Positions 1 to 64,000 of a DNA stretch of 64,000 nucleotides are shown piece by piece (positions within the stretch are counted from its first letter, which is position 1; every line of letters begins with the position of its first letter). Under the pieces are notes generated by a model. That model was not told the origin of the DNA. It worked only from the letters and a program-made list of their open reading frames with translations, and made no database searches. The DNA is taken from positions 1,502,586-1,566,585 of the forward strand of contig LJIE01000001.1 of the NCBI GenBank assembly GCA_001281695.1, read 5' to 3'. The translations under genes and the position numbers were made by a program. The stretch comes from a bacterium 336/3 (GTDB lineage Bacteria > Bacteroidota > Bacteroidia > Cytophagales > Thermonemataceae).

Positions 1-128
1 TGCTATTTTTGCACAAAAATAACTAAAAACTCTTTATTTGAATGACAAGTTATGAGTTATAAATTGTTGTTGTTGTATAAAATGTTGATTTGTAGATAAT
101 TAAAAAAAAGAAATAAAAATATAAAAAA

Positions 129-896
129 ATGTTTATAGACACACATGCTCATTTGTATTTGAAAGAATTTAAAAATGACCTTTCAGATACAGTGAATCGT
201 AGTAAGGACGCAGGGTTAGAGAAAATTTATTTACCCAATATTGATGTAAAAAGCATAGATAGTATGCTTGAATTGGAATTAAAGCATCCAGAATGTATTG
301 CTACAATGGGTTTACACCCTTGTTCTGTGAAAAAAGGTTTTGAAAAAGAACTTTATATTATAGAAGATTGGCTCAAAAAACGAAAATTTGTGGCTATTGG
401 CGAAATGGGTACAGATTTGTATTGGGACAAAACACATTGGAAAGAGCAAGTAGAGGCTTTTAAAATACAAGCTTTGTGGGCTAAAGAATACGATTTACCC
501 CTGATTATTCATTGCAGAGATTCAATGGATGAAACAATCCAGCTTATTGAGGATTTGCAAATAGAAGGGCTCAGAGGAGTATTTCATTGCTTTGGGGGAA
601 CAGTAGAACAAGCTGAAAAAATAATTGCATTGGGATTTTATTTAGGGATTGGTGGGGTTGTAACTTTCAAAAAATCAGGTTTAGATACAGTATTGCCACA
701 AATAAACCTTGAACACTTGGTTTTAGAAACAGATAGCCCATATTTAGCACCCGTTCCACATAGAGGTGGACGAAATGAAAGTAGCTATATTCCTATCATT
801 GCCAAAACCATTGCTCAAATAAAAGGTGTGAGTGTGGAAGCTGTGGCACAAGCTACTACCAAAAATGCTAAGAAAATGTTTGGTGAAATTATATAA
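129..896 (+). CDS. TatD family metal-dependent hydrolase
   Basis: This 255-residue protein is a TatD-type TIM-barrel metallohydrolase. The family has 3'-5' exonuclease or DNase activity on damaged DNA/RNA in the cytoplasm. The metal site is visible: HAH near residues 6-8, the GEMGTD glutamate near 92, HCRDS near 129, HCFGG near 153, and the closing LETDSPYLAP with Asp near 202. Length is normal for the family. The ATG follows an A-rich leader without a classical Shine-Dalgarno sequence, as is usual in Bacteroidota. It stands alone, convergent with the TPR lipoprotein gene on the other strand. The exact substrate cannot be told from sequence. Confidence 0.95.
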   Translation: MFIDTHAHLYLKEFKNDLSDTVNRSKDAGLEKIYLPNIDVKSIDSMLELELKHPECIATMGLHPCSVKKGFEKELYIIEDWLKKRKFVAIGEMGTDLYWDKTHWKEQVEAFKIQALWAKEYDLPLIIHCRDSMDETIQLIEDLQIEGLRGVFHCFGGTVEQAEKIIALGFYLGIGGVVTFKKSGLDTVLPQINLEHLVLETDSPYLAPVPHRGGRNESSYIPIIAKTIAQIKGVSVEAVAQATTKNAKKMFGEII

Positions 897-920
897 AAGA
901 CTGTTTCATGCAATCTTTTA

Positions 921-1400
921 TCATTTACAGTTTTTGTCTATCATTTCTTGAACTTTTGAGTATTTGTACTCCAAAGCCTTTTTAAACTCTAAACAAGCTC
1001 CTGATTTATCATTCACAGATAATCGTATCAAACCTCTTTGGTAATAAGCTGGAGCATTTTTAGAGTCTAATAAAATAACTTTATTGAAATCGTTGATGGC
1101 TCCTGATGCATCATCCAATTTTATTTTTAAAATGCCTCTCAAATAATAAGCATCAATATTTTTACTATTTAATTTCAGCGTTTCATTGACGTCTGTAAGA
1201 GCTTTTAAATAATTTTGAGTGCTATCTAAAGCATGAGCTCTTTCAAGATATAAAGATGCATCTTGAGGGTTTTGGGAGATTTTTCTATCTAAAACACTGA
1301 TACGATTAGAAATAATTTCTTTATTATCTTTTTGTGCTACACAAGATTGTAAACAAAAATATATGAAACCTAATAAGTAGCTTTTTTTGCAAAAATTCAT
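921..1400 (-). CDS. TPR-repeat lipoprotein
   Basis: This is a 159-residue predicted lipoprotein. An N-terminal hydrophobic stretch ends in a lipobox-like LQSC (Cys near residue 20), so the mature protein should be lipid-anchored in the envelope. The rest is about three tetratricopeptide repeats, with the motif pattern of aromatic and small residues typical of TPRs (ASLYLERAHAL, IDAYYLRGILKI, APAYYQRGLIRL). TPR proteins act as protein-protein scaffolds; no partner is suggested here. The gene is convergent with the TatD gene and divergent from the propeller kinase, so it is probably a single transcription unit. The function is unknown. Confidence 0.8.
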   Translation of the reverse strand: MNFCKKSYLLGFIYFCLQSCVAQKDNKEIISNRISVLDRKISQNPQDASLYLERAHALDSTQNYLKALTDVNETLKLNSKNIDAYYLRGILKIKLDDASGAINDFNKVILLDSKNAPAYYQRGLIRLSVNDKSGACLEFKKALEYKYSKVQEMIDKNCK

Positions 1401-1459
1401 GTCTTTTTTTTGTAAAATTAGAAAAGAGAAACAGTTTTAACAAAAAAAAAGCATTTGTA

Positions 1460-1492
1460 TTGAAAATTTTTCGTAAAATCAATATATTTTTG
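1460..1492 (+). promoter_or_regulatory. Bacteroidota-type promoter for the propeller histidine kinase
   Basis: A TTG at 1460-1462, a 22-base spacer and TATTTTTG at 1485-1492 match the Bacteroidota consensus (TTTG, 17-23 bases, TAnnTTTG). Transcription would start near 1499, giving a leader of about 34 bases to the ATG at 1533. Assigned by pattern only. Confidence 0.5.
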
Positions 1493-1532
1493 CATCTTTA
1501 ATATAAAGTTATTGAAGTCTTTTAGACTGCCT

Positions 1533-4500
1533 ATGCACAAACTAAAATATACATATCTATATATAATTTTTTTCATCTCTTACTGTTTAGTTTCAAAAGC
1601 TCAACAATATCGGTTCAGTACCTATTCACTTGAAGAAGGATTGCCACAATCAGAAGTAATGGATATTTTAGAAGATAGAAGAGGAAGTATTTGGGTTGGG
1701 ACAAATGGAGGAGGAGTCGCTCGTTTCAATGGAATTTCCTTTAAATCATATAATGAACAAAATGGGTTAGCTAATAACAGAGTGAAAAAACTCTATGAAG
1801 ATAAACAAGGGAATTTGTGGTTTATTTCTGAAAGAGGAATTACTAAATATGATGGAAAAAATTTTAAAAAATATACAGAAACACAAGGATTTAGCAATGG
1901 AGTAGATTTTGAAGTAACAGAAGATTATGAAGGGAAATTGTGGTTTTTGATTAAAAAAGAAAAAGGGGCTAATAAAATTGTATATTATAACAATGACAGT
2001 TTTACTGATCTTACATTTCAAAATTTACAACTACAGAAAAATAACAATGTAAAATCAATTGCCATTCATCAAAATAAAGCACTTATTATACAAACAGATA
2101 ATGGCTTTTATGAATATAAAGACGAAAAATTGATAAGTTCACCTCTCAACGAATTATTGAAGGAAAAAGGGAAAACAGCCCGTTTATATGGCTCAAATCG
2201 TGATAAACTACCCCGAATATTAGTAGAAAATCCTGTTAATAAGACAGTTGATTTGTACTTGTATGTTAATGGAGGACTTACTTTAGATAGAAGTTTAGGA
2301 CAATTTACACTACTGGAGTTTTTGAGCTTATCGGAAGATAAAGCAAAAAATATATGGGTTTCAGTGGATAAGAAAGGTTTTTTTAAAATAGATACTAATG
2401 GAGATATAAAAAACTTCTCTACTTCTAATGGATTGCCTATCAATTCTTTAGAAGCTATTTTAGCAGATGATTCTGGTAATATTTGGTTAAGTGCTTATGG
2501 AAAAGGCTTGATACGTTACATTGGAGATCAGTTTACTCAGTATTATAATAATGAAGGGCTTACAAGTGGTTTAGTTTGGGCTTTTTATGAAGATAAAAGT
2601 GGAAAATATTGGGTGGGTGAAAGTGGTAGTAACCCATTTTGTGCTTTTGAAAAAAATAAATTTACTCATATTCCTGTTGAAAGGAATATTTATTTAAAAA
2701 GAGTACAAACCATTGCAGAAACACTGGAAAATGAATTGCTTGTGAGTACAGTAAGAGGCGTTTGGCAATATACAGGAGGTGTTTTAGTAAATGTATTTAA
2801 AAAATATGGATTGCCAGAAGATTTACATACTACTGATATTTGTGTAGCTCAAAGTGGAATATGGTTTGCATCATATCAAGACGGAGTGTACTATTACAAT
2901 TATCAAACTGGTGAAACCACATGGATTAACACAAAAAGCCATAACCTTGTAAGTGATTTAGTTAATGATATTTTTGAAGACTCTCATAAGAGAATTTGGA
3001 TTTGTACGAATTACGGAATTTCTATTTATGATGGAGGAAAAATAACAAATTACTCTAAAAAAAATGATTTACCCAGTGAATATACCATTAATGCTACTGA
3101 GGATAAAAATGGAAATGTTTGGATAGCTACTTTTGGAGGACTTCTACGATTTTCAAGAGAAACTCAAAAGTTTGACTTAATTACAGAAACCAATGGAATT
3201 TTATCAAATAATCTGTATGCAATTTTAGTTGATAAAAAGAATCAGGTTTGGTTAGGAACTCAAATAGGAATAAGTAGGCTAAATATTGATGCAAAAGGTA
3301 ATATTTTAAAAATAAGAAATTATGACAAACATAGTGGTTTTGCAGGCTTAGAAGCTAATGAAAAAGCTATTTATGAAGATAAAGCAGGTAATATTTGGTT
3401 TGGAACAGTAAGAGGGCTTATTAAATATAGTCCAGAGAAAGACAACCAAACAGATGAGATATTACAAGTAAATTTGACAGAACTACAATTGTTTTTACAA
3501 AAAACCAATTGGTTAGAAGCTGAATTAAATACTTTCCACAAAGGTTTCATTCAATGGTCTTTTCTACCCAAAGAATTAAAATTGCCATATAATAAAAATT
3601 ATCTTTCATTTCAGTTTGAACCAACCAATTATAAATATGCCGAATCATTTGAGTATCAATGGATATTAGAAGGTATAGAAAATAATTGGAGTAAAAAAAG
3701 CTCTAAAACAGAAGCTATTTATACAAATCTTCCACCTGGTACATATACATTTAAAGTGAGGGCATGCTTACCTAATGGAGCTTGTGGAGAGCAAATTACA
3801 GAATATACCTTTGTAATTCAACCTGCATTTTGGCAGACTTGGTGGTTTTATGTGCTTATTTTTCTTGTAGTAGGTTTAGTTGTAGTTGTTTTAGTCCGCC
3901 AAAGATTTGTTTCTGTAGAGAATCAGAAAAAAAATCTACAAATAAAGATTGCGGAAGCTAGTAAAGCACTCATATCTCAAAATGATGAACTTATTCATCA
4001 AAAAAAGGAAATTGAAGAACAAAAAATAAACTTACAGCAACTCAATGCTACCAAAGATAAATTTTTCTCTATTCTTGCACATGACATAAAAGGCCCCTTG
4101 AATTCTTTAACAGCATTTTTAAATATTATGACTGACCATCTTGATGAGATGAGTCAAGATGATATTCGTTTTATGAGTTCAAACCTCAATAAGTCTGTAA
4201 AAAACCTTTATAGCTTACTCGAAAATGTGCTTTCTTGGTCTCGTTCTCAAATGGGAGTATTAGAATATACTTATACTGAAGCGGATCTATACACATTGAT
4301 TGAAAATAACATTCAGTTACTTGCTGTTTCAGCTCAAAATAAAGGAATACACTTGAGTAATGAGGCTGTCAAGAACTTAAAAGTTTGGATAGATGTAAAC
4401 TCTATCAATACAGTTCTCAGAAATTTACTTTCTAATGCCATCAAATTTACATCTACAGATGGAACAGTTACAATTAAGACTATTCTTAAACAGAAAGAAG

Positions 4501-4772
4501 TAGAAATACAAGTGATAGACACTGGTATTGGGATGAACAAAGAAGTAATAAAAAAGATATTTCAAATAGACTCCAGATATACCACCAAAGGAACAGCCAG
4601 TGAAGTAGGAACAGGCTTGGGATTGGTTTTAGTAAAAGAGTTTGTAGAAAAAAATGGAGGCAACTTAGAAGTTGAAAGTGAAGAAGGAAAAGGATCTAAA
4701 TTTTTGTTTAGTCTTCCACTCTACGAAAAAACAGAAAAAAAATCAGTTCAAAATCTTGTCGAAAAGACTTAA
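1533..4772 (+). CDS. Two-component-propeller sensor histidine kinase
   Basis: This is a sensor kinase of about 1079 residues. A signal peptide is followed by roughly 700 residues of repeated two-component-propeller motifs (variants of GNIWVGT and GLPxNxV), which form periplasmic beta-propellers. Next come a Y_Y_Y-type Ig-like domain, a single membrane helix near residue 770, a coiled coil, HisKA (H-box FFSILAHDIKGPLNSL near 850) and HATPase_c (N-box NLLSNAIKF, DTGIGM, GTGLGL). There is no receiver or AraC domain at the C-terminus, unlike the classical hybrid kinases of Bacteroides. The ATG at 1533 is preferred to an in-frame TTG at 1512 because it places a normal signal peptide first. The next gene, also a kinase, starts 8 bases after the stop, so the two are probably co-transcribed. 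The ligand is unknown. Confidence 0.93.
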   Translation: MHKLKYTYLYIIFFISYCLVSKAQQYRFSTYSLEEGLPQSEVMDILEDRRGSIWVGTNGGGVARFNGISFKSYNEQNGLANNRVKKLYEDKQGNLWFISERGITKYDGKNFKKYTETQGFSNGVDFEVTEDYEGKLWFLIKKEKGANKIVYYNNDSFTDLTFQNLQLQKNNNVKSIAIHQNKALIIQTDNGFYEYKDEKLISSPLNELLKEKGKTARLYGSNRDKLPRILVENPVNKTVDLYLYVNGGLTLDRSLGQFTLLEFLSLSEDKAKNIWVSVDKKGFFKIDTNGDIKNFSTSNGLPINSLEAILADDSGNIWLSAYGKGLIRYIGDQFTQYYNNEGLTSGLVWAFYEDKSGKYWVGESGSNPFCAFEKNKFTHIPVERNIYLKRVQTIAETLENELLVSTVRGVWQYTGGVLVNVFKKYGLPEDLHTTDICVAQSGIWFASYQDGVYYYNYQTGETTWINTKSHNLVSDLVNDIFEDSHKRIWICTNYGISIYDGGKITNYSKKNDLPSEYTINATEDKNGNVWIATFGGLLRFSRETQKFDLITETNGILSNNLYAILVDKKNQVWLGTQIGISRLNIDAKGNILKIRNYDKHSGFAGLEANEKAIYEDKAGNIWFGTVRGLIKYSPEKDNQTDEILQVNLTELQLFLQKTNWLEAELNTFHKGFIQWSFLPKELKLPYNKNYLSFQFEPTNYKYAESFEYQWILEGIENNWSKKSSKTEAIYTNLPPGTYTFKVRACLPNGACGEQITEYTFVIQPAFWQTWWFYVLIFLVVGLVVVVLVRQRFVSVENQKKNLQIKIAEASKALISQNDELIHQKKEIEEQKINLQQLNATKDKFFSILAHDIKGPLNSLTAFLNIMTDHLDEMSQDDIRFMSSNLNKSVKNLYSLLENVLSWSRSQMGVLEYTYTEADLYTLIENNIQLLAVSAQNKGIHLSNEAVKNLKVWIDVNSINTVLRNLLSNAIKFTSTDGTVTIKTILKQKEVEIQVIDTGIGMNKEVIKKIFQIDSRYTTKGTASEVGTGLGLVLVKEFVEKNGGNLEVESEEGKGSKFLFSLPLYEKTEKKSVQNLVEKT

Positions 4773-4780
4773 AACATAAT

Positions 4781-6793
4781 ATGAGATATTATCTTTTTAT
4801 ATATTTTTGGTTCTTAAGTGTGTTTGTGTGGGCAAGCAACGATATTCTCGTGCTTAAAGAAGAAACATTGAATATAGCTATCAATGCCTCATTTAAAGTA
4901 GCAGAGGATGCAACAGGAAAGATGACTCTTCAAGATGCTTTGACAAGTGGAAATCAATTTAAATACCCTAAAGACAATCCACTATTTCACTTTGGGCTTA
5001 CAAAATCTACTTTTTGGGTTAAAGGGAAGATACAAAACAATAATGAAAATGATAAGTATATCTTATATGTTGATGATCCATCACTCACATTAGTAGAAAT
5101 ATATGTACTGAATACTCAAAATCAAGAGATTCTTTATTCTAAAAGTGGTACAAAAGTTTTAAATCAAGAACAGCTACTGAAAGGTAACACGATTGCTTTT
5201 CCTATTCATATTCCTAAAAATCAGGTAGTCCAAGTTTTTCTTCGGATCAGAACTAATAGTTTTATGACTGTTCCTATCAAAATAAAGGAAGTAGAAAGTT
5301 TTCAAGCAGAAGTATTTTCAACAAGTTTCTTTTTAGGTATATTCTATGGATTAATGTTTTTGATGGTAGTTTATAATTTACTGGGCTTTTTCGTTTCAAA
5401 AGAAGATTTACTTATCTATTTTACTTTGAGTGTTCTATTTTTTACAGCAGGTGTAGGCACTTATGATGGAATGCTCTCAGCGTATTTGCCTTGGGTTTAT
5501 GATAACTTAAATTATTCTCCTGAATCTTTTTTAATTAGTATAGGTATGGGGTTTTCTATACTTTTTACAAGGTCTTTTCTAAATGTTCCAAAAAACTCTC
5601 AACTCTCTGATATTCTAAAAGTATTATCAGGATTCTTTTTTGTTAATACACTAGTAAGTCTGTTTACGCCTATTTTTGGAATCTATGTTTTAATAGGTTT
5701 AGTACCTCTTTATATCATGATGGCCATTTGGGGTTTTGTGTGGGCGTATCAAAATAAGGTAGCTTTAGCAAAATATTTGATGGTTGCTAACGTATTTCTG
5801 ATTGTAGGGGCTTGTATCAACCTTCTAGCTATGTTTGGCTCACTTACATCTCCTTGGTGGAACAACTATGGCCTGCATGTAGGTTATATGTTATATATAC
5901 TCACCATTTCTTTTGGAATAGCAGGAAAGCTTAATAGAATGAGACTAGAAGTAGTACATAAAGAAAATCAAATTTTAAAAGAAAAAGCAAAAAAAGACGT
6001 AGAGAGAGAAAAAAATATAGAACTTGAGAAAATTGTAAAAGAAAGAACATTAGCTCTCACACAACAAAATGATGAACTTGTAAAACTTAATGCAGAATTA
6101 GATAGATTTGTATATAGTATTTCTCATGAATTAAGCTCACCACTCAAATCTCTCATTGGGCTTATCCAACTCATGAAACAAGATAAAGATCCTGATAGTT
6201 TGGCTATTTATTTGGAAATGCAGGAAAAAAGTATTCACAAACTGGATTTATACACAAGAGAACTTACAGATTTGCTTAGAAATGCTCGTATAGATATTCA
6301 AAAACAATCTATTCATTTCAGAGAATTGCTTAATGAAGTACTTAATCAAAGAAAATCGGATTTAGGATATGATAAAGTAAAGAAAATTATCAGTATCAAA
6401 CAGGATATATCTTTTGCTTCTGATAAGAATAGATTAGCTGTATTGCTGGGCAATTTGATTAGTAATGGTATTCAGTATTATAGACAAGGAATTCAGTCGC
6501 ATTTGAAGATACAGATAGAAGTTAATACGGAAAAAGCACTTATTACTGTGTCAGATAATGGGCAAGGAATAGGTAGAGAGCATCTGGAGAAAGTATTTAA
6601 TATGTTTTATCGAGCTAGTGAGAAAAGTCAGGGTTCAGGCTTAGGTTTGTATATCGTAAAAGAAACTATTACAAAACTCAATGGTAAAATAGATATGCAT
6701 TCTGAACTTAATATTGGCACTATCTTTAAAATAGAAATACCTAATTTGGCGGAACCTGAAAACGTTTCTGTAACAGCTACACAAACTGTATAG
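4781..6793 (+). CDS. 7TM-DISM sensor histidine kinase
   Basis: This is a 670-residue membrane kinase. A signal peptide (about 1-18) is followed by a DISMED2-like extracellular domain, a thought carbohydrate-binding fold (about 25-165). Then come seven membrane helices of the 7TMR-DISM type (about 178-385), a coiled coil, HisKA with H-box FVYSISHELSSPLKSL near residue 443, and HATPase_c with NLISNGIQYY, DNGQGIG and GSGLGL. No receiver domain is fused. It directly follows the propeller kinase with an 8-base gap, so the two likely share a transcript that ends at the hairpin near 6900. The partner response regulator is not encoded next to either kinase. The signal sensed is unknown. Confidence 0.93.
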   Translation: MRYYLFIYFWFLSVFVWASNDILVLKEETLNIAINASFKVAEDATGKMTLQDALTSGNQFKYPKDNPLFHFGLTKSTFWVKGKIQNNNENDKYILYVDDPSLTLVEIYVLNTQNQEILYSKSGTKVLNQEQLLKGNTIAFPIHIPKNQVVQVFLRIRTNSFMTVPIKIKEVESFQAEVFSTSFFLGIFYGLMFLMVVYNLLGFFVSKEDLLIYFTLSVLFFTAGVGTYDGMLSAYLPWVYDNLNYSPESFLISIGMGFSILFTRSFLNVPKNSQLSDILKVLSGFFFVNTLVSLFTPIFGIYVLIGLVPLYIMMAIWGFVWAYQNKVALAKYLMVANVFLIVGACINLLAMFGSLTSPWWNNYGLHVGYMLYILTISFGIAGKLNRMRLEVVHKENQILKEKAKKDVEREKNIELEKIVKERTLALTQQNDELVKLNAELDRFVYSISHELSSPLKSLIGLIQLMKQDKDPDSLAIYLEMQEKSIHKLDLYTRELTDLLRNARIDIQKQSIHFRELLNEVLNQRKSDLGYDKVKKIISIKQDISFASDKNRLAVLLGNLISNGIQYYRQGIQSHLKIQIEVNTEKALITVSDNGQGIGREHLEKVFNMFYRASEKSQGSGLGLYIVKETITKLNGKIDMHSELNIGTIFKIEIPNLAEPENVSVTATQTV

Positions 6794-6878
6794 TTTAAGA
6801 TTATACTATACATTACAAACTGTTTTTTAAATAATTTTTCATGTGTGTAATTGAAATATCTGTTATTAGTAAGTAAAT

Positions 6879-6918
6879 AAAAAGAGACACAGAGTATATA
6901 ATTTCTGTGTCTCTTTTT
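6879..6918. terminator. Bidirectional rho-independent terminator
   Basis: A perfect 15-base inverted repeat (6879-6893 and 6904-6918) has a GAGACACAGA core, A5 on one side and T5 on the other, and a 10-base AT loop. It lies between the kinase operon and the leftward DinB/Msr genes and can serve both strands. Confidence 0.9.
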
Positions 6919-6960
6919 GCATTTTAAAGTTCTATATAATTTGATTATTAATCCAAAGTC

Positions 6961-7461
6961 TTATTGTATACCTTGTTCTCTGTACTCAATTGTTGATTTT
7001 GCAACCCCAAAATTCTCATCTATATTAGTTTTTTCGAAATATAAAAAAGCAATTTTAATAATGGCTTGATGGTGAATACAATGTTCAATATTATACATTA
7101 ACTCTCTATGGTAGTTTGTTATCGTAATTATATCTTGGTTGTTGTAAAGTGTAGTAAGATATAATGTTTTATTATCTTTCTCTAAGTTTTGTATAACATT
7201 TGCAATGCATTCAATAGCAAAATCTACATTCTCTTGTATGTGAATATCACGTTTTCTTTTATCATAATTAATATTTTTAGATTCATAACCTACAAGGAGT
7301 TGTTGAAACAACTCAATAATGTGTCGAGTATGTTCTCCAATTGTAGCATTACTCAATAAACCAATTTTTTGGGTATATTCATCATAAGTTAATTGATTGA
7401 TAGAATCAATAAGTTGTATTAAAACAGTTCTAGCCTCAATATTTATAGATGATTGATTCAT
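6961..7461 (-). CDS. DinB-like (YfiT/DinB superfamily) protein
   Basis: This 166-residue all-helical protein resembles the DinB/YfiT superfamily. The spaced histidines expected for its metal site are visible in GEHTRHIIELF near residues 42-52 and in the IEHCIHHQAIIK helix, and the C-terminus has a typical VAKSTIEYRE ending. Members include bacillithiol- or mycothiol-dependent transferases and many proteins of unknown function. The start codon overlaps the stop of the MsrB/MsrA gene by four bases (ATGA), which argues for translational coupling. That pairing suggests, but does not prove, a role in thiol or oxidative-stress chemistry. Confidence 0.75.
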   Translation of the reverse strand: MNQSSINIEARTVLIQLIDSINQLTYDEYTQKIGLLSNATIGEHTRHIIELFQQLLVGYESKNINYDKRKRDIHIQENVDFAIECIANVIQNLEKDNKTLYLTTLYNNQDIITITNYHRELMYNIEHCIHHQAIIKIAFLYFEKTNIDENFGVAKSTIEYREQGIQ

Positions 7462-8510
7462 TTTGTTTTTAGTTTATTAGAGAAAATTTTGTGTAGTTTA
7501 TCCATTTTGGGTTTTATGACGGCTTTGCAATAGGGTTGTTCTTGATTTAACTTGTAATATTCCTGATGATAGTTTTCAGCTTTATAAAATTTATTGAATG
7601 CTGACACTTCTGTAACTATAGGATTATCAAAAGCTTTGTTGGTATTTAATGTAGTAATAACATTTTGAGCAAGTTTTTTTTGCTTGTCATTATGATAAAA
7701 AATAGCAGAACGATATTGTGTGCCCACATCTGCTCCTTGTCTGTTCAATGTTGTAGGATCATGTAATGAAAAGAAAACTTCTAGTAATTCTTCCAAACTA
7801 ATAATATTGGAGTCATAAGTAACTTGAACTACTTCAACATGACCAGTATCACCATTAGATATTTCTTTGTAAGTAGGGTTTATTGTTTTGCCTCCACTAT
7901 AACCAGATTCGACACTTTTTACACCTTTTAATTCTTCAAAAATGGCTTCAATACACCAAAAACATCCTCCTCCAAGAGTAATGGTTTCTATACTTTCAGT
8001 TTTAACGATCTCTTTTTTTGGTTCAAAAGATAATGAGCCTGAATTTACACAATAACGTTTACCTGTTTCAGTAGGGCCATCATCAAAGATATGCCCTAAA
8101 TGACCACCACATTTAGCACAGGTAATTTCTGTTCTTTTCATTCCATGACTGTTATCTTCAGTTTGAATAATTTTTCCACCTGCTATTTCCTTGTCAAAAC
8201 TCGGCCAACCACAATGAGAATCAAATTTCATATCATCAGAAAAAAGGGCTTCCCCACAACCAGCACATTTATATGTACCTTTTTCTTTTGTAAAAACAAA
8301 TTCTCCTGTAAATGCTCTTTCGGTACCTTTTTCACGAAGTATGTAATACTGCTCAGGTGTTAATTTGGCTTTCCATTCTTGTTCTGTTAATTTCATCTTT
8401 GAAATAGGGGGTTTATCTAAAGAATTATCTTTTTGTTTTGTCTTGTTTTGAGCACAACTTGTAAAACTCACAAGCATTAAGCACCACAAGTAAATGATAT
8501 TAGTTTTCAT
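7458..8510 (-). CDS. MsrB-MsrA fusion methionine sulfoxide reductase lipoprotein
   Basis: This 350-residue envelope enzyme repairs methionine sulfoxide. A signal with lipobox TSC (Cys near 19) predicts lipid anchoring. The MsrB domain (about 38-165) shows two zinc CxxC pairs (near 82/85 and 131/134), CGWPSF, and the catalytic Cys near 154 in GKRYCVNSGSLSF. The MsrA domain (about 175-340) starts with GGGCFWC, whose first Cys near 183 is catalytic, and has GHVEVVQV and NYHQEYY. Thus both the R and S epimers can be reduced, in the order MsrB then MsrA. The stop overlaps the DinB-like gene downstream. It follows the YHS gene and is probably part of the same leftward stress group. Confidence 0.95.
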   Translation of the reverse strand: MKTNIIYLWCLMLVSFTSCAQNKTKQKDNSLDKPPISKMKLTEQEWKAKLTPEQYYILREKGTERAFTGEFVFTKEKGTYKCAGCGEALFSDDMKFDSHCGWPSFDKEIAGGKIIQTEDNSHGMKRTEITCAKCGGHLGHIFDDGPTETGKRYCVNSGSLSFEPKKEIVKTESIETITLGGGCFWCIEAIFEELKGVKSVESGYSGGKTINPTYKEISNGDTGHVEVVQVTYDSNIISLEELLEVFFSLHDPTTLNRQGADVGTQYRSAIFYHNDKQKKLAQNVITTLNTNKAFDNPIVTEVSAFNKFYKAENYHQEYYKLNQEQPYCKAVIKPKMDKLHKIFSNKLKTK

Positions 8511-8612
8511 GACTTGAATGTTTGAATGAATAAAATAAACTCGGTTTATGCATAGTACAAAGTATAATGATTGTTATAAGTCTTAAAACTCAAGAAACAA
8601 TACTCTTGTTTT

Positions 8613-9074
8613 TTATTTAATATTTTTTAACCAATTTTTATCTGCATTTCCTTTTAGATTTTTTTCATCTTTATTCCAGCTTTTCAAAGTATTGTTGAAA
8701 TAAGCATTATAAAAAAGATATAGTTTGCCATCTAAAATTTTAAAAGTTTCAGGGTCTACTTCCACCTTTTCCCCAGAATCTCCCATTGCAAAAGCACACC
8801 AACCTCCATATTGAGGCTCATACTTTATTGGATTGGTTAAAAATTGTTTCTTATTATTTTCAGAGGAAAAGTAGTAAATAACACCTTCGTAAGTTACTGA
8901 AAAATTCGCTTTGCCCTTAATAGCTTTATTAGAGGTAAAATAAGCAATAAGATCATAGCCTTGTATAGCAAGTCCTTTTTCTAAGTTAAAATGCTTTTTC
9001 CTCTCTGTTATTGTATTTTGAGCGAAAAGTTGTGAGGAAATGTTCAATAAAAGAACTAAAATGAAATATCTCAT
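8613..9074 (-). CDS. YHS domain-containing exported protein
   Basis: This 153-residue protein has a clear signal peptide (ends near LFAQN) and a YHS-type domain. The pattern GLAIQGYDLIAYF, a YYFSSENNKKQF stretch and YEPQYGGWCAFAM is the usual Bacteroidota YHS version, found in metal- or heme-related envelope proteins. The classical Tyr-His-Ser triplet is not obvious; the family is recognised by its overall pattern. It lies between the MsrB/MsrA gene and the Crp/Fnr gene on the same strand, with its own promoter at 9101-9128. A role in redox or metal handling is inferred from that context only. Confidence 0.8.
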   Translation of the reverse strand: MRYFILVLLLNISSQLFAQNTITERKKHFNLEKGLAIQGYDLIAYFTSNKAIKGKANFSVTYEGVIYYFSSENNKKQFLTNPIKYEPQYGGWCAFAMGDSGEKVEVDPETFKILDGKLYLFYNAYFNNTLKSWNKDEKNLKGNADKNWLKNIK

Positions 9075-9100
9075 ATTTTTTTGATTTAAATATTATGAGA

Positions 9101-9128
9101 CAAAAATAAATAAGCTTGAGAAAACAAA
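9101..9128 (-). promoter_or_regulatory. Promoter of the YHS gene
   Basis: On the minus strand TTTG (9128-9125), a 16-base spacer and TATTTTTG (9108-9101) resemble the Bacteroidota consensus, with the spacer one base short. The start codon at 9074 leaves a short leader. The -33 element sits inside the palindrome at 9125-9150. Confidence 0.5.
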
Positions 9129-9150
9129 ATGTAAACTATTTTACATTTTG
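9125..9150. promoter_or_regulatory. Palindrome at the Crp/Fnr gene end and YHS promoter
   Basis: A perfect 11-base inverted repeat, CAAAATGTAAA at 9125-9135 and TTTACATTTTG at 9140-9150, is separated by CTAT. It spans the stop codon of the Crp/Fnr-type gene and touches the -33 element of the downstream YHS promoter. Its TGTAAA-N4-TTTACA core has the geometry of Crp/Fnr-family operators. It could also be a weak terminator hairpin. Binding is inferred. Confidence 0.45.
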
Positions 9151-9834
9151 CACAAAGTTTTTAATAATTTCTATATTAGGAATAATAATTTCTTTCTGAG
9201 AATAGGTTAAGATACCTTCTTTTTCAAGGTCTTTGAAAAGTGATATAATAGTTTGTCTTGTGGTACAAATGAGTTGTGCAATATCTTTCTGAGTTAAATA
9301 ATTGGGTAATATAAATGTAGAAGACTGTACATTTTCTTTCTCAATAATCATATTTAAAAGTAGTAGTAGGCGTGTTTTAGCATCTTTAAATAAAATATTT
9401 TTATAGCTGTTCTGAATTTTTTTGAAATTAAAACCAATAAATTTTATATAATTCAAAGCAAAATCAGGTTTTTTATACATTATTTCTTCTAATTTTTCTC
9501 TGTAAAAAGTACAAATGATAGCCTCATCTGAAACTACCTTAAAAAACTCTTCGTTTTTTCCAGGTTTTTCTAAATTTAAGTCGCCAAACATATCACCCTT
9601 TTGAAGAATATCTATCAAAAGTTCTTCACCTTCTTCATTAATACTGATGAGTTTGATAGTACCTTGTTTTAAAAAGTAAATTCTTTCCTTATCACTAAAG
9701 GGTAAATCTATTAATTCATTTTTTTTAGATTTCTTAAACCGTTTTAAAATACATAAAGCGTCTATTTCAGAAAAACTCAAATTTCTAAAGAGTTTATGTT
9801 CATGTAAATACCAATATTTTAGGTTTGATGTCAT
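9136..9834 (-). CDS. Crp/Fnr family transcriptional regulator
   Basis: This is a 232-residue regulator. The N-terminal cyclic-nucleotide-binding-like barrel is visible (IYFLKQGTIKLISINEEGEE, GDMFGDLNL), followed by the long dimer helix. The C-terminal winged helix has the recognition-helix pattern LTQKDIAQLICTTRQTIISLF. There are no clustered N-terminal cysteines, so an Fe-S oxygen sensor of the Fnr type is unlikely, and the ligand cannot be inferred. It lies directly upstream of the YHS, MsrB/MsrA and DinB genes on the same strand. The palindrome over its stop codon and the YHS promoter is a plausible target. Confidence 0.9.
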   Translation of the reverse strand: MTSNLKYWYLHEHKLFRNLSFSEIDALCILKRFKKSKKNELIDLPFSDKERIYFLKQGTIKLISINEEGEELLIDILQKGDMFGDLNLEKPGKNEEFFKVVSDEAIICTFYREKLEEIMYKKPDFALNYIKFIGFNFKKIQNSYKNILFKDAKTRLLLLLNMIIEKENVQSSTFILPNYLTQKDIAQLICTTRQTIISLFKDLEKEGILTYSQKEIIIPNIEIIKNFVQNVK

Positions 9835-10158
9835 ATCTTTTTTACTTGCTGATGAATTCTGACTAAAATCAAGTTACTACAATTCATAAACTCTTATTAT
9901 GTAGCTTAAATCTAGTTATTTACTTTTTAAGTAATACAATTTAATAATATTCTTTTTTGAGCTTACGGCCTTAGAGCTATAACAACACTAAAAAAATTAC
10001 GTTTTATATAGAAAATGAAGAATAAAAATACTTTTGAGCCTTTGTGTGAAGAAGTAATAAAGTTAGATGATAAAATATAGAAGGCTTTAATTTTTTTCGT
10101 AAAAACTATGTTTTAATTTTAATAGTAAAAATGCATTTTAACATTAAATCCATATTTA
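9835..10158. other. Intergenic region between divergent genes
   Basis: These 324 AT-rich bases separate the leftward Crp/Fnr gene from the rightward propeller-like gene. I see no RNA gene or mobile element. A 21-codon open frame at 10015-10080 has no supporting feature. The last bases form the start-codon hairpin at 10142-10161. Promoters for both flanking genes presumably lie here, but none matches the consensus well. Confidence 0.6.
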
Positions 10159-10161
10159 ATG
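10142..10161 (+). promoter_or_regulatory. Hairpin covering a start codon
   Basis: CATTAAAT at 10142-10149 and ATTTAATG at 10154-10161 are perfect inverted repeats with a CCAT loop, and the right arm contains the ATG of the following gene. The stem is all A/T except for its terminal C-G pair, so any effect on translation would be weak. Confidence 0.3.
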
Positions 10162-10980
10162 ATAAGTTATCTTAAAAGAATATTTTTTTTCTTTGTTTTG
10201 TTGAAGGCAGAGGTGTTTGCCCAGAACATAAATCTTATAAAAACTGTCCAAATCCCTTTTGTTCAAAATGTTTCTATGGATTTCTATGGAAATATCTATG
10301 TTGCAGATAGCCAAGGAAATTTAACACAATACAATGAAAAAGGAGATAGTTTGAAGCGTTTTGCTCCTGAACAAGTGGCAAACTTACATTCTTTAGAAGC
10401 ATGGAAAGGGCTTGAAATACTTCTGTTTTACAGAGACTTACAACGTTATACTTGGTTAAATCGGTTTCTTGTACCTTTAGAAACTCAAAACTTAGATAGT
10501 GAAAAAATAGGATTTGCTCGTCTACTTACTTATGCTAATGATGGTAATTTATGGTTATTTGATGAACAAGATTTCTCTTTAAAAAAATATCAAACGAATA
10601 CTAATACAGTTCATATTAAAACTCCATGCGATTTGATTTTTAACCCAAAAATATACTCTCTGAGCTTTCTGAGGGAATATCAGAATCAGGTTTTTCTAGT
10701 AGATTCAAATTCAGGAATTTTTATCTTCGATAATTTTGGAAATTACAAAAAAAATTTACAAATTAGTAACATAAATTTTATCAGTTTCGTTAAAGATGAT
10801 ATAGCATATATCGATAAAAATGTGTTATATTTACGTCATCTTTACACAGATGTTCAACATAAACTTCATTTGCCTATAGAATACAATTACAAAGATTTTT
10901 TTTTAATTAGCACCAATTATGTGTATCTTTTTACATCAAAAGAAATGCTAATTTTTAAATACAATAAAAAAAATCCATAA
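10159..10980 (+). CDS. Exported beta-propeller-like protein of unknown function
   Basis: This 273-residue protein has a signal peptide (cleavage near VFAQN). Short repeats such as MDFYGNIYVADSQGNLTQY and YANDGNLWLFDEQDFSLKKY resemble NHL or six-bladed propeller strands. No catalytic motif is visible. Similar lone propeller-like proteins occur widely in Bacteroidota without assigned function. The next gene, the small CTD-like protein, begins at 11032 after a 51-base gap, and the sugar transferase follows, so the three may form one transcript. The function remains unknown; a periplasmic or surface location is likely. Confidence 0.65.
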   Translation: MISYLKRIFFFFVLLKAEVFAQNINLIKTVQIPFVQNVSMDFYGNIYVADSQGNLTQYNEKGDSLKRFAPEQVANLHSLEAWKGLEILLFYRDLQRYTWLNRFLVPLETQNLDSEKIGFARLLTYANDGNLWLFDEQDFSLKKYQTNTNTVHIKTPCDLIFNPKIYSLSFLREYQNQVFLVDSNSGIFIFDNFGNYKKNLQISNINFISFVKDDIAYIDKNVLYLRHLYTDVQHKLHLPIEYNYKDFFLISTNYVYLFTSKEMLIFKYNKKNP

Positions 10981-11031
10981 TTGGATTCATTTGGCAAGGT
11001 TTTGGTAGTATTCATTCCAAATTATTGCAAA

Positions 11032-11394
11032 ATGAGAAAACTGTTTACATATATTTTAATTCTCTTGAGTGTTTATATAGGTTTTGTAGAACCCGTAAAA
11101 GCCTCTGATACAGCTATTACTCAAGAAGAAGAATACAATCCAACAAATATAGAATTTGAGGTACGCTTAACAGCTCCCCGCCGATTTGCCGTGATTTTCG
11201 AAAATCCTGATGGTAATTCAATTTATGTGAAAGTATATGACATGGTAGGCAATCAAGTGGCTCAAGAAATATCTAATCATAAAGGACGTTTTGCAAAAGA
11301 ATTTGATATGAGTAGCAGTCGTTCCGAAGTTTTCATTGTAGAAGTAGGCAATGCACGCATTAATAACACTAAAAGAGTATTCTTGCAGAAATGA
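11032..11394 (+). CDS. Solitary T9SS CTD-like small exported protein
   Basis: This 120-residue protein has a signal peptide (about 1-24, ending VKASD). The remaining 90 residues look like a type A type-IX-secretion C-terminal sorting domain: IYVKVYDMVGNQVAQE, GRFAKEFDMS, VFIVEVGN and a final KRVFLQK. Normally this beta-sandwich is the tail of a larger cargo. Here nothing precedes it. The ATG at 11032 is preferred over an upstream TTG at 10981 because the signal peptide begins there. The sugar transferase gene starts 7 bases after the stop. It might be a decoy, a carrier, or a relative with another use of the fold. Confidence 0.65.
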   Translation: MRKLFTYILILLSVYIGFVEPVKASDTAITQEEEYNPTNIEFEVRLTAPRRFAVIFENPDGNSIYVKVYDMVGNQVAQEISNHKGRFAKEFDMSSSRSEVFIVEVGNARINNTKRVFLQK

Positions 11395-11401
11395 TAAACG
11401 C

Positions 11402-11938
11402 ATGTATGTTCGTTTTTTAAAGCCTATTTTAGACATCTTATTTTCAATAATCACCTTACCTTTTATTCTGCCAATATTTTTGGCAGTTTTTTTATTGCTT
11501 TTGATTTTCAATAAAGGTAGAGTATTTTTCACACAAATACGACCAGGGTTACATGGGAAGCCTTTTAAGATATTCAAATTTAGAACTTTATATGATGAAA
11601 AAGAAGGTACTGATGAAGAAAGAGCTACTCCAATAGGTAAAATTTTACGCAAAACTTATTTAGATGAGTTGCCTCAAATATTGAATATTCTACTTTTAGA
11701 TATGAGTTGGATAGGTCCCAGACCATTATTAATGGAATACTTGAATGTCTATACCACAGAACAACACCAAAGACACCATGTAAAACCAGGTATTACAGGG
11801 CTTGCCCAAATCAAAGAAAGTAAAAATGCTTCTCTTTCTGAAAAAACGCTTTGGGATGTTCGTTATGTAAAATCTATTTCTTTTCGTCTGGATGCTTATA
11901 TCACATGGCATACAATTTTAAAAATTTTAGGAAGATAA
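11402..11938 (+). CDS. PglC-type phosphoglycosyl transferase (bacterial sugar transferase)
   Basis: This 178-residue enzyme belongs to the monotopic phosphoglycosyl transferases, which start glycan synthesis by moving a phosphosugar to undecaprenyl phosphate at the inner membrane. One N-terminal hydrophobic re-entrant helix (about 10-36) is followed by FKIFKFRTL, the YLDELPQ motif whose Asp-Glu (near 88-89) is the catalytic dyad, WIGPRPLL, and KPGITGLAQI. The length fits the minimal PglC form. The ATG at 11402 comes 7 bases after the previous stop. The nucleotide sugar used is unknown. Its pairing with a T9SS sorting-like protein is notable because T9SS cargo is anchored to a glycolipid. Confidence 0.88.
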   Translation: MYVRFLKPILDILFSIITLPFILPIFLAVFLLLLIFNKGRVFFTQIRPGLHGKPFKIFKFRTLYDEKEGTDEERATPIGKILRKTYLDELPQILNILLLDMSWIGPRPLLMEYLNVYTTEQHQRHHVKPGITGLAQIKESKNASLSEKTLWDVRYVKSISFRLDAYITWHTILKILGR

Positions 11939-11940
11939 TT

Positions 11941-11973
11941 TTTGAGAAAAAATAAAATGAACGCTTATCTTTG
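11941..11973 (+). promoter_or_regulatory. folD promoter
   Basis: TTTG at 11941-11944, a 21-base spacer and TATCTTTG at 11966-11973 match the Bacteroidota promoter consensus exactly. The predicted start of transcription near 11980 leaves a leader of about 27 bases before the ATG at 12007. Confidence 0.7.
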
Positions 11974-12006
11974 TAAGCATTCAACCACCTCAAAATAATA
12001 CTTCTC

Positions 12007-12888
12007 ATGATACTCCTCGATGGAAAAAAAACTTCTCAAGAAATTAAAGATGAATTAAAGTTAGCAGTTGATGCAATCAGGCAACAAGGCGGAAAAATTC
12101 CTCATTTGGCTGCTGTTTTGGTAGGTAATGATGGTGCAAGTGAAACCTATGTAGCCAGTAAGGTAAAGAGTTGTGAAGAAGTAGGATTTGGCTCTACACT
12201 TATTCGTTTGGAAGCTAGTATTTCTGAAAATGAGCTATTACAAACCATTGAAAATCTTAATAACAACCCTGAAGTAGATGGTTTTATTGTACAATTGCCC
12301 CTTCCTAAACATATTTCTGAAAATAAAGTTATTGAAAGTATAGCTCCAGAGAAAGATGTAGATGGTTTTCATCCTATCAATATTGGTAGAATGGCAAAAA
12401 ACCTGCCTGCATACATTCCAGCTACCCCTTATGGTATTTTACAAATGCTTGAAAGATACGATATTGAAACATCAGGAAAGCATTGTGTAGTAATAGGCAG
12501 AAGTAACATTGTAGGTTCACCCATGAGTATACTGATGGCAAGAAATACCAAGATAGGTAACTGTACTGTAACACTTTGTCATAGTAAAACCCAAAATCTA
12601 GAAGAATTTACCAAAAAAGCTGACATTGTAATAGTTGCTTTGGGAAAACCTGAGTTTTTGACTGCCAATATGATAAAAGAAGGAGCTGTTGTTATTGATG
12701 TAGGAATTACGAGAGTAGAAGATGACACCAAAAAATCGGGTTATCGAATAGTGGGTGATGTACGTTTTGACGAAGTAAGCCAAAAGGCATCATTTATTAC
12801 TCCTGTTCCAGGTGGAGTGGGCTTGATGACTGTAACTTCTTTAATGCAAAACACACTCTTAGCTGCCCAAAAACGTGTTTATCAATAA
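12007..12888 (+). CDS. folD: Bifunctional methylenetetrahydrofolate dehydrogenase/cyclohydrolase
   Basis: FolD interconverts 5,10-methylene-, methenyl- and 10-formyl-tetrahydrofolate in cytosolic one-carbon metabolism, using NADP. The 293-residue length is typical. Visible motifs are the catalytic Tyr/Lys in ETYVASK (near 48 and 52), [24 protein letters not shown], the nucleotide-binding [13 protein letters not shown], and PGGVGLMT near the C-terminus. It has its own promoter at 11941-11973 and ends at a strong hairpin at 12896-12923, so it is a single-gene unit. Confidence 0.97.
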
Positions 12889-12895
12889 AAAGCTT

Positions 12896-12923
12896 AAAAA
12901 GGTGAAGTTTTTCACCTTTTTTT
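12896..12923 (+). terminator. Terminator after folD
   Basis: AAAAAGGTGAA at 12896-12906, a GTTT loop and TTCACCTTTTT from 12911 form an 11-base-pair stem, followed by a T-run. It is a classic rho-independent terminator. Confidence 0.88.
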
Positions 12924-13004
12924 ATTTTGGAAAGTTTAAAGAACATAACACATCATTAGATTGTTAATAAAGATGTATCAATTAATTTTTATAAAATCAA
13001 ATTT

Positions 13005-13991
13005 ATGGAATATAGACGTTTAGGTAAATCAGGTTTACAAGTTAGTGTACTTTCTTTTGGCTCTTGGCTTACATTTGGCAAACAAATAGGCGATACAACA
13101 GCCGAAGACCTTATGAAAATTGCTTATGATAATGGCATCAACTTCTTTGATAATGCTGAAATCTACTCCAAAGGGCAATCAGAAATAGTAATGGGAAATG
13201 CCTTGAAAAAATTGGGCTGGTCAAGAGATACTTTTGTGGTATCGAGTAAAGTCTTTTTTGGAGCAGGTGGCAGATTGCCAAATCAAACAGGTTTGAGCAG
13301 AAAACACGTTTTTGAAGCTTGTGATGCAGCTTTAAAACGCCTGCAAGTAGATTACTTAGATTTATATTTTTGTCATCGCCCAGATAAAAATACACCCATT
13401 GAGGAAACAGTTTGGGCAATGAACGATTTGGTTAGAATGGGAAAAGTGTTGTATTGGGGAACATCAGAGTGGTCAGCTCAAGAAATTCAAGAGGCTTATT
13501 CTGTAGCAAGACAATATAATCTGATTCCTCCCACAATGGAGCAACCTCAATACAATATGCTTCACAGAGATAGAGTAGAAGTAGAATATACTCAACTCTA
13601 TAAAAATATTGGCTTAGGAACGACTATTTGGTCTCCTTTGGCATCAGGAATATTAACAGGTAAATACAACGAAAATTTCCCAGATGATACAAGATTGAAT
13701 ATAGAGGGTTTAGAGTGGCTCAAAGATAGAGAGCTTACTGAAAGAAAAATCGAAAAAGTAAGAAAATTGACAACTTTTGCCAAAGAATTGGGTACTACCA
13801 TGCCTCTTTTGGCTTTGGCGTGGGCAATTAAACCTGCTTATATCAGCACAGCAATTACAGGGGCTTCTAAAACGAGCCAGTTACAAGAAAATCTAAAAGC
13901 TATTGAGGTAGCCAACACATTACTAACACCAGAAGTAATGGCTAAAATTGAAGCTATTTTAGAGAATACGCCTGTAAACCCTATGTTTTAA
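13005..13991 (+). CDS. Aldo/keto reductase (Kv-beta / YghZ-like)
   Basis: This is a 328-residue NADPH-dependent oxidoreductase of the aldo/keto reductase superfamily. The catalytic tetrad is intact: Asp near 49 and Tyr near 54 in FFDNAEIYS, Lys near 82 in VSSKVF, and His near 124 in LYFCHRPD. The sequence follows the voltage-gated potassium channel beta-subunit branch (starting MEYRRLGKSGLQVS, with SPLASGILTGKY), which includes YghZ of enteric bacteria. The physiological aldehyde substrate is not known. It lies between two terminators and is probably transcribed alone. Confidence 0.92.
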   Translation: MEYRRLGKSGLQVSVLSFGSWLTFGKQIGDTTAEDLMKIAYDNGINFFDNAEIYSKGQSEIVMGNALKKLGWSRDTFVVSSKVFFGAGGRLPNQTGLSRKHVFEACDAALKRLQVDYLDLYFCHRPDKNTPIEETVWAMNDLVRMGKVLYWGTSEWSAQEIQEAYSVARQYNLIPPTMEQPQYNMLHRDRVEVEYTQLYKNIGLGTTIWSPLASGILTGKYNENFPDDTRLNIEGLEWLKDRELTERKIEKVRKLTTFAKELGTTMPLLALAWAIKPAYISTAITGASKTSQLQENLKAIEVANTLLTPEVMAKIEAILENTPVNPMF

Positions 13992-13992
13992 T

Positions 13993-14020
13993 AAAAAGCT
14001 CTTGGAAACAAGAGCTTTTT
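13993..14020. terminator. Bidirectional terminator between the aldo/keto reductase and accC units
   Basis: AAAAAGCTCTTG, a GAAA tetraloop and CAAGAGCTTTTT form a perfect 12-base stem with A and T runs on the two sides. It ends both the rightward reductase gene and the leftward accC transcript; the small gene on the minus strand ends at its edge. Confidence 0.9.
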
Positions 14021-14205
14021 TATGAATAAACTTCTTTGGGATATTTTCTACGAATTTTATTAATCATGAATTTCTTACGCATCTCAAAACTATTGGGATG
14101 CATTTGTTCAAAATCGGAACGTAAGGCAAGCCAAAGCGTATGTTCTTGCTCTTGTAAAGCTTGCCAATCAATGTTTTTCTTTTCAAAATATTCTTCGAGA
14201 GTCAT
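14020..14205 (-). CDS. Small conserved-looking protein coupled to accC
   Basis: This 61-residue protein is acidic at the N-terminus and basic at the C-terminus and probably helical (MTLEEYFEKKNIDW, then RKKFMINKIRRKYPKE). I do not recognise a family. Its ATG overlaps the accC stop by one base (TAATG), so translation is probably coupled, and the transcript ends at the hairpin just after its stop. It could be an accessory factor for biotin carboxylase. That is inferred from position only. Confidence 0.6.
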   Translation of the reverse strand: MTLEEYFEKKNIDWQALQEQEHTLWLALRSDFEQMHPNSFEMRKKFMINKIRRKYPKEVYS

Positions 14206-15701
14206 TACAATTTAGCTCTTTTTCTCCAATTACTTTTGCTTGTAGTAGGTTGTTGGTCAGTTGCTTGGCTGCTTTTTTTCTGACTTAAAAGCAAATCTAC
14301 AACCATTGCTCCTACTTTTGCTTTAGTTTGGTTCTTTGGTTTTACCAGTTTCTCAGGAGTGAAATAATCTTTCACAAAATTGGTATCAAAATGCCCTGAA
14401 ATGAAAGACTCATGTTCTAATACGAATTTACAGAACCCAAGCGTAGTTTCAATACCTGTAATTTGGTATTCATCAATGGCTCTTTTCATTCTGTTGATAG
14501 CTTCCTCTCTGTCCTTGCCTGTGGCAATAAGTTTTGCAATCATAGGGTCATAATAAATAGGAATTTCCATACCTTGCTCAAAACCATCATCTACACGAAT
14601 ACCTGCCCCTTGTGGACGTATATATGTTGTGAGTGTACCAATATCAGGCAAGAAGTTATTTGTTGGGTCTTCAGCATATACTCTGATTTCAAGAGCATGC
14701 CCTAATATTTTTAAATCTTCTTGTTTAAAACTCAGAGGCTCGCCTTGAGCAATTTTGATTTGTTCTTTGACCAAGTCTATACCTGTAATTTGCTCTGTAA
14801 CAGGATGTTCTACTTGAAGACGAGTGTTCATTTCCAAGAAATAAAACTTTAAATCTTGTCCCATAACAAACTCTACTGTTCCTGCATTGAAGTACCCACA
14901 CGAACGAGCCACATTTACGGCAGCCTCACCAATGGCTTTGCGTACTTCGGGCGTAAGAATGGGGGAGGGAGCTTCTTCAATTACTTTTTGGTGTCTGCGT
15001 TGGATAGAACATTCTCTTTCAAAGAGATACACAATATTACCATGTTGGTCACCCAAAATCTGAACTTCAATATGTTTGGGAGCCAATACAAATTTTTCAA
15101 TAAATACAGAGCCATCACCAAAAGCGGAAATAGCTTCACTTACAGCTCTTTCCATTTGTTCTTCAAACTCTTTTTCGTTTTCTACAAGTCGCATACCTTT
15201 TCCACCACCACCAGCAGAGGCTTTGATGAGTACAGGATAGCCAATTTCTTCAGCAATTTTCTTAGCTTCTGTAATATCCGAAATTGCACCAGCTGTACCA
15301 GGTACCATTGGTACATTAAATTTCTTAGCAGATTCTTTCGCAGCCAATTTACTACCCATTACTTCAATGGCTTTTACAGGAGGTCCTACAAAAATAAGTC
15401 CTGCTTCTTCTACCATTTTAGCAAATTGAGCATTTTCTGAAAGGAAACCGTACCCTGGGTGAATCGCATCTACACCCAAACGTTTTGCCACTTCAATAAT
15501 TTTTTCGCCTCTTAAATATGACTGGTTGCTTGGTGCTTCGCCAATACAAACAGCTTCATCAGCATAACGAACATGCAAAGCTTTTCTATCGGCGGTGCTA
15601 TATACAGCCACTGTTTTGATACCCATTTCTTTGGCTGAACGCATGACACGCAAAGCAATTTCTCCTCGATTGGCTACTAAAAGTTTTTGTATTTTTTTCA
15701 T
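14205..15701 (-). CDS. accC: Acetyl-CoA/acyl-CoA carboxylase, biotin carboxylase subunit
   Basis: This 498-residue ATP-grasp enzyme carboxylates biotin on its carrier protein, the first half-reaction of acyl-CoA carboxylation. The start KKIQKLLVANRGEIALRV is canonical, followed by GYGFLSENA, the ATP-binding GGGGKGMR, the EAPSP and RLQVEHPVTE motifs, and the biotin carboxylase C domain (LGHALEIRVYAEDP). About 50 C-terminal residues rich in Lys, Gln and Ser extend beyond the E. coli protein. No accB lies nearby, so this may be a propionyl-CoA- or acetyl-CoA-specific copy. It is flanked by the small EF-Tu-domain-like gene upstream (8-base gap) and the 61-residue gene downstream. Confidence 0.94.
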   Translation of the reverse strand: MKKIQKLLVANRGEIALRVMRSAKEMGIKTVAVYSTADRKALHVRYADEAVCIGEAPSNQSYLRGEKIIEVAKRLGVDAIHPGYGFLSENAQFAKMVEEAGLIFVGPPVKAIEVMGSKLAAKESAKKFNVPMVPGTAGAISDITEAKKIAEEIGYPVLIKASAGGGGKGMRLVENEKEFEEQMERAVSEAISAFGDGSVFIEKFVLAPKHIEVQILGDQHGNIVYLFERECSIQRRHQKVIEEAPSPILTPEVRKAIGEAAVNVARSCGYFNAGTVEFVMGQDLKFYFLEMNTRLQVEHPVTEQITGIDLVKEQIKIAQGEPLSFKQEDLKILGHALEIRVYAEDPTNNFLPDIGTLTTYIRPQGAGIRVDDGFEQGMEIPIYYDPMIAKLIATGKDREEAINRMKRAIDEYQITGIETTLGFCKFVLEHESFISGHFDTNFVKDYFTPEKLVKPKNQTKAKVGAMVVDLLLSQKKSSQATDQQPTTSKSNWRKRAKL

Positions 15702-15709
15702 GAAACAGA

Positions 15710-15982
15710 TTATTCAAATATGTCGAATGTTTTATTTTTTATCTCTAAATCTTTTATTTCATCATAATCTTTGAATGAAATCGAAAAAGCTACTTTTTCT
15801 TCAGGTCTGATATTAGGATTTCTTATAGAAATCATTTCAATAGCTTTTATTGTGATAAATTTATCAAAAATGTAGATAAAATCACCCTTGCCAAAATTTC
15901 CTTCTATCAAATTCCCTACTAACACACCACCTCTGCCTGTAATTCTAAAAGTATCTATGATTTCAAAAATGGCAACTTTCAT
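15710..15982 (-). CDS. Small protein resembling EF-Tu domain 2
   Basis: This is a 90-residue protein. The segment FRITGRGGVLVGNLIEGNFGKGDF closely follows the beta-barrel signature of elongation-factor domain 2 (FTITGRGTVxxGRIExGxxxxGD in EF-Tu), and a C-terminal strand with VAFSISFKDYDEI also fits. There is no G domain. It may be a stand-alone translation-barrel-like protein. It sits upstream of accC with an 8-base gap on the same strand, so the two are likely co-transcribed. The function is unknown; it is unlikely to be a gene fragment because the barrel appears complete and in frame. Confidence 0.6.
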   Translation of the reverse strand: MKVAIFEIIDTFRITGRGGVLVGNLIEGNFGKGDFIYIFDKFITIKAIEMISIRNPNIRPEEKVAFSISFKDYDEIKDLEIKNKTFDIFE

Positions 15983-16069
15983 AATTTATCATTCACCACT
16001 TATAATTATTTCAGCGAATCTAAATACTTTTTTGATTTTTTCATAAAAATAACACCTTTATGTAGTAAT

Positions 16070-16195
16070 GCCTATAGGCAAAATGTTGAAAATTTACTAT
16101 CTTTGTTTAAGACTCAGACTATATTGAAACCTATAAGGTTTATGAATATTTTCTTTTACAACTAACTGATATACAAATCGAAACCTTATAGGTTT
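16070..16195 (+). promoter_or_regulatory. ruvB upstream region with three CCTATAGG-type palindromes
   Basis: GCCTATAGGC at 16070-16079 is a perfect palindrome. A -7-like box TATCTTTG lies at 16098-16105. AAACCTATAAGGTTT at 16127-16141 and its exact reverse complement at 16181-16195 follow. Each can fold alone, or they can pair with each other across 39 bases in the predicted ruvB leader. No good -33 box is visible. A role in regulation is inferred. Confidence 0.5.
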
Positions 16196-16212
16196 GATAA
16201 AATTTATATTTC

Positions 16213-17244
16213 ATGCGAAAAGATTATTTGACAGGCAATGACGATGGGCTTTCGTCTTCAGATAAGGAAATAGAAAAAGCCTTACGCCCCCTAAGTTTTG
16301 ATGATTTTACAGGACAAGATAGAATTGTAGAAAATTTAAAAGTGTTTGTATTGGCTGCCAAACAACGCCAAGAAGCTCTTGACCATGTTTTATTGCATGG
16401 ACCTCCAGGGCTTGGAAAAACAACACTTTCTAACATCATTGCCAATGAACTGGGCGTAGAAATGATGACCACTTCGGGACCTGTTTTGGATAAACCCAGC
16501 GACTTGGCGGGCTTGCTTACCAAGCTCAATACTAATGATGTACTATTTATAGATGAAATTCATCGGTTGAATCCAATTGTTGAAGAATACTTGTATTCGG
16601 CAATGGAAGACTATAAAATAGATATTATGCTCGATTCGGGTCCCAATGCCCGAACTGTACAAATAGGACTAAACCCTTTTACACTCATTGGTGCAACCAC
16701 TCGTTCGGGCTTGCTAACAGCCCCACTTCGAGCCAGATTTGCTATTAATTCTCGTTTGCAATATTATGATGCACAGCTTCTTACACAAATCGTGAAACGT
16801 TCTTGTGGTATTTTGGGAATGCCCATTTCCGAAGATGCAGCCTACGAAATAGCTCGCAGAAGCAGAGGAACGCCTCGTATTGCCAATAATTTACTCAGAC
16901 GTACTCGAGATTTTGCACAAGTAAAAGGAGATGGTAAGATTGATATGAAAATTGCAGAAATAGCCCTCCAAGCCCTTGAAGTAGATAAAAATGGCTTGGA
17001 CGAAATGGACAATCGTATTTTACTGACTATTATTCAGAAATTTAAGGGTGGACCTGTGGGAATAACCACGATTGCTACTGCTTGTGGTGAAGATGCTGAA
17101 ACGATTGAGGAGGTTTATGAGCCATTTTTAATTCAGGAAGGGTATATCAAGCGTACAGCAAGAGGACGAGAAGCTACAGAACAAGCTTATAAACATCTTG
17201 GTATCAGCCACTTTACACAAGGAATAGATTTATTTGGAGGATAA
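16213..17244 (+). CDS. ruvB: Holliday junction branch migration helicase RuvB
   Basis: RuvB is the AAA+ motor that drives branch migration with RuvA during recombinational repair. The 343-residue protein has Walker A GPPGLGKTT (near 63-71), Walker B LFIDEIHRL (near 111-119), sensor I GATTRSGLL, the arginine-finger region PLRARF, and a C-terminal winged helix (FLIQEGYIKRTARGRE). Length and order are normal. No ruvA or ruvC is adjacent. The leader carries paired inverted repeats, and the gene ends at a strong terminator (17245-17277). Confidence 0.98.
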   Translation: MRKDYLTGNDDGLSSSDKEIEKALRPLSFDDFTGQDRIVENLKVFVLAAKQRQEALDHVLLHGPPGLGKTTLSNIIANELGVEMMTTSGPVLDKPSDLAGLLTKLNTNDVLFIDEIHRLNPIVEEYLYSAMEDYKIDIMLDSGPNARTVQIGLNPFTLIGATTRSGLLTAPLRARFAINSRLQYYDAQLLTQIVKRSCGILGMPISEDAAYEIARRSRGTPRIANNLLRRTRDFAQVKGDGKIDMKIAEIALQALEVDKNGLDEMDNRILLTIIQKFKGGPVGITTIATACGEDAETIEEVYEPFLIQEGYIKRTARGREATEQAYKHLGISHFTQGIDLFGG

Positions 17245-17277
17245 AAAAGCCTTCTAAACTTTGTTTAGAAGGCTTTT
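17245..17277. terminator. Terminator after ruvB and trigger factor
   Basis: AAAAGCCTTCTAAAC and TTTAGAAGGCTTTT form a stem of about 14 base pairs with a short loop. Both flanks carry A/T runs, so it can terminate the convergent ruvB and trigger factor transcripts. Confidence 0.9.
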
Positions 17278-17295
17278 AATTATATGTATGTTTTA

Positions 17296-18705
17296 TTAAG
17301 CTGTTGCAGTTCCTGTTTTTTCTGCTTTTTCTTTGTAATACGTTTCAGAAAGGCTTACTAAATCTTTCCAAGCGATACTTTCAGCAGTCATAGGTACTTG
17401 AGCCAATAATACAGTTTGTACTTTTTCTTCAAAAAGCATGTTTTCTATATCTCTAAATTGCTTACCATTATTTTCTTTAAGCATTTTACGAGCAATATTT
17501 GGAAGAGCTTTTAAGTTTTCTTCTGTATAAATACCGTATTGTCTCATTTGGTTAGCCAACATATCCATTGCATAACTTTCGATTTCACCTACTTCTACTT
17601 GGATATTATTTGCAGCAACAATTTTTCTTTGAATTACAATCCAACGAAGGCTTTCTTCAAACATAGGATATTCTTTTTCAACATCTTCTACAGATACTTT
17701 TCCTTTATTTGAGAACATCAACCATTTTTTCAAGAATGCTTGTGGCAACTCAAAAGAATGAGCTTCCATCAATTTATCTTTGATAATAGCAGTCGTGAAA
17801 GTGTTGGCTTCTTTTTGTAAAGACTCTGTGTTTATTTGAGCTACTTTGTTTCTGAAAGTTGCTTCGTCTTTTACTTCTTCACCTGGGAATACTTTCTCAA
17901 AAAGTTCTTCGTTCATTTCGGCAGGCAAACTACGCTCTATTTTAGTAACTGTAAGTGTGAATGCTTCACCTTCAATTTTATCAAGAACAGCCTCATCAAA
18001 AATGCCCAACATATAACGAACATCTTTCAGATTATCAAATGAATCAGAAGGAGTGAATGTAATTTGGTTATCTTTAGAAAGACCTACAAATTGAGCTTTA
18101 GCTTCTTCTTTTACTCTTTCGGTGGGGATAAACACAGATTTGGTTTCAAAAGGAGCTTCATCACCAGCAAGTACATTTACAGATACCATGTTACCCATAA
18201 TGACATCAGTAGCCTCAGAGGTTTCTACTTCTTGTCTTGAAGCAAATCTACTTGTAATGTTTTTGATAGCTTCATCAATGGCTGCATCATCAAAACTTAC
18301 TTGATAGTTGGTTGCTTTGATGCTATCAAAAGAAAGCTCAAAAGGAGAAGAAGTTGCGATATCTACATGAAATGTAAAATCGGAAGCAGTTTTCCAGTCA
18401 AAACTAAATTCATCTTTGTACTCTTCTGAAGGCATTGGCTCACCCAAATAATCTATTTTGTTATCAACAAGATAGCTATTGACAGCATTACCAAAAAGTT
18501 TATTAATTTCATCAGAAAGAATCTGATTACCATATAAATTTTTGATAACACCAAGAGGAGCTTTTCCAGGACGGAAGCCTTTTAGATGAGCTTTTGCAGC
18601 GATCTTTTTCGTTTCAGTTTCAACGGCTTTCTGATAATCTTCAGTGCGTATCACCACTTTCAGTGTACCTAATGTTGAATCTTTTTTTATGAAAGTACTT
18701 TCCAT
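17296..18705 (-). CDS. tig: Trigger factor chaperone
   Basis: Trigger factor binds ribosomal protein L23 at the exit tunnel and shields nascent chains. The 469-residue protein shows the ribosome-docking signature GFRPGKAP near 43-50, followed by the long arm and C-terminal domains (EEVKDEATFR, the MLANQMRQYGI helix). The peptidyl-prolyl isomerase domain is hard to recognise, and its key aromatic residues are not evident. The start is set at the ATG at 18705 (MESTFIKKD). A longer open frame back to 18804 runs through the tRNA gene and its GVRVPPSAP-like peptide is just translated tRNA. A terminator for the tRNA lies just upstream. Confidence 0.93.
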   Translation of the reverse strand: MESTFIKKDSTLGTLKVVIRTEDYQKAVETETKKIAAKAHLKGFRPGKAPLGVIKNLYGNQILSDEINKLFGNAVNSYLVDNKIDYLGEPMPSEEYKDEFSFDWKTASDFTFHVDIATSSPFELSFDSIKATNYQVSFDDAAIDEAIKNITSRFASRQEVETSEATDVIMGNMVSVNVLAGDEAPFETKSVFIPTERVKEEAKAQFVGLSKDNQITFTPSDSFDNLKDVRYMLGIFDEAVLDKIEGEAFTLTVTKIERSLPAEMNEELFEKVFPGEEVKDEATFRNKVAQINTESLQKEANTFTTAIIKDKLMEAHSFELPQAFLKKWLMFSNKGKVSVEDVEKEYPMFEESLRWIVIQRKIVAANNIQVEVGEIESYAMDMLANQMRQYGIYTEENLKALPNIARKMLKENNGKQFRDIENMLFEEKVQTVLLAQVPMTAESIAWKDLVSLSETYYKEKAEKTGTATA

Positions 18706-18736
18706 ACGATTGATTAATAGACTAAATTTTTGACTT

Positions 18737-18769
18737 AAAAAAAATCCTCTGCTGTTTTTGCAGAGGATT
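18737..18769 (-). terminator. Terminator of the tRNA-Leu gene
   Basis: On the minus strand AATCCTCTGC, a seven-base loop and GCAGAGGATT form a perfect 10-base-pair stem followed by a run of T. It lies between the tRNA and the trigger factor start, separating their transcription. Confidence 0.85.
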
Positions 18770-18777
18770 GTATCGGG

Positions 18778-18859
18778 TGCGGATGGAGGGACTCGAACCC
18801 CCACGGATCGCTCCGCCAGATCCTAAGTCTGGTGCGGCTACCAATTACGCCACATCCGC
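18778..18859 (-). tRNA. tRNA-Leu (anticodon UAG)
   Basis: This 82-base type II tRNA folds with acceptor stem GCGGATG/CATCCGC and discriminator A. The anticodon stem CCAGA/TCTGG closes the loop CTTAGGA, giving anticodon UAG. It has a long variable arm (CGGAGCGATCCG) and a T arm GGGGGTTCGAGTCCC. CCA is not encoded (CCC follows). It reads CUN leucine codons. The D arm GGCGTAATTGGTAGCC is normal. A terminator follows directly. Confidence 0.96.
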
Positions 18860-18963
18860 AAAAATTGAGATGCAAATGTAGATATTAGAAAAGTATAGTG
18901 CAAGTTTTTTTATAAAATTTTTTATAAAAAAATAAAACATGCCTGATATGCAAAGATATAAAT

Positions 18964-19317
18964 TTAAAAGTTTTCTCTAGAAGCTTTGATAGAAGCCATA
19001 TTTTCATCAGCCCATTGTACCAAACCTTTGATGTGAGGAATAAGCGTCTTACCTAAATCTGATATGGTGTATTCCACTCTTGGAGGTACTTCTGGATAAA
19101 TGGTTCTTTCTAAAAGTCCGTCTGCTTCAAGAGTTCTCAGGGTTACTGTAAGCATTTTTTGAGAAATATCAGAGCCTATTTCTTTGTAAATTTCATTGAA
19201 ACGAAGTGTACACTTCTCACCCAAAATTAATAAAACGAGAATAGACCACTTATCACCAAAACGGTCTAATACACTTCTGACTGGGCAATTGAGAACACTA
19301 GAATCACTTTTTTTCAT
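18964..19317 (-). CDS. HxlR family transcriptional regulator
   Basis: This 117-residue winged-helix regulator has an N-terminal NCPVRSVLDRFGDKWS segment, typical of HxlR proteins, where a conserved Cys near residue 10 can sense electrophiles or oxidants. The helix-turn-helix follows (ISQKMLTVTLRTLEADGLL), then the wing region VEYTISDLGKTL. It is divergent from an NmrA-type oxidoreductase, the same arrangement as ytfH and ytfG (qorB) in E. coli. It probably represses that gene through the palindrome over its promoter. Confidence 0.92.
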   Translation of the reverse strand: MKKSDSSVLNCPVRSVLDRFGDKWSILVLLILGEKCTLRFNEIYKEIGSDISQKMLTVTLRTLEADGLLERTIYPEVPPRVEYTISDLGKTLIPHIKGLVQWADENMASIKASRENF

Positions 19318-19400
19318 TTTTTTTGAATTTTTCTATTTTGAAAGCCTTGATTTACAACAATAGTTACTTGATAGTAAGTCGCCTACTTTCTAGTGCCTTC

Positions 19401-19432
19401 TTGTTTATAATATACTTACTAAAGTATATTTG
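19401..19432 (+). promoter_or_regulatory. Promoter and operator of the NmrA-type oxidoreductase
   Basis: TTG at 19401-19403, a 21-base spacer and TATATTTG at 19425-19432 fit the Bacteroidota consensus. A perfect palindrome, AATATACTT-ACTA-AAGTATATT (19409-19430), covers the spacer and most of the -7 box, so a bound dimer would block polymerase. A second, weaker ACTT-N6-AAGT element lies at 19366-19379, closer to the HxlR gene. The HxlR product is the obvious candidate to bind. Confidence 0.65.
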
Positions 19433-19477
19433 CTCTACAAAAGTAAGTATTATTTTAATTCCTCAACTATTAATCGT

Positions 19478-20347
19478 ATGAAAAATATTTTAATAACAGG
19501 GGCAACAGGCCACTTGGGCACAACTGTCATCGAACATTTGGTTTCAAAAATGCCACCCAAACAAATTACAGCTTTGGTAAGAAATCTCTCTAAGGCAACA
19601 GATATTTTAACAAAGGGGATAAATGTTAGAGAAGGCGATTATTTTAAACGAGAATCGTTAGTAAATGCCATGCAAGGCATAGATACTGTTCTATTAATAT
19701 CTTCTAGCGATTTTAATGACAGGTTCGGGCAACATAAAAATGTGATTGATGCTGCCAAAGAAGCAGGTGTGAAACATGTTTTTTATACAGGTGTAACCAT
19801 GAAAGATATTGAACAGTCTGTGATGAAGCCTTTGTTAGAAAGTCATTTTCAAACAGAGCAATATATTCAGAGTCAGGGATTTCATTATACATTTTTGCGT
19901 AATGGTTTGTATATGGAGGTGATACCTACTTTTGTTGGGCAAAATGTACTTGAAACAGGTATTTTTCTGCCAGCTGGAGCAGGTAAGGTTGCCTATGCTT
20001 CTCGTAAAGATTTGGGTGAGGCAACAGCCAATATTCTTGCTAGCGAAGGACATGAAAATAAAATATATCACTTCACAGCACCTATGTCGTATTCGTTTGA
20101 GGAGATTGCTGAAGCTTTATCAGAGTTATCAGGCAAAAAAGTGCCATATATAAGTCCAGAAAGTAAAGTTTTTGAAGATACACTCAAACAGTGGGGCTTA
20201 CCTGATGAAGTGGTTGGTATCTCATCTCTTTTTTCAATGGGTATAAAAAATAATGACTTTGATACACCTAACTCAATATTAGAAACAATACTTGGGCGTA
20301 AGGCTTTAGACTTAAAAGGCTTTTTAAAGGAAACATATTCTTTGTAA
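19478..20347 (+). CDS. NmrA/QorB-like NAD(P)-binding oxidoreductase
   Basis: This 289-residue atypical short-chain dehydrogenase has the Rossmann motif GATGHLG near residues 8-14. The fold continues with TALVRNLSKA, GDYFKRESLVNAM and GVKHVFYTGVTM, as in NmrA, QorB (YtfG) and related quinone or azo reductases. The ATG at 19478 is chosen over one at 19430 because the Rossmann strand then begins at residue 3, and because the upstream codons lie inside the promoter. It is likely NADPH:quinone reductase-like and controlled by the divergent HxlR protein, which suits a defence against reactive quinones. Confidence 0.88.
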   Translation: MKNILITGATGHLGTTVIEHLVSKMPPKQITALVRNLSKATDILTKGINVREGDYFKRESLVNAMQGIDTVLLISSSDFNDRFGQHKNVIDAAKEAGVKHVFYTGVTMKDIEQSVMKPLLESHFQTEQYIQSQGFHYTFLRNGLYMEVIPTFVGQNVLETGIFLPAGAGKVAYASRKDLGEATANILASEGHENKIYHFTAPMSYSFEEIAEALSELSGKKVPYISPESKVFEDTLKQWGLPDEVVGISSLFSMGIKNNDFDTPNSILETILGRKALDLKGFLKETYSL

Positions 20348-20358
20348 TCATATTAGCA

Positions 20359-20392
20359 TTTAGTCTGTTTTTTTGTTAAAAAACAGACTAAA
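20359..20392. terminator. Long inverted repeat after the oxidoreductase gene
   Basis: TTTAGTCTGTTTTTT at 20359-20373 and its exact complement at 20378-20392 form a 15-base-pair stem with a four-base loop. It lies shortly after the stop at 20347. The 3' side lacks a long T-run, so termination is likely but not certain. Confidence 0.65.
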
Positions 20393-20550
20393 TCTTACGC
20401 TTCTATTTTTATGTTCTAAAAAATGTTTAAACATTAAAAGTTATAACGCTTTTTGGCTTGATATTTGTTGAATAAATTTTAAAAACAAAAAATATTTCTG
20501 CAAATGATTTTGTTTTGATATAAAATATCTTTAAGTTAGATAAAAAAAGT

Positions 20551-20970
20551 ATGAAAAAACGAATAATTATTACATCAGTTTTGGCAATATTTTTAATAGG
20601 TGTAACAGGGATTTATTATGTATATAATAAACCTCATAGAGATGTCAAAGGTGAGAATGCTTTTGTAACAGTAGAAGCCAAACAACTTTTTGATGAGTAT
20701 TCTAAAAATCAGCAAGAAGCTAACAAAAAGTATTTGGACAAAGTAATTGTAGTAAAAGGAGTAGTCAAAGAAGTTACTTTGCCTACAGATAATAAAGGAG
20801 GAGCAACTATTGTACTTGAAACGGGCGATGAAATGTTTGGAATAAGCTGTGGATTTGATGCCAAAGATAGCCAAAATCCAGCTGTGGGGAGTCAGATTGT
20901 TATTAAGGGTGTATGTACAGGGATGACAATGGATGTAGTTTTAAATAAATGTTCAATTCAAAAACCATAA
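20551..20970 (+). CDS. OB-fold (tRNA_anti-like) exported protein
   Basis: This 139-residue protein has an N-terminal signal or anchor helix (about 4-24). The rest fits an OB-fold of the tRNA_anti-like family: KYLDKVIVVKGVVKEVT, TIVLETGDEMFGISCGFD, VGSQIVIKGVCTG and VLNKCSIQKP. Such proteins are common in Bacteroidota envelopes and their function is not settled. Three cysteines in the barrel are notable. It is the first gene of a four-gene operon with cytochrome c, YceI and a DUF5777 barrel; the next gene begins 4 bases after its stop. Confidence 0.75.
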   Translation: MKKRIIITSVLAIFLIGVTGIYYVYNKPHRDVKGENAFVTVEAKQLFDEYSKNQQEANKKYLDKVIVVKGVVKEVTLPTDNKGGATIVLETGDEMFGISCGFDAKDSQNPAVGSQIVIKGVCTGMTMDVVLNKCSIQKP

Positions 20971-20974
20971 ACTC

Positions 20975-21340
20975 ATGAAAAAAAGTCTACTATTTGTATT
21001 TGCACTTATTGTTTTACAATCTTGCTTGAAAGAAAACGCAGTAGATAAATTTCCAGAAGCAAGTTGCTATTCTGGAAGCCTAAGAGCAAGTTATAGCCTC
21101 GATATACGCCCTATTTTAGATGCGAGCTGTATCAAATGCCATAATGAAAACAATCCACCTAAAGGCTATAATCTGAAGCTTTATGCAGATGTAAACAGAG
21201 CTACCCAAAATAACTTGCTTTTTAATGTGGTAAATCATACAGCTGGCTTTTCTAAAATGCCTGCTGGAGCTGATAAACTACTTCAATGTGATATTGATAA
21301 AATCCGTAAATGGATTGAAAACGGAGCATTGAACGACTAA
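20975..21340 (+). CDS. Small c-type cytochrome lipoprotein
   Basis: This 121-residue protein has a lipobox-like LQSC (Cys near 17), predicting lipid anchoring. A single heme-binding motif CIKCH follows an RPILDAS segment, and a likely Met axial ligand sits in SKMPAG. The YSLDIRPIL start resembles the small monoheme domains of Planctomycete/Bacteroidota cytochromes. It probably carries electrons in the periplasm. It is second in the operon with the OB-fold, YceI and DUF5777 genes. Its redox partner is unknown. Confidence 0.88.
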   Translation: MKKSLLFVFALIVLQSCLKENAVDKFPEASCYSGSLRASYSLDIRPILDASCIKCHNENNPPKGYNLKLYADVNRATQNNLLFNVVNHTAGFSKMPAGADKLLQCDIDKIRKWIENGALND

Positions 21341-21385
21341 AATCGCCAAAACTTTATTCATCTTATTCTAATCTACTTTAAGTTT

Positions 21386-21928
21386 ATGAAAAAACTTTTC
21401 TTATTTATCGCCCTCTTTGTAGTTACCAATTCATTTGCTCAAAAATATTTTACTCGTACAGGTTCTATATCTTTCTACTCGAAAGCACCTATGGAAAATA
21501 TCGAGGCTACTAATAAACAAGCCTCTTGTGTTGTAGAATTTAGTACTGGAGATGTGGCTTTTACTGTTCTGATAAAAGGATTTCAGTTTGAAAAGGCTCT
21601 GATGCAAGAGCATTTTAATGAAAATTATTTAGAATCTGATAAATACCCAAAAGCAGAGTTTAGGGGCAAAATAGCTGAAAAAATAGATGTTACCAAAGAA
21701 GGAACATATGATGTCAATGTTTCAGGTACTATGAACATACATGGTGTAAGCAATCAAGTACAGACTAAAGGCAAAATTACAGTAAAACAAGGTTCAGCTA
21801 TTTTACAAGCAGAATTTAATATTGGACTTAAAGATTATAAAATTGATATCCCAAGTGTGGTGAAGGATAAAATATCAAGTACAGTTAAAATTGTAGTGAA
21901 TGCTGATTGCAAACCCTTGAAAAAATAA
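21386..21928 (+). CDS. YceI family periplasmic protein
   Basis: This 180-residue protein has a signal peptide (cleavage near SFAQK) and a YceI lipocalin-like beta-barrel: GSISFYSKAPMENIEA, a FQFEKALMQEHFNENYL stretch, SDKYPKAEFRGKI and GTMNIHGVSNQV. The YceI barrel binds isoprenoid quinones or other long-chain lipids. Length is typical. It lies third in the operon, after the cytochrome c gene and before the DUF5777 barrel, which hints at a shared redox or lipid-carrier role in the envelope. Confidence 0.92.
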   Translation: MKKLFLFIALFVVTNSFAQKYFTRTGSISFYSKAPMENIEATNKQASCVVEFSTGDVAFTVLIKGFQFEKALMQEHFNENYLESDKYPKAEFRGKIAEKIDVTKEGTYDVNVSGTMNIHGVSNQVQTKGKITVKQGSAILQAEFNIGLKDYKIDIPSVVKDKISSTVKIVVNADCKPLKK

Positions 21929-21952
21929 AAACAACTAAAACTACAAAATCTT

Positions 21953-22813
21953 ATGAAGTATATATTTACTGTATTATTGCTGATAGGCTTCTCTGCTTAT
22001 GGACAAGAAGATTTGCTTAAGGAATTGGAGAATGGAACAAAAGACACTACAGCTGTCTTCTCTACATTCAAAGGAACTAGAATTATCAATTTACAATCCA
22101 TAGAAAACCCTGCAAGTAAAGACCTTATCTTTCTGATTTCTCACCGTTTTGGGAGGCTTAATGAAGGAATTTCGGAGTTCTTTGGTTTAGACCAAGCTAC
22201 TATCCGTTTAGGTTTAGAATATGGTATCAACGACAATATTGCTGTTGGTTTGGGGCGAAGTTCTTTAAACAAAACTTTGGATGGTTTTGTGAAAATTAAA
22301 TTGCTCAAACAAACGGCTGATAACAGAATACCATTATCTGTTTCATGGTTTTCAAGTATGGCAGCCAATACACTTTCATATACAAATCCTGCTCAAGACG
22401 ATTTCTTGGGAGGGCGTATGGCTTACACACATCAACTTTTGTTAGCAAGAAAGTTTTCAAGTAAATTTTCTCTTCAAGTGTCGCCTACCATTGTACACAG
22501 AAACTTGGTCAATACTCCCCAAGACCCCAATCGAGTGTTTGCTGTGGCTATGGGAGGCAGATATAAATTTACCAAAAGATTAGCCATTACAGCAGAATAT
22601 ATTCCAACATTTACAGATATGCCTAATAATACACAATCTGTATCATTAGGCTTAGATATAGAAACAGGTGGGCATGTGTTTCAGTTACATTTTACCAATT
22701 CTCAAGGCATGATAGACAGATATTTCGTGCCTGAAACAACAGGACTTTGGGAAAAAGGAGATATTTATTTTGGATTCAATGTAGCAAGAGTATTTACATT
22801 GGGTAAAAGATAA
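21953..22813 (+). CDS. DUF5777-type outer-membrane beta-barrel protein
   Basis: This 286-residue protein has a signal peptide (ending AYGQE). Alternating aromatic beta-strands such as IRLGLEYGINDNIAVGLGR and GRYKFTKRLAITAEYIP end in a terminal aromatic strand, as in the DUF5777 barrels of Bacteroidota. These occur repeatedly next to cytochrome c and YceI genes, as here. It is presumably an outer-membrane barrel, but transport or enzymatic activity is not known. It is the fourth gene of the operon. The nucleotidyltransferase gene starts 5 bases after its stop, so the transcript may continue. Confidence 0.8.
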   Translation: MKYIFTVLLLIGFSAYGQEDLLKELENGTKDTTAVFSTFKGTRIINLQSIENPASKDLIFLISHRFGRLNEGISEFFGLDQATIRLGLEYGINDNIAVGLGRSSLNKTLDGFVKIKLLKQTADNRIPLSVSWFSSMAANTLSYTNPAQDDFLGGRMAYTHQLLLARKFSSKFSLQVSPTIVHRNLVNTPQDPNRVFAVAMGGRYKFTKRLAITAEYIPTFTDMPNNTQSVSLGLDIETGGHVFQLHFTNSQGMIDRYFVPETTGLWEKGDIYFGFNVARVFTLGKR

Positions 22814-22818
22814 ATCTT

Positions 22819-23751
22819 ATGGAAACATTAGGAAAAACTGATTCTTATTCTCTTGTTTACAAGGGAATAATGAAGGTTCTATTATATTCTGATGTATTTC
22901 AATATCCACTCACAAAAGAGGAAATAGCCCAAAGACACCCACTTAAAAATTTAAGTATAAAAGAGTTAGAAAAAGGATTAGCTGAACTGGTTGAAAAACA
23001 AGTTGTTTTCCAAATAAAAGACTTTTATACATTACAAAATAACTCTGAAAATATAGAAAGAAGGTTGAAAGCCAATTTGTTAGCTCAACAATACTTGAAA
23101 ATCTCCAAAAGAATTGTAAATGTTCTCAAATATTTCCCTTTTGTAAGAGGAATATTTTTATCTGGATCAATATCAAAAAACTATATTGATGAAAACAGTG
23201 ATATAGATTATTTTGTGATTACCAAAGCTAATTATTTGTGGGTAACAAGAACCCTATTTGTTCTTTTTAGAAGGATTGGATTACTGGGAAGTAGAAAACT
23301 TTTTTGCTTTAACTACATGATTGATGAAGAACATCTAAAAACTGAACATCAAAGTATTTATATAGCAACTGAAATAGTAACTTTGATACCTATGTATCAA
23401 GATGGTATTCATCAACAATTTTTAGAGGCAAATACATGGATAGAAGAATATTATCCAAACTATCCTATTCAAAAGGTTCCGAGTACTTCAAAAAATTGGT
23501 TTAAATCGTTATTAGAGTCTACACTTCAAACAATTGGAGTGAAAAAACTAAATAATAGGCTCATGCATCAAACTAAAAAAAGAAAAATAAAGTTATTTGG
23601 CGAACATATTTTTAGTGATTCCATCAAACTTTCTAATTTCCAATCTTATATTGCAAAAGATAATATGAAACCACATTATCATGCAATTACAGAAAAATAT
23701 GAAGAAAAAATTCAGAGTTTTGAGGATAAAATGCAGATTTCACTGCTTTAA
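22819..23751 (+). CDS. Winged-helix plus nucleotidyltransferase-fold protein
   Basis: This is a 310-residue protein. An N-terminal region (about 15-75) looks like a winged helix (YPLTKEEIAQRHPLKN, then LVEKQVVFQIKDFYTL). A pol-beta type nucleotidyltransferase core follows: LSGSISKNYIDENSDIDYF near 112-130, with the GS motif and two carboxylates in DIDYF. The family includes minimal nucleotidyltransferases and antibiotic-modifying enzymes; the acceptor is unknown. A B12-radical SAM gene starts 2 bases after its stop and two methyltransferases follow. The cluster context suggests biosynthesis or modification of a small molecule or glycan. Confidence 0.75.
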   Translation: METLGKTDSYSLVYKGIMKVLLYSDVFQYPLTKEEIAQRHPLKNLSIKELEKGLAELVEKQVVFQIKDFYTLQNNSENIERRLKANLLAQQYLKISKRIVNVLKYFPFVRGIFLSGSISKNYIDENSDIDYFVITKANYLWVTRTLFVLFRRIGLLGSRKLFCFNYMIDEEHLKTEHQSIYIATEIVTLIPMYQDGIHQQFLEANTWIEEYYPNYPIQKVPSTSKNWFKSLLESTLQTIGVKKLNNRLMHQTKKRKIKLFGEHIFSDSIKLSNFQSYIAKDNMKPHYHAITEKYEEKIQSFEDKMQISLL

Positions 23752-23753
23752 TT

Positions 23754-25184
23754 ATGGCTAAAATCCTTTTCACACATTCTTACTTCTATTTGTTCGACTC
23801 AAAACAGTGGTCATTCAAACAGCCTTACCCACCTTATGCAACACTACTTGTGGCTGCATGGATGCGAGAAAAAGGGCATGAAGTCTATTTGTGGGACTCC
23901 AATTTGCAAGAAAATACACATAGTTTTGTAGAAAAATTAGAGGCTATTCAGCCTGATTTTTTAGTAGTGTATGATGATAGTTTTAATTATCTCACTAAAA
24001 TGTGCCTTACTACTATGCGTGAAGCATGTTTTGAAATGTGCAAATATGGAAAAAAATATAAGGCTACAGTTATTGTTTCAAGCTCAGATTCCACAGACCA
24101 CTACGAAAAATATTTACAAGAGGGTGCTGATATAGTCATTCGAGGCGAAGCGGAGCAAACTTTACTTGAAATCATAGAAAAACCTACAAATTTAGAACAT
24201 ATTCGAGGAGTTGCTTACAAAACAGAAAACGAAATCAAAACAACTCCCAAAAGAGAGATTTTTAAAAATTTAGATATTTTGCCTATTCCTGCATGGGATT
24301 TGGTAGATATGGATGCTTACAGGCAAATTTGGGAGAAGCATCATGGTTCTTTTATGCTGAATATTGCTACTACAAGAGGATGCCCTTATAAATGTAATTG
24401 GTGTGCCAAGCCTATCTATGGCAATCGGTATAATGTTCGTTCACCTGAAAAAGTGGTAGATGAGATAAAAATGCTTGTGGAGCGTTTTGATATTAGTAAT
24501 TTTTGGATGTGTGATGATATTTTTGGTTTAAAACCCAACTGGGTTCAAGAATTTAACAAACTTATTCAAGAAAATCAGTTAAAAATTAAATATAAAATTC
24601 AGTCAAGAGTAGATTTACTTTTAAAAGAAGATACCATAGATAGTTTAGTGGCTTCAGGGCTGTATGAAGTGTGGGTAGGGGCTGAGAGTGCATCTCAAAA
24701 AATACTGGATGCTATGGATAAAGGGACAAAAGTAGAAGAAATTTATCAAGCAACTCACTTGCTTAAAGCAAAGGGAGTTAGAGTAGCATTTTTTCTTCAA
24801 TTCGGATATTTAGGTGAAACAGAAGAAGATATACAAAAAACAATAAAAATGGTAGAAGAACTTTTGCCTGATAATATTGGAATTTCAGTTTCTTATCCTT
24901 TGCCCAACACCAAGTTTTATGACATTGTCAAATCACAACTCACAGAAAAACAAAATTGGGTAGATTCTGACGATTTAGCAATGATGTATAAAGCTACTTA
25001 TGCTCCTCAATATTACAAATATCTCCATCGGTATGTACACAGAGTATATAGAAAAGCAAAACATAAACATCAAATACAACATAATCAAACACCTTTTTCT
25101 AAAAAAATGCGTTCTTTGATGGCTTATACATATCATGCTGTTATTGAAAAATTAGAGGCTGGTCGTTTGAATTTATCTAAATAA
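23754..25184 (+). CDS. B12-binding radical SAM protein
   Basis: This 476-residue enzyme has a cobalamin-binding Rossmann-like N-terminus (about 1-135; PYPPYATLLVAAWMREKGH, then LYLWDS). A radical SAM core carries the CxxxCxxC cluster motif in RGCPYKCNWCAKP (near 209-216), with IRGEAEQTLLEI and the YQATHLLKAKGVRVAF helix. Family members use methylcobalamin and SAM to methylate unactivated carbons or rearrange rings. Its neighbours are a nucleotidyltransferase and two methyltransferases with gaps of 2-5 bases. The substrate is unknown. Confidence 0.92.
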   Translation: MAKILFTHSYFYLFDSKQWSFKQPYPPYATLLVAAWMREKGHEVYLWDSNLQENTHSFVEKLEAIQPDFLVVYDDSFNYLTKMCLTTMREACFEMCKYGKKYKATVIVSSSDSTDHYEKYLQEGADIVIRGEAEQTLLEIIEKPTNLEHIRGVAYKTENEIKTTPKREIFKNLDILPIPAWDLVDMDAYRQIWEKHHGSFMLNIATTRGCPYKCNWCAKPIYGNRYNVRSPEKVVDEIKMLVERFDISNFWMCDDIFGLKPNWVQEFNKLIQENQLKIKYKIQSRVDLLLKEDTIDSLVASGLYEVWVGAESASQKILDAMDKGTKVEEIYQATHLLKAKGVRVAFFLQFGYLGETEEDIQKTIKMVEELLPDNIGISVSYPLPNTKFYDIVKSQLTEKQNWVDSDDLAMMYKATYAPQYYKYLHRYVHRVYRKAKHKHQIQHNQTPFSKKMRSLMAYTYHAVIEKLEAGRLNLSK

Positions 25185-25188
25185 CACT

Positions 25189-25986
25189 ATGAATTTAGAG
25201 GTAAATGCAGCCTTTTCTAAGCAATCAGTATATTTTGATGAATATGACTATAGCAACGAAATACTGGTGTATATGCGTACACAAGTACGCAATCATGTAC
25301 TTAGGTTTCTAAAAAAAAATGATTATATACTTGAACTCAACGCTGGTACAGGCTTAGATGCTTGTTTTTTTGCTGATTATGGTTGTAGCATTCATGCAAC
25401 AGATATTTCAGATGGAATGCTGAAGCGATTTCAAAAAAAATTAGACACAAACCCTCATTTGCAAGAGAAAATACAACTTCAAAAATGCTCTTACACAGAA
25501 CTTGACCATGTCAAGGCCAATCAATTCGATTATGTTTTTTCTAATTTTGGAGGACTTAATTGTATTCCTGACTTACGAGAAGTAACAAAATATTTGCCTA
25601 ACATGCTCAAAAAAGGAGCTTATATAAGCTGGGTTATTATGCCTCCTGTTTGTTTGTGGGAAATAAAAGATATTTTTAAAGGTCAATTTGCGTCTGCTCT
25701 ACGAAGATTCAAAAAAAATGGTACAAAAGCTCATTTAGAAGGTGAATACTTTGATGTATTTTATTTTACCCCTTCACAAGTACAAAAATCTTTTGGAAAA
25801 TCATTTAAATTGGTATCTTTAGAAGGAATGGGAGGTATCATGCCTCCACCAAGCAAGGAAAATTTTCCTGAAAAACATCCTAAATTATTTCAGAAATTGA
25901 TAAAGTGGGATGAAAAACTAAGAGTCTATTTTCCGTTTAATGCTTGGGCAGACCATTTTATCATCACTTTGCAATATACAGGTTAA
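25189..25986 (+). CDS. Class I SAM-dependent methyltransferase
   Basis: This 265-residue protein has a seven-strand methyltransferase core: YILELNAGTGLDACFFA (SAM-binding motif I, with Asn-Ala rather than Gly-Cys/Ser), HATDISDGML (motif II, acidic Asp), and FDYVFSNFGGLN (motif IV). The C-terminal half has large aromatic and basic stretches for an unknown acceptor. It follows the radical SAM gene by 4 bases and overlaps the next methyltransferase by one base (TAATG). A possible partner of the B12-radical SAM enzyme. Confidence 0.85.
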   Translation: MNLEVNAAFSKQSVYFDEYDYSNEILVYMRTQVRNHVLRFLKKNDYILELNAGTGLDACFFADYGCSIHATDISDGMLKRFQKKLDTNPHLQEKIQLQKCSYTELDHVKANQFDYVFSNFGGLNCIPDLREVTKYLPNMLKKGAYISWVIMPPVCLWEIKDIFKGQFASALRRFKKNGTKAHLEGEYFDVFYFTPSQVQKSFGKSFKLVSLEGMGGIMPPPSKENFPEKHPKLFQKLIKWDEKLRVYFPFNAWADHFIITLQYTG

Positions 25987-26741
25987 TGGAGTTACTACAA
26001 GATAAAACATATATAGAAGGAGTATACTATCTTTCAGAAAAAAAGCAGGATTTTGAAAATATATACCTAAAAGTCAGAGAAAAAGAAAATAGGGTTTATA
26101 CAGATACAGAGGTTTCACAAATCCCTTTTGTAAATGAATACTTCCCAAATTATCAGGAATGGCTTTTAAGGCAAGAATCTTCTAAAAGATTTCTAACTTA
26201 TATACAAGGTTTAAAAAATCAGACGATTTTAGAGGTTGGTTGTGGAAATGGCTGGCTTTTAAATTATTTGGCTACAAATGTTCCTGAAAATACGTATATG
26301 GGATTGGATATGAATGTTTTAGAGCTTGAACAGGCTGCAAGAGTATTTGAAAATAAGCAAATCTCTTGGGTGTATGGAGATATTGAAAAGCATATATTTC
26401 CTCCCAAAAGTTTTAACATTATTTATATTGCTAGTAGTATACAATATTTTGCAGATATAAATGGTTTGATAGACAAATTATCTATTCTTTTAAAACCAAA
26501 AGGTCAAATACATATTTTTGATAGTCCTTTCTATACTAGAGATCAAAAAGAAGAGGCTAAAAAAAGAACCCTCCAATATTATACAGAATTAGGTTTTTCA
26601 GAGATGGCAAAGTATTATCATCATCATACTTGGGAAACACTCCAAAAAGATGAGTATCGAATTTTATATAAACCTGCCAACTGGAAAAATTGGTTGAATA
26701 TCAGCCATTCACCTTTTCCTTGGATTCGGATTGTTTCTTAA
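25986..26741 (+). CDS. Class I SAM-dependent methyltransferase
   Basis: This 251-residue protein contains motif I ILEVGCGNGWLLNYLA, motif II MGLDMNVLELEQA, and motif IV SFNIIYIASSIQYF, so it binds SAM in the class I fold. The ATG at 25986 overlaps the previous stop by one base; an upstream ATG at 25944 would reach far into the previous gene and is less likely. The 3' end overlaps the convergent glycosyltransferase gene by 41 bases. It is probably the last gene of the rightward biosynthetic operon. Confidence 0.83.
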   Translation: MELLQDKTYIEGVYYLSEKKQDFENIYLKVREKENRVYTDTEVSQIPFVNEYFPNYQEWLLRQESSKRFLTYIQGLKNQTILEVGCGNGWLLNYLATNVPENTYMGLDMNVLELEQAARVFENKQISWVYGDIEKHIFPPKSFNIIYIASSIQYFADINGLIDKLSILLKPKGQIHIFDSPFYTRDQKEEAKKRTLQYYTELGFSEMAKYYHHHTWETLQKDEYRILYKPANWKNWLNISHSPFPWIRIVS

Positions 26742-27861
26742 AAAGAATAGAATAATATACATTCTTAATTTGATTAACCGTCCATACAAAATCATGCTTT
26801 TGTGTCCATTCAAAGGCTCTTTCTTGTGATTTTCTATATATATCAGGGTTTTTGAGTAAATACATGACTTTTTCAGCCAAAACAGTATAATTATTAGATG
26901 GCACACTTTCTGCATATTCAGGGCTTAAATCGCTAATTAAGCCTACATCAGAACCACAAACGACAGTTTTACATGCCATTGCTTCTGTTACGACCACAGC
27001 CTGAGCCTCATACAAAGAAGTATGCAAAAGAATATGAGCTTTTTGTAAATGCTGAATAATCTCTATCCTTGGTAAGATTCCTAAAAAATTAATTTGTTTA
27101 TCAATGCCTAAATCTTTCGCAAGAGTATGTATTTTGCCTTTGAGTGTATCAAAACCTATCATAGTAAGTGTTGCTGTTGGTGTATATTTCAAAATTTCTT
27201 GAAAAGCCAAAAGCAACATTTTTTGGTTTTTTACAGGGTTCAAATCAGCTACATGAACGAGTCTCAAAGGTTCTGAAATATTTTTTTCTGTGTTTAAAGG
27301 TATAAAAATAGCTGTATCAACACCATATGGAATAACAAGAGGTTTTTTTGTAATACCATTTTGCTCCAGTGTGAGTTTTTGAAAATGAGTAAGACAAATT
27401 AGTTCATTAGCTTTGCTGTAAGCCCATTTTGCAATTTTAGCTTTTCTACCATTTTTCTGAAAAATACCATATCCAATTTCAGCAATACCTACCGAATCGC
27501 CTCCTTGTAAATGAATGATAACAGGTATTCTAAACAAAATCTTTAAAATAACAGCTAATACTCCACATGGATAACCCCAAAAAGCGTGTATAAGGCGTGG
27601 TCTATAAATAATTAAATCTTTGATAAATAAACCCAGCAACCATAAAACCCTAATTCCAAGAGAAACCTTATATCCAAAAGGAACAGCCCTGAGACGAAAA
27701 CCTTGGGGTTTAAAACCCTGATTGGGTGCTGTAAGTGAGTAAACAGAAAGTTCATAATCTTTTCTGAGATGTTCAACCAATTCCATCAGTACAGGTACAC
27801 CTTGCGAAAAATACCCTGAGCCGATACCTCCAACAGTCAATATAGCTATTTTGGGTTTCAA
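26701..27861 (-). CDS. Glycosyltransferase family 4 protein
   Basis: This 386-residue GT-B fold glycosyltransferase has an N-terminal KPKIAILTVGGIGSGYF start, donor-side VIPYGVDTAIF, LRLVHVADLNPVKNQ, and the HTSLYEAQAVVVTEAMAC region where the ExxxxxxxE Glu residues are seen. It likely transfers a sugar to a surface polysaccharide, LPS or a lipid acceptor on the cytoplasmic side. The start is TTG at 27861, overlapping the upstream gene's stop as TTGA, a coupling arrangement. The 3' end overlaps the facing methyltransferase by 41 bases. Confidence 0.9.
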   Translation of the reverse strand: MKPKIAILTVGGIGSGYFSQGVPVLMELVEHLRKDYELSVYSLTAPNQGFKPQGFRLRAVPFGYKVSLGIRVLWLLGLFIKDLIIYRPRLIHAFWGYPCGVLAVILKILFRIPVIIHLQGGDSVGIAEIGYGIFQKNGRKAKIAKWAYSKANELICLTHFQKLTLEQNGITKKPLVIPYGVDTAIFIPLNTEKNISEPLRLVHVADLNPVKNQKMLLLAFQEILKYTPTATLTMIGFDTLKGKIHTLAKDLGIDKQINFLGILPRIEIIQHLQKAHILLHTSLYEAQAVVVTEAMACKTVVCGSDVGLISDLSPEYAESVPSNNYTVLAEKVMYLLKNPDIYRKSQERAFEWTQKHDFVWTVNQIKNVYYSILFKKQSESKEKVNG

Positions 27862-28883
27862 TTTGTTTTGTTTAAAAGGTCAAATACTTTTTCTGCTACA
27901 AATTCGGGAGTGTAACGAGTAAGACAATGAATATCGCCTCTTTTACAAATTTCTTTGAAGCAATTGCCACATTCCAAATCCGAAGAATCAAGAAAACAAG
28001 TGTTTGATAATCCCGAATTCATCCAATAACTTGGCGTAGAGCCTAAAATTACTAATGTAGGGGTTCCAACAGCAAAAGCAAAATGTAGTAGTCCAGAATC
28101 TTCCGAAATAACCATGCGAGCTTTTTTTACAATTGCTAAAGCCTCTGAGGATGAAGTTTTTCCAACTAAATCAATGCAATTTTCTTTTCCCAAATAAGCA
28201 TGTAAAATCTTAGCTTTTTCGGCTATCAAACCAATACCAATCACCAAAAAAACAATACTTGGTAATTTTTCTTTAATTATTTTACAAAGAGCTATATAAT
28301 TATCTATTTGCCAATTTCTTGTTTCAAAAAAACCTGCAGGATTAATAATGATAAAAGGTGTTGAAATTGAAAATTTCTCTAAAAGGTCTTCTGATAAAGA
28401 TTTTTGTTTAAAACGAATATCGTGGTCAATAGAGCATTCTACAAAGCCCAAAGCGTCAATGGTACGCTTGTTGCGTTTACCTGCAAAAATAGGAGAAAAT
28501 TTATCAAACAATGCCCATGCTTTTGGAAATAGAAAAGTACCTGCCAAATGGCTGATTTTATTATTTTGTAAATCTATAATCACATCATACTTTCTCCAAA
28601 GTAGCTTTGGAATAAGTAGAAGTGTATAAAAGACGTGCTTTTTAAAATTTCTCTTTCCTTTTATGATAAAAATTTTATTGAAAAGATCGATATTTTGAGG
28701 GATATCAGCTGTTTCATCACGAGTTAGAAAATCAATAATGGTGTCTGCTGGTAATTGCGTTCTAAGGCTTTGAATATAAGGTAATGTAATGACTACATCA
28801 CCCATTGCTTGCAAGCGAATTACGAGTATTCGTTTGGGTGGAGTAGTTTCTTTCCATTTTTTACATTGTATTTTTTCTGACAT
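27858..28883 (-). CDS. Glycosyltransferase family 9 (heptosyltransferase-like)
   Basis: This 341-residue protein belongs to the ADP-heptose:LPS heptosyltransferase family. It has the N-terminal ILVIRLQAMGDVVITLPYI, the core IIINPAGFFETRNW, the helix HAYLGKENCIDLVGKTS, and the acceptor region ISEDSGLLHFAFAVGTPTLV ending in LGSTPSYW. Four Cys near the C-terminus (CFLDSSDLECGNCFKEIC) are an uncommon addition, though found in some GT9 proteins, and could bind a metal. It probably acts in the LPS inner core. The downstream GT4 gene is coupled by a four-base overlap. Confidence 0.9.
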   Translation of the reverse strand: MSEKIQCKKWKETTPPKRILVIRLQAMGDVVITLPYIQSLRTQLPADTIIDFLTRDETADIPQNIDLFNKIFIIKGKRNFKKHVFYTLLLIPKLLWRKYDVIIDLQNNKISHLAGTFLFPKAWALFDKFSPIFAGKRNKRTIDALGFVECSIDHDIRFKQKSLSEDLLEKFSISTPFIIINPAGFFETRNWQIDNYIALCKIIKEKLPSIVFLVIGIGLIAEKAKILHAYLGKENCIDLVGKTSSSEALAIVKKARMVISEDSGLLHFAFAVGTPTLVILGSTPSYWMNSGLSNTCFLDSSDLECGNCFKEICKRGDIHCLTRYTPEFVAEKVFDLLNKTN

Positions 28884-29783
28884 TTAGCGAATCAAATCTT
28901 TTAAAGCACTTTCCAAAGTAGCAAATTCATATTCAAAACCAGCTTTTACGATTTTTTCATTAGAAACATTATTTCCACCAACCACCATACTTGCCATTTC
29001 GCCAAGTAATAAATTTAGAGCAAATGATGGTACATTAGGCAGAAAAAGAGGTTTGCCCATAGTTTTTGCTATTGCTTTTGTAAAATCTTCATTGGTGACA
29101 GGTTTATTTCCTACAGCATTATAAATATCCTGAATATTTTCATTTTCAAAAGCATATACAAGCATACGAGCCATATCTTTAATATGTATCCAAGACATAT
29201 ATTGTTTACCACTTCCCAATGCAGAACCTGCAAAAAACTGTATAGGCTGCATAATTTTAGCCAAAGCACCACCTTCTTTTGCAAGTACAATTCCAATACG
29301 CATAATAGCTGTTCTGATGCCTAAATTGCTAATTGCTTCAATACTTTTTTCCCACTTTTCTGTAACTTCTGCCAAAAAACCATCTCCTTTGGGAGAGTTT
29401 TCAGTGAGGAGAATATCTTTTGTATCAAAACCATAAAAACCGACAGCAGAGGCAGATACAAATGCTTTTGGTTTTTTAGAGCTTTTCTCAATAGCTTCTG
29501 CAAGTAGTTGTGTAGAAACAACCCTACTATCAATAATTTCTTTTTTGTAGGAATCTGTCCAACGTTTATCAGCTACACCAGCCCCAGCTAAATGAACAAT
29601 ATAATCAGTTTGAGATATAGCTTCAATATCTATTTGTTTTTTTTCTATATCCCAATGATAAGTTTTGATAGAGCCACTTTGCTTGCTTCTGCTCAAATAA
29701 CTTACTGTGTAATTTTTTTCTTGAAGAAGTTTTGTGAGAACTTTGCCTACTAAACCCGTTCCACCAGTAATAAGTACATTCAT
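28884..29783 (-). CDS. TIGR01777-type NAD(P)-dependent epimerase-like protein
   Basis: This 299-residue SDR protein of the YfcH/TIGR01777 group has the Rossmann motif TGGTGLVGK near 7-15. IVHLAGAGVADKRWT is diagnostic of this group, followed by SASAVGFYG and SWIHIKDMARM. The C-terminal DUF1731-like region includes NAVGNKPVTNEDF and VPSFALNLLLGEMA. These proteins are near-universal in Bacteroidota but their substrate is unknown. The stop is immediately followed by the start of the GT9 gene, so it heads the leftward glycosyltransferase operon. Confidence 0.9.
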   Translation of the reverse strand: MNVLITGGTGLVGKVLTKLLQEKNYTVSYLSRSKQSGSIKTYHWDIEKKQIDIEAISQTDYIVHLAGAGVADKRWTDSYKKEIIDSRVVSTQLLAEAIEKSSKKPKAFVSASAVGFYGFDTKDILLTENSPKGDGFLAEVTEKWEKSIEAISNLGIRTAIMRIGIVLAKEGGALAKIMQPIQFFAGSALGSGKQYMSWIHIKDMARMLVYAFENENIQDIYNAVGNKPVTNEDFTKAIAKTMGKPLFLPNVPSFALNLLLGEMASMVVGGNNVSNEKIVKAGFEYEFATLESALKDLIR

Positions 29784-29840
29784 AAATATTGATTGTTTGA
29801 AGGATATTCACTTTTTAAACTGTTTGTGAAATTACTTTGT

Positions 29841-30425
29841 TTACCTCTTTTTTCTTTTCTCTTTTTTCCCTTTTACTTTCTCCTGTTTCAAAAAATCATC
29901 TTCTACCTTCGTATTCCTCAAAATAGCTCTTTGTAATACTTTAGGAGGGTACGAAATGACTTCAGGAATATCTTTTTCAGGCATATTGCCTGTTTTGAGA
30001 GCCTGTTTTTTTGAACATGAAAATATTTCAGATATAATCTGATTGTTTTCCAAACGGTAAGATGAAATTAAAATATTGTCCATCACTTCAAAACAACTTA
30101 CAAAACTATTGTTTAAAAGCACCATATCCATCTTGATACCATTGTTTTCATCAAGTGTATAAATACCTTTGGTGGCATCTTTTACAACCAAAGTATAATC
30201 TCTTGGCGATTTATCGTAGATAATTTTAAAAGTAAATTTATGAGCTGAATCTGTAGGTAGAATATGGAGTTCCATTGGGATTTCCTGCTTTTTACCTTCT
30301 CCAGTAAAAATTTCTAATTTACCTTTCCAGATGCCCTTCCAAGCATCTAAAGCTGTGTTTTGGGCATGAATGTTGCTCTTTAGCCCTAAAAGCAAACAAA
30401 CAATTACAACAAAAATATTTTTCAT
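29841..30425 (-). CDS. Exported protein of unknown function
   Basis: This 194-residue protein has a signal peptide (MKNIFVVIVCLLLGLKSN, cleavage near IHAQN). The mature part begins with a WKGIWKGKLEIF strand. Later strands such as FTFKIIYDKSPRDYTLVV are compatible with a lipocalin-like barrel, but no family was recognised. The C-terminus is extremely basic (KVKGKKEKRKKR). The ATG at 30425 is preferred to one at 30473 because the signal peptide starts there. It is divergent from lgt, with about 100 bases between them, so it is a single leftward gene. Confidence 0.65.
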   Translation of the reverse strand: MKNIFVVIVCLLLGLKSNIHAQNTALDAWKGIWKGKLEIFTGEGKKQEIPMELHILPTDSAHKFTFKIIYDKSPRDYTLVVKDATKGIYTLDENNGIKMDMVLLNNSFVSCFEVMDNILISSYRLENNQIISEIFSCSKKQALKTGNMPEKDIPEVISYPPKVLQRAILRNTKVEDDFLKQEKVKGKKEKRKKR

Positions 30426-30524
30426 ACTGATTGGAAAGTAAAGTTTTTGGGATAAATTGGTGATTCTTTTCAAAAAAAGCTAATTTTAGACAAAATTTTT
30501 AACTTTTAACTTACTACAAATCAA

Positions 30525-31625
30525 ATGGGTTTTGTTATTTGGAATGTCCATCCCGAAATGTTTCATTTAGGTCCTGTAAAGGCTGCATGGTACGGACTTC
30601 TTTTTGCACTTGCTTTTTTGGCAGGTCAGTATGTTCTTTCTAAAATATTTAAGATAGAGGAGAAATCTGAAAAAGATTTAGAAGCCTTTACTTTTTATAT
30701 TATTATTGCTACAGTTGTAGGAGCAAGATTAGGGCATTGTTTGTTTTATCAACCTGACTATTATTTGAGAAATCCTTTAGAAATACTTAAAATTTGGGAA
30801 GGAGGTTTAGCAAGTCATGGGGCAACAGTTGGGATCTTATATGCTACTTATTTATATAGCAAACGTTATAAGGTTTCGTACTTATGGATTTTAGACAGAC
30901 TAGTGATTGTAGTGGCTTTGGGAGGTGCTTTTATTCGTATGGGGAATTTGATGAACTCTGAGATTATTGGAAAACCTACTGATGAACCTTATGCATTTGT
31001 ATTTGCAAATAGATGGATGGAAAACTCTTTTGAAAACTATGAAGAAACTGAGAAGTCTGGATATAAAAAGAATTATACAGAGAAAGGAGAGGGACAAGAA
31101 ATAAAAATAGGTGATACATTAGTAATCCCTTTGAAAATTACTACTTCTTTTGATGGTAATGTTACAGATAAACAACAGGCAATAACATTCCTTCGAAAAA
31201 ATATACCAGTTTTTTATGCTAGTAGTGAAGATTTAAGAGAACATATTAAATTACACCCTAATCCTAAATTTGTAGCTATACAAGATGGAGAAACCATTCA
31301 AGTAACATGGCAGGTTTATGGTATACCAAGACACCCATCTCAATTATACGAATCTATTTCTACATTTTTGCTTTTTGTGCTTTTATTAAGTCTTTACTAT
31401 CGTTACAAACAAAATACACCTGAAGGTTTGCTTTTTGGTTTATTTGTTGTAATTTTATTTAGCTTAAGAATTTTATACGAATTCCTTAAAGAGAACCAAG
31501 TTTCTGGAGAAGATGCACTTAAAGATGCTATTGGTATGAATATTGGACAACTTTTAAGTATCCCAATGGTAATTATAGGTATAGGAGTTTTGTACAAAAC
31601 ATTTACAAGGAAACAATCAAAATAA
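30525..31625 (+). CDS. lgt: Prolipoprotein diacylglyceryl transferase
   Basis: Lgt moves diacylglycerol from phosphatidylglycerol to the lipobox cysteine, the first step of lipoprotein maturation in the inner membrane. The 366-residue protein has GPVKAAWYGLLFALAF, the VVGARLGHCLFY region, GGLASHGATVG, FIRMGNLMNSEIIGKP and RHPSQLYES. It is longer than the ~290 residues of E. coli. The extra part is mostly an inserted segment of roughly 60 residues between the MGNLMNSE and HPSQLYE motifs (within about 155-265), likely periplasmic. The amn gene begins one base after its stop. Confidence 0.96.
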   Translation: MGFVIWNVHPEMFHLGPVKAAWYGLLFALAFLAGQYVLSKIFKIEEKSEKDLEAFTFYIIIATVVGARLGHCLFYQPDYYLRNPLEILKIWEGGLASHGATVGILYATYLYSKRYKVSYLWILDRLVIVVALGGAFIRMGNLMNSEIIGKPTDEPYAFVFANRWMENSFENYEETEKSGYKKNYTEKGEGQEIKIGDTLVIPLKITTSFDGNVTDKQQAITFLRKNIPVFYASSEDLREHIKLHPNPKFVAIQDGETIQVTWQVYGIPRHPSQLYESISTFLLFVLLLSLYYRYKQNTPEGLLFGLFVVILFSLRILYEFLKENQVSGEDALKDAIGMNIGQLLSIPMVIIGIGVLYKTFTRKQSK

Positions 31626-31626
31626 T

Positions 31627-32400
31627 ATGAAAAATAAAGAAGACATTGTAAAAGATTGGCTACCACGTTATACAGGTATGCCTTTAGAGGAGTTTAAGCC
31701 TTATATTTTGCTTACAAACTTTAGAAACTATGTAGATATTTTTGCAGAGCAATTCAATGCAAAAATATATGGTGAAGATAGAGCAATGCAAGCAGTAAGC
31801 TCAGATGAAATAACCCTTATCAATTTTGGAATGGGTAGTGCTATGGCTGCTACCATGATGGATTTACTAACAGCAGTTAGTCCTAAAGCAGTTTTATTTT
31901 TGGGTAAATGTGGTGGACTCAAAAAGAGAACAGAAATTGGAGATATGATTCTTCCTATTGCAGCGATTCGTGGTGAGGGAACAAGCCAAGAGTATATGCC
32001 TGCAGAAGTACCATCTTTACCTTCATTCCGCTTGCTTCGTTCTGTTTCTTCTATGATTAAAAAACACGAATTGGACTACTGGACAGGAACTGTTTACACT
32101 ACCAATCGAAGAGTTTGGGAGCATGATGAGAAATTCAAAGATTATTTGGTGCAAATCAGGGCTGCTGCTATAGATATGGAAACAGCAACTATTTTTACAG
32201 TAGGTTTTAGTAATGATATTCCTCGTGGGGCTTTGCTTTTAGTTTCTGATAACCCTATGACTCCCGAAGGTGTAAAAACTTCTGAAAGTGACAAAAAAGT
32301 AACAGCTAATTTTGTAGGAAAACATATTCAGATAGGAATTGATGCACTTTTGGAACTTGCTCACTCAGGAGAGTCAGTAAAACATTTACGTTGGGATTAA
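31627..32400 (+). CDS. amn: AMP nucleosidase
   Basis: AMP nucleosidase splits AMP to adenine and ribose 5-phosphate. This is the short 257-residue Bacteroidota version with a phosphorylase-fold core: INFGMGSAMAATMMDLL, FLGKCGGLKKRTEIGD, and the substrate-contacting AIDMETATIF and LLLVSDNPMTPEG. The longer regulatory N-terminal domain of the E. coli enzyme is absent. It is adjacent to lgt (one-base gap) and followed 24 bases later by an iron-cluster repair protein gene, but no functional link is obvious. Confidence 0.93.
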   Translation: MKNKEDIVKDWLPRYTGMPLEEFKPYILLTNFRNYVDIFAEQFNAKIYGEDRAMQAVSSDEITLINFGMGSAMAATMMDLLTAVSPKAVLFLGKCGGLKKRTEIGDMILPIAAIRGEGTSQEYMPAEVPSLPSFRLLRSVSSMIKKHELDYWTGTVYTTNRRVWEHDEKFKDYLVQIRAAAIDMETATIFTVGFSNDIPRGALLLVSDNPMTPEGVKTSESDKKVTANFVGKHIQIGIDALLELAHSGESVKHLRWD

Positions 32401-32424
32401 CCATTTTAAAATACTAGACAATCA

Positions 32425-33171
32425 TTGAACCCCACATTTCACCATACAGATTTGATAGAAGATATTATCAAAAAGAACTATCATAATGCTTTCGTATTGT
32501 ATAGTTTGGGGATTCCTTTTTATCATTACGAAAAAATAGCTTTAGAGAGTGTTTGCCAACAAAAGAAACTTGAAATAGACTATGTTTTGCATTTACTTTC
32601 TGAAGCAAATTTTTCTATTGGTTCTGAAATTCGGAAATTAAAAAACACTACAGTAGAGGCTATTATAGGTTATCTGAAGCATCAACATATCTTTTTCTTA
32701 CAAAAAAAGATACCTTTTATAGCTCATCTTATTGAAAATCTGCCTGAAAAAAAACGATTATTTACAGATTTGCAACTGATGTTCCCGCTTTTCGCTGAGG
32801 ATTTTATTCATCATATTCATGAAGAAGAAGACTCTTTTTTCTATTATATCCTATCTTTAGTAAAAGCCTCAAAATCTATAATAAATAAAGCACAACTCTA
32901 TGAGTTATTACAAAAATACTCAATTCAAGAGTTTGCTTTGGCTCATGATACTCATGATGATGAAATGCAGGGTATCAGACAACTTACCAATCATTATCAA
33001 CTACCTGAAAAAGCTTCTTTATTTGTGCAAGTAGTGTATTTTCATTTACAAGATTTGGAACACCATCTACAACAGCACGCCTATATCGAAAATGAAATAC
33101 TTTTTCCAAAAGCTCTTGTTTTAGAAAATACCCTCAAACAAGAATTTTTCGAACAAAGCAAATGGAATTGA
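32425..33171 (+). CDS. RIC/ScdA-like iron-sulfur repair di-iron protein
   Basis: This 248-residue protein resembles the RIC family (YtfE/ScdA), which repairs Fe-S clusters after nitrosative or oxidative damage. An N-terminal ScdA-like domain (FVLYSLGIPFYHYEK; the usual Cys-Cys pair is not seen) precedes a hemerythrin-like four-helix bundle. Candidate di-iron ligands are HIHEEEDSFFYY, AHDTHDDEMQG, VVYFHLQDLEHHL and the C-terminal ENEILFP. No ATG fits; the start is TTG at 32425. It follows amn on the same strand. Confidence 0.82.
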   Translation: MNPTFHHTDLIEDIIKKNYHNAFVLYSLGIPFYHYEKIALESVCQQKKLEIDYVLHLLSEANFSIGSEIRKLKNTTVEAIIGYLKHQHIFFLQKKIPFIAHLIENLPEKKRLFTDLQLMFPLFAEDFIHHIHEEEDSFFYYILSLVKASKSIINKAQLYELLQKYSIQEFALAHDTHDDEMQGIRQLTNHYQLPEKASLFVQVVYFHLQDLEHHLQQHAYIENEILFPKALVLENTLKQEFFEQSKWN

Positions 33172-33204
33172 TTTTAGATTTCAGACGTTAGATATTTAGA
33201 CATT
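33172..33204. repeat. TTAGA/CAGAC-type intergenic microrepeat
   Basis: Between the RIC gene and the next gene, a run of short variants TTTAGAT, TTCAGAC, TTAGATA, TTTAGACAT is found in tandem. The same style of sequence recurs at 41131-41213. These look like a dispersed low-complexity element of this genome. Confidence 0.4.
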
Positions 33205-33211
33205 CAAAATC

Positions 33212-33685
33212 ATGAAAAACCTTCAAATAGTACTCTTTTTAAGCATATTTATCTTGGGAGCTTGTAAAAAAAGTGAAAATAATACCACACCTAAAGATGT
33301 AGTTATTTGTTATACCTTTGATGAAGGTTTTACAGGTAGAGTTCGTCATACTTTGCTTTCTACATCTCTCAAAAATATGGAACAACACGAATTGCATAAA
33401 AATTCTCAAAAAGTAGTGTTGTCAAAATCTGAAATGAAAACGATTGTACAAGCTTTTGAAAAAAATGACTTTAAAACAATTGCAACAAGCTCAATGCCTG
33501 TAGCTGATAGAGGTGGGGTACAACTCGAAATGCGTTATGGGAATGGAAGTGTACGTATTTTGAAATCAGATGCCAATGATAGTTTTGTGAAAGAAGCAGA
33601 TAGACCTCGTTTCCAAAATTGCAAAGAAGCAGTTGAAAAGCACCTTAAAACTGCTTCAAATAGCTCCCCTGCTGAAGAAAAATAA
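33212..33685 (+). CDS. Small lipoprotein of unknown function
   Basis: This 157-residue protein has a lipobox-type signal ending LGACKK (Cys near 18), so it should be lipid-anchored. No domain was recognised. The mature sequence has segments such as VVICYTFDEGFTGRVRHTL and GGVQLEMRYGNGSVRIL that suggest a small beta-rich fold, and it ends in an acidic Ser/Pro tail. It is convergent with the TonB receptor gene, whose stop lies 2 bases away. Its function is unknown; a link to the receptor is unlikely given the convergent orientation. Confidence 0.7.
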   Translation: MKNLQIVLFLSIFILGACKKSENNTTPKDVVICYTFDEGFTGRVRHTLLSTSLKNMEQHELHKNSQKVVLSKSEMKTIVQAFEKNDFKTIATSSMPVADRGGVQLEMRYGNGSVRILKSDANDSFVKEADRPRFQNCKEAVEKHLKTASNSSPAEEK

Positions 33686-33686
33686 C

Positions 33687-35891
33687 CTAATCCAAATGCC
33701 ATCTTACACCCAAAAAGCCTCTAATGCCCTGCATAGATGCAAAACCATATGCTGTATCAAATGTTTCTGAAAAAGGCTGGCTTGGATTAAACAGTGGATT
33801 TTCTGGAATAAAATTTAAAAAGTTTTTCACTCCTCCATAAATCTGAATATTATGAGCAAGTGTAGTAGTCAGTTGTATATTTTGAATACTATACCAAGGC
33901 GATTTACTGGGTCTGGGATCATTTTCTACAAGAACCAAAGGCATAGGACTATATAAATTTCCAGTCCAATCTATGGTTGTACGCAGAGTTGCAAAAGTAT
34001 AACTAGCATTAAAAGTTGCTGAAAAGGGCGATACTAGTACCTGATTAGTTCTTTGATCATTTTCTTGTATAAAAGATTGCATAGTAGTAAAGCCTGTATT
34101 GAGTTTAAAACCTTTGTCATTCATCCAATCTGCATTTAAGCTAAAACCTCTTACAGTCGAAAAACCATCTAGATTATCATAAATAATCTGATTTTGGTCG
34201 GTATTATAATCTGGAAGAATACGATTGATAAAATGTGTATAAAATCCATTTCCTTCCAATGTTAGCACATTTTTGCTCCATACCATTGTTTTTTGATAAC
34301 TCAAATTTGCATTCCACGATTCTTCAGGTCTTAAATTATTGGCAATGACTACTTGTCTTGCTCCAGTAAGAGCAGCATGGTCTTCTGTAAACAAATTGAC
34401 TACTCTAAAACCTTTCCCTATATTCAAACGGACAATGTTATCTTCATTGGCTGTAAATTTGTAAGCTAAACGAGGAGTAACTACACTTCCATGAGCTGAG
34501 TTATAATCGTAACGAGTGGCTACGAGCAAACTGTGTTTGTCGTTGAATTTGGTTTCATTTTGAACAAAGACACCAGGTAAGTAAATTTTGCTAGGCTGAT
34601 TTGTATCTATATTATTAGGGGAAGCCGTAGCAGGCGAATTATCATCATAAAAAGTATATCTGAAGGCTGTTCCCGCCAAAAAATCATTTTTCTTAGAAAG
34701 AGGCTTATTCCAAAGTATTTGACCAAACGCAATGCGTTGTGTACTCATATAAGGAGTATTACCATAAAAAGAATCTTGGTTATGTGAATTAAAAGAGTAC
34801 ATCAAAGATATTTTCTCTTTTGTAGGTAAATCATATTGCCCAATTGCTTCAAAACGTTTGGTATAAATACTCTCTCCATAGATTTGGTCTGAACCCCTTA
34901 AACTGTTGTTAAAATCCAAAACGCCACCCATTCTGTTTTCTTGGATATACCTGAGAGCCAAAGAAGAAACTTTTTCATCTATTCTCTCTACTTTCCATTT
35001 ATTGAAAACAGAAAATCGTTGTTGTAAAGGAATATCAATAAAATTATCCTGATTTACATCTCTTTTATTGTTAAAATGGTAAAAATTACCACTTAGCATG
35101 GTTGAAATTTTATTCCATTTTTTGGAAAAACTTCCATCTATATTACTTTCCAAATGAGATGTCCCAAATACATCAAAGGCTATTTTATCTGCCTGTTTAG
35201 GAGATTTCGTAATAATATTAATCAGCCCTCCCACAGCTTCCGAACCATACAGTGTTGAAGCTGGACCTTTGACTATTTCAATCCGTTTGATAAGGCTGGT
35301 AGGAATGCCACTTAGCCCATAAACTGTACCCAAACCACTTACAATGGGCATACCGTCAATCAGCACCATTGTATAAGGTGATTCCATACCATTTATTTGG
35401 ATGCCTCCAGTACCACAAACACTACAAGCAATTTGAGGACGAATGCCATTTACATTCTGTAAAGCATCAAAAAAAGTGGGAGCAGGGTTTTTCTGTAAAA
35501 AACGATCATTGTAAACCTCTACTAAAATCGGACTTTTACTAATTTCCGTTTCTTTGAGTGTCCCAGAAACGACAATACTTTCCAACTCGTCTGTAAGAGT
35601 GGCTATAAGCTCTAATGTACTATTTTGTTCAGTTATCGTAATTTTCCTTGCTAAAGGTTCAACACCTATTCCATTGACAAACAAGGTATAATCTCCATTA
35701 GAAATATTGCTGATTTTAAAAAAACCTACACTATCTGTAACAGCTCCCAAAGAAGTTTTGTCTAATCGAATGGTAATACCTGCTAAGCCTTTTTGAGTCT
35801 TATCTTTCACGTAACCTTCAAGAATATGTTGCCCTTTTAAATTGTAACTTGTTAAAAAAAAGATAGTTATAATAAGAATAATTCTAATCAT
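33687..35891 (-). CDS. TonB-dependent outer-membrane receptor with carboxypeptidase-like domain
   Basis: This 734-residue receptor has a signal peptide (about 1-20). A carboxypeptidase-regulatory-like domain (GYVKDKTQKGLAGITIRLD) comes first, then the plug (PTFFDALQNVNGIRP, ending GPASTLYGSEAVGGLINII), then a 22-strand barrel ending in an aromatic residue region. The plug contains QIACSVCGTGGIQINGME, a CxxC seen in some Bacteroidota receptors and perhaps a metal contact. Such receptors import siderophores, metal complexes, cobalamin or glycans with TonB. No SusD gene follows, so a metal or vitamin is more likely than a glycan. Its promoter carries palindromic operators. Confidence 0.94.
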   Translation of the reverse strand: MIRIILIITIFFLTSYNLKGQHILEGYVKDKTQKGLAGITIRLDKTSLGAVTDSVGFFKISNISNGDYTLFVNGIGVEPLARKITITEQNSTLELIATLTDELESIVVSGTLKETEISKSPILVEVYNDRFLQKNPAPTFFDALQNVNGIRPQIACSVCGTGGIQINGMESPYTMVLIDGMPIVSGLGTVYGLSGIPTSLIKRIEIVKGPASTLYGSEAVGGLINIITKSPKQADKIAFDVFGTSHLESNIDGSFSKKWNKISTMLSGNFYHFNNKRDVNQDNFIDIPLQQRFSVFNKWKVERIDEKVSSLALRYIQENRMGGVLDFNNSLRGSDQIYGESIYTKRFEAIGQYDLPTKEKISLMYSFNSHNQDSFYGNTPYMSTQRIAFGQILWNKPLSKKNDFLAGTAFRYTFYDDNSPATASPNNIDTNQPSKIYLPGVFVQNETKFNDKHSLLVATRYDYNSAHGSVVTPRLAYKFTANEDNIVRLNIGKGFRVVNLFTEDHAALTGARQVVIANNLRPEESWNANLSYQKTMVWSKNVLTLEGNGFYTHFINRILPDYNTDQNQIIYDNLDGFSTVRGFSLNADWMNDKGFKLNTGFTTMQSFIQENDQRTNQVLVSPFSATFNASYTFATLRTTIDWTGNLYSPMPLVLVENDPRPSKSPWYSIQNIQLTTTLAHNIQIYGGVKNFLNFIPENPLFNPSQPFSETFDTAYGFASMQGIRGFLGVRWHLD

Positions 35892-35930
35892 ATAGGTTTG
35901 AAAATGTTATGTTATACAATGATAACGCTT

Positions 35931-35953
35931 TAAATGCAACATTGTTGCATTTA
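35931..35953. promoter_or_regulatory. Palindromic operator candidate upstream of the TonB receptor
   Basis: TAAATGCAAC-ATT-GTTGCATTTA is a perfect 10-base inverted repeat. It lies just downstream of the predicted -7 box, so a bound dimer would cover the transcription start. The 10-bp arms and central ATT resemble operators of Fur-superfamily metal regulators. That assignment is an inference. Confidence 0.55.
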
Positions 35954-35954
35954 T

Positions 35955-35990
35955 TACAAAATTATATTTATATAATTTTGTACAAATATA
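35955..35990 (-). promoter_or_regulatory. TonB receptor promoter with overlapping 13-base palindrome
   Basis: On the minus strand TTTG (35986-35983), an 18-base spacer and TAATTTTG (35964-35957) match the Bacteroidota consensus. A perfect 13-base inverted repeat (35955-35967 and 35970-35982, centre TT) fills the space between the two boxes and includes the -7 box. A second TATATTTG on the same strand at 35990-35983 could act as an alternative -7. A repressor bound there would exclude polymerase. Confidence 0.6.
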
Positions 35991-36256
35991 TAAAAAATAA
36001 ATTTTAGGCTAGTCTAAAATTTTAAAATATATTTATCAAAATATAAAAATAGGCTCGTAATGATATTTATTAAAAAAAATAACAGAAAGTTAATATTAGA
36101 AAAATACAATTAAAACTTAGAAAAAGTAGAATTTTTTGTACTTGCATACAACATTCTTTATAACTTATCAGATATTTTACTAAAAGAGAATTTGTTTGGC
36201 AGTATCTTTGTAACTCAAACATCTATTACCAAGTTTTTTATCCTTACAATTTTTCT

Positions 36257-36856
36257 ATGATAAGAACTTTACAATATATTCAAACTCCTTGGGGGTATTT
36301 TGAGTTAGAAGCTCATTCAGATTTGGAAGTAAAAATCATGGAAGACTCGGCTTGGCAAGAAGGCCTTTTTTATGGTAAACCTCGTCATGGACATCCCGAA
36401 GGAAAAATCATCAATCATATTCATGAAGTACTCGAAAACGTAGAAAATCTACGTTTTCGAGTATCTTTAGAAATGTACGAAAAATTAAGACTCATCACGC
36501 TTATTCACGATACTTTCAAGCATAAAGTAAACGAAACGATTGCCAAAGTTGGAAAAAATCATCATGCTTTTATTGCGAAAGAATTTTCAGAGCAATATAT
36601 TGCAGATAACTCCGTTTTGGAAGTGATAGAACTACACGATGAAGCCTATCATGCATGGCGTAAAATGCGTCATGAACAAAATCAGGTAAAAGCAGAAAAA
36701 AAGCTCCAAGAATTAATAACTCGACTAGGAGATAATTTGGAACTGTTTTATTTGTTTTTTGTATGTGATACTCAAACAGGTGATAAGACCCAAGAACCTT
36801 TGCGTTGGTTTGAAAGTAAAACAGGTGTTATTCGTGTGGATGCTAGAGAATTCTAA
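36257..36856 (+). CDS. HD-domain phosphohydrolase-like protein
   Basis: This 199-residue protein has an HD-like metal motif set: HGHPEGKIINHIHEVL, LRLITLIHDTFKHKV (His-Asp near 95), GKNHHAFIAKEF, and a later DEAYHAW. This is the usual arrangement of HD-superfamily phosphohydrolases acting on nucleotides or signalling phosphates. The substrate is unknown. It starts just after a -7-like TATCTTTG. A perfect 16-base inverted repeat within the coding sequence (36429-36463) could form a strong mRNA hairpin. The DUF4159 gene begins 11 bases after its stop. Confidence 0.75.
   Translation: MIRTLQYIQTPWGYFELEAHSDLEVKIMEDSAWQEGLFYGKPRHGHPEGKIINHIHEVLENVENLRFRVSLEMYEKLRLITLIHDTFKHKVNETIAKVGKNHHAFIAKEFSEQYIADNSVLEVIELHDEAYHAWRKMRHEQNQVKAEKKLQELITRLGDNLELFYLFFVCDTQTGDKTQEPLRWFESKTGVIRVDAREF
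36429..36463 (+). repeat. Perfect 16-base inverted repeat inside the HD-domain gene
   Basis: TACTCGAAAACGTAGA and TCTACGTTTTCGAGTA are exact complements separated by AAA. The stem of 16 pairs with a three-base loop lies in codons for LENVENLRFRV. It would be a very stable hairpin in the mRNA. There is no visible terminator tail. Confidence 0.85.
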
Positions 36857-36867
36857 AATCTAAATTT

Positions 36868-37539
36868 TTGTTTCGCTTGAAGAAAATATTATTCATTTGT
36901 TTGTTTGTATGCTTTCAGAGCAATGTTTTTGCCCAAAGGTTAGGTACTATTAAAATTGCCAAACTCAAATACAATGGTGGTGGCGACTGGTATGCTAATA
37001 AAACAGCATTACCAAATCTGATAGACTTTTGCCGTAAAAATTTGAGAATGAATTTGAAAGTGGAGGAAGAAGTGGTAGAAGTGGGTAGTCCTGATATTTT
37101 TTCGTATCCATATTTGTATATGACAGGGCATGGCAACGTGAATTTTTCTACTCAAGAGGCTCAAAATTTACGTCGTTATCTCATAGCAGGAGGTTTTTTA
37201 CACATCGATGACAATTATGGTTTAGATAAATACATTCGTACAGAAATGAAGAAAGTATTTCCTGAACTGAGTTTCGTAGAATTACCTTTCAATCATCCTG
37301 TTTATAATATAAAATATTCATTTCCAAAAGGTTTACCTAAAATTCACGAACATGATGGCAAGCCTTCTCAGGGCTTCGGTATTGTTTATGAAGGGCGTTT
37401 GGTGTGTTTTTATAGCTATGAATGCGATTTGGGTAACGGTTGGGAAGACCAATCTGTACACAATGACCCTGAAGAAGTAAGACAACAAGCCTTGCGTATG
37501 GGAGCGAATATTTTGTTTTACGCATTTACCAATTATTAA
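36868..37539 (+). CDS. DUF4159 exported protein
   Basis: This 223-residue protein has a signal peptide (LKKILFICLFVCF, cleavage near VFAQR) and a DUF4159 domain. Recognisable segments are GGDWYANKTALPNLIDFCRK, YLYMTGHGNVNFSTQEAQ, AGGFLHIDDNYGLDKYIR and the final EEVRQQALRMGANILFYAFT. DUF4159 resembles glutamine amidotransferase-like folds in envelope proteins and is frequent near BatA/MoxR genes, none of which is present here. No ATG is in position; TTG at 36868 (or TTG at 36877) is used. It ends at a strong terminator. Confidence 0.85.
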   Translation: MFRLKKILFICLFVCFQSNVFAQRLGTIKIAKLKYNGGGDWYANKTALPNLIDFCRKNLRMNLKVEEEVVEVGSPDIFSYPYLYMTGHGNVNFSTQEAQNLRRYLIAGGFLHIDDNYGLDKYIRTEMKKVFPELSFVELPFNHPVYNIKYSFPKGLPKIHEHDGKPSQGFGIVYEGRLVCFYSYECDLGNGWEDQSVHNDPEEVRQQALRMGANILFYAFTNY

Positions 37540-37548
37540 TCAATAACG

Positions 37549-37586
37549 TAAAAAAGGGATTTCTTATTTAAGAAATCCCTTTTTTA
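37549..37586. terminator. Bidirectional terminator
   Basis: TAAAAAAGGGATTTCTTA and TAAGAAATCCCTTTTTTA form a perfect 18-base-pair stem, with A6/T6 on the two sides. It ends both the rightward DUF4159 unit and the leftward glutaredoxin gene. Confidence 0.92.
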
Positions 37587-37595
37587 CAGTCCCTT

Positions 37596-38318
37596 TTACC
37601 CGTTCTTTTTAAGTTTGGCTGGAATAATCTTTTTCTTTGTAGTGGGCTTTTTTTCCTCTACAATTTCAGGTTTGGTGTTGGTATTTGTCGTATTTGTATT
37701 ATCTTTCTTATTGAGTTTGGCTACATAATCTTCCAAATCTGGAATGCTATGAGCTACTGCCCCATTGTTATCAACAACAGGCATTGTGATAGAGCCATTA
37801 GTCCCACCATTTTTATTCAATAAATCCCACATTTCCTGATTGTTTTTATCATCTTTTGTGGTATTGAGTTCTGTAAATGGAATTTTATTTTCTTTGAGAT
37901 ATTTTACAGTCCAACTACATCTTCCACAACCATCCATCGTGTAAACCTTGATTCCAGATTTGGTATTTGTCGTACTTGTCAGATTTGTGTTACCTTTCTT
38001 ATTGAGTTTGGCTACATAATCTTCCAAATCTGGAATGCTATGAGCTACTGCTCCATTGTTATCAACAACAGGCATTGTGATAGAGCCATTAGTCCCACCA
38101 TTTTTATTCAATAAATCCCACATTTCTTGGTTGTTTTTTTCATCTTTTGTGGTATTGAGTTCTGTAAATGGAATTTTATTCTCTTTAAGGTAATTTACAG
38201 TCCAACTACATCTTCCACAACCATCCATCGTGTAAACCTTGATTTGTCCCCAAGATGTAAAGGACAAAAAAAGTAGTGCTATACACAATTGGAGTATTTT
38301 TGTCTGATTTTTTTTCAT
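37596..38318 (-). CDS. Exported tandem glutaredoxin-like protein
   Basis: This 240-residue protein has a signal peptide (cleavage near SWGQI) and two glutaredoxin-like domains, about 26-108 and 123-205. They are almost identical in sequence. Each has the active-site CxxC in YTMDGCGRCSWTV and the cis-proline region ITMPVVD. A Thr/Asn-rich linker joins them and a Lys-rich tail (TTKKKIIPAKLKKNG) ends the protein. It should be a periplasmic thiol-disulfide oxidoreductase. At DNA level the copies (37995-38243 and 37704-37952) differ at only a few positions, so the duplication looks recent. Confidence 0.88.
   Translation of the reverse strand: MKKNQTKILQLCIALLFLSFTSWGQIKVYTMDGCGRCSWTVNYLKENKIPFTELNTTKDEKNNQEMWDLLNKNGGTNGSITMPVVDNNGAVAHSIPDLEDYVAKLNKKGNTNLTSTTNTKSGIKVYTMDGCGRCSWTVKYLKENKIPFTELNTTKDDKNNQEMWDLLNKNGGTNGSITMPVVDNNGAVAHSIPDLEDYVAKLNKKDNTNTTNTNTKPEIVEEKKPTTKKKIIPAKLKKNG
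37704..38243 (-). repeat. In-gene tandem duplication of a glutaredoxin domain
   Basis: The segments 37995-38243 and 37704-37952 (each 249 bases, offset 291) encode nearly the same 83 residues. The differences seen by eye are a handful, mainly in the codons after the CxxC helix. The linkers between and after the copies are also similar in composition. Confidence 0.9.
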
Positions 38319-38492
38319 ATTTTGAGAAGGTTAATTTTTGTTTTAATAACATACTTATTTTATAGTCTAATCTCTATTGAAAGCTAAAGTAGTATAAGTA
38401 AATTTAAATAAGTTTTCTGAAAAAAGAAATTTAATCTTAGATTTCTTTTCCCTTTTGATTTAGAAAAATATGTGAAAAAACTTAAATAAAGC

Positions 38493-38972
38493 ATGTTTGT
38501 ACTTTTAGATATAGATGGCGTACTTGTGACAACCCCCTCTTGGAAAAGCGTAGAGTTACTAGCTGATGGATTTATGAAATTTAATGAAATGGCTACTAAA
38601 AACTTGAATCTTTTTTGTCAAAATAGAGAGATAAAAATCGTTTTAACATCTACACACAGAATTAGTTATGAGGAAAATATTTGGAAAGAGATATTTGCTT
38701 TTAGAGGTCTGAATTTTGATAAAATTTCAAAAATCAATAAAATTTCAAAAATCAATAATGTTTCAAAAATCGAAAATTTGAATAGTAGGATTGTAGAAAT
38801 CGAAAATTGGGTAGGTCGACAAGAAATCCCCACAACATATATTATTATTGATGATGATATTTCTTTATATGGTTTGCCTCAAAATATCAAGGAACGTTGG
38901 ATATGTACAAAACCTTTACTAGGCTTCAATGAAATTGCTCTGCAACAGGCATTGAGGTTATTAGAAGATTAA
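38493..38972 (+). CDS. HAD-like protein (HAD domain of the Swiss-army-knife RNA-repair type)
   Basis: This 159-residue protein has the HAD motif I DIDGVLVTT (nucleophile Asp near residue 6), the IVLTSTHRISYEENIW segment as motif II (Thr), and the late acidic IIIDDDISLYG. This order resembles the small HAD_SAK-type proteins linked to nucleic-acid repair. An internal low-complexity insert (KISKINKISKINNVSKIEN) is encoded by three 18-base repeats at 38721-38774. It lies in a lone transcript between the glutaredoxin gene and a methyltransferase gene. The substrate is unknown. Confidence 0.78.
   Translation: MFVLLDIDGVLVTTPSWKSVELLADGFMKFNEMATKNLNLFCQNREIKIVLTSTHRISYEENIWKEIFAFRGLNFDKISKINKISKINNVSKIENLNSRIVEIENWVGRQEIPTTYIIIDDDISLYGLPQNIKERWICTKPLLGFNEIALQQALRLLED
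38721..38774 (+). repeat. Three tandem copies of an 18-base unit in the HAD gene
   Basis: The unit AAAATTTCAAAAATCAAT occurs at 38721-38738 and 38739-38756; a diverged third copy (AATGTTTCAAAAATCGAA) follows at 38757-38774. Copies keep the reading frame and add six residues each. Confidence 0.9.
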
Positions 38973-39055
38973 ACAAGCAATATAAATTCTTTCATCTACT
39001 TGGAAAAGTTTGTCTATAAATGCAATATTGTAGCTCAAAACGAATATAGTAGTGT

Positions 39056-39787
39056 ATGGAGGTTTCTAATCATATCAAAGAAGCATATAAAGAACAATAT
39101 GATGCTTCAATGGCTGAATGGCGTAATATTGGAGCTAAGTATAAAGCTCAAAATATTGTTGATTTAGCTAAAAATATAACATTCAAAAATGTATTGGAGG
39201 TTGGAGCAGGAGAAGGAAGCATCTTAAATTGGCTCTCCGAATGGAGTTTTTCAGAAAATCTGTATGGTGTTGAAATTTCAGAAAGTGGAATAGAAAAGAT
39301 TAAAGAGAAGAATATCAAAAATTTGAAAGAAATACTACTTTTTGATGGTTACAAAATTCCTTATCCTGATAATCATTTCGATTTGGTGATATGCTCGCAT
39401 GTAATGGAGCATGTTGAACACGAAAGAGTTCTTTTAAGGGAAATTAAACGAGTTTCAAAGCATCAGATATTTGAAGTTCCCATTGATTTTTCTTTTTATG
39501 TAGATAAAAAACTCAAACATTTTTTGTCCTACGGGCATATCAATATCTATACGCCTGGATTATTTAGATTTTTATTGCTATCCGAAGGGTTTAAAACTTT
39601 AAAAGACCATTGTCATCTTTATCACTCAGAGGTACTTAAAATGAGTTATAAAAACAATGCTATGGGGCTTCTTAAAACACAAATCAAACATTTTATTCTC
39701 AAACTATTGCCTTATTTTAGAGGTATCAAGCCTAGTTCGTATGCTGTGCTGACCACTAAAAATGAACAAGAGGTCAGGATATTCTAA
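39056..39787 (+). CDS. Class I SAM-dependent methyltransferase (Methyltransf_11 type)
   Basis: This 243-residue protein has motif I VLEVGAGEGSILNWL, motif II LYGVEISESGIEKI, and motif IV FDLVICSHVMEHVEH, the typical small-molecule methyltransferase core. The C-terminal part (LFRFLLLSEGFKTL, LKMSYKNNAM) is the acceptor side. Similar enzymes act on glycans, lipids or quinones. It follows the HAD gene after an 83-base gap and ends at a hairpin terminator shared with the facing DUF1015 gene. Confidence 0.85.
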   Translation: MEVSNHIKEAYKEQYDASMAEWRNIGAKYKAQNIVDLAKNITFKNVLEVGAGEGSILNWLSEWSFSENLYGVEISESGIEKIKEKNIKNLKEILLFDGYKIPYPDNHFDLVICSHVMEHVEHERVLLREIKRVSKHQIFEVPIDFSFYVDKKLKHFLSYGHINIYTPGLFRFLLLSEGFKTLKDHCHLYHSEVLKMSYKNNAMGLLKTQIKHFILKLLPYFRGIKPSSYAVLTTKNEQEVRIF

Positions 39788-39789
39788 GA

Positions 39790-39815
39790 AAAAAAGCCAC
39801 TAAGAAGTGGCTTTT
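39790..39815. terminator. Terminator between the methyltransferase and DUF1015 genes
   Basis: A run of A then AGCCACT, an AAGA loop and AGTGGCTTTT form a stem of about 11 base pairs with A/T flanks. It overlaps the last codons of the DUF1015 gene. Confidence 0.75.
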
Positions 39816-41119
39816 ACTTTATTTTTAAAGAAATTATCCAACATCCCTTCATTTTCTTGAGATTTAAGGCTGGCAAATGTAAAACCACAAATTACTTTGG
39901 GGTAAAAATAAGTAGATTTTTGAGGCATGGTATAACCACTTTCACAAACTTGTTTTACCTCTTCAATACTTACCTCTTGCGTAATCAGGGCTATTTGAGC
40001 TTCATTGTGTTCTACTTTTTCCAAACACTCATGGAGGCTACGTACAAACTGAATATGTTCCCCTTTGAGTTGTTCATCTTTACTGATTCCCAATACTTTC
40101 TGAATTACAAAATAATGTAAAACCGTCAAATCTAGTTTTTTCACAGCATCAGGAAATTGCCAAGTCATTTTCTCAAAAGCATCTTCTCTGAGTCTGATTT
40201 TACAAGAAAGATTCTTGGTTACCAGTCCAAAAGTCCACTTTTTACCTGTAATTACATCAGGAAGCTGTTCGGCTTCAACCACTGGCTTGATGTCAAAATA
40301 AAGGTGGAGTTTATCAATTAAGGTTTGTTCATCAAAATTTTCTAACCCAACAATCAATCGGTGAGTAGGGAGAATACGCAAATCATCACTTTCTGTATTA
40401 GTTAAATACATTAAATGATAATTGTAGGGTTCTTGTCCTGTATGGTTAGGGTTTAGAGCCATTTGCTCTTTTCTATATTCCAAAGAACCTGTGTATCTAT
40501 GATGTCCATCAGCTAAAATCACTTTAGATTTACCCAAAACATCCATAAATTTTTGAATTATATTGACATCATGAATAACACTTAAAACATCTCTAACGCC
40601 TTGATAATCTTCTGTTTCGTAGATAGGAGATTTCATGCTTTCATCTAAATACTGCTCAAGTTCAAATTGAGAATCTGTGTAAAGTCCATGTGTAGGAGCA
40701 ATATTCATTTGGGTATGCCGAAGCAATTCAGTACGGTCATTGACTGAATGAGGCAAGACATTTTCATGACGTAAAACCTGATTTTCATCCCAATTATAAG
40801 CTTTAATCATGGTAATAAAGCCCTTTCTGCAATATTTTTTAGAACTACCTGAAAGCGAAAAATACTGGTAATAAACATAAATGGCTGGCAGTTTGTCTTG
40901 TACTAAAATCCCTTTAGCTTTCCATTCTTCTTGTAGGTCAGCCATGTGTTGATAAGAAACTCCATAAGCTGGTACAGAAAGATGAATACTATTGTATTCT
41001 TGGGCATACAAGGCTTTTATTTGTTTAGCAGAAACTACATCAAACAAAGGGGAAGTTAACTCATCAATATCAAGGTGTTCAGCATAACGCCAAGCTCTAA
41101 AAGGTAGAATTTCAGCCAT
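39800..41119 (-). CDS. DUF1015 family protein
   Basis: This 439-residue protein matches the DUF1015 family: the start EILPFRAWRYAEHLD, then IYVYYQYF, APTHGLYTD, and the hallmark VILADGHHRYTGSLEYR. That DGHHR segment is shared with the ParB/SerK-like fold, in which it takes part in nucleotide or serine phosphorylation, so an enzyme role is possible but unproven. The family is common in Bacteroidota next to serine or central metabolism genes. Here the same-strand tpiA gene lies upstream (about 110 bases away). Confidence 0.88.
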   Translation of the reverse strand: MAEILPFRAWRYAEHLDIDELTSPLFDVVSAKQIKALYAQEYNSIHLSVPAYGVSYQHMADLQEEWKAKGILVQDKLPAIYVYYQYFSLSGSSKKYCRKGFITMIKAYNWDENQVLRHENVLPHSVNDRTELLRHTQMNIAPTHGLYTDSQFELEQYLDESMKSPIYETEDYQGVRDVLSVIHDVNIIQKFMDVLGKSKVILADGHHRYTGSLEYRKEQMALNPNHTGQEPYNYHLMYLTNTESDDLRILPTHRLIVGLENFDEQTLIDKLHLYFDIKPVVEAEQLPDVITGKKWTFGLVTKNLSCKIRLREDAFEKMTWQFPDAVKKLDLTVLHYFVIQKVLGISKDEQLKGEHIQFVRSLHECLEKVEHNEAQIALITQEVSIEEVKQVCESGYTMPQKSTYFYPKVICGFTFASLKSQENEGMLDNFFKNKVKATS

Positions 41120-41130
41120 TTATTTATTGA

Positions 41131-41213
41131 ATTTTAGATGTAAGAAGTTAGATATAAGATGTCAGTGTTTAGACATAAGAAGAATAAAATAAGATAATCT
41201 TCTCATGTCTAAA
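41131..41213. repeat. TTAGAT/CAGTG microrepeat with imperfect hairpin
   Basis: Short variants TTTTAGATG, GTTAGATA, GATGTCAGTG and TTTAGACAT follow each other. A near-perfect 16-base inverted repeat (TTTAGACATAAGAAGA at 41168-41183 and TCTTCTCATGTCTAAA at 41198-41213, one mismatch) is embedded and may terminate tpiA. The style matches 33172-33204. Confidence 0.5.
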
Positions 41214-41227
41214 AACCTAAAATCTCA

Positions 41228-41995
41228 TTATGGATTGTAAGCTTTGATAATATCAGTAAAATCTCTTGATTTTAAGGATGCTCCACCTACAAGTCCACCA
41301 TCCACATCAGGGCAGGCAAAAAGTTCTTTTGCATTTCCTGCATTTACACTTCCTCCATACAGAATACTTGTATTTTGAGCTATTTCACCTCCAAATTTTC
41401 CAGATAAATATTTTCTGATTTCTGCATGCATTTCTTGAGCTTGCTCATTAGTAGCTGTTTTACCTGTGCCAATTGCCCAAACTGGTTCATAAGCAACTAC
41501 CAAATTTTTCATTTGTTCGTTGTTTAGATGAAATAAACTTTCTGCAATTTGTTTTTGTACAAACGGTATATGTTCATTTTTTTCTCTGACGTCAAGGGTT
41601 TCTCCACAACAAAATATTACTTGTAGTTTTTCTTCTAAAGCTCTATTAATTTTTTCAGCTAATTGCTGATGGGTTTCATGATTATACAAGCGTCTTTCAC
41701 TATGTCCAATAATAACATAATGAGTGCCAATAGAAGCAAGCATAGAAGCGGAAGTCTCGCCTGTGTAAGCACCTTTGGTATGTTCAGAGCAGTTTTGAGC
41801 TGCTAAATATGCTCCGGATGTTTGCTCCACTAAATTACGAACAGCATGGAGATAAACAAAAGGTGTTGCAAAAATCACTTTTGCATCATTTCTTTTTTCA
41901 TCTTTAAGCATATTGGTAACTTCTGAGATAAGGGTAAGTCCCTCTTGTAGCGAAAGGTTCATTTTCCAGTTTCCTGCGACTATTTTCTGAGCCAT
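41228..41995 (-). CDS. tpiA: Triosephosphate isomerase
   Basis: This glycolytic TIM barrel interconverts dihydroxyacetone phosphate and glyceraldehyde 3-phosphate. The 255-residue protein has the N-terminal Asn9 and Lys11 in VAGNWKMN, the catalytic His98 in YVIIGHSERR, Glu170 in VVAYEPVWAIGTG, and the phosphate loops ILYGGSVNAGN and DGGLVGGASL. All catalytic residues are intact. A TAAATTTG -7-like box lies on the minus strand at 42041-42034 without a good -33 box. A TTAGA-type hairpin follows the gene. Confidence 0.98.
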   Translation of the reverse strand: MAQKIVAGNWKMNLSLQEGLTLISEVTNMLKDEKRNDAKVIFATPFVYLHAVRNLVEQTSGAYLAAQNCSEHTKGAYTGETSASMLASIGTHYVIIGHSERRLYNHETHQQLAEKINRALEEKLQVIFCCGETLDVREKNEHIPFVQKQIAESLFHLNNEQMKNLVVAYEPVWAIGTGKTATNEQAQEMHAEIRKYLSGKFGGEIAQNTSILYGGSVNAGNAKELFACPDVDGGLVGGASLKSRDFTDIIKAYNP

Positions 41996-42138
41996 ATAAA
42001 TGAGTTTTAGACTAAAAAGTAAAAATTGATGGGCAAATTTATTAAAATTGCGTCAATACATAGAAATTTTTTAGCAAATTTGCAGAATTAGTTATTCATA
42101 TTTTTTGGATGATTTGATAACAGAATTGAAAAGTAAAG

Positions 42139-43275
42139 ATGGATTTAACAGTTAGACAAAAAGAAAACTCTATTTTTAAAGGAGACCCCATTATCTGGTA
42201 TATAGTGCTTGCACTTTCCATTATTAGCATTTTGCTTGTATATAGTGCCACACAAAGTTTGGCATATCAAAAAAATCATGGAGATACGGTTTATTACCTG
42301 AAAAAACATAGCTTTTTCTTGTTATTTGCACTCGTTGTTATGTGGCTTGCCCATCGGATAGATTATCGTTATTATTCAAAAATTTCTAAATATGCTTTGC
42401 AGTTTTCTGTACCACTGCTCATTCTGACCATGCTTTTTGGTGATGTAAAAGATGAAGCTGTTCGTAATCTAACGATTCCAATTATCAATGTTTCGTTTCG
42501 TCCCTCAGATTTGGCGAAATTAGCTTTAATATCTCACTTGGCAGCTATGCTTTCTAAAAGGCAACAAAACATAGAAAATATTCAAGAATCACTTGTACCC
42601 ATGATGATTTGGGTAGGGATTATATGTGGTTTGATAGCGACCAATAATTTTTCTACATCATTTGTTTTATTTGCAACAGCAATGTTGGTGATGTTTATAG
42701 GAAGAGTACCTACTCGACAGTTTGTGATGTTAGGAGTAGGAGGTGTATTAGTAATATCTGTGGCATTAATGGCAGGCTCTCGTTTAGGAACCTTTAAATC
42801 TCGTATTCAGTCATATATAGAAATTATTAAGACTCCAGACAAAGCTGAACACACTCAAATTGAGCAATCATTTATTGCTGTGGGAACAGGAGGTTTTTGG
42901 GGCAAAGGACCAGGGCGAAGTAGCCAGCAGGAGTTTCTCTCTCAGGCTTACTCTGACTTTATGTTTGCAATTTTGGTAGAAGAATATGGTTTTTTGGGTG
43001 GTGCAATCGTTATTTTTTTGTATCTTGCCTTACTATATCGAAGCATGATTATCATGTCTCGAACAAACCGAGCCTTTGGAGGTTTGCTAGCGGCTGGTTT
43101 GGCTTTTAGTTTAGTGATACAGGCACTTGTACATATTTGTGTAACTTTAGGGCTTGTTCCTGTTACAGGTTTGCCTTTGCCTTTGTTAAGTATGGGGGGG
43201 ACATCTTTGTTGTTTACAGGGATTGCCATAGGTATCATATTAAGCGTTAGTAGAGGGGATATTCAAGAAAATTAA
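42139..43275 (+). CDS. FtsW/RodA/SpoVE family peptidoglycan polymerase
   Basis: This 378-residue SEDS protein is a membrane glycosyltransferase that polymerises lipid II, with a partner penicillin-binding protein, during division or elongation. About ten membrane helices are visible (IIWYIVLALSIISILLVYSA first). SEDS motifs seen are VYSATQS, FRPSDLAKLALI, GTGGFWGKGPGRSSQ, SDFMFAILVEEYGFLGG and TGLPLPLLSMGGTSLLF. FtsW and RodA cannot be separated with certainty; no murG or other dcw gene is adjacent. It heads an operon with the coiled-coil protein, small GTPase and PAS-like genes (gaps 15, -62 and 3 bases). Confidence 0.9.
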   Translation: MDLTVRQKENSIFKGDPIIWYIVLALSIISILLVYSATQSLAYQKNHGDTVYYLKKHSFFLLFALVVMWLAHRIDYRYYSKISKYALQFSVPLLILTMLFGDVKDEAVRNLTIPIINVSFRPSDLAKLALISHLAAMLSKRQQNIENIQESLVPMMIWVGIICGLIATNNFSTSFVLFATAMLVMFIGRVPTRQFVMLGVGGVLVISVALMAGSRLGTFKSRIQSYIEIIKTPDKAEHTQIEQSFIAVGTGGFWGKGPGRSSQQEFLSQAYSDFMFAILVEEYGFLGGAIVIFLYLALLYRSMIIMSRTNRAFGGLLAAGLAFSLVIQALVHICVTLGLVPVTGLPLPLLSMGGTSLLFTGIAIGIILSVSRGDIQEN

Positions 43276-43290
43276 TACCAATAAAAATAT

Positions 43291-44226
43291 ATGGCAGAAA
43301 ATACCAAATATACCGAAGATGCTTTCAGTAAGGTAAATGTATTTTTTGATATGTTTGAAGATGTTTTGCACAAGCAAAATCAACAAATAGAGCAAAGAAT
43401 TACCCAAGAAATTAGGAATATAAAGGAAGCTCTTAGCCAAGAAGAAATCAAAATTCAAGAAAAATTAAATCCTGTTTTAGAAGAAAAAGTAGAAAGGGTA
43501 AAAGAAGAATTGAGTAAAATCAACAATATCAGTATTATTATCAAAAAGGAAATACGAGAATCTCAACCTGAAATGATAGATGCTTTGTACCCAATTATGG
43601 GAAAATTGGTTCAAAAATTTATCAAAGTAGAACTAGAAAAACTTAATGAAAATATCAATAAACAATTAGACAATAGTTTTTCGTGGGAAGCAATTCGGAG
43701 AGAACTTTTAGGACTTTTGGGTATCAAACAAGAAGATATACTTTTAGCACAAGCTTCACAAGCTACTATTAATGAATTTTTTGTGATTTATCAAAATTCA
43801 GGTATATTGCATGCTCATTATAGTAAAGAAGATGTAATTGATGATGATATGGTAGCTGGGATGTTAACAGCTATTAAATCGTTTATCAATGATGCTTTTA
43901 GAAATAGTGCGGATCTTGAAACTATTGAATATGGTAATTCTAAAATACTAATATTTAGTGCAGTCCGCTTCTATTTAGTAGCTGTTGTATCTGGGGTAGT
44001 AGATAAAGGCTTTCAAGAACGTTTGCAAAGTTATATGCAATTGTTTTATGAAACACACTTAAGTAATGCTACTGATGAGGAAATAACAGAAAAAGATTTG
44101 AATAAAATACTAAAAAAGCATATTGAAGATTTTCCTAATTATAATCTGATAGCACAGAAAATCAATGATTACAGGCAAAACATTAAGCAAAAAGGTAATT
44201 TTAATTGGAAATTTTGGCGTTGGTAA
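43291..44226 (+). CDS. Coiled-coil protein with roadblock/longin-like domain
   Basis: This 311-residue cytoplasmic protein has a long Glu/Lys/Gln-rich coiled coil (about 1-130). Its second half (about 155-265) has the beta-beta-alpha-beta-beta-beta-alpha order of roadblock/longin domains: TINEFFVIYQNSGILHAHYS, DDDMVAGMLTAIKSFIND, a LETIEYGNSKILIF strand pair, then FYLVAVVSGV and a final helix. Such domains bind Ras-like GTPases, as MglB does MglA. It ends in an aromatic NWKFWRW. The small GTPase gene starts 62 bases before its stop, so translation is probably coupled. The domain assignment is by pattern only. Confidence 0.7.
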   Translation: MAENTKYTEDAFSKVNVFFDMFEDVLHKQNQQIEQRITQEIRNIKEALSQEEIKIQEKLNPVLEEKVERVKEELSKINNISIIIKKEIRESQPEMIDALYPIMGKLVQKFIKVELEKLNENINKQLDNSFSWEAIRRELLGLLGIKQEDILLAQASQATINEFFVIYQNSGILHAHYSKEDVIDDDMVAGMLTAIKSFINDAFRNSADLETIEYGNSKILIFSAVRFYLVAVVSGVVDKGFQERLQSYMQLFYETHLSNATDEEITEKDLNKILKKHIEDFPNYNLIAQKINDYRQNIKQKGNFNWKFWRW

Positions 44227-44653
44227 AACATCACTTACTCGTCAATTTGTCTATCAAAAATTTTCCGATGAATACCTCACTACCTTAGGGGTAAAAATAG
44301 ATAAAAAAATAATAGGAATAGGTAATGATTTAGTGAACCTTATGATATGGGACATTGCAGGGGAGGTAAGCCAAACACGTGTAAGTACATCTTATTATTT
44401 GGGTTCTAATGGGGTTATTTATGTATTTGACCTTTCTAGACCTTCTACTTATGAACAAATGGAGGCCGACATAGAATATGTTCAGAAATTATTACCAAAT
44501 GCACCTATATTAAGAGTCGCTAATAAAGCTGATTTACTTACTGAAGAACAAATAGCTAATCTTTCTGTCCCTTACGATTTTTTATGTAGTGCAAAAACAT
44601 CACAAAACGTAGAGGAGACTTTTCTAAAACTTACACAAGCAATGCTCCAATAA
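44165..44653 (+). CDS. Rab/Ras-like small GTPase
   Basis: This 162-residue small GTPase has all the G motifs: P-loop GNFGVGKTS (near 15-23), switch I Thr in TTLGVK (near 40), DIAGE (near 63-67), NKAD (120-123) and SAK (142-144). The fold and spacing are of Rab/Ras type rather than the classical bacterial Era/Obg type. The residue at the position of Ras Gln61 is Glu, so intrinsic GTP hydrolysis may be unusual. No lipidation motif is seen. The ATG is inside the upstream gene (62-base overlap). It probably works with the roadblock/longin-like protein as its partner and the PAS-like protein downstream. Confidence 0.92.
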   Translation: MITGKTLSKKVILIGNFGVGKTSLTRQFVYQKFSDEYLTTLGVKIDKKIIGIGNDLVNLMIWDIAGEVSQTRVSTSYYLGSNGVIYVFDLSRPSTYEQMEADIEYVQKLLPNAPILRVANKADLLTEEQIANLSVPYDFLCSAKTSQNVEETFLKLTQAMLQ

Positions 44654-44656
44654 TAA

Positions 44657-45064
44657 ATGGAAAAATCTTTGTATATAGAATTATTTGAAAAAGCTCATCA
44701 AGACTTTGTACAAGAGGCTTACCTAACAATTCTTTTAAATGAAGAAGCAGAAGTTCTATGTAGTAACAATACTCTGACTAATCTTGAGCCATTTTATGGA
44801 CAACCAATTTACTCTATTTTTCCCTTTCTAGAGCATTTACTACAGCCCAATATCCCTGAACTAAGTATCAATTTATTAGAAGCTAATCTGAACCAGAAAA
44901 ATATCAAATATCGTTGTATTATTAAGTCTTTTGAAAAAGAAAATGCTATATTCTTCTTTGTGATTCTTCAAAATGTAGAATGGCATTATCAAGAATTGTT
45001 TAGAATACAACAAGAACGTAATGAGGCTGTTATCAGTAAGGAAATGGTTATTCTCAAGAAATAA
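44657..45064 (+). CDS. PAS-like small protein
   Basis: This 135-residue protein resembles a degenerate PAS domain: TILLNEEAEVLCSNN, a middle helix region FYGQPIYSIFPFLEHLL, then strands KYRCIIKSFEKENAIFFFVI. A coiled-coil helix like a PAS-to-kinase linker (YQELFRIQQERNEAV) follows. No kinase, cyclase or receiver is attached. It starts 3 bases after the GTPase stop and is the last gene of this operon; its end overlaps the facing coaE gene by 11 bases. A sensor or adaptor for the GTPase is the natural guess. Confidence 0.6.
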   Translation: MEKSLYIELFEKAHQDFVQEAYLTILLNEEAEVLCSNNTLTNLEPFYGQPIYSIFPFLEHLLQPNIPELSINLLEANLNQKNIKYRCIIKSFEKENAIFFFVILQNVEWHYQELFRIQQERNEAVISKEMVILKK

Positions 45065-45653
45065 AAAGTTTATGCAACGCTAATACTTGAGTTATAACAG
45101 GTTTTGTATCGTCATTATAAATAATATAATCTGCTAAACGAAGTTTTTCTTCTTCTGGTAATTGTTTGCCTATAATTGCTTTAATTTCTTCTTCACTACG
45201 TTGAGGATCTCTCGCTTTTACCCTCTTTATACGAATTTCTTCAGGAGCAAAAACAGTAATCAGTTTGTCTAAAAATTTATGAGAACCTGACTCTATCATC
45301 AAAGCTGCCTCCCTGATAACATAAGGTTTTCCAATTTGTTCCTGTACCCAACTGATATAGTCTTCAGCAACTTTAGGGTGTACCAAAGCATTGATTTGCT
45401 TTACTTTTTGTTCATCATTAAAAACCTGAGAAGCCAAGTAAGCTCTATTTACAGAGCCATCTTCATGGTATGATTCTTTGCCAAAAGCTTCTTGAATAGA
45501 TTTTTTGAGAGGTTCATTGTGAGACATTAAATATTTTGCTCTACTATCTGCATCATAAATAGGGGCTCCCAAAACAGCAAATATATGAGCAACTGTACTT
45601 TTTCCAGAGCCAATACCACCTGTAATACCTACTTCTAAAGGCTTTTTATTCAT
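45054..45653 (-). CDS. coaE: Dephospho-CoA kinase
   Basis: CoaE phosphorylates the 3'-hydroxyl of dephospho-CoA, the last step of coenzyme A synthesis. The 199-residue P-loop kinase has GGIGSGKST (near 12-20), DADSRAKYL with the substrate Asp, HPKV, and the lid region REAALMIESG with KARDPQRSEEEIKA. Length is typical. It overlaps the upstream YbbR-like gene by 4 bases (ATGA style), indicating coupling, and the PAS-like gene at its 3' end by 11 bases. Confidence 0.96.
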   Translation of the reverse strand: MNKKPLEVGITGGIGSGKSTVAHIFAVLGAPIYDADSRAKYLMSHNEPLKKSIQEAFGKESYHEDGSVNRAYLASQVFNDEQKVKQINALVHPKVAEDYISWVQEQIGKPYVIREAALMIESGSHKFLDKLITVFAPEEIRIKRVKARDPQRSEEEIKAIIGKQLPEEEKLRLADYIIYNDDTKPVITQVLALHKLFIS

Positions 45654-46615
45654 TTTTTGGGGATTTTTATTTTTGTATGTGGGTTGATAACCTTAGCATC
45701 TTCTATGCCTTGTGGTATTCTTTCTAACTGTAAAGTAACCGTAGAATCTTCTATATGAAATTTAGAGTAGTCTGCTACTACTTTAAAATCAGTTAAATCA
45801 ATATTGGTTTCCATCTGAGCTTTAAACACACACATAATTTCAGCTTGCTCCATAGGAAGCTCATAACCTTCAGGGAAATTGATTTTTTCAATATTAAATT
45901 TGACTTTTTTACTTAAAAACTCTTCTACATCAAAGGTTACTTTTACGCTTTGCTGAGCTTTCAAGTTAGGGCGTTCCAAATAAGATAAACTTACAAGTTT
46001 ATCAAAACTTTTACGAATGCCTATTTCTTTAATACTGACAGCTATAGAATCAGGCAATTGATTAATTTTTTCTACACTACCCTCAAAAAATATTTGTTGA
46101 GGGTTTACTTTGATAGGTCCTGAAATACGAAAACCTTCTGCTAAGGCAACTTTATCTTTATCTACAACAATTTTGACTAATTTTCTAACATTACGGTTGT
46201 TATTAACAAAAAAAGTATCTGTAAAAATCTCTGTAATACGTAAATCTGAATCAATTTTCTGAGCCAGTAAGTTTTTCAAAGAACCTGCTATTACATAGTT
46301 TTGTTGCTGATTAATAGGCATTTTATAAAAAACAAGCTTTTTTTCTTGATTAGCAAGATATTCTTTTGCTATTTTCCAACCTGTACCTGTTACAGTAAAA
46401 CGTATATCTCTTGTAATTGTATCAGCATTCATACCATTAGCATACTGCAATTTGATAGGCATAGCAAAAGTATAACTATGGTCTGCATTGAAAGCATTAA
46501 AAAACCAAAAGAGTGTAGCAAATAAAACACTCATAATCATAGCTCTGAAGTTTGTTTGTTCCTCACCTATGATAAGCTCTTTGAGCCAATGCAATATGTT
46601 TCTAAAAAAATGCAA
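45650..46615 (-). CDS. YbbR-like domain protein (CdaR-type)
   Basis: This 321-residue protein has a short cytoplasmic N-terminus and a single membrane helix (AMIMSVLFATLFWFFNAF, about 25-42), followed by an extracytoplasmic region with YbbR-like repeats. Segments such as VFYKMPINQQQNYVIAGS and GFRISGPIKVNPQQIFFEG are typical of YbbR/CdaR proteins. In Firmicutes CdaR regulates the diadenylate cyclase CdaA; no cyclase gene is nearby here. It is coupled to coaE by a 4-base overlap. Whether it has the CdaR role is unknown. Confidence 0.88.
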   Translation of the reverse strand: MHFFRNILHWLKELIIGEEQTNFRAMIMSVLFATLFWFFNAFNADHSYTFAMPIKLQYANGMNADTITRDIRFTVTGTGWKIAKEYLANQEKKLVFYKMPINQQQNYVIAGSLKNLLAQKIDSDLRITEIFTDTFFVNNNRNVRKLVKIVVDKDKVALAEGFRISGPIKVNPQQIFFEGSVEKINQLPDSIAVSIKEIGIRKSFDKLVSLSYLERPNLKAQQSVKVTFDVEEFLSKKVKFNIEKINFPEGYELPMEQAEIMCVFKAQMETNIDLTDFKVVADYSKFHIEDSTVTLQLERIPQGIEDAKVINPHTKIKIPKK

Positions 46616-46704
46616 ATGGAAGATTTTTGGATATTTTATTTGACCTAATACAAAAGAAACAATTTTTTTCTATTTTGCCAAATGAATTTACAATCTATAA
46701 AAAT

Positions 46705-47538
46705 ATGCAAATACATACCATAAATACAGGCTTGTTCAAATTGGATGGAGGGGCTATGTTTGGGGTAGTTCCTAAAACAATTTGGCAGAAATTAGTAACT
46801 CCAGATGCTAATAATCTTTGTACTTGGGCAATGCGTTGTCTTTTGATAGAAAATGGTAAACAACTTATTTTAGTGGACTGTGGAATGGGAACAAAGCAAG
46901 ATGCTAAATTTTTTGGTTACTACGAACCACATGGAGAAGGAGAACTTATAAAATCCATTAAAAATGCTGGGTATAACCCTGAAGATGTAACAGACGTTTT
47001 ACTTACCCATCTTCATTTTGATCATTGTGGAGGAGCTGTTTCTAAAAAAGATGAAAAATTAATGCTTACATTCGCTAATGCAACCTATTGGTCTAATCAG
47101 GCTCATTGGGATTGGGCAACCATCAAACCCAATGCAAGAGAAAAAGCTTCTTTTTTCAAAGAAAATATTTTGCCATTACAAGAAAGTGGGCATTTGAAAT
47201 TTATTGATAAAACTTCGCCTTTTGAAAATATCGAAATTGTAAAAGTAGATGGACATACAGAAAAAATGATGTTGCCACTAATCAATTATAAAGGCTCTAA
47301 AATTCTTTATTGTGCAGATTTAATACCATCTTCAGCTCACATTCCTATTCCGTATGTGATGGGCTATGATATGCGTCCTCTGCAAACTATTCAAGAAAAA
47401 GAAGAATTGTTAGCCAAAGCCATTACAGAAAATTGGTTATTAGCATTTGAGCATGATGCTCAGATAGAGGCTTGTAGTTTACAAAATACAGAAAAAGGAA
47501 TTCGAATGAAAGAAACCATAGAATTAAAATCATTGTAG
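46705..47538 (+). CDS. Metallo-beta-lactamase fold hydrolase (lactonase-like)
   Basis: This 277-residue enzyme shows the metal motif THLHFDHCGG (HxHxDH), an earlier ILVDCGMGTK strand, ATYWSNQAHWDW, VDGHTEKMMLP (second His), and the late YCADLIPSSAHIPIP. The layout with a Cys-Gly after HxHxDH is similar to quorum-quenching N-acyl-homoserine lactonases, but many relatives have other substrates. The ATG at 46705 is preferred to an upstream ATG at 46627 because the beta-lactamase fold begins there. It is divergent from the YbbR-like gene. Confidence 0.9.
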   Translation: MQIHTINTGLFKLDGGAMFGVVPKTIWQKLVTPDANNLCTWAMRCLLIENGKQLILVDCGMGTKQDAKFFGYYEPHGEGELIKSIKNAGYNPEDVTDVLLTHLHFDHCGGAVSKKDEKLMLTFANATYWSNQAHWDWATIKPNAREKASFFKENILPLQESGHLKFIDKTSPFENIEIVKVDGHTEKMMLPLINYKGSKILYCADLIPSSAHIPIPYVMGYDMRPLQTIQEKEELLAKAITENWLLAFEHDAQIEACSLQNTEKGIRMKETIELKSL

Positions 47539-47624
47539 GTTTTTGGAAAATTTTTGAATAGATTTTTGGAAAAAAAATAAATAAAGTCCAAATTTAACCG
47601 AATAAAACACAACATTGAAATCGA

Positions 47625-48611
47625 ATGAGCAACAGAATCATACAATTCAGAGAAGCCTTGCGTGAAGCAATGAGCGAAGAAATGCGTAGAGACCCTCGTG
47701 TTTTCTTGATGGGTGAAGAAGTAGCAGAATATGATGGAGCATATAAAGTAAGCCAAGGCATGCTTGCTGAGTTTGGTGCAGAGCGTGTGATTGATACGCC
47801 CATTGCCGAATTAGGTTTTGCAGGAATTGGAGTGGGAGCTGCTATGAATGGTTTACGACCCATTATCGAATTTATGACGTTCAATTTCTCATTGGTGGCA
47901 ATAGACCAAGTGATTAACTCGGCTGCCAAAATGATGTCTATGTCTGGTGGGCAATATTCTGTACCAATGGTATTTAGAGGTCCTACAGGTAATGCTGGTA
48001 TGCTTAGTTCACAACACTCACAAAATTTTGAAAGCTGGTATGCCAATACACCAGGGCTTAAAGTTGTTGTGCCTTCTAATCCTTATGATGCAAAAGGCTT
48101 GTTGAAATCTGCTATCAGAGATGATGATCCAGTTATTTTCATGGAATCTGAATTGATGTATGGTGATAAAGGAGAAGTTCCTGAAGAAGAATATTTAATT
48201 CCTATCGGAAGTGCAAAAGTAACTCGTGCTGGAAATCATGTAACGCTTGTTTCTTTTGGTAAATTTATGAAAATAGCTCATAGTGTTGCTGATGAGGCTG
48301 CTAAAGAGGGTATTTCTGTTGAAGTGATTGATTTGCGTTCTGTACGCCCTATAGATTATAAAACAATCATTGAGTCTGTAAAGAAAACAAATCGTTTGGT
48401 AGTTTTAGAAGAAGCTTGGCCTTTAGCTGCCATTTCTTCTGAAATAGCTTATTATATTCAACGTCATGCATTTGATTACTTGGATGCACCTGTGTACCGT
48501 GTGAATAGTATGGATGTACCTCTTCCTTATGCACCTACGCTTATTGATGCCATTTTGCCAAATGTAAAACGTACTTTGGACGCCATCAAAGCAGTAGCTT
48601 ATAAAAAATAG
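47625..48611 (+). CDS. pdhB: Pyruvate dehydrogenase E1 component, beta subunit
   Basis: This 328-residue protein is the beta chain of a 2-oxoacid dehydrogenase E1. With the alpha chain and thiamine pyrophosphate it decarboxylates pyruvate (or a branched 2-oxoacid). Visible motifs are MGEEVAEYDGAYKVSQG, the TPP/metal region DTPIAELGFAGIGVGAA, EFMTFNFSLVAIDQ, AGMLSSQHSQ and the C-terminal GGS-like VVLEEAWPLAAIS. pdhA and the E2/E3 genes are not adjacent, so the complex is encoded at several loci. It is transcribed alone before a small-protein gene. Confidence 0.95.
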   Translation: MSNRIIQFREALREAMSEEMRRDPRVFLMGEEVAEYDGAYKVSQGMLAEFGAERVIDTPIAELGFAGIGVGAAMNGLRPIIEFMTFNFSLVAIDQVINSAAKMMSMSGGQYSVPMVFRGPTGNAGMLSSQHSQNFESWYANTPGLKVVVPSNPYDAKGLLKSAIRDDDPVIFMESELMYGDKGEVPEEEYLIPIGSAKVTRAGNHVTLVSFGKFMKIAHSVADEAAKEGISVEVIDLRSVRPIDYKTIIESVKKTNRLVVLEEAWPLAAISSEIAYYIQRHAFDYLDAPVYRVNSMDVPLPYAPTLIDAILPNVKRTLDAIKAVAYKK

Positions 48612-48687
48612 AAGTTTAAAATATGTTTTCAATCTCTAACAACCATGAAGGGAATTTTTATTAAGTATTCACTTAATAGAAACCTTT

Positions 48688-48906
48688 ATGAAAAAAGTAA
48701 AATGTCTAAAAAAAGCGTTTGGTGTAAATGAATGGGGACTTGTTGATTATCCTATCAAAATTTCAAATGTAAAAGTATCAAGAGTTCTTTATGGTAATGA
48801 TATGGGATGTTCAAGATGCTTTCCTCATGGATATGAAACCACAAACTCTACAATAGGCAAAAGACAAAGAAATTGGAAAAAGTTTAGAAAAACAAAGTGG
48901 AAATAA
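48688..48906 (+). CDS. Small basic protein with CxxC
   Basis: This 72-residue protein is very basic and contains GNDMGCSRCFPHGYETTN, with a CxxC and nearby His, and a C-terminal KRQRNWKKFRKTKWK. It is not a fragment of a recognised family. An ATG, a plausible leader with an 8-base palindrome (TATTAAGT-ATTC-ACTTAATA at 48659-48678) and a strong terminator directly after it support a real gene. It may bind a metal or nucleic acid. The function is unknown. Confidence 0.6.
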   Translation: MKKVKCLKKAFGVNEWGLVDYPIKISNVKVSRVLYGNDMGCSRCFPHGYETTNSTIGKRQRNWKKFRKTKWK

Positions 48907-48912
48907 AACCAC

Positions 48913-48953
48913 AAAACTACTGCAAAAAAGAACCTTTTTGCAGTAGTTTTTCT
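48913..48953 (+). terminator. Terminator after the small basic protein gene
   Basis: AAAACTACTGCAAAAA and TTTTTGCAGTAGTTTT form a perfect 16-base-pair stem (48913-48928 and 48935-48950) with a six-base loop and a T-rich 3' flank. Confidence 0.9.
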
Positions 48954-49028
48954 TTTATAATAAAATCATTTAACACTTAATAAAAAATATTATCTTTAAA
49001 CTTAGACTATTAAGACTTTAGTTTTTTT

Positions 49029-49346
49029 ATGTCTAAAATATCATATCTATTACCTATGAAAAATTTACCACTTAATTTTACAGAAGAAGCCATTGTAGAA
49101 GTAAGAAATATCATGCAAAATAAAGGTATTCCTGCTGAATATGGTTTACGAATAGGCATCCGAGGTGGAGGTTGTGGAGCTACTTTTATGTTGGGTTTTG
49201 ATAAAGAAAAACCAACAGATGAAGCGTATCTATTTCAAAATGTCCCTGTATATATTGATAAAAAACATTTGATGTATGTTATTGATATTCAAGTAGATTT
49301 TGAAGAAACCCAAGAAGGCAGAGGCTTTACATTTACCAAAGTATAG
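49029..49346 (+). CDS. HesB/IscA-type protein lacking the C-terminal cysteines
   Basis: This 105-residue A-type Fe-S carrier has the family segments GLRIGIRGGGCGATFML, VYIDKKHLMYVIDIQVDF and EGRGFTFTKV. Normal IscA proteins have three Cys ligands: one in GGGCxG, which is present here, and two in a C-terminal CGCG. This protein ends just before that tail, so only one cysteine of the three remains. It may bind a cluster with another partner or do something else. ATG at 49029 or an internal ATG at 49056 (MKNLPLNF) could be the start; the latter resembles family starts. MgtC follows after 6 bases. Confidence 0.8.
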   Translation: MSKISYLLPMKNLPLNFTEEAIVEVRNIMQNKGIPAEYGLRIGIRGGGCGATFMLGFDKEKPTDEAYLFQNVPVYIDKKHLMYVIDIQVDFEETQEGRGFTFTKV

Positions 49347-49352
49347 AAAATT

Positions 49353-57860: not shown

Positions 57861-58571
57861 TTATTTTTTCATAGCTATCTCATACAATTTACTCACTTCT
57901 TCCCAATTTACTACATTCCAAAAGGCTTGAATATAATCGGCTCTTTTATTTTGATACTTTAGATAATAAGCATGTTCCCAAATATCCAAACCCAAAATAG
58001 GAGTTGCAGAAGTAGTATAAATGTTTTTCATGAGCAAATTATCTTGATTCGGTGTATTTTCCAAGAATAAGCCCTTTTTTTTATTAAAATTTAACCAAGT
58101 CCAGCCTGAACCAAATAAAGATTTAGCCTTTTCTGTAAAAATTTCTTTAAACTTTTCAAAGCTTTCAAATTGCTGATTAATACTTTCAGCGAGTTTTCCA
58201 GAGGGTTTTCCTTCGGATTGTGGTTTGAGTGTCTTCCAAAAAAGACTATGGTTGTAATGTCCACCTGCATTATTGCGTATTTTAGTATCTTTGGTAGTTA
58301 GTTTTACTAAAATATTTTCCAAACTTAATTTCTCAAAAGGTGTCCCTATGATGGCTTCATTGAGATTTTTTACATACGCTGCATGGTGCTTGCCATGATG
58401 AATCTGCATGGTTTGAGTGTCAAAATGAGGCTCTAAAGCTGCAAAATCGTAGGGTAGAGGAGGAAGTTCAAAAGCAAGAGATTGATGGGGGTTTGCCCAT
58501 ATAAAATCGGGCTGAATAGCCAATACAGATGCTAAAATAGCACTTTTTTCAATAAAATTACGGCGTTTCAT
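57861..58571 (-). CDS. Exported Fe/Mn superoxide dismutase
   Basis: This 236-residue superoxide dismutase converts superoxide to peroxide and oxygen. The metal ligands are visible: His in MQIHHGKHH, His in GGHYNHSLFW, Asp and His in LDIWEHAYYLKYQ. The N-terminus carries KRRNFIEK and a hydrophobic stretch ending near WANPH, which looks like a twin-arginine signal, so the enzyme may work in the periplasm. Metal choice (Fe or Mn) is uncertain. ATG 58571 begins the signal; a longer start at 58601 adds only 10 residues. Confidence 0.93.
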   Translation of the reverse strand: MKRRNFIEKSAILASVLAIQPDFIWANPHQSLAFELPPLPYDFAALEPHFDTQTMQIHHGKHHAAYVKNLNEAIIGTPFEKLSLENILVKLTTKDTKIRNNAGGHYNHSLFWKTLKPQSEGKPSGKLAESINQQFESFEKFKEIFTEKAKSLFGSGWTWLNFNKKKGLFLENTPNQDNLLMKNIYTTSATPILGLDIWEHAYYLKYQNKRADYIQAFWNVVNWEEVSKLYEIAMKK

Positions 58572-58658
58572 ATAAAACAGTTTAGTAGTAATAGACTTCA
58601 AAATAACGATTTTTCAAATACTACACTAATAAAAACGGGAAAAATATTCTTAAACACT

Positions 58659-58690
58659 AAGATTCCAAAATTTTAAAATTTTGGAATCTT
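58659..58690. terminator. Perfect 32-base palindrome
   Basis: AAGATTCCAAAATTTT joined to its exact complement makes an uninterrupted 32-base palindrome downstream of the interrupted SMI1/KNR4-like gene and upstream of the superoxide dismutase gene. It can fold as a hairpin with an AT loop. The T-run is short, so terminator or regulatory element are both possible. Confidence 0.5.
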
Positions 58691-58724
58691 GTATGATAAA
58701 CTTGAATAGTAAAAATTAGATGGA

Positions 58725-59174
58725 TTATTGTACTTGTTTCAAATAAGTTGATAAATATTCCCATTCTGCGATTTTAAGCCATCTATTTGTGATGTCGTCT
58801 TCATGACACCATAAATACAGTAATATAGATGGATTTTCTAAACTCTCTCTCTAATCTAGAGCAAGTGGTGTATCTGAACCCCATCCAAAATCTGCAAATA
58901 AAATGTATTTTTGATAATCAATATCAACAGGAGGCATTATATCTGTTGGAGAACTTATAATATTATCTTTCCACCTTGGTATAGCAAGTGTTTCCCTTTC
59001 AGCCAAAGGTAAGTCATAAAAATCAAGGTCTTTAATTTCTGGAAAAGAATAAATATCTCCAAAAATGGAATAAAAAGGTGCTATTTTATCAGTGAGAAAC
59101 TTGATAACTGCTTGCCGACAAGTATCTTTGATACTGAAGAGATAAAGAACTTTTTTCTTAACTAAAATATCCAT
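58725..59174 (-). pseudogene. SMI1/KNR4 (SUKH)-like gene interrupted by one in-frame TAG
   Basis: From ATG 59174 the frame reads 107 codons to LFADFGWGSDTPLALD, then a TAG at 58851-58853. The same frame continues without break for 41 codons (RESLENPSILLYLWCHEDDI, NRWLKIAEWEYLSTYLK) to a TAA at 58725. The parts join as one coherent SMI1/KNR4-like domain; homologues usually have Tyr or Leu where the TAG sits. It follows mnmA by 4 bases. SUKH proteins are often immunity proteins. It may be a dead gene, a recent null, or read through. Confidence 0.75.
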
Positions 59175-59178
59175 AACA

Positions 59179-60354
59179 CTACGCAATCACTCCAGAGCCA
59201 ATCAATTCTTCGCCATCATACCAAGCCACAAACTGCCCAGGGGTTACGCTTTGCTGTTTTTCATTGAAAATAACATATAAACCTTCTGCTTCTTGGTGTA
59301 GAGTAACTTTACTGAGTGGCTGGCGATAACGAATACGAGCCATATAATCACGTTTTTCACCAATATTCATTTTTAAGTCTTCTCGAATCCAGTGTGTATC
59401 AGGGTTTGCCACAAAAAGCCCTTTTCTGTTAAGTCCTGGGTGGTCGTTGCCTTGTCCTACATAAATTACATTTTTTTCTACATCAGTAGCTATTACAAAC
59501 AAAGGTTTGGGCTTTCCACCTACCTGTAAGCCTTTTCGTTGCCCAATCGTATAAAAATGAGAGCCAATGTGTTCTCCCACTACTTTTCCATACTCTGGTT
59601 CATAACGAAAAGGTGCAGTGAGGCTTTCGAGCGTATCTTGCGTATTTTGCTCAGAAAAAACAAAGCTATCAGCATTAATTTCAATAATTTTACCAGTTTT
59701 GGGTGATAATTGTTGTTGTAAAAATTCGGGCAAACGAATTTTACCTACAAAACAAAGTCCTTGAGAATCTTTCTTTTCGGCTGTAATCAGGTCTATTTTT
59801 TTTGCAATAGCTCTTACTTCAGGCTTGAGCAAGCCACCAATCGGGAAGAGAGCCTTAGAAAGTTGTTCTTGAGTGAGTTGACACAAAAAATAGCTTTGGT
59901 CTTTATTGGGGTCTTTGCCTGCAAGCAGACGGTGTACTATTTTTCCATCTTTTTCAATGCTATCTTTTTGGCAATAATGTCCTGTAGCCACATAATCAGC
60001 TCCTAATTGCATGGCTGCTTTCAAAAATACATCAAATTTAATTTCTCTATTACAAAGCACATCAGGGTTGGGCGTTCTGCCTGCTTCGTATTCTGCAAAC
60101 ATATAATCTACAATACGTTGTTTGTATTCTTTGCTCAAATCCAGCACACGAAACGGAATATCTAGCTTTTCAGCAACAATGAGGGCATCGTTACTGTCTT
60201 CTATCCAAGGACATTCGTTATTGATTACGACCGTTTCGTCATGCCAATTTTTCATGAAAATTCCAATTACTTCATAGCCTTGTTCTTTGAGCAAATAGGC
60301 TGAAACACTTGAATCAACACCACCAGAAAGCCCTACAACAACTCTTTTCGACAT
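59179..60354 (-). CDS. mnmA: tRNA-uridine 2-sulfurtransferase
   Basis: MnmA thiolates U34 of tRNA Lys, Glu and Gln with sulfur from a relay. The 391-residue protein has the PP-loop [14 protein letters not shown] near 9-22, ATP-binding [10 protein letters not shown], the first catalytic Cys in [13 protein letters not shown], the substrate Cys in GLCFVGK, and the C-terminal [14 protein letters not shown]. Length is normal and all motifs are present. It is divergent from the patatin gene and is followed by the interrupted SMI1/KNR4-like gene. Confidence 0.97.
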
Positions 60355-60461
60355 ATTTTTGTATTTTAATTGTAAAATCTAAATGTTAAATTGCTTCCAT
60401 ATTTGAAGCATTATAAACAACCAACAATTTTCTTTTTTTCATAGTTCAAAACTCTACAAAC

Positions 60462-61214
60462 TTGGGAAATAAACGTATTGGGCTTACCCTTTCGGGAGGC
60501 GGAGCAAGAGCTTTTGCTCATGTAGGTGTACTGAAAGTTTTAGAAGAACAAAAAATCGAAATCTCTTGTATTTCAGGAACGAGTATGGGAGCAATTATTG
60601 GAGCTTTTTGGGCAAATGGTTACAAAGCAGAAGAAATTTTACAGATTTTAAAAAAAGTAAAAATCAGGAGTTTTCTGCAATGGAATTGGAGTAAAGGACT
60701 CTTGAGTAATCAAAAAGTTTATCGTTTTTTGAGTCAGTATTTCCCTGAAAATTCTTTTAAAAAACTTCAAATACCTTTGTATGTGAGTTGTACAGATATA
60801 AAAGAGGTCAAAACAATATGTTTTTCTGATGGAAAACTCATTGAGCCTTTGGTTGGAAGCATCAGTGTTCCAGGGCTTATGATGCCTTTCAGTTTTAAAA
60901 ACCACCAACTCACAGATGGGGGGATGCTTGAAAACCTACCATCAGGTATTTTGAAAAATAAATGTGATTACCTCATAGGTGTCCACAGCAATCCTGCCAA
61001 TAAAAAAATGATCAGAACTCTGAGACAAAGCATAGAAAAAGCATTTCTGATAACAATAGCTAATAATACACAGAACTCTAAAGAAATATGCAATTTACTC
61101 ATAGAGCCTTCAAAATTATCTAATTATCGTTTTTCGGATTTTAAAAAAGCGACACAACTATATGAAGAAGGCTATCATTATAGTAAGAAATTATTAAATA
61201 ACTTTGAAATATAA
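60462..61214 (+). CDS. Patatin-like phospholipase
   Basis: This 250-residue protein has GGGARAFAHVGVLKVLEE near 12-29, the serine hydrolase motif ISGTSMGAIIGAFWA with nucleophile Ser near 41 (GxSxG), and the dyad Asp in LTDGGMLENLPS. The short size fits intracellular or RssA-like patatins acting on membrane lipids. A TTG at 60462 is used because no ATG lies in the right place before the glycine-rich motif. The start is divergent from mnmA, with 107 bases between. Confidence 0.92.
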   Translation: MGNKRIGLTLSGGGARAFAHVGVLKVLEEQKIEISCISGTSMGAIIGAFWANGYKAEEILQILKKVKIRSFLQWNWSKGLLSNQKVYRFLSQYFPENSFKKLQIPLYVSCTDIKEVKTICFSDGKLIEPLVGSISVPGLMMPFSFKNHQLTDGGMLENLPSGILKNKCDYLIGVHSNPANKKMIRTLRQSIEKAFLITIANNTQNSKEICNLLIEPSKLSNYRFSDFKKATQLYEEGYHYSKKLLNNFEI

Positions 61215-61329
61215 AGTTTTGTTTTGGCATAGAATTTGTTTAGAAAAACCTCATATCTAAAATATCAAAAAATCTATTTCTCTGCTTATGAAAAAACCTT
61301 TACGATTTTTATAAAATCTATCAGGGTTT

Positions 61330-62274
61330 ATGATTTCAAATTTTCAGAAAATTATTAGGAATTATTTTGGTTTTTCTCAGAAAGAAACAAATGGTGTTGT
61401 TGTACTTTTTGGTGTAATGGGCTTATGTATTGTTGTACCATTGGTGCAAAGCGTCATGCCCATAAAAACTGTTTCTCATGTTCGGGATATAGCCAAACAA
61501 GATAGTTTGGTAGCAATTTTAGAGAATGTTAAAACACCTGAAAAAACAACATTTCCAGATATAGAGTTTCAGGCATTTGACCCTAATAAACTTTCTAAAG
61601 AAGAATGGTTAGCATTTGGTTTGAATACTAAAATTGCAGGCAGAATTGAAAATTATCTTAGGAAAGGAGGAAAGTTTCGTAAAAAAGAAGATTTAAAACG
61701 AATATATGATTTTCCTGAAGATTTATATGAAGCTCTGGAAGAGTACATTGTGATAGAAAATTCTCCACAAAAATCGTATCGAAAATATCATCCCAAAAGA
61801 AAGGAATATGCTTCGAGTCAATATAAATTTGACTCTACAAAAAAATACATATCAAAGAAAAAAGAATACACAAAAGTTATTACATTCGACTTGAACCAAG
61901 CAGATACTTCAGAGTTTAAAAAACTAAAAGGCATTGGAGAAAAACGAGCAATGACTATTATCAAATACAGAGAACGTTTAGGAGGTTTTACAAGTTTGAA
62001 TCAGATAGATGAGATTTTTGGTTTGGATAGTATAGCTAAGAATAGCCTTAAAACATATACATTTATTCAATTGGGTTCTTGGAAGAAAATAAATATCAAT
62101 ACTGCAAACGTAGAAGAGCTTAAAGCTCATATTTACATTGGTTATAAATTAGCACCCATTATTGTAAATTATAGGCAACAACATGGAAGGTTTCAGTCTG
62201 AAGAGGACTTAAAAAAGATAAAAATATTAGATACTGAAAAAATAGAGAAGTTACGTCCTTATTTGGTATATTAG
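61330..62274 (+). CDS. Membrane-anchored helix-hairpin-helix (ComEA-like) protein
   Basis: This is a 314-residue protein with one N-terminal membrane helix (about 20-45; GVVVLFGVMGLCIVVPLVQS), then three helix-hairpin-helix repeats: NTKIAGRIENYLRKGGKF, FKKLKGIGEKRAMTIIKY and VEELKAHIYIGYKLAPII. Short DLNQADTSEF and ININTANVEEL segments introduce the last two, as in ComEA, the DNA receptor of competence. A role in DNA uptake or binding is plausible. It overlaps the facing phosphatase gene by 4 bases. Confidence 0.85.
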   Translation: MISNFQKIIRNYFGFSQKETNGVVVLFGVMGLCIVVPLVQSVMPIKTVSHVRDIAKQDSLVAILENVKTPEKTTFPDIEFQAFDPNKLSKEEWLAFGLNTKIAGRIENYLRKGGKFRKKEDLKRIYDFPEDLYEALEEYIVIENSPQKSYRKYHPKRKEYASSQYKFDSTKKYISKKKEYTKVITFDLNQADTSEFKKLKGIGEKRAMTIIKYRERLGGFTSLNQIDEIFGLDSIAKNSLKTYTFIQLGSWKKININTANVEELKAHIYIGYKLAPIIVNYRQQHGRFQSEEDLKKIKILDTEKIEKLRPYLVY

Positions 62275-64000
62275 ACATTACTTTGCAAGTGAATACCTAA
62301 TACCATAATATCATCTATTTGTTCTTCTGTGCGTTGCCAATCTTTAAGCATATTATCAAGGTATTCTTTTTGGGTTTGAGTAGGCAGTTTATGTATTTGT
62401 TTAAAAGCTTCGTACATTCGTTTTCTACCTAATTTTTTTCTACTAATATAACTAAACTGATCAGCATAACCATCAGAAAACATATATAACATGGTATTGG
62501 GTGTAACTTGTTTTTCTATTTCTGTGAAAGTTTTTATATCATGATTGTATCGTGAATTATCACCACCTACACTAAATTTATCTGTAACAATTTCTTGGAA
62601 ATCTTCGTTTTCTATCAAAATGATAAAACTTTTTGCTCCTGCAATTTTTAGCGTATTTTGGCTTCTATCCCATACACAAATAGATATATCCATACCATCT
62701 TGGGTTTCACCCTCTTTTTGATGGAGAGCTTGAATAATACCTTTATCAAGCATTTCTATAATTTTGGAAGGAGATTGAATACCTCTTTCTTGAATAATAT
62801 TATCCAATAGAATAACTCCCAACATACTCATCAACGCTCCAGGAACGCCATGTCCTGTACAATCTGCTGTTATCATAAAAATAAGATCTTTTTTCTCGAT
62901 GATATAATAAAAATCACCACTTACTACATTTCTTGGCTTGTAGAGAATAAAATAATCTTGTAAAAACTTATTGAGTCTTTTAGGGTAGGGTAAAAAAGCT
63001 TTTTGTATACGTTCTGCATACAAGATGCTATCCATAATATCTTGATGTTGATTTTCTAACATCTCATTCATCAAGGCTACTTCTTCACTTTTCTTTTTGA
63101 GCAAGAGACCTTGACGCTGTATTTTATGGCGATTACCCAATATCAAAGCTACCAAAATTAAACTTAATGCAGTTGTAATAAGAGATGCAAAAATAATAGT
63201 TTCTTTCTGCTTAATATTGTTTTCAAATCCTTTTTTCTCATACAATTCCTGCTTGACATTCAAATCAGCAGAAAGAATTTCGAGTTGTTGAGCATTTACT
63301 ATTCTGGATATGGAATCATTGAGAGTGATAAAAGAATTTTGATATGAGATAGCCTCTTCAAACTTTTTTTCTTTTTGTTTTAAATTACTTAAAGATTGAT
63401 AAAGATTTTTTTGAGAGTTTAATGATAAAAGAGAATTATATAAATTAATTTGACTCTTTTTTATATATAAAGTTTGTTGAGCAGTATCTAAATGAGCTTG
63501 AGCTTCTACCAATTGATCTGTTTCTATAAAATAATTAGCCATTTTGATATGACCAGCTACTACAATTCCCCAATCACGATAAATGTAAGCATATTTTAAA
63601 TAATCCTTATAAAGAACATAAGCAGAATCTAACTGATTTCTTTTTAATAAAATATCTCCAATATTGCCTTTGGGCAAATTCATCCAAAATAAATCGTTCC
63701 TTTTTTGAGCTTGAATAATAGCATCTTGATAATATTTTAAAGCCTCATCATATTTTCCTTTGTTTTTATAAATTAATCCAATATTGTTAAGTAAACGAGA
63801 AACGGGTGTTTTGTCTTGATAATTGACTGTTTTAAGTAATTCATTGACTTTTAACCAATAAAAAAGAGCTTTCTCATAATTGCCAGCCTTATAAAAAAGA
63901 GAACCCATGAAAGTGTAAACCTCTATTTTGATAGAATTATTACAAGGGTGTTTTTCAAGGATATTGATAGCTTTAAGTAAATATTCGAGTGTTTTTCTAT
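62271..64000 (-). CDS. TPR-SpoIIE serine phosphatase, 5' end outside the window
   Basis: The frame is open to the window edge at 64000, so the true start lies upstream; the ATG at 63908 is only an internal methionine. The visible part has tetratricopeptide repeats, a membrane helix (SLITTALSLILVALILG), a coiled coil and a C-terminal PP2C SpoIIE-type phosphatase: AERIQKAFLPYP, VVSGDFYYIIEK, TADCTGHGVPGALMSML, DGMDISIC and MFSDGYADQF. In Bacteroidota these TPR-phosphatases act in partner-switching signalling. The activating signal and target are unknown. Confidence 0.92.
   Translation of the reverse strand, partial: RKTLEYLLKAINILEKHPCNNSIKIEVYTFMGSLFYKAGNYEKALFYWLKVNELLKTVNYQDKTPVSRLLNNIGLIYKNKGKYDEALKYYQDAIIQAQKRNDLFWMNLPKGNIGDILLKRNQLDSAYVLYKDYLKYAYIYRDWGIVVAGHIKMANYFIETDQLVEAQAHLDTAQQTLYIKKSQINLYNSLLSLNSQKNLYQSLSNLKQKEKKFEEAISYQNSFITLNDSISRIVNAQQLEILSADLNVKQELYEKKGFENNIKQKETIIFASLITTALSLILVALILGNRHKIQRQGLLLKKKSEEVALMNEMLENQHQDIMDSILYAERIQKAFLPYPKRLNKFLQDYFILYKPRNVVSGDFYYIIEKKDLIFMITADCTGHGVPGALMSMLGVILLDNIIQERGIQSPSKIIEMLDKGIIQALHQKEGETQDGMDISICVWDRSQNTLKIAGAKSFIILIENEDFQEIVTDKFSVGGDNSRYNHDIKTFTEIEKQVTPNTMLYMFSDGYADQFSYISRKKLGRKRMYEAFKQIHKLPTQTQKEYLDNMLKDWQRTEEQIDDIMVLGIHLQSNV

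Follow-up and report, generated by a model that had tools for sequence, protein, structure and literature searches.

An in-frame TAG codon interrupts a SUKH-1-like gene directly behind mnmA

Organisation of the locus

The window analysed here, a stretch of 64,000 nucleotides, carries a broken SUKH-1-like gene on its minus strand. The features of this locus are, from mnmA onwards:

59179 to 60354, minus strand: mnmA (tRNA 2-thiouridylase), directly upstream of the SUKH frame, with a gap of 4 nt
58854 to 59174, minus strand: codons 1-107 of the SUKH-1-like frame, from the ATG to the codon preceding the TAG; homologous to relatives from about residue 46
58851 to 58853, minus strand: the in-frame TAG, codon 108; tyrosine in eight of eight relatives
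58728 to 58850, minus strand: continuation of the frame for 41 codons beyond the TAG; homologous to the final strands and helix in the relatives' domain
58725 to 58727, minus strand: TAA stop of the same frame
58659 to 58690, no strand assigned: perfect 32-nt palindrome 3' of the SUKH frame, possibly a hairpin that terminates transcription in both directions; present once in the genome

The gene starts with an ATG (59174-59172), and its translation reads MDILVKKK...LFADFGWGSDTPLALD up to the TAG and RESLENPSILLYLWCHEDDITNRWLKIAEWEYLSTYLKQVQ from there to the second stop. Read through the TAG, the protein would have 149 residues; truncated at it, 107. An earlier note on this DNA, made from the sequence alone, had described a frame that continues for 41 codons past the TAG to a proper stop, coupled to mnmA by only 4 bases; it did not name the strand. 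Both statements hold (TAA at 58727-58725; end of mnmA at 59179, start of the SUKH frame at 59174), and the interruption of the gene by an in-frame TAG is confirmed as an observation. The ATG is well placed behind mnmA, and between it and the TAA there is no frameshift and no stop other than the TAG. The 41 post-TAG codons contain no ATG at which translation might restart. On both sides of the TAG, codon preference in the coding frame beats that in the other two minus-strand frames; a plus-strand reading of 58725-59174 was rejected because it is closed. The openness of the 41 codons proves little in itself, since it has a chance of about 4% at the local base composition, and the argument rests instead on homology.

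The palindrome at 58659-58690 is AT-rich and lies between the SUKH frame and a superoxide dismutase gene. With its flanks it folds far better than shuffled sequences (z = -5.2), and it is possibly a terminator.

Relatives align across the TAG

Scanning genome contigs with a single protein returned no relatives; an alignment-based scan of genome contigs returned six loci, one of them encoding the same protein as L011; applied to a further sample of the phylum, the alignment-based scan added none. We compared eight distinct relatives: L010, from a genome of the same order; L011 and L012, from two further genomes of the same class; and L053 to L057, from an uncultured Saprospirales bacterium, Flavilitoribacter nigricans, Tahibacter soli, a Woeseiaceae MAG and a Planctomycetota MAG, respectively (L052 is the same protein as L011 and was counted with it). 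L010 shares 41% identity over residues 48-137, L011 44% and L012 35%; for L010 and L011, this identity of 41-44% extends across the later two thirds of the frame. The distribution is patchy, with a relative in one of 147 other related genomes and two among the other genomes of the class that were sampled. A phage or plasmid origin of the gene was rejected, as the phage, plasmid and viral collections held no relatives.

The earlier note had named the residue at codon 108 as a point for comparison, and a lack of homologues aligning across the TAG as evidence against its reading. All eight relatives align across the TAG, and all eight have a tyrosine at codon 108, within an LDY motif in seven of them (L057 reads LYY). 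Taken alone, the 41 post-TAG residues score 70, 67, 42 and 69 against L010, L011, L012 and L053, with shuffles averaging about 24 (z = 11.9, 10.2, 4.3 and 10.0). The post-TAG residues are homologous to those of the relatives, and the post-TAG frame is therefore an inherited coding frame.

The N-terminus is a different matter. Against the four relatives tested (L010, L011, L012 and L053), residues 1-60 give z values from -0.9 to 1.9, which is no detectable homology, and the first 45 or so residues match none of them. None of the local alignments starts before residue 20, and two of three start at residue 47. The LP...G.W motif that opens the relatives' domain is missing or diverged in the window copy, and it is also absent from the other minus-strand frames. 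At 149 residues, the read-through copy is shorter than the four closest relatives (about 169-179). Judging from these alignments, the 5' part may have been lost when the gene arrived behind mnmA, or may simply have diverged. With the first 45 or so residues unmatched, the TAG is possibly not the only damage, and the gene could already have been dead when the TAG appeared. The earlier note's proposal that one base change (TAT or TAC to TAG) explains the break is not supported in the form given: every relative has a tyrosine codon at the site and the frame is homologous, but the change leaves the N-terminus unaccounted for.

Family assignment

Against the Pfam SUKH-1 (SMI1_KNR4) profile PF09346, the read-through frame scores 15.5 bits, below the curated cut-off of 25.4 bits, in a match that does not begin until position 47 of the profile's 125; the 107-residue form has no match. 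Its intact relatives L011 and L012 exceed the cut-off (their two scores are 30.9 and 26.2 bits), with L010 and L053 no more than 0.5 bits away from it. Because the window copy itself scores below the cut-off, its filing under SUKH-1 rests on these relatives, through which its assignment as a broken relative of the SUKH-1 (SMI1/KNR4) proteins is supported. The SUKH/SMI1-like label given by the earlier note is in this sense upheld through the relatives but not by the gene's own profile score. The frame resembles SUKH-1 proteins in aligning with relatives across the TAG, and differs from them in its interruption, its unmatched N-terminus and its sub-threshold score.

Searches of NCBIfam, PADLOC and PDB sequences gave no usable match. 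A structure model of the window frame had low confidence (pLDDT 52), compared with a pLDDT of 77 for an intact relative, and neither model had a significant match in a PDB structure search. The structure models, that of the intact relative among them, place two strands and the final helix downstream of the TAG position. Elsewhere in the same genome there are nine further PF09346 matches (L001-L008 and G000:C1:1962047-1962436), all in unbroken frames; five of the nine are in open frames of 254-794 codons, which makes a multi-domain or multi-SUKH architecture possible for some of them.

Gene neighbourhood

We checked the window for the neighbours of the SUKH gene: mnmA, superoxide dismutase, a response regulator, an LRR protein, a patatin, a helix-hairpin-helix protein, a SpoIIE-type protein and, from its sequence, what we take to be a DnaX-like ATPase. 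No toxin gene was recognised among these neighbours, nor were there any neighbouring immunity genes or an immunity array. We call the SUKH gene an orphan because it has no adjacent toxin gene or immunity array. The surroundings of the relatives that were read likewise contained no recognisable toxin, which bears out the earlier suggestion of a possible orphan. The gene is also absent behind mnmA in all three other genomes of the genus compared; there, the next gene after mnmA encodes a short-chain dehydrogenase, and no SUKH gene lies between the two or beside them.

TAG usage and tRNA genes

TAG is an ordinary stop codon in this genome. In the window, 11 of 65 genes stop at a TAG, among them mnmA, and a survey of 1.28 Mb of the genome found it at 179 of 1059 gene ends. 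A coding-like in-frame continuation follows 2 of these 179 TAG ends and 5 of the 880 other ends (p = 0.34), and in both of the TAG cases the continuation reads as a neighbouring gene of its own, with a different start. The survey used a threshold of 4; the post-TAG piece of the SUKH gene scores 1.9 and is too short for the survey to detect. Genome-wide recoding of TAG was rejected on the ordinary stop usage and on this 1.28-Mb survey, in which pieces of so short a length go undetected. Pyrrolysine decoding was also rejected, as there is no PylS above the cut-off. A literature search for amber suppressors in Bacteroidetes found nothing.

One of the 64 tRNA matches in the genome has the anticodon CUA (G000:C4:25872-25944; L079:53-125). 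It lies on C4, a plasmid-like contig of 91 kb with genes that, from a reading of their sequences, presumably encode a ParA-like and a Rep protein. Its score is the lowest of the 64 (37.6 bits), and while the acceptor stem is fully paired, the D-stem and T-stem contain mismatches and the fold is no better than that of shuffled sequences. No full-length match to it was found in the relatives' genomes, phages or plasmids. These sequence features point more to a decayed tRNA than to a working suppressor.

The tRNA genes elsewhere include an unusual tandem array of six tRNA-Leu genes (L061; G000:C2:110726-111241) on a 189-kb contig, with the anticodons aag, taa, tag, taa, tag and caa in that order. 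There are two further mixed tRNA arrays (L067, G000:C1:1003282-1003749, and L073, G000:C1:3344330-3347340), and in one of them the anticodons include uncommon ones, Asn(att) and Val(aac) for example; ordinary single copies are found elsewhere.

Interpretation of the broken gene

In our view, the locus is best read, with good confidence, as an orphan SUKH-1-type gene that was acquired and then struck by a genuine nonsense mutation, leaving a non-functional product. The lineage would have acquired an orphan immunity-type gene behind mnmA, presumably by transfer, and a nonsense mutation at the conserved tyrosine codon would then have inactivated it. Translation would end at residue 107, leaving out the final beta-strands and the C-terminal helix of the domain, and a product truncated in this way would not be expected to fold into a working immunity protein. 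We infer that the break is recent because there is no frameshift and the post-TAG residues are well kept. The gene is probably an ordinary pseudogene, recently broken, rather than a new decoding trick.

The unmatched N-terminus suggests another order of events, in which the gene was dead on arrival, having lost its 5' part on landing behind mnmA, and the TAG was a later hit on a relic. The lack of homology in residues 1-60, the short length of the copy and the late start of its Pfam match all point this way. Yet the ATG is favourably positioned relative to mnmA, the frame has neither a frameshift nor a second premature stop, and several relatives, whose N-termini diverge too, also match the Pfam profile only with the later part of their own sequence. 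We regard this order as unlikely, and the weight we give it overlaps with that of the nonsense-mutation reading. It is somewhat less likely still that an error of sequencing or assembly produced the TAG and that the cell carries an intact gene. A single-base difference would suffice, but the assembly is of good quality, with 13 contigs, 99.3% completeness and a main contig of 4.1 Mb, and coding-like in-frame continuations follow only 7 of the 1059 gene ends in 1.28 Mb, some of them apparently separate genes or antisense frames.

Two further explanations would leave a working protein. The 107-residue form retains ADFGxGSD, the most conserved stretch, and might function by itself; we find this improbable, as it lacks the conserved NRW and the last strands and helix found in nearly all relatives, and no relative of 107-residue length was found. 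More improbable by a little is that an amber-decoding tRNA reads the TAG through and a full-length SUKH protein is made. The well-kept post-TAG frame and the CUA tRNA on C4, with its paired acceptor stem, fit such decoding. Against them stand the ordinary use of TAG as a stop in the window and at the surveyed gene ends, the lack of a significant excess of continuations at TAG ends, the poor quality of the tRNA (the weakest of the 64, mismatched in its stems and without a full-length match in relatives) and the absence of PylS above the cut-off. We found no evidence for functional readthrough of the TAG in the SUKH gene. That an active C4 tRNA reads some amber codons, the SUKH gene working only while this contig is present, seems to us highly improbable.

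Comparison with known systems and implications

SUKH immunity proteins bind and block a delivered toxin. Among immunity superfamilies in polymorphic toxin systems, SUKH is reported to have the widest toxin range (PMC3482391), and orphan SUKH genes with a protective effect in gut Bacteroidales have been described (PMC12247911). Like the orphan SUKH genes of the Bacteroidales rAID arrays, the window gene lies away from any toxin and is strongly diverged; unlike those dual-SUKH genes, which form recombinase-linked arrays and have been shown to protect cells (PMC12247911), it is lone, single-domain, broken and situated behind mnmA. It also bears a likeness to the SUKH genes of polyimmunity loci, which serve as back-up immunity against the toxins of others (PMC3482391), but it has neither neighbouring immunity genes nor a toxin.

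For annotation, the gene should be marked as a pseudogene whose N-terminus is at odds with those of its relatives. Were the CUA tRNA on C4 active, it would bear on natural amber suppression in these bacteria. As we read it, with transfer, an immunity role and loss of function all inferred, the locus would be one more case of turnover among orphan immunity-type genes, gained, unlinked to a toxin and lost by mutation.
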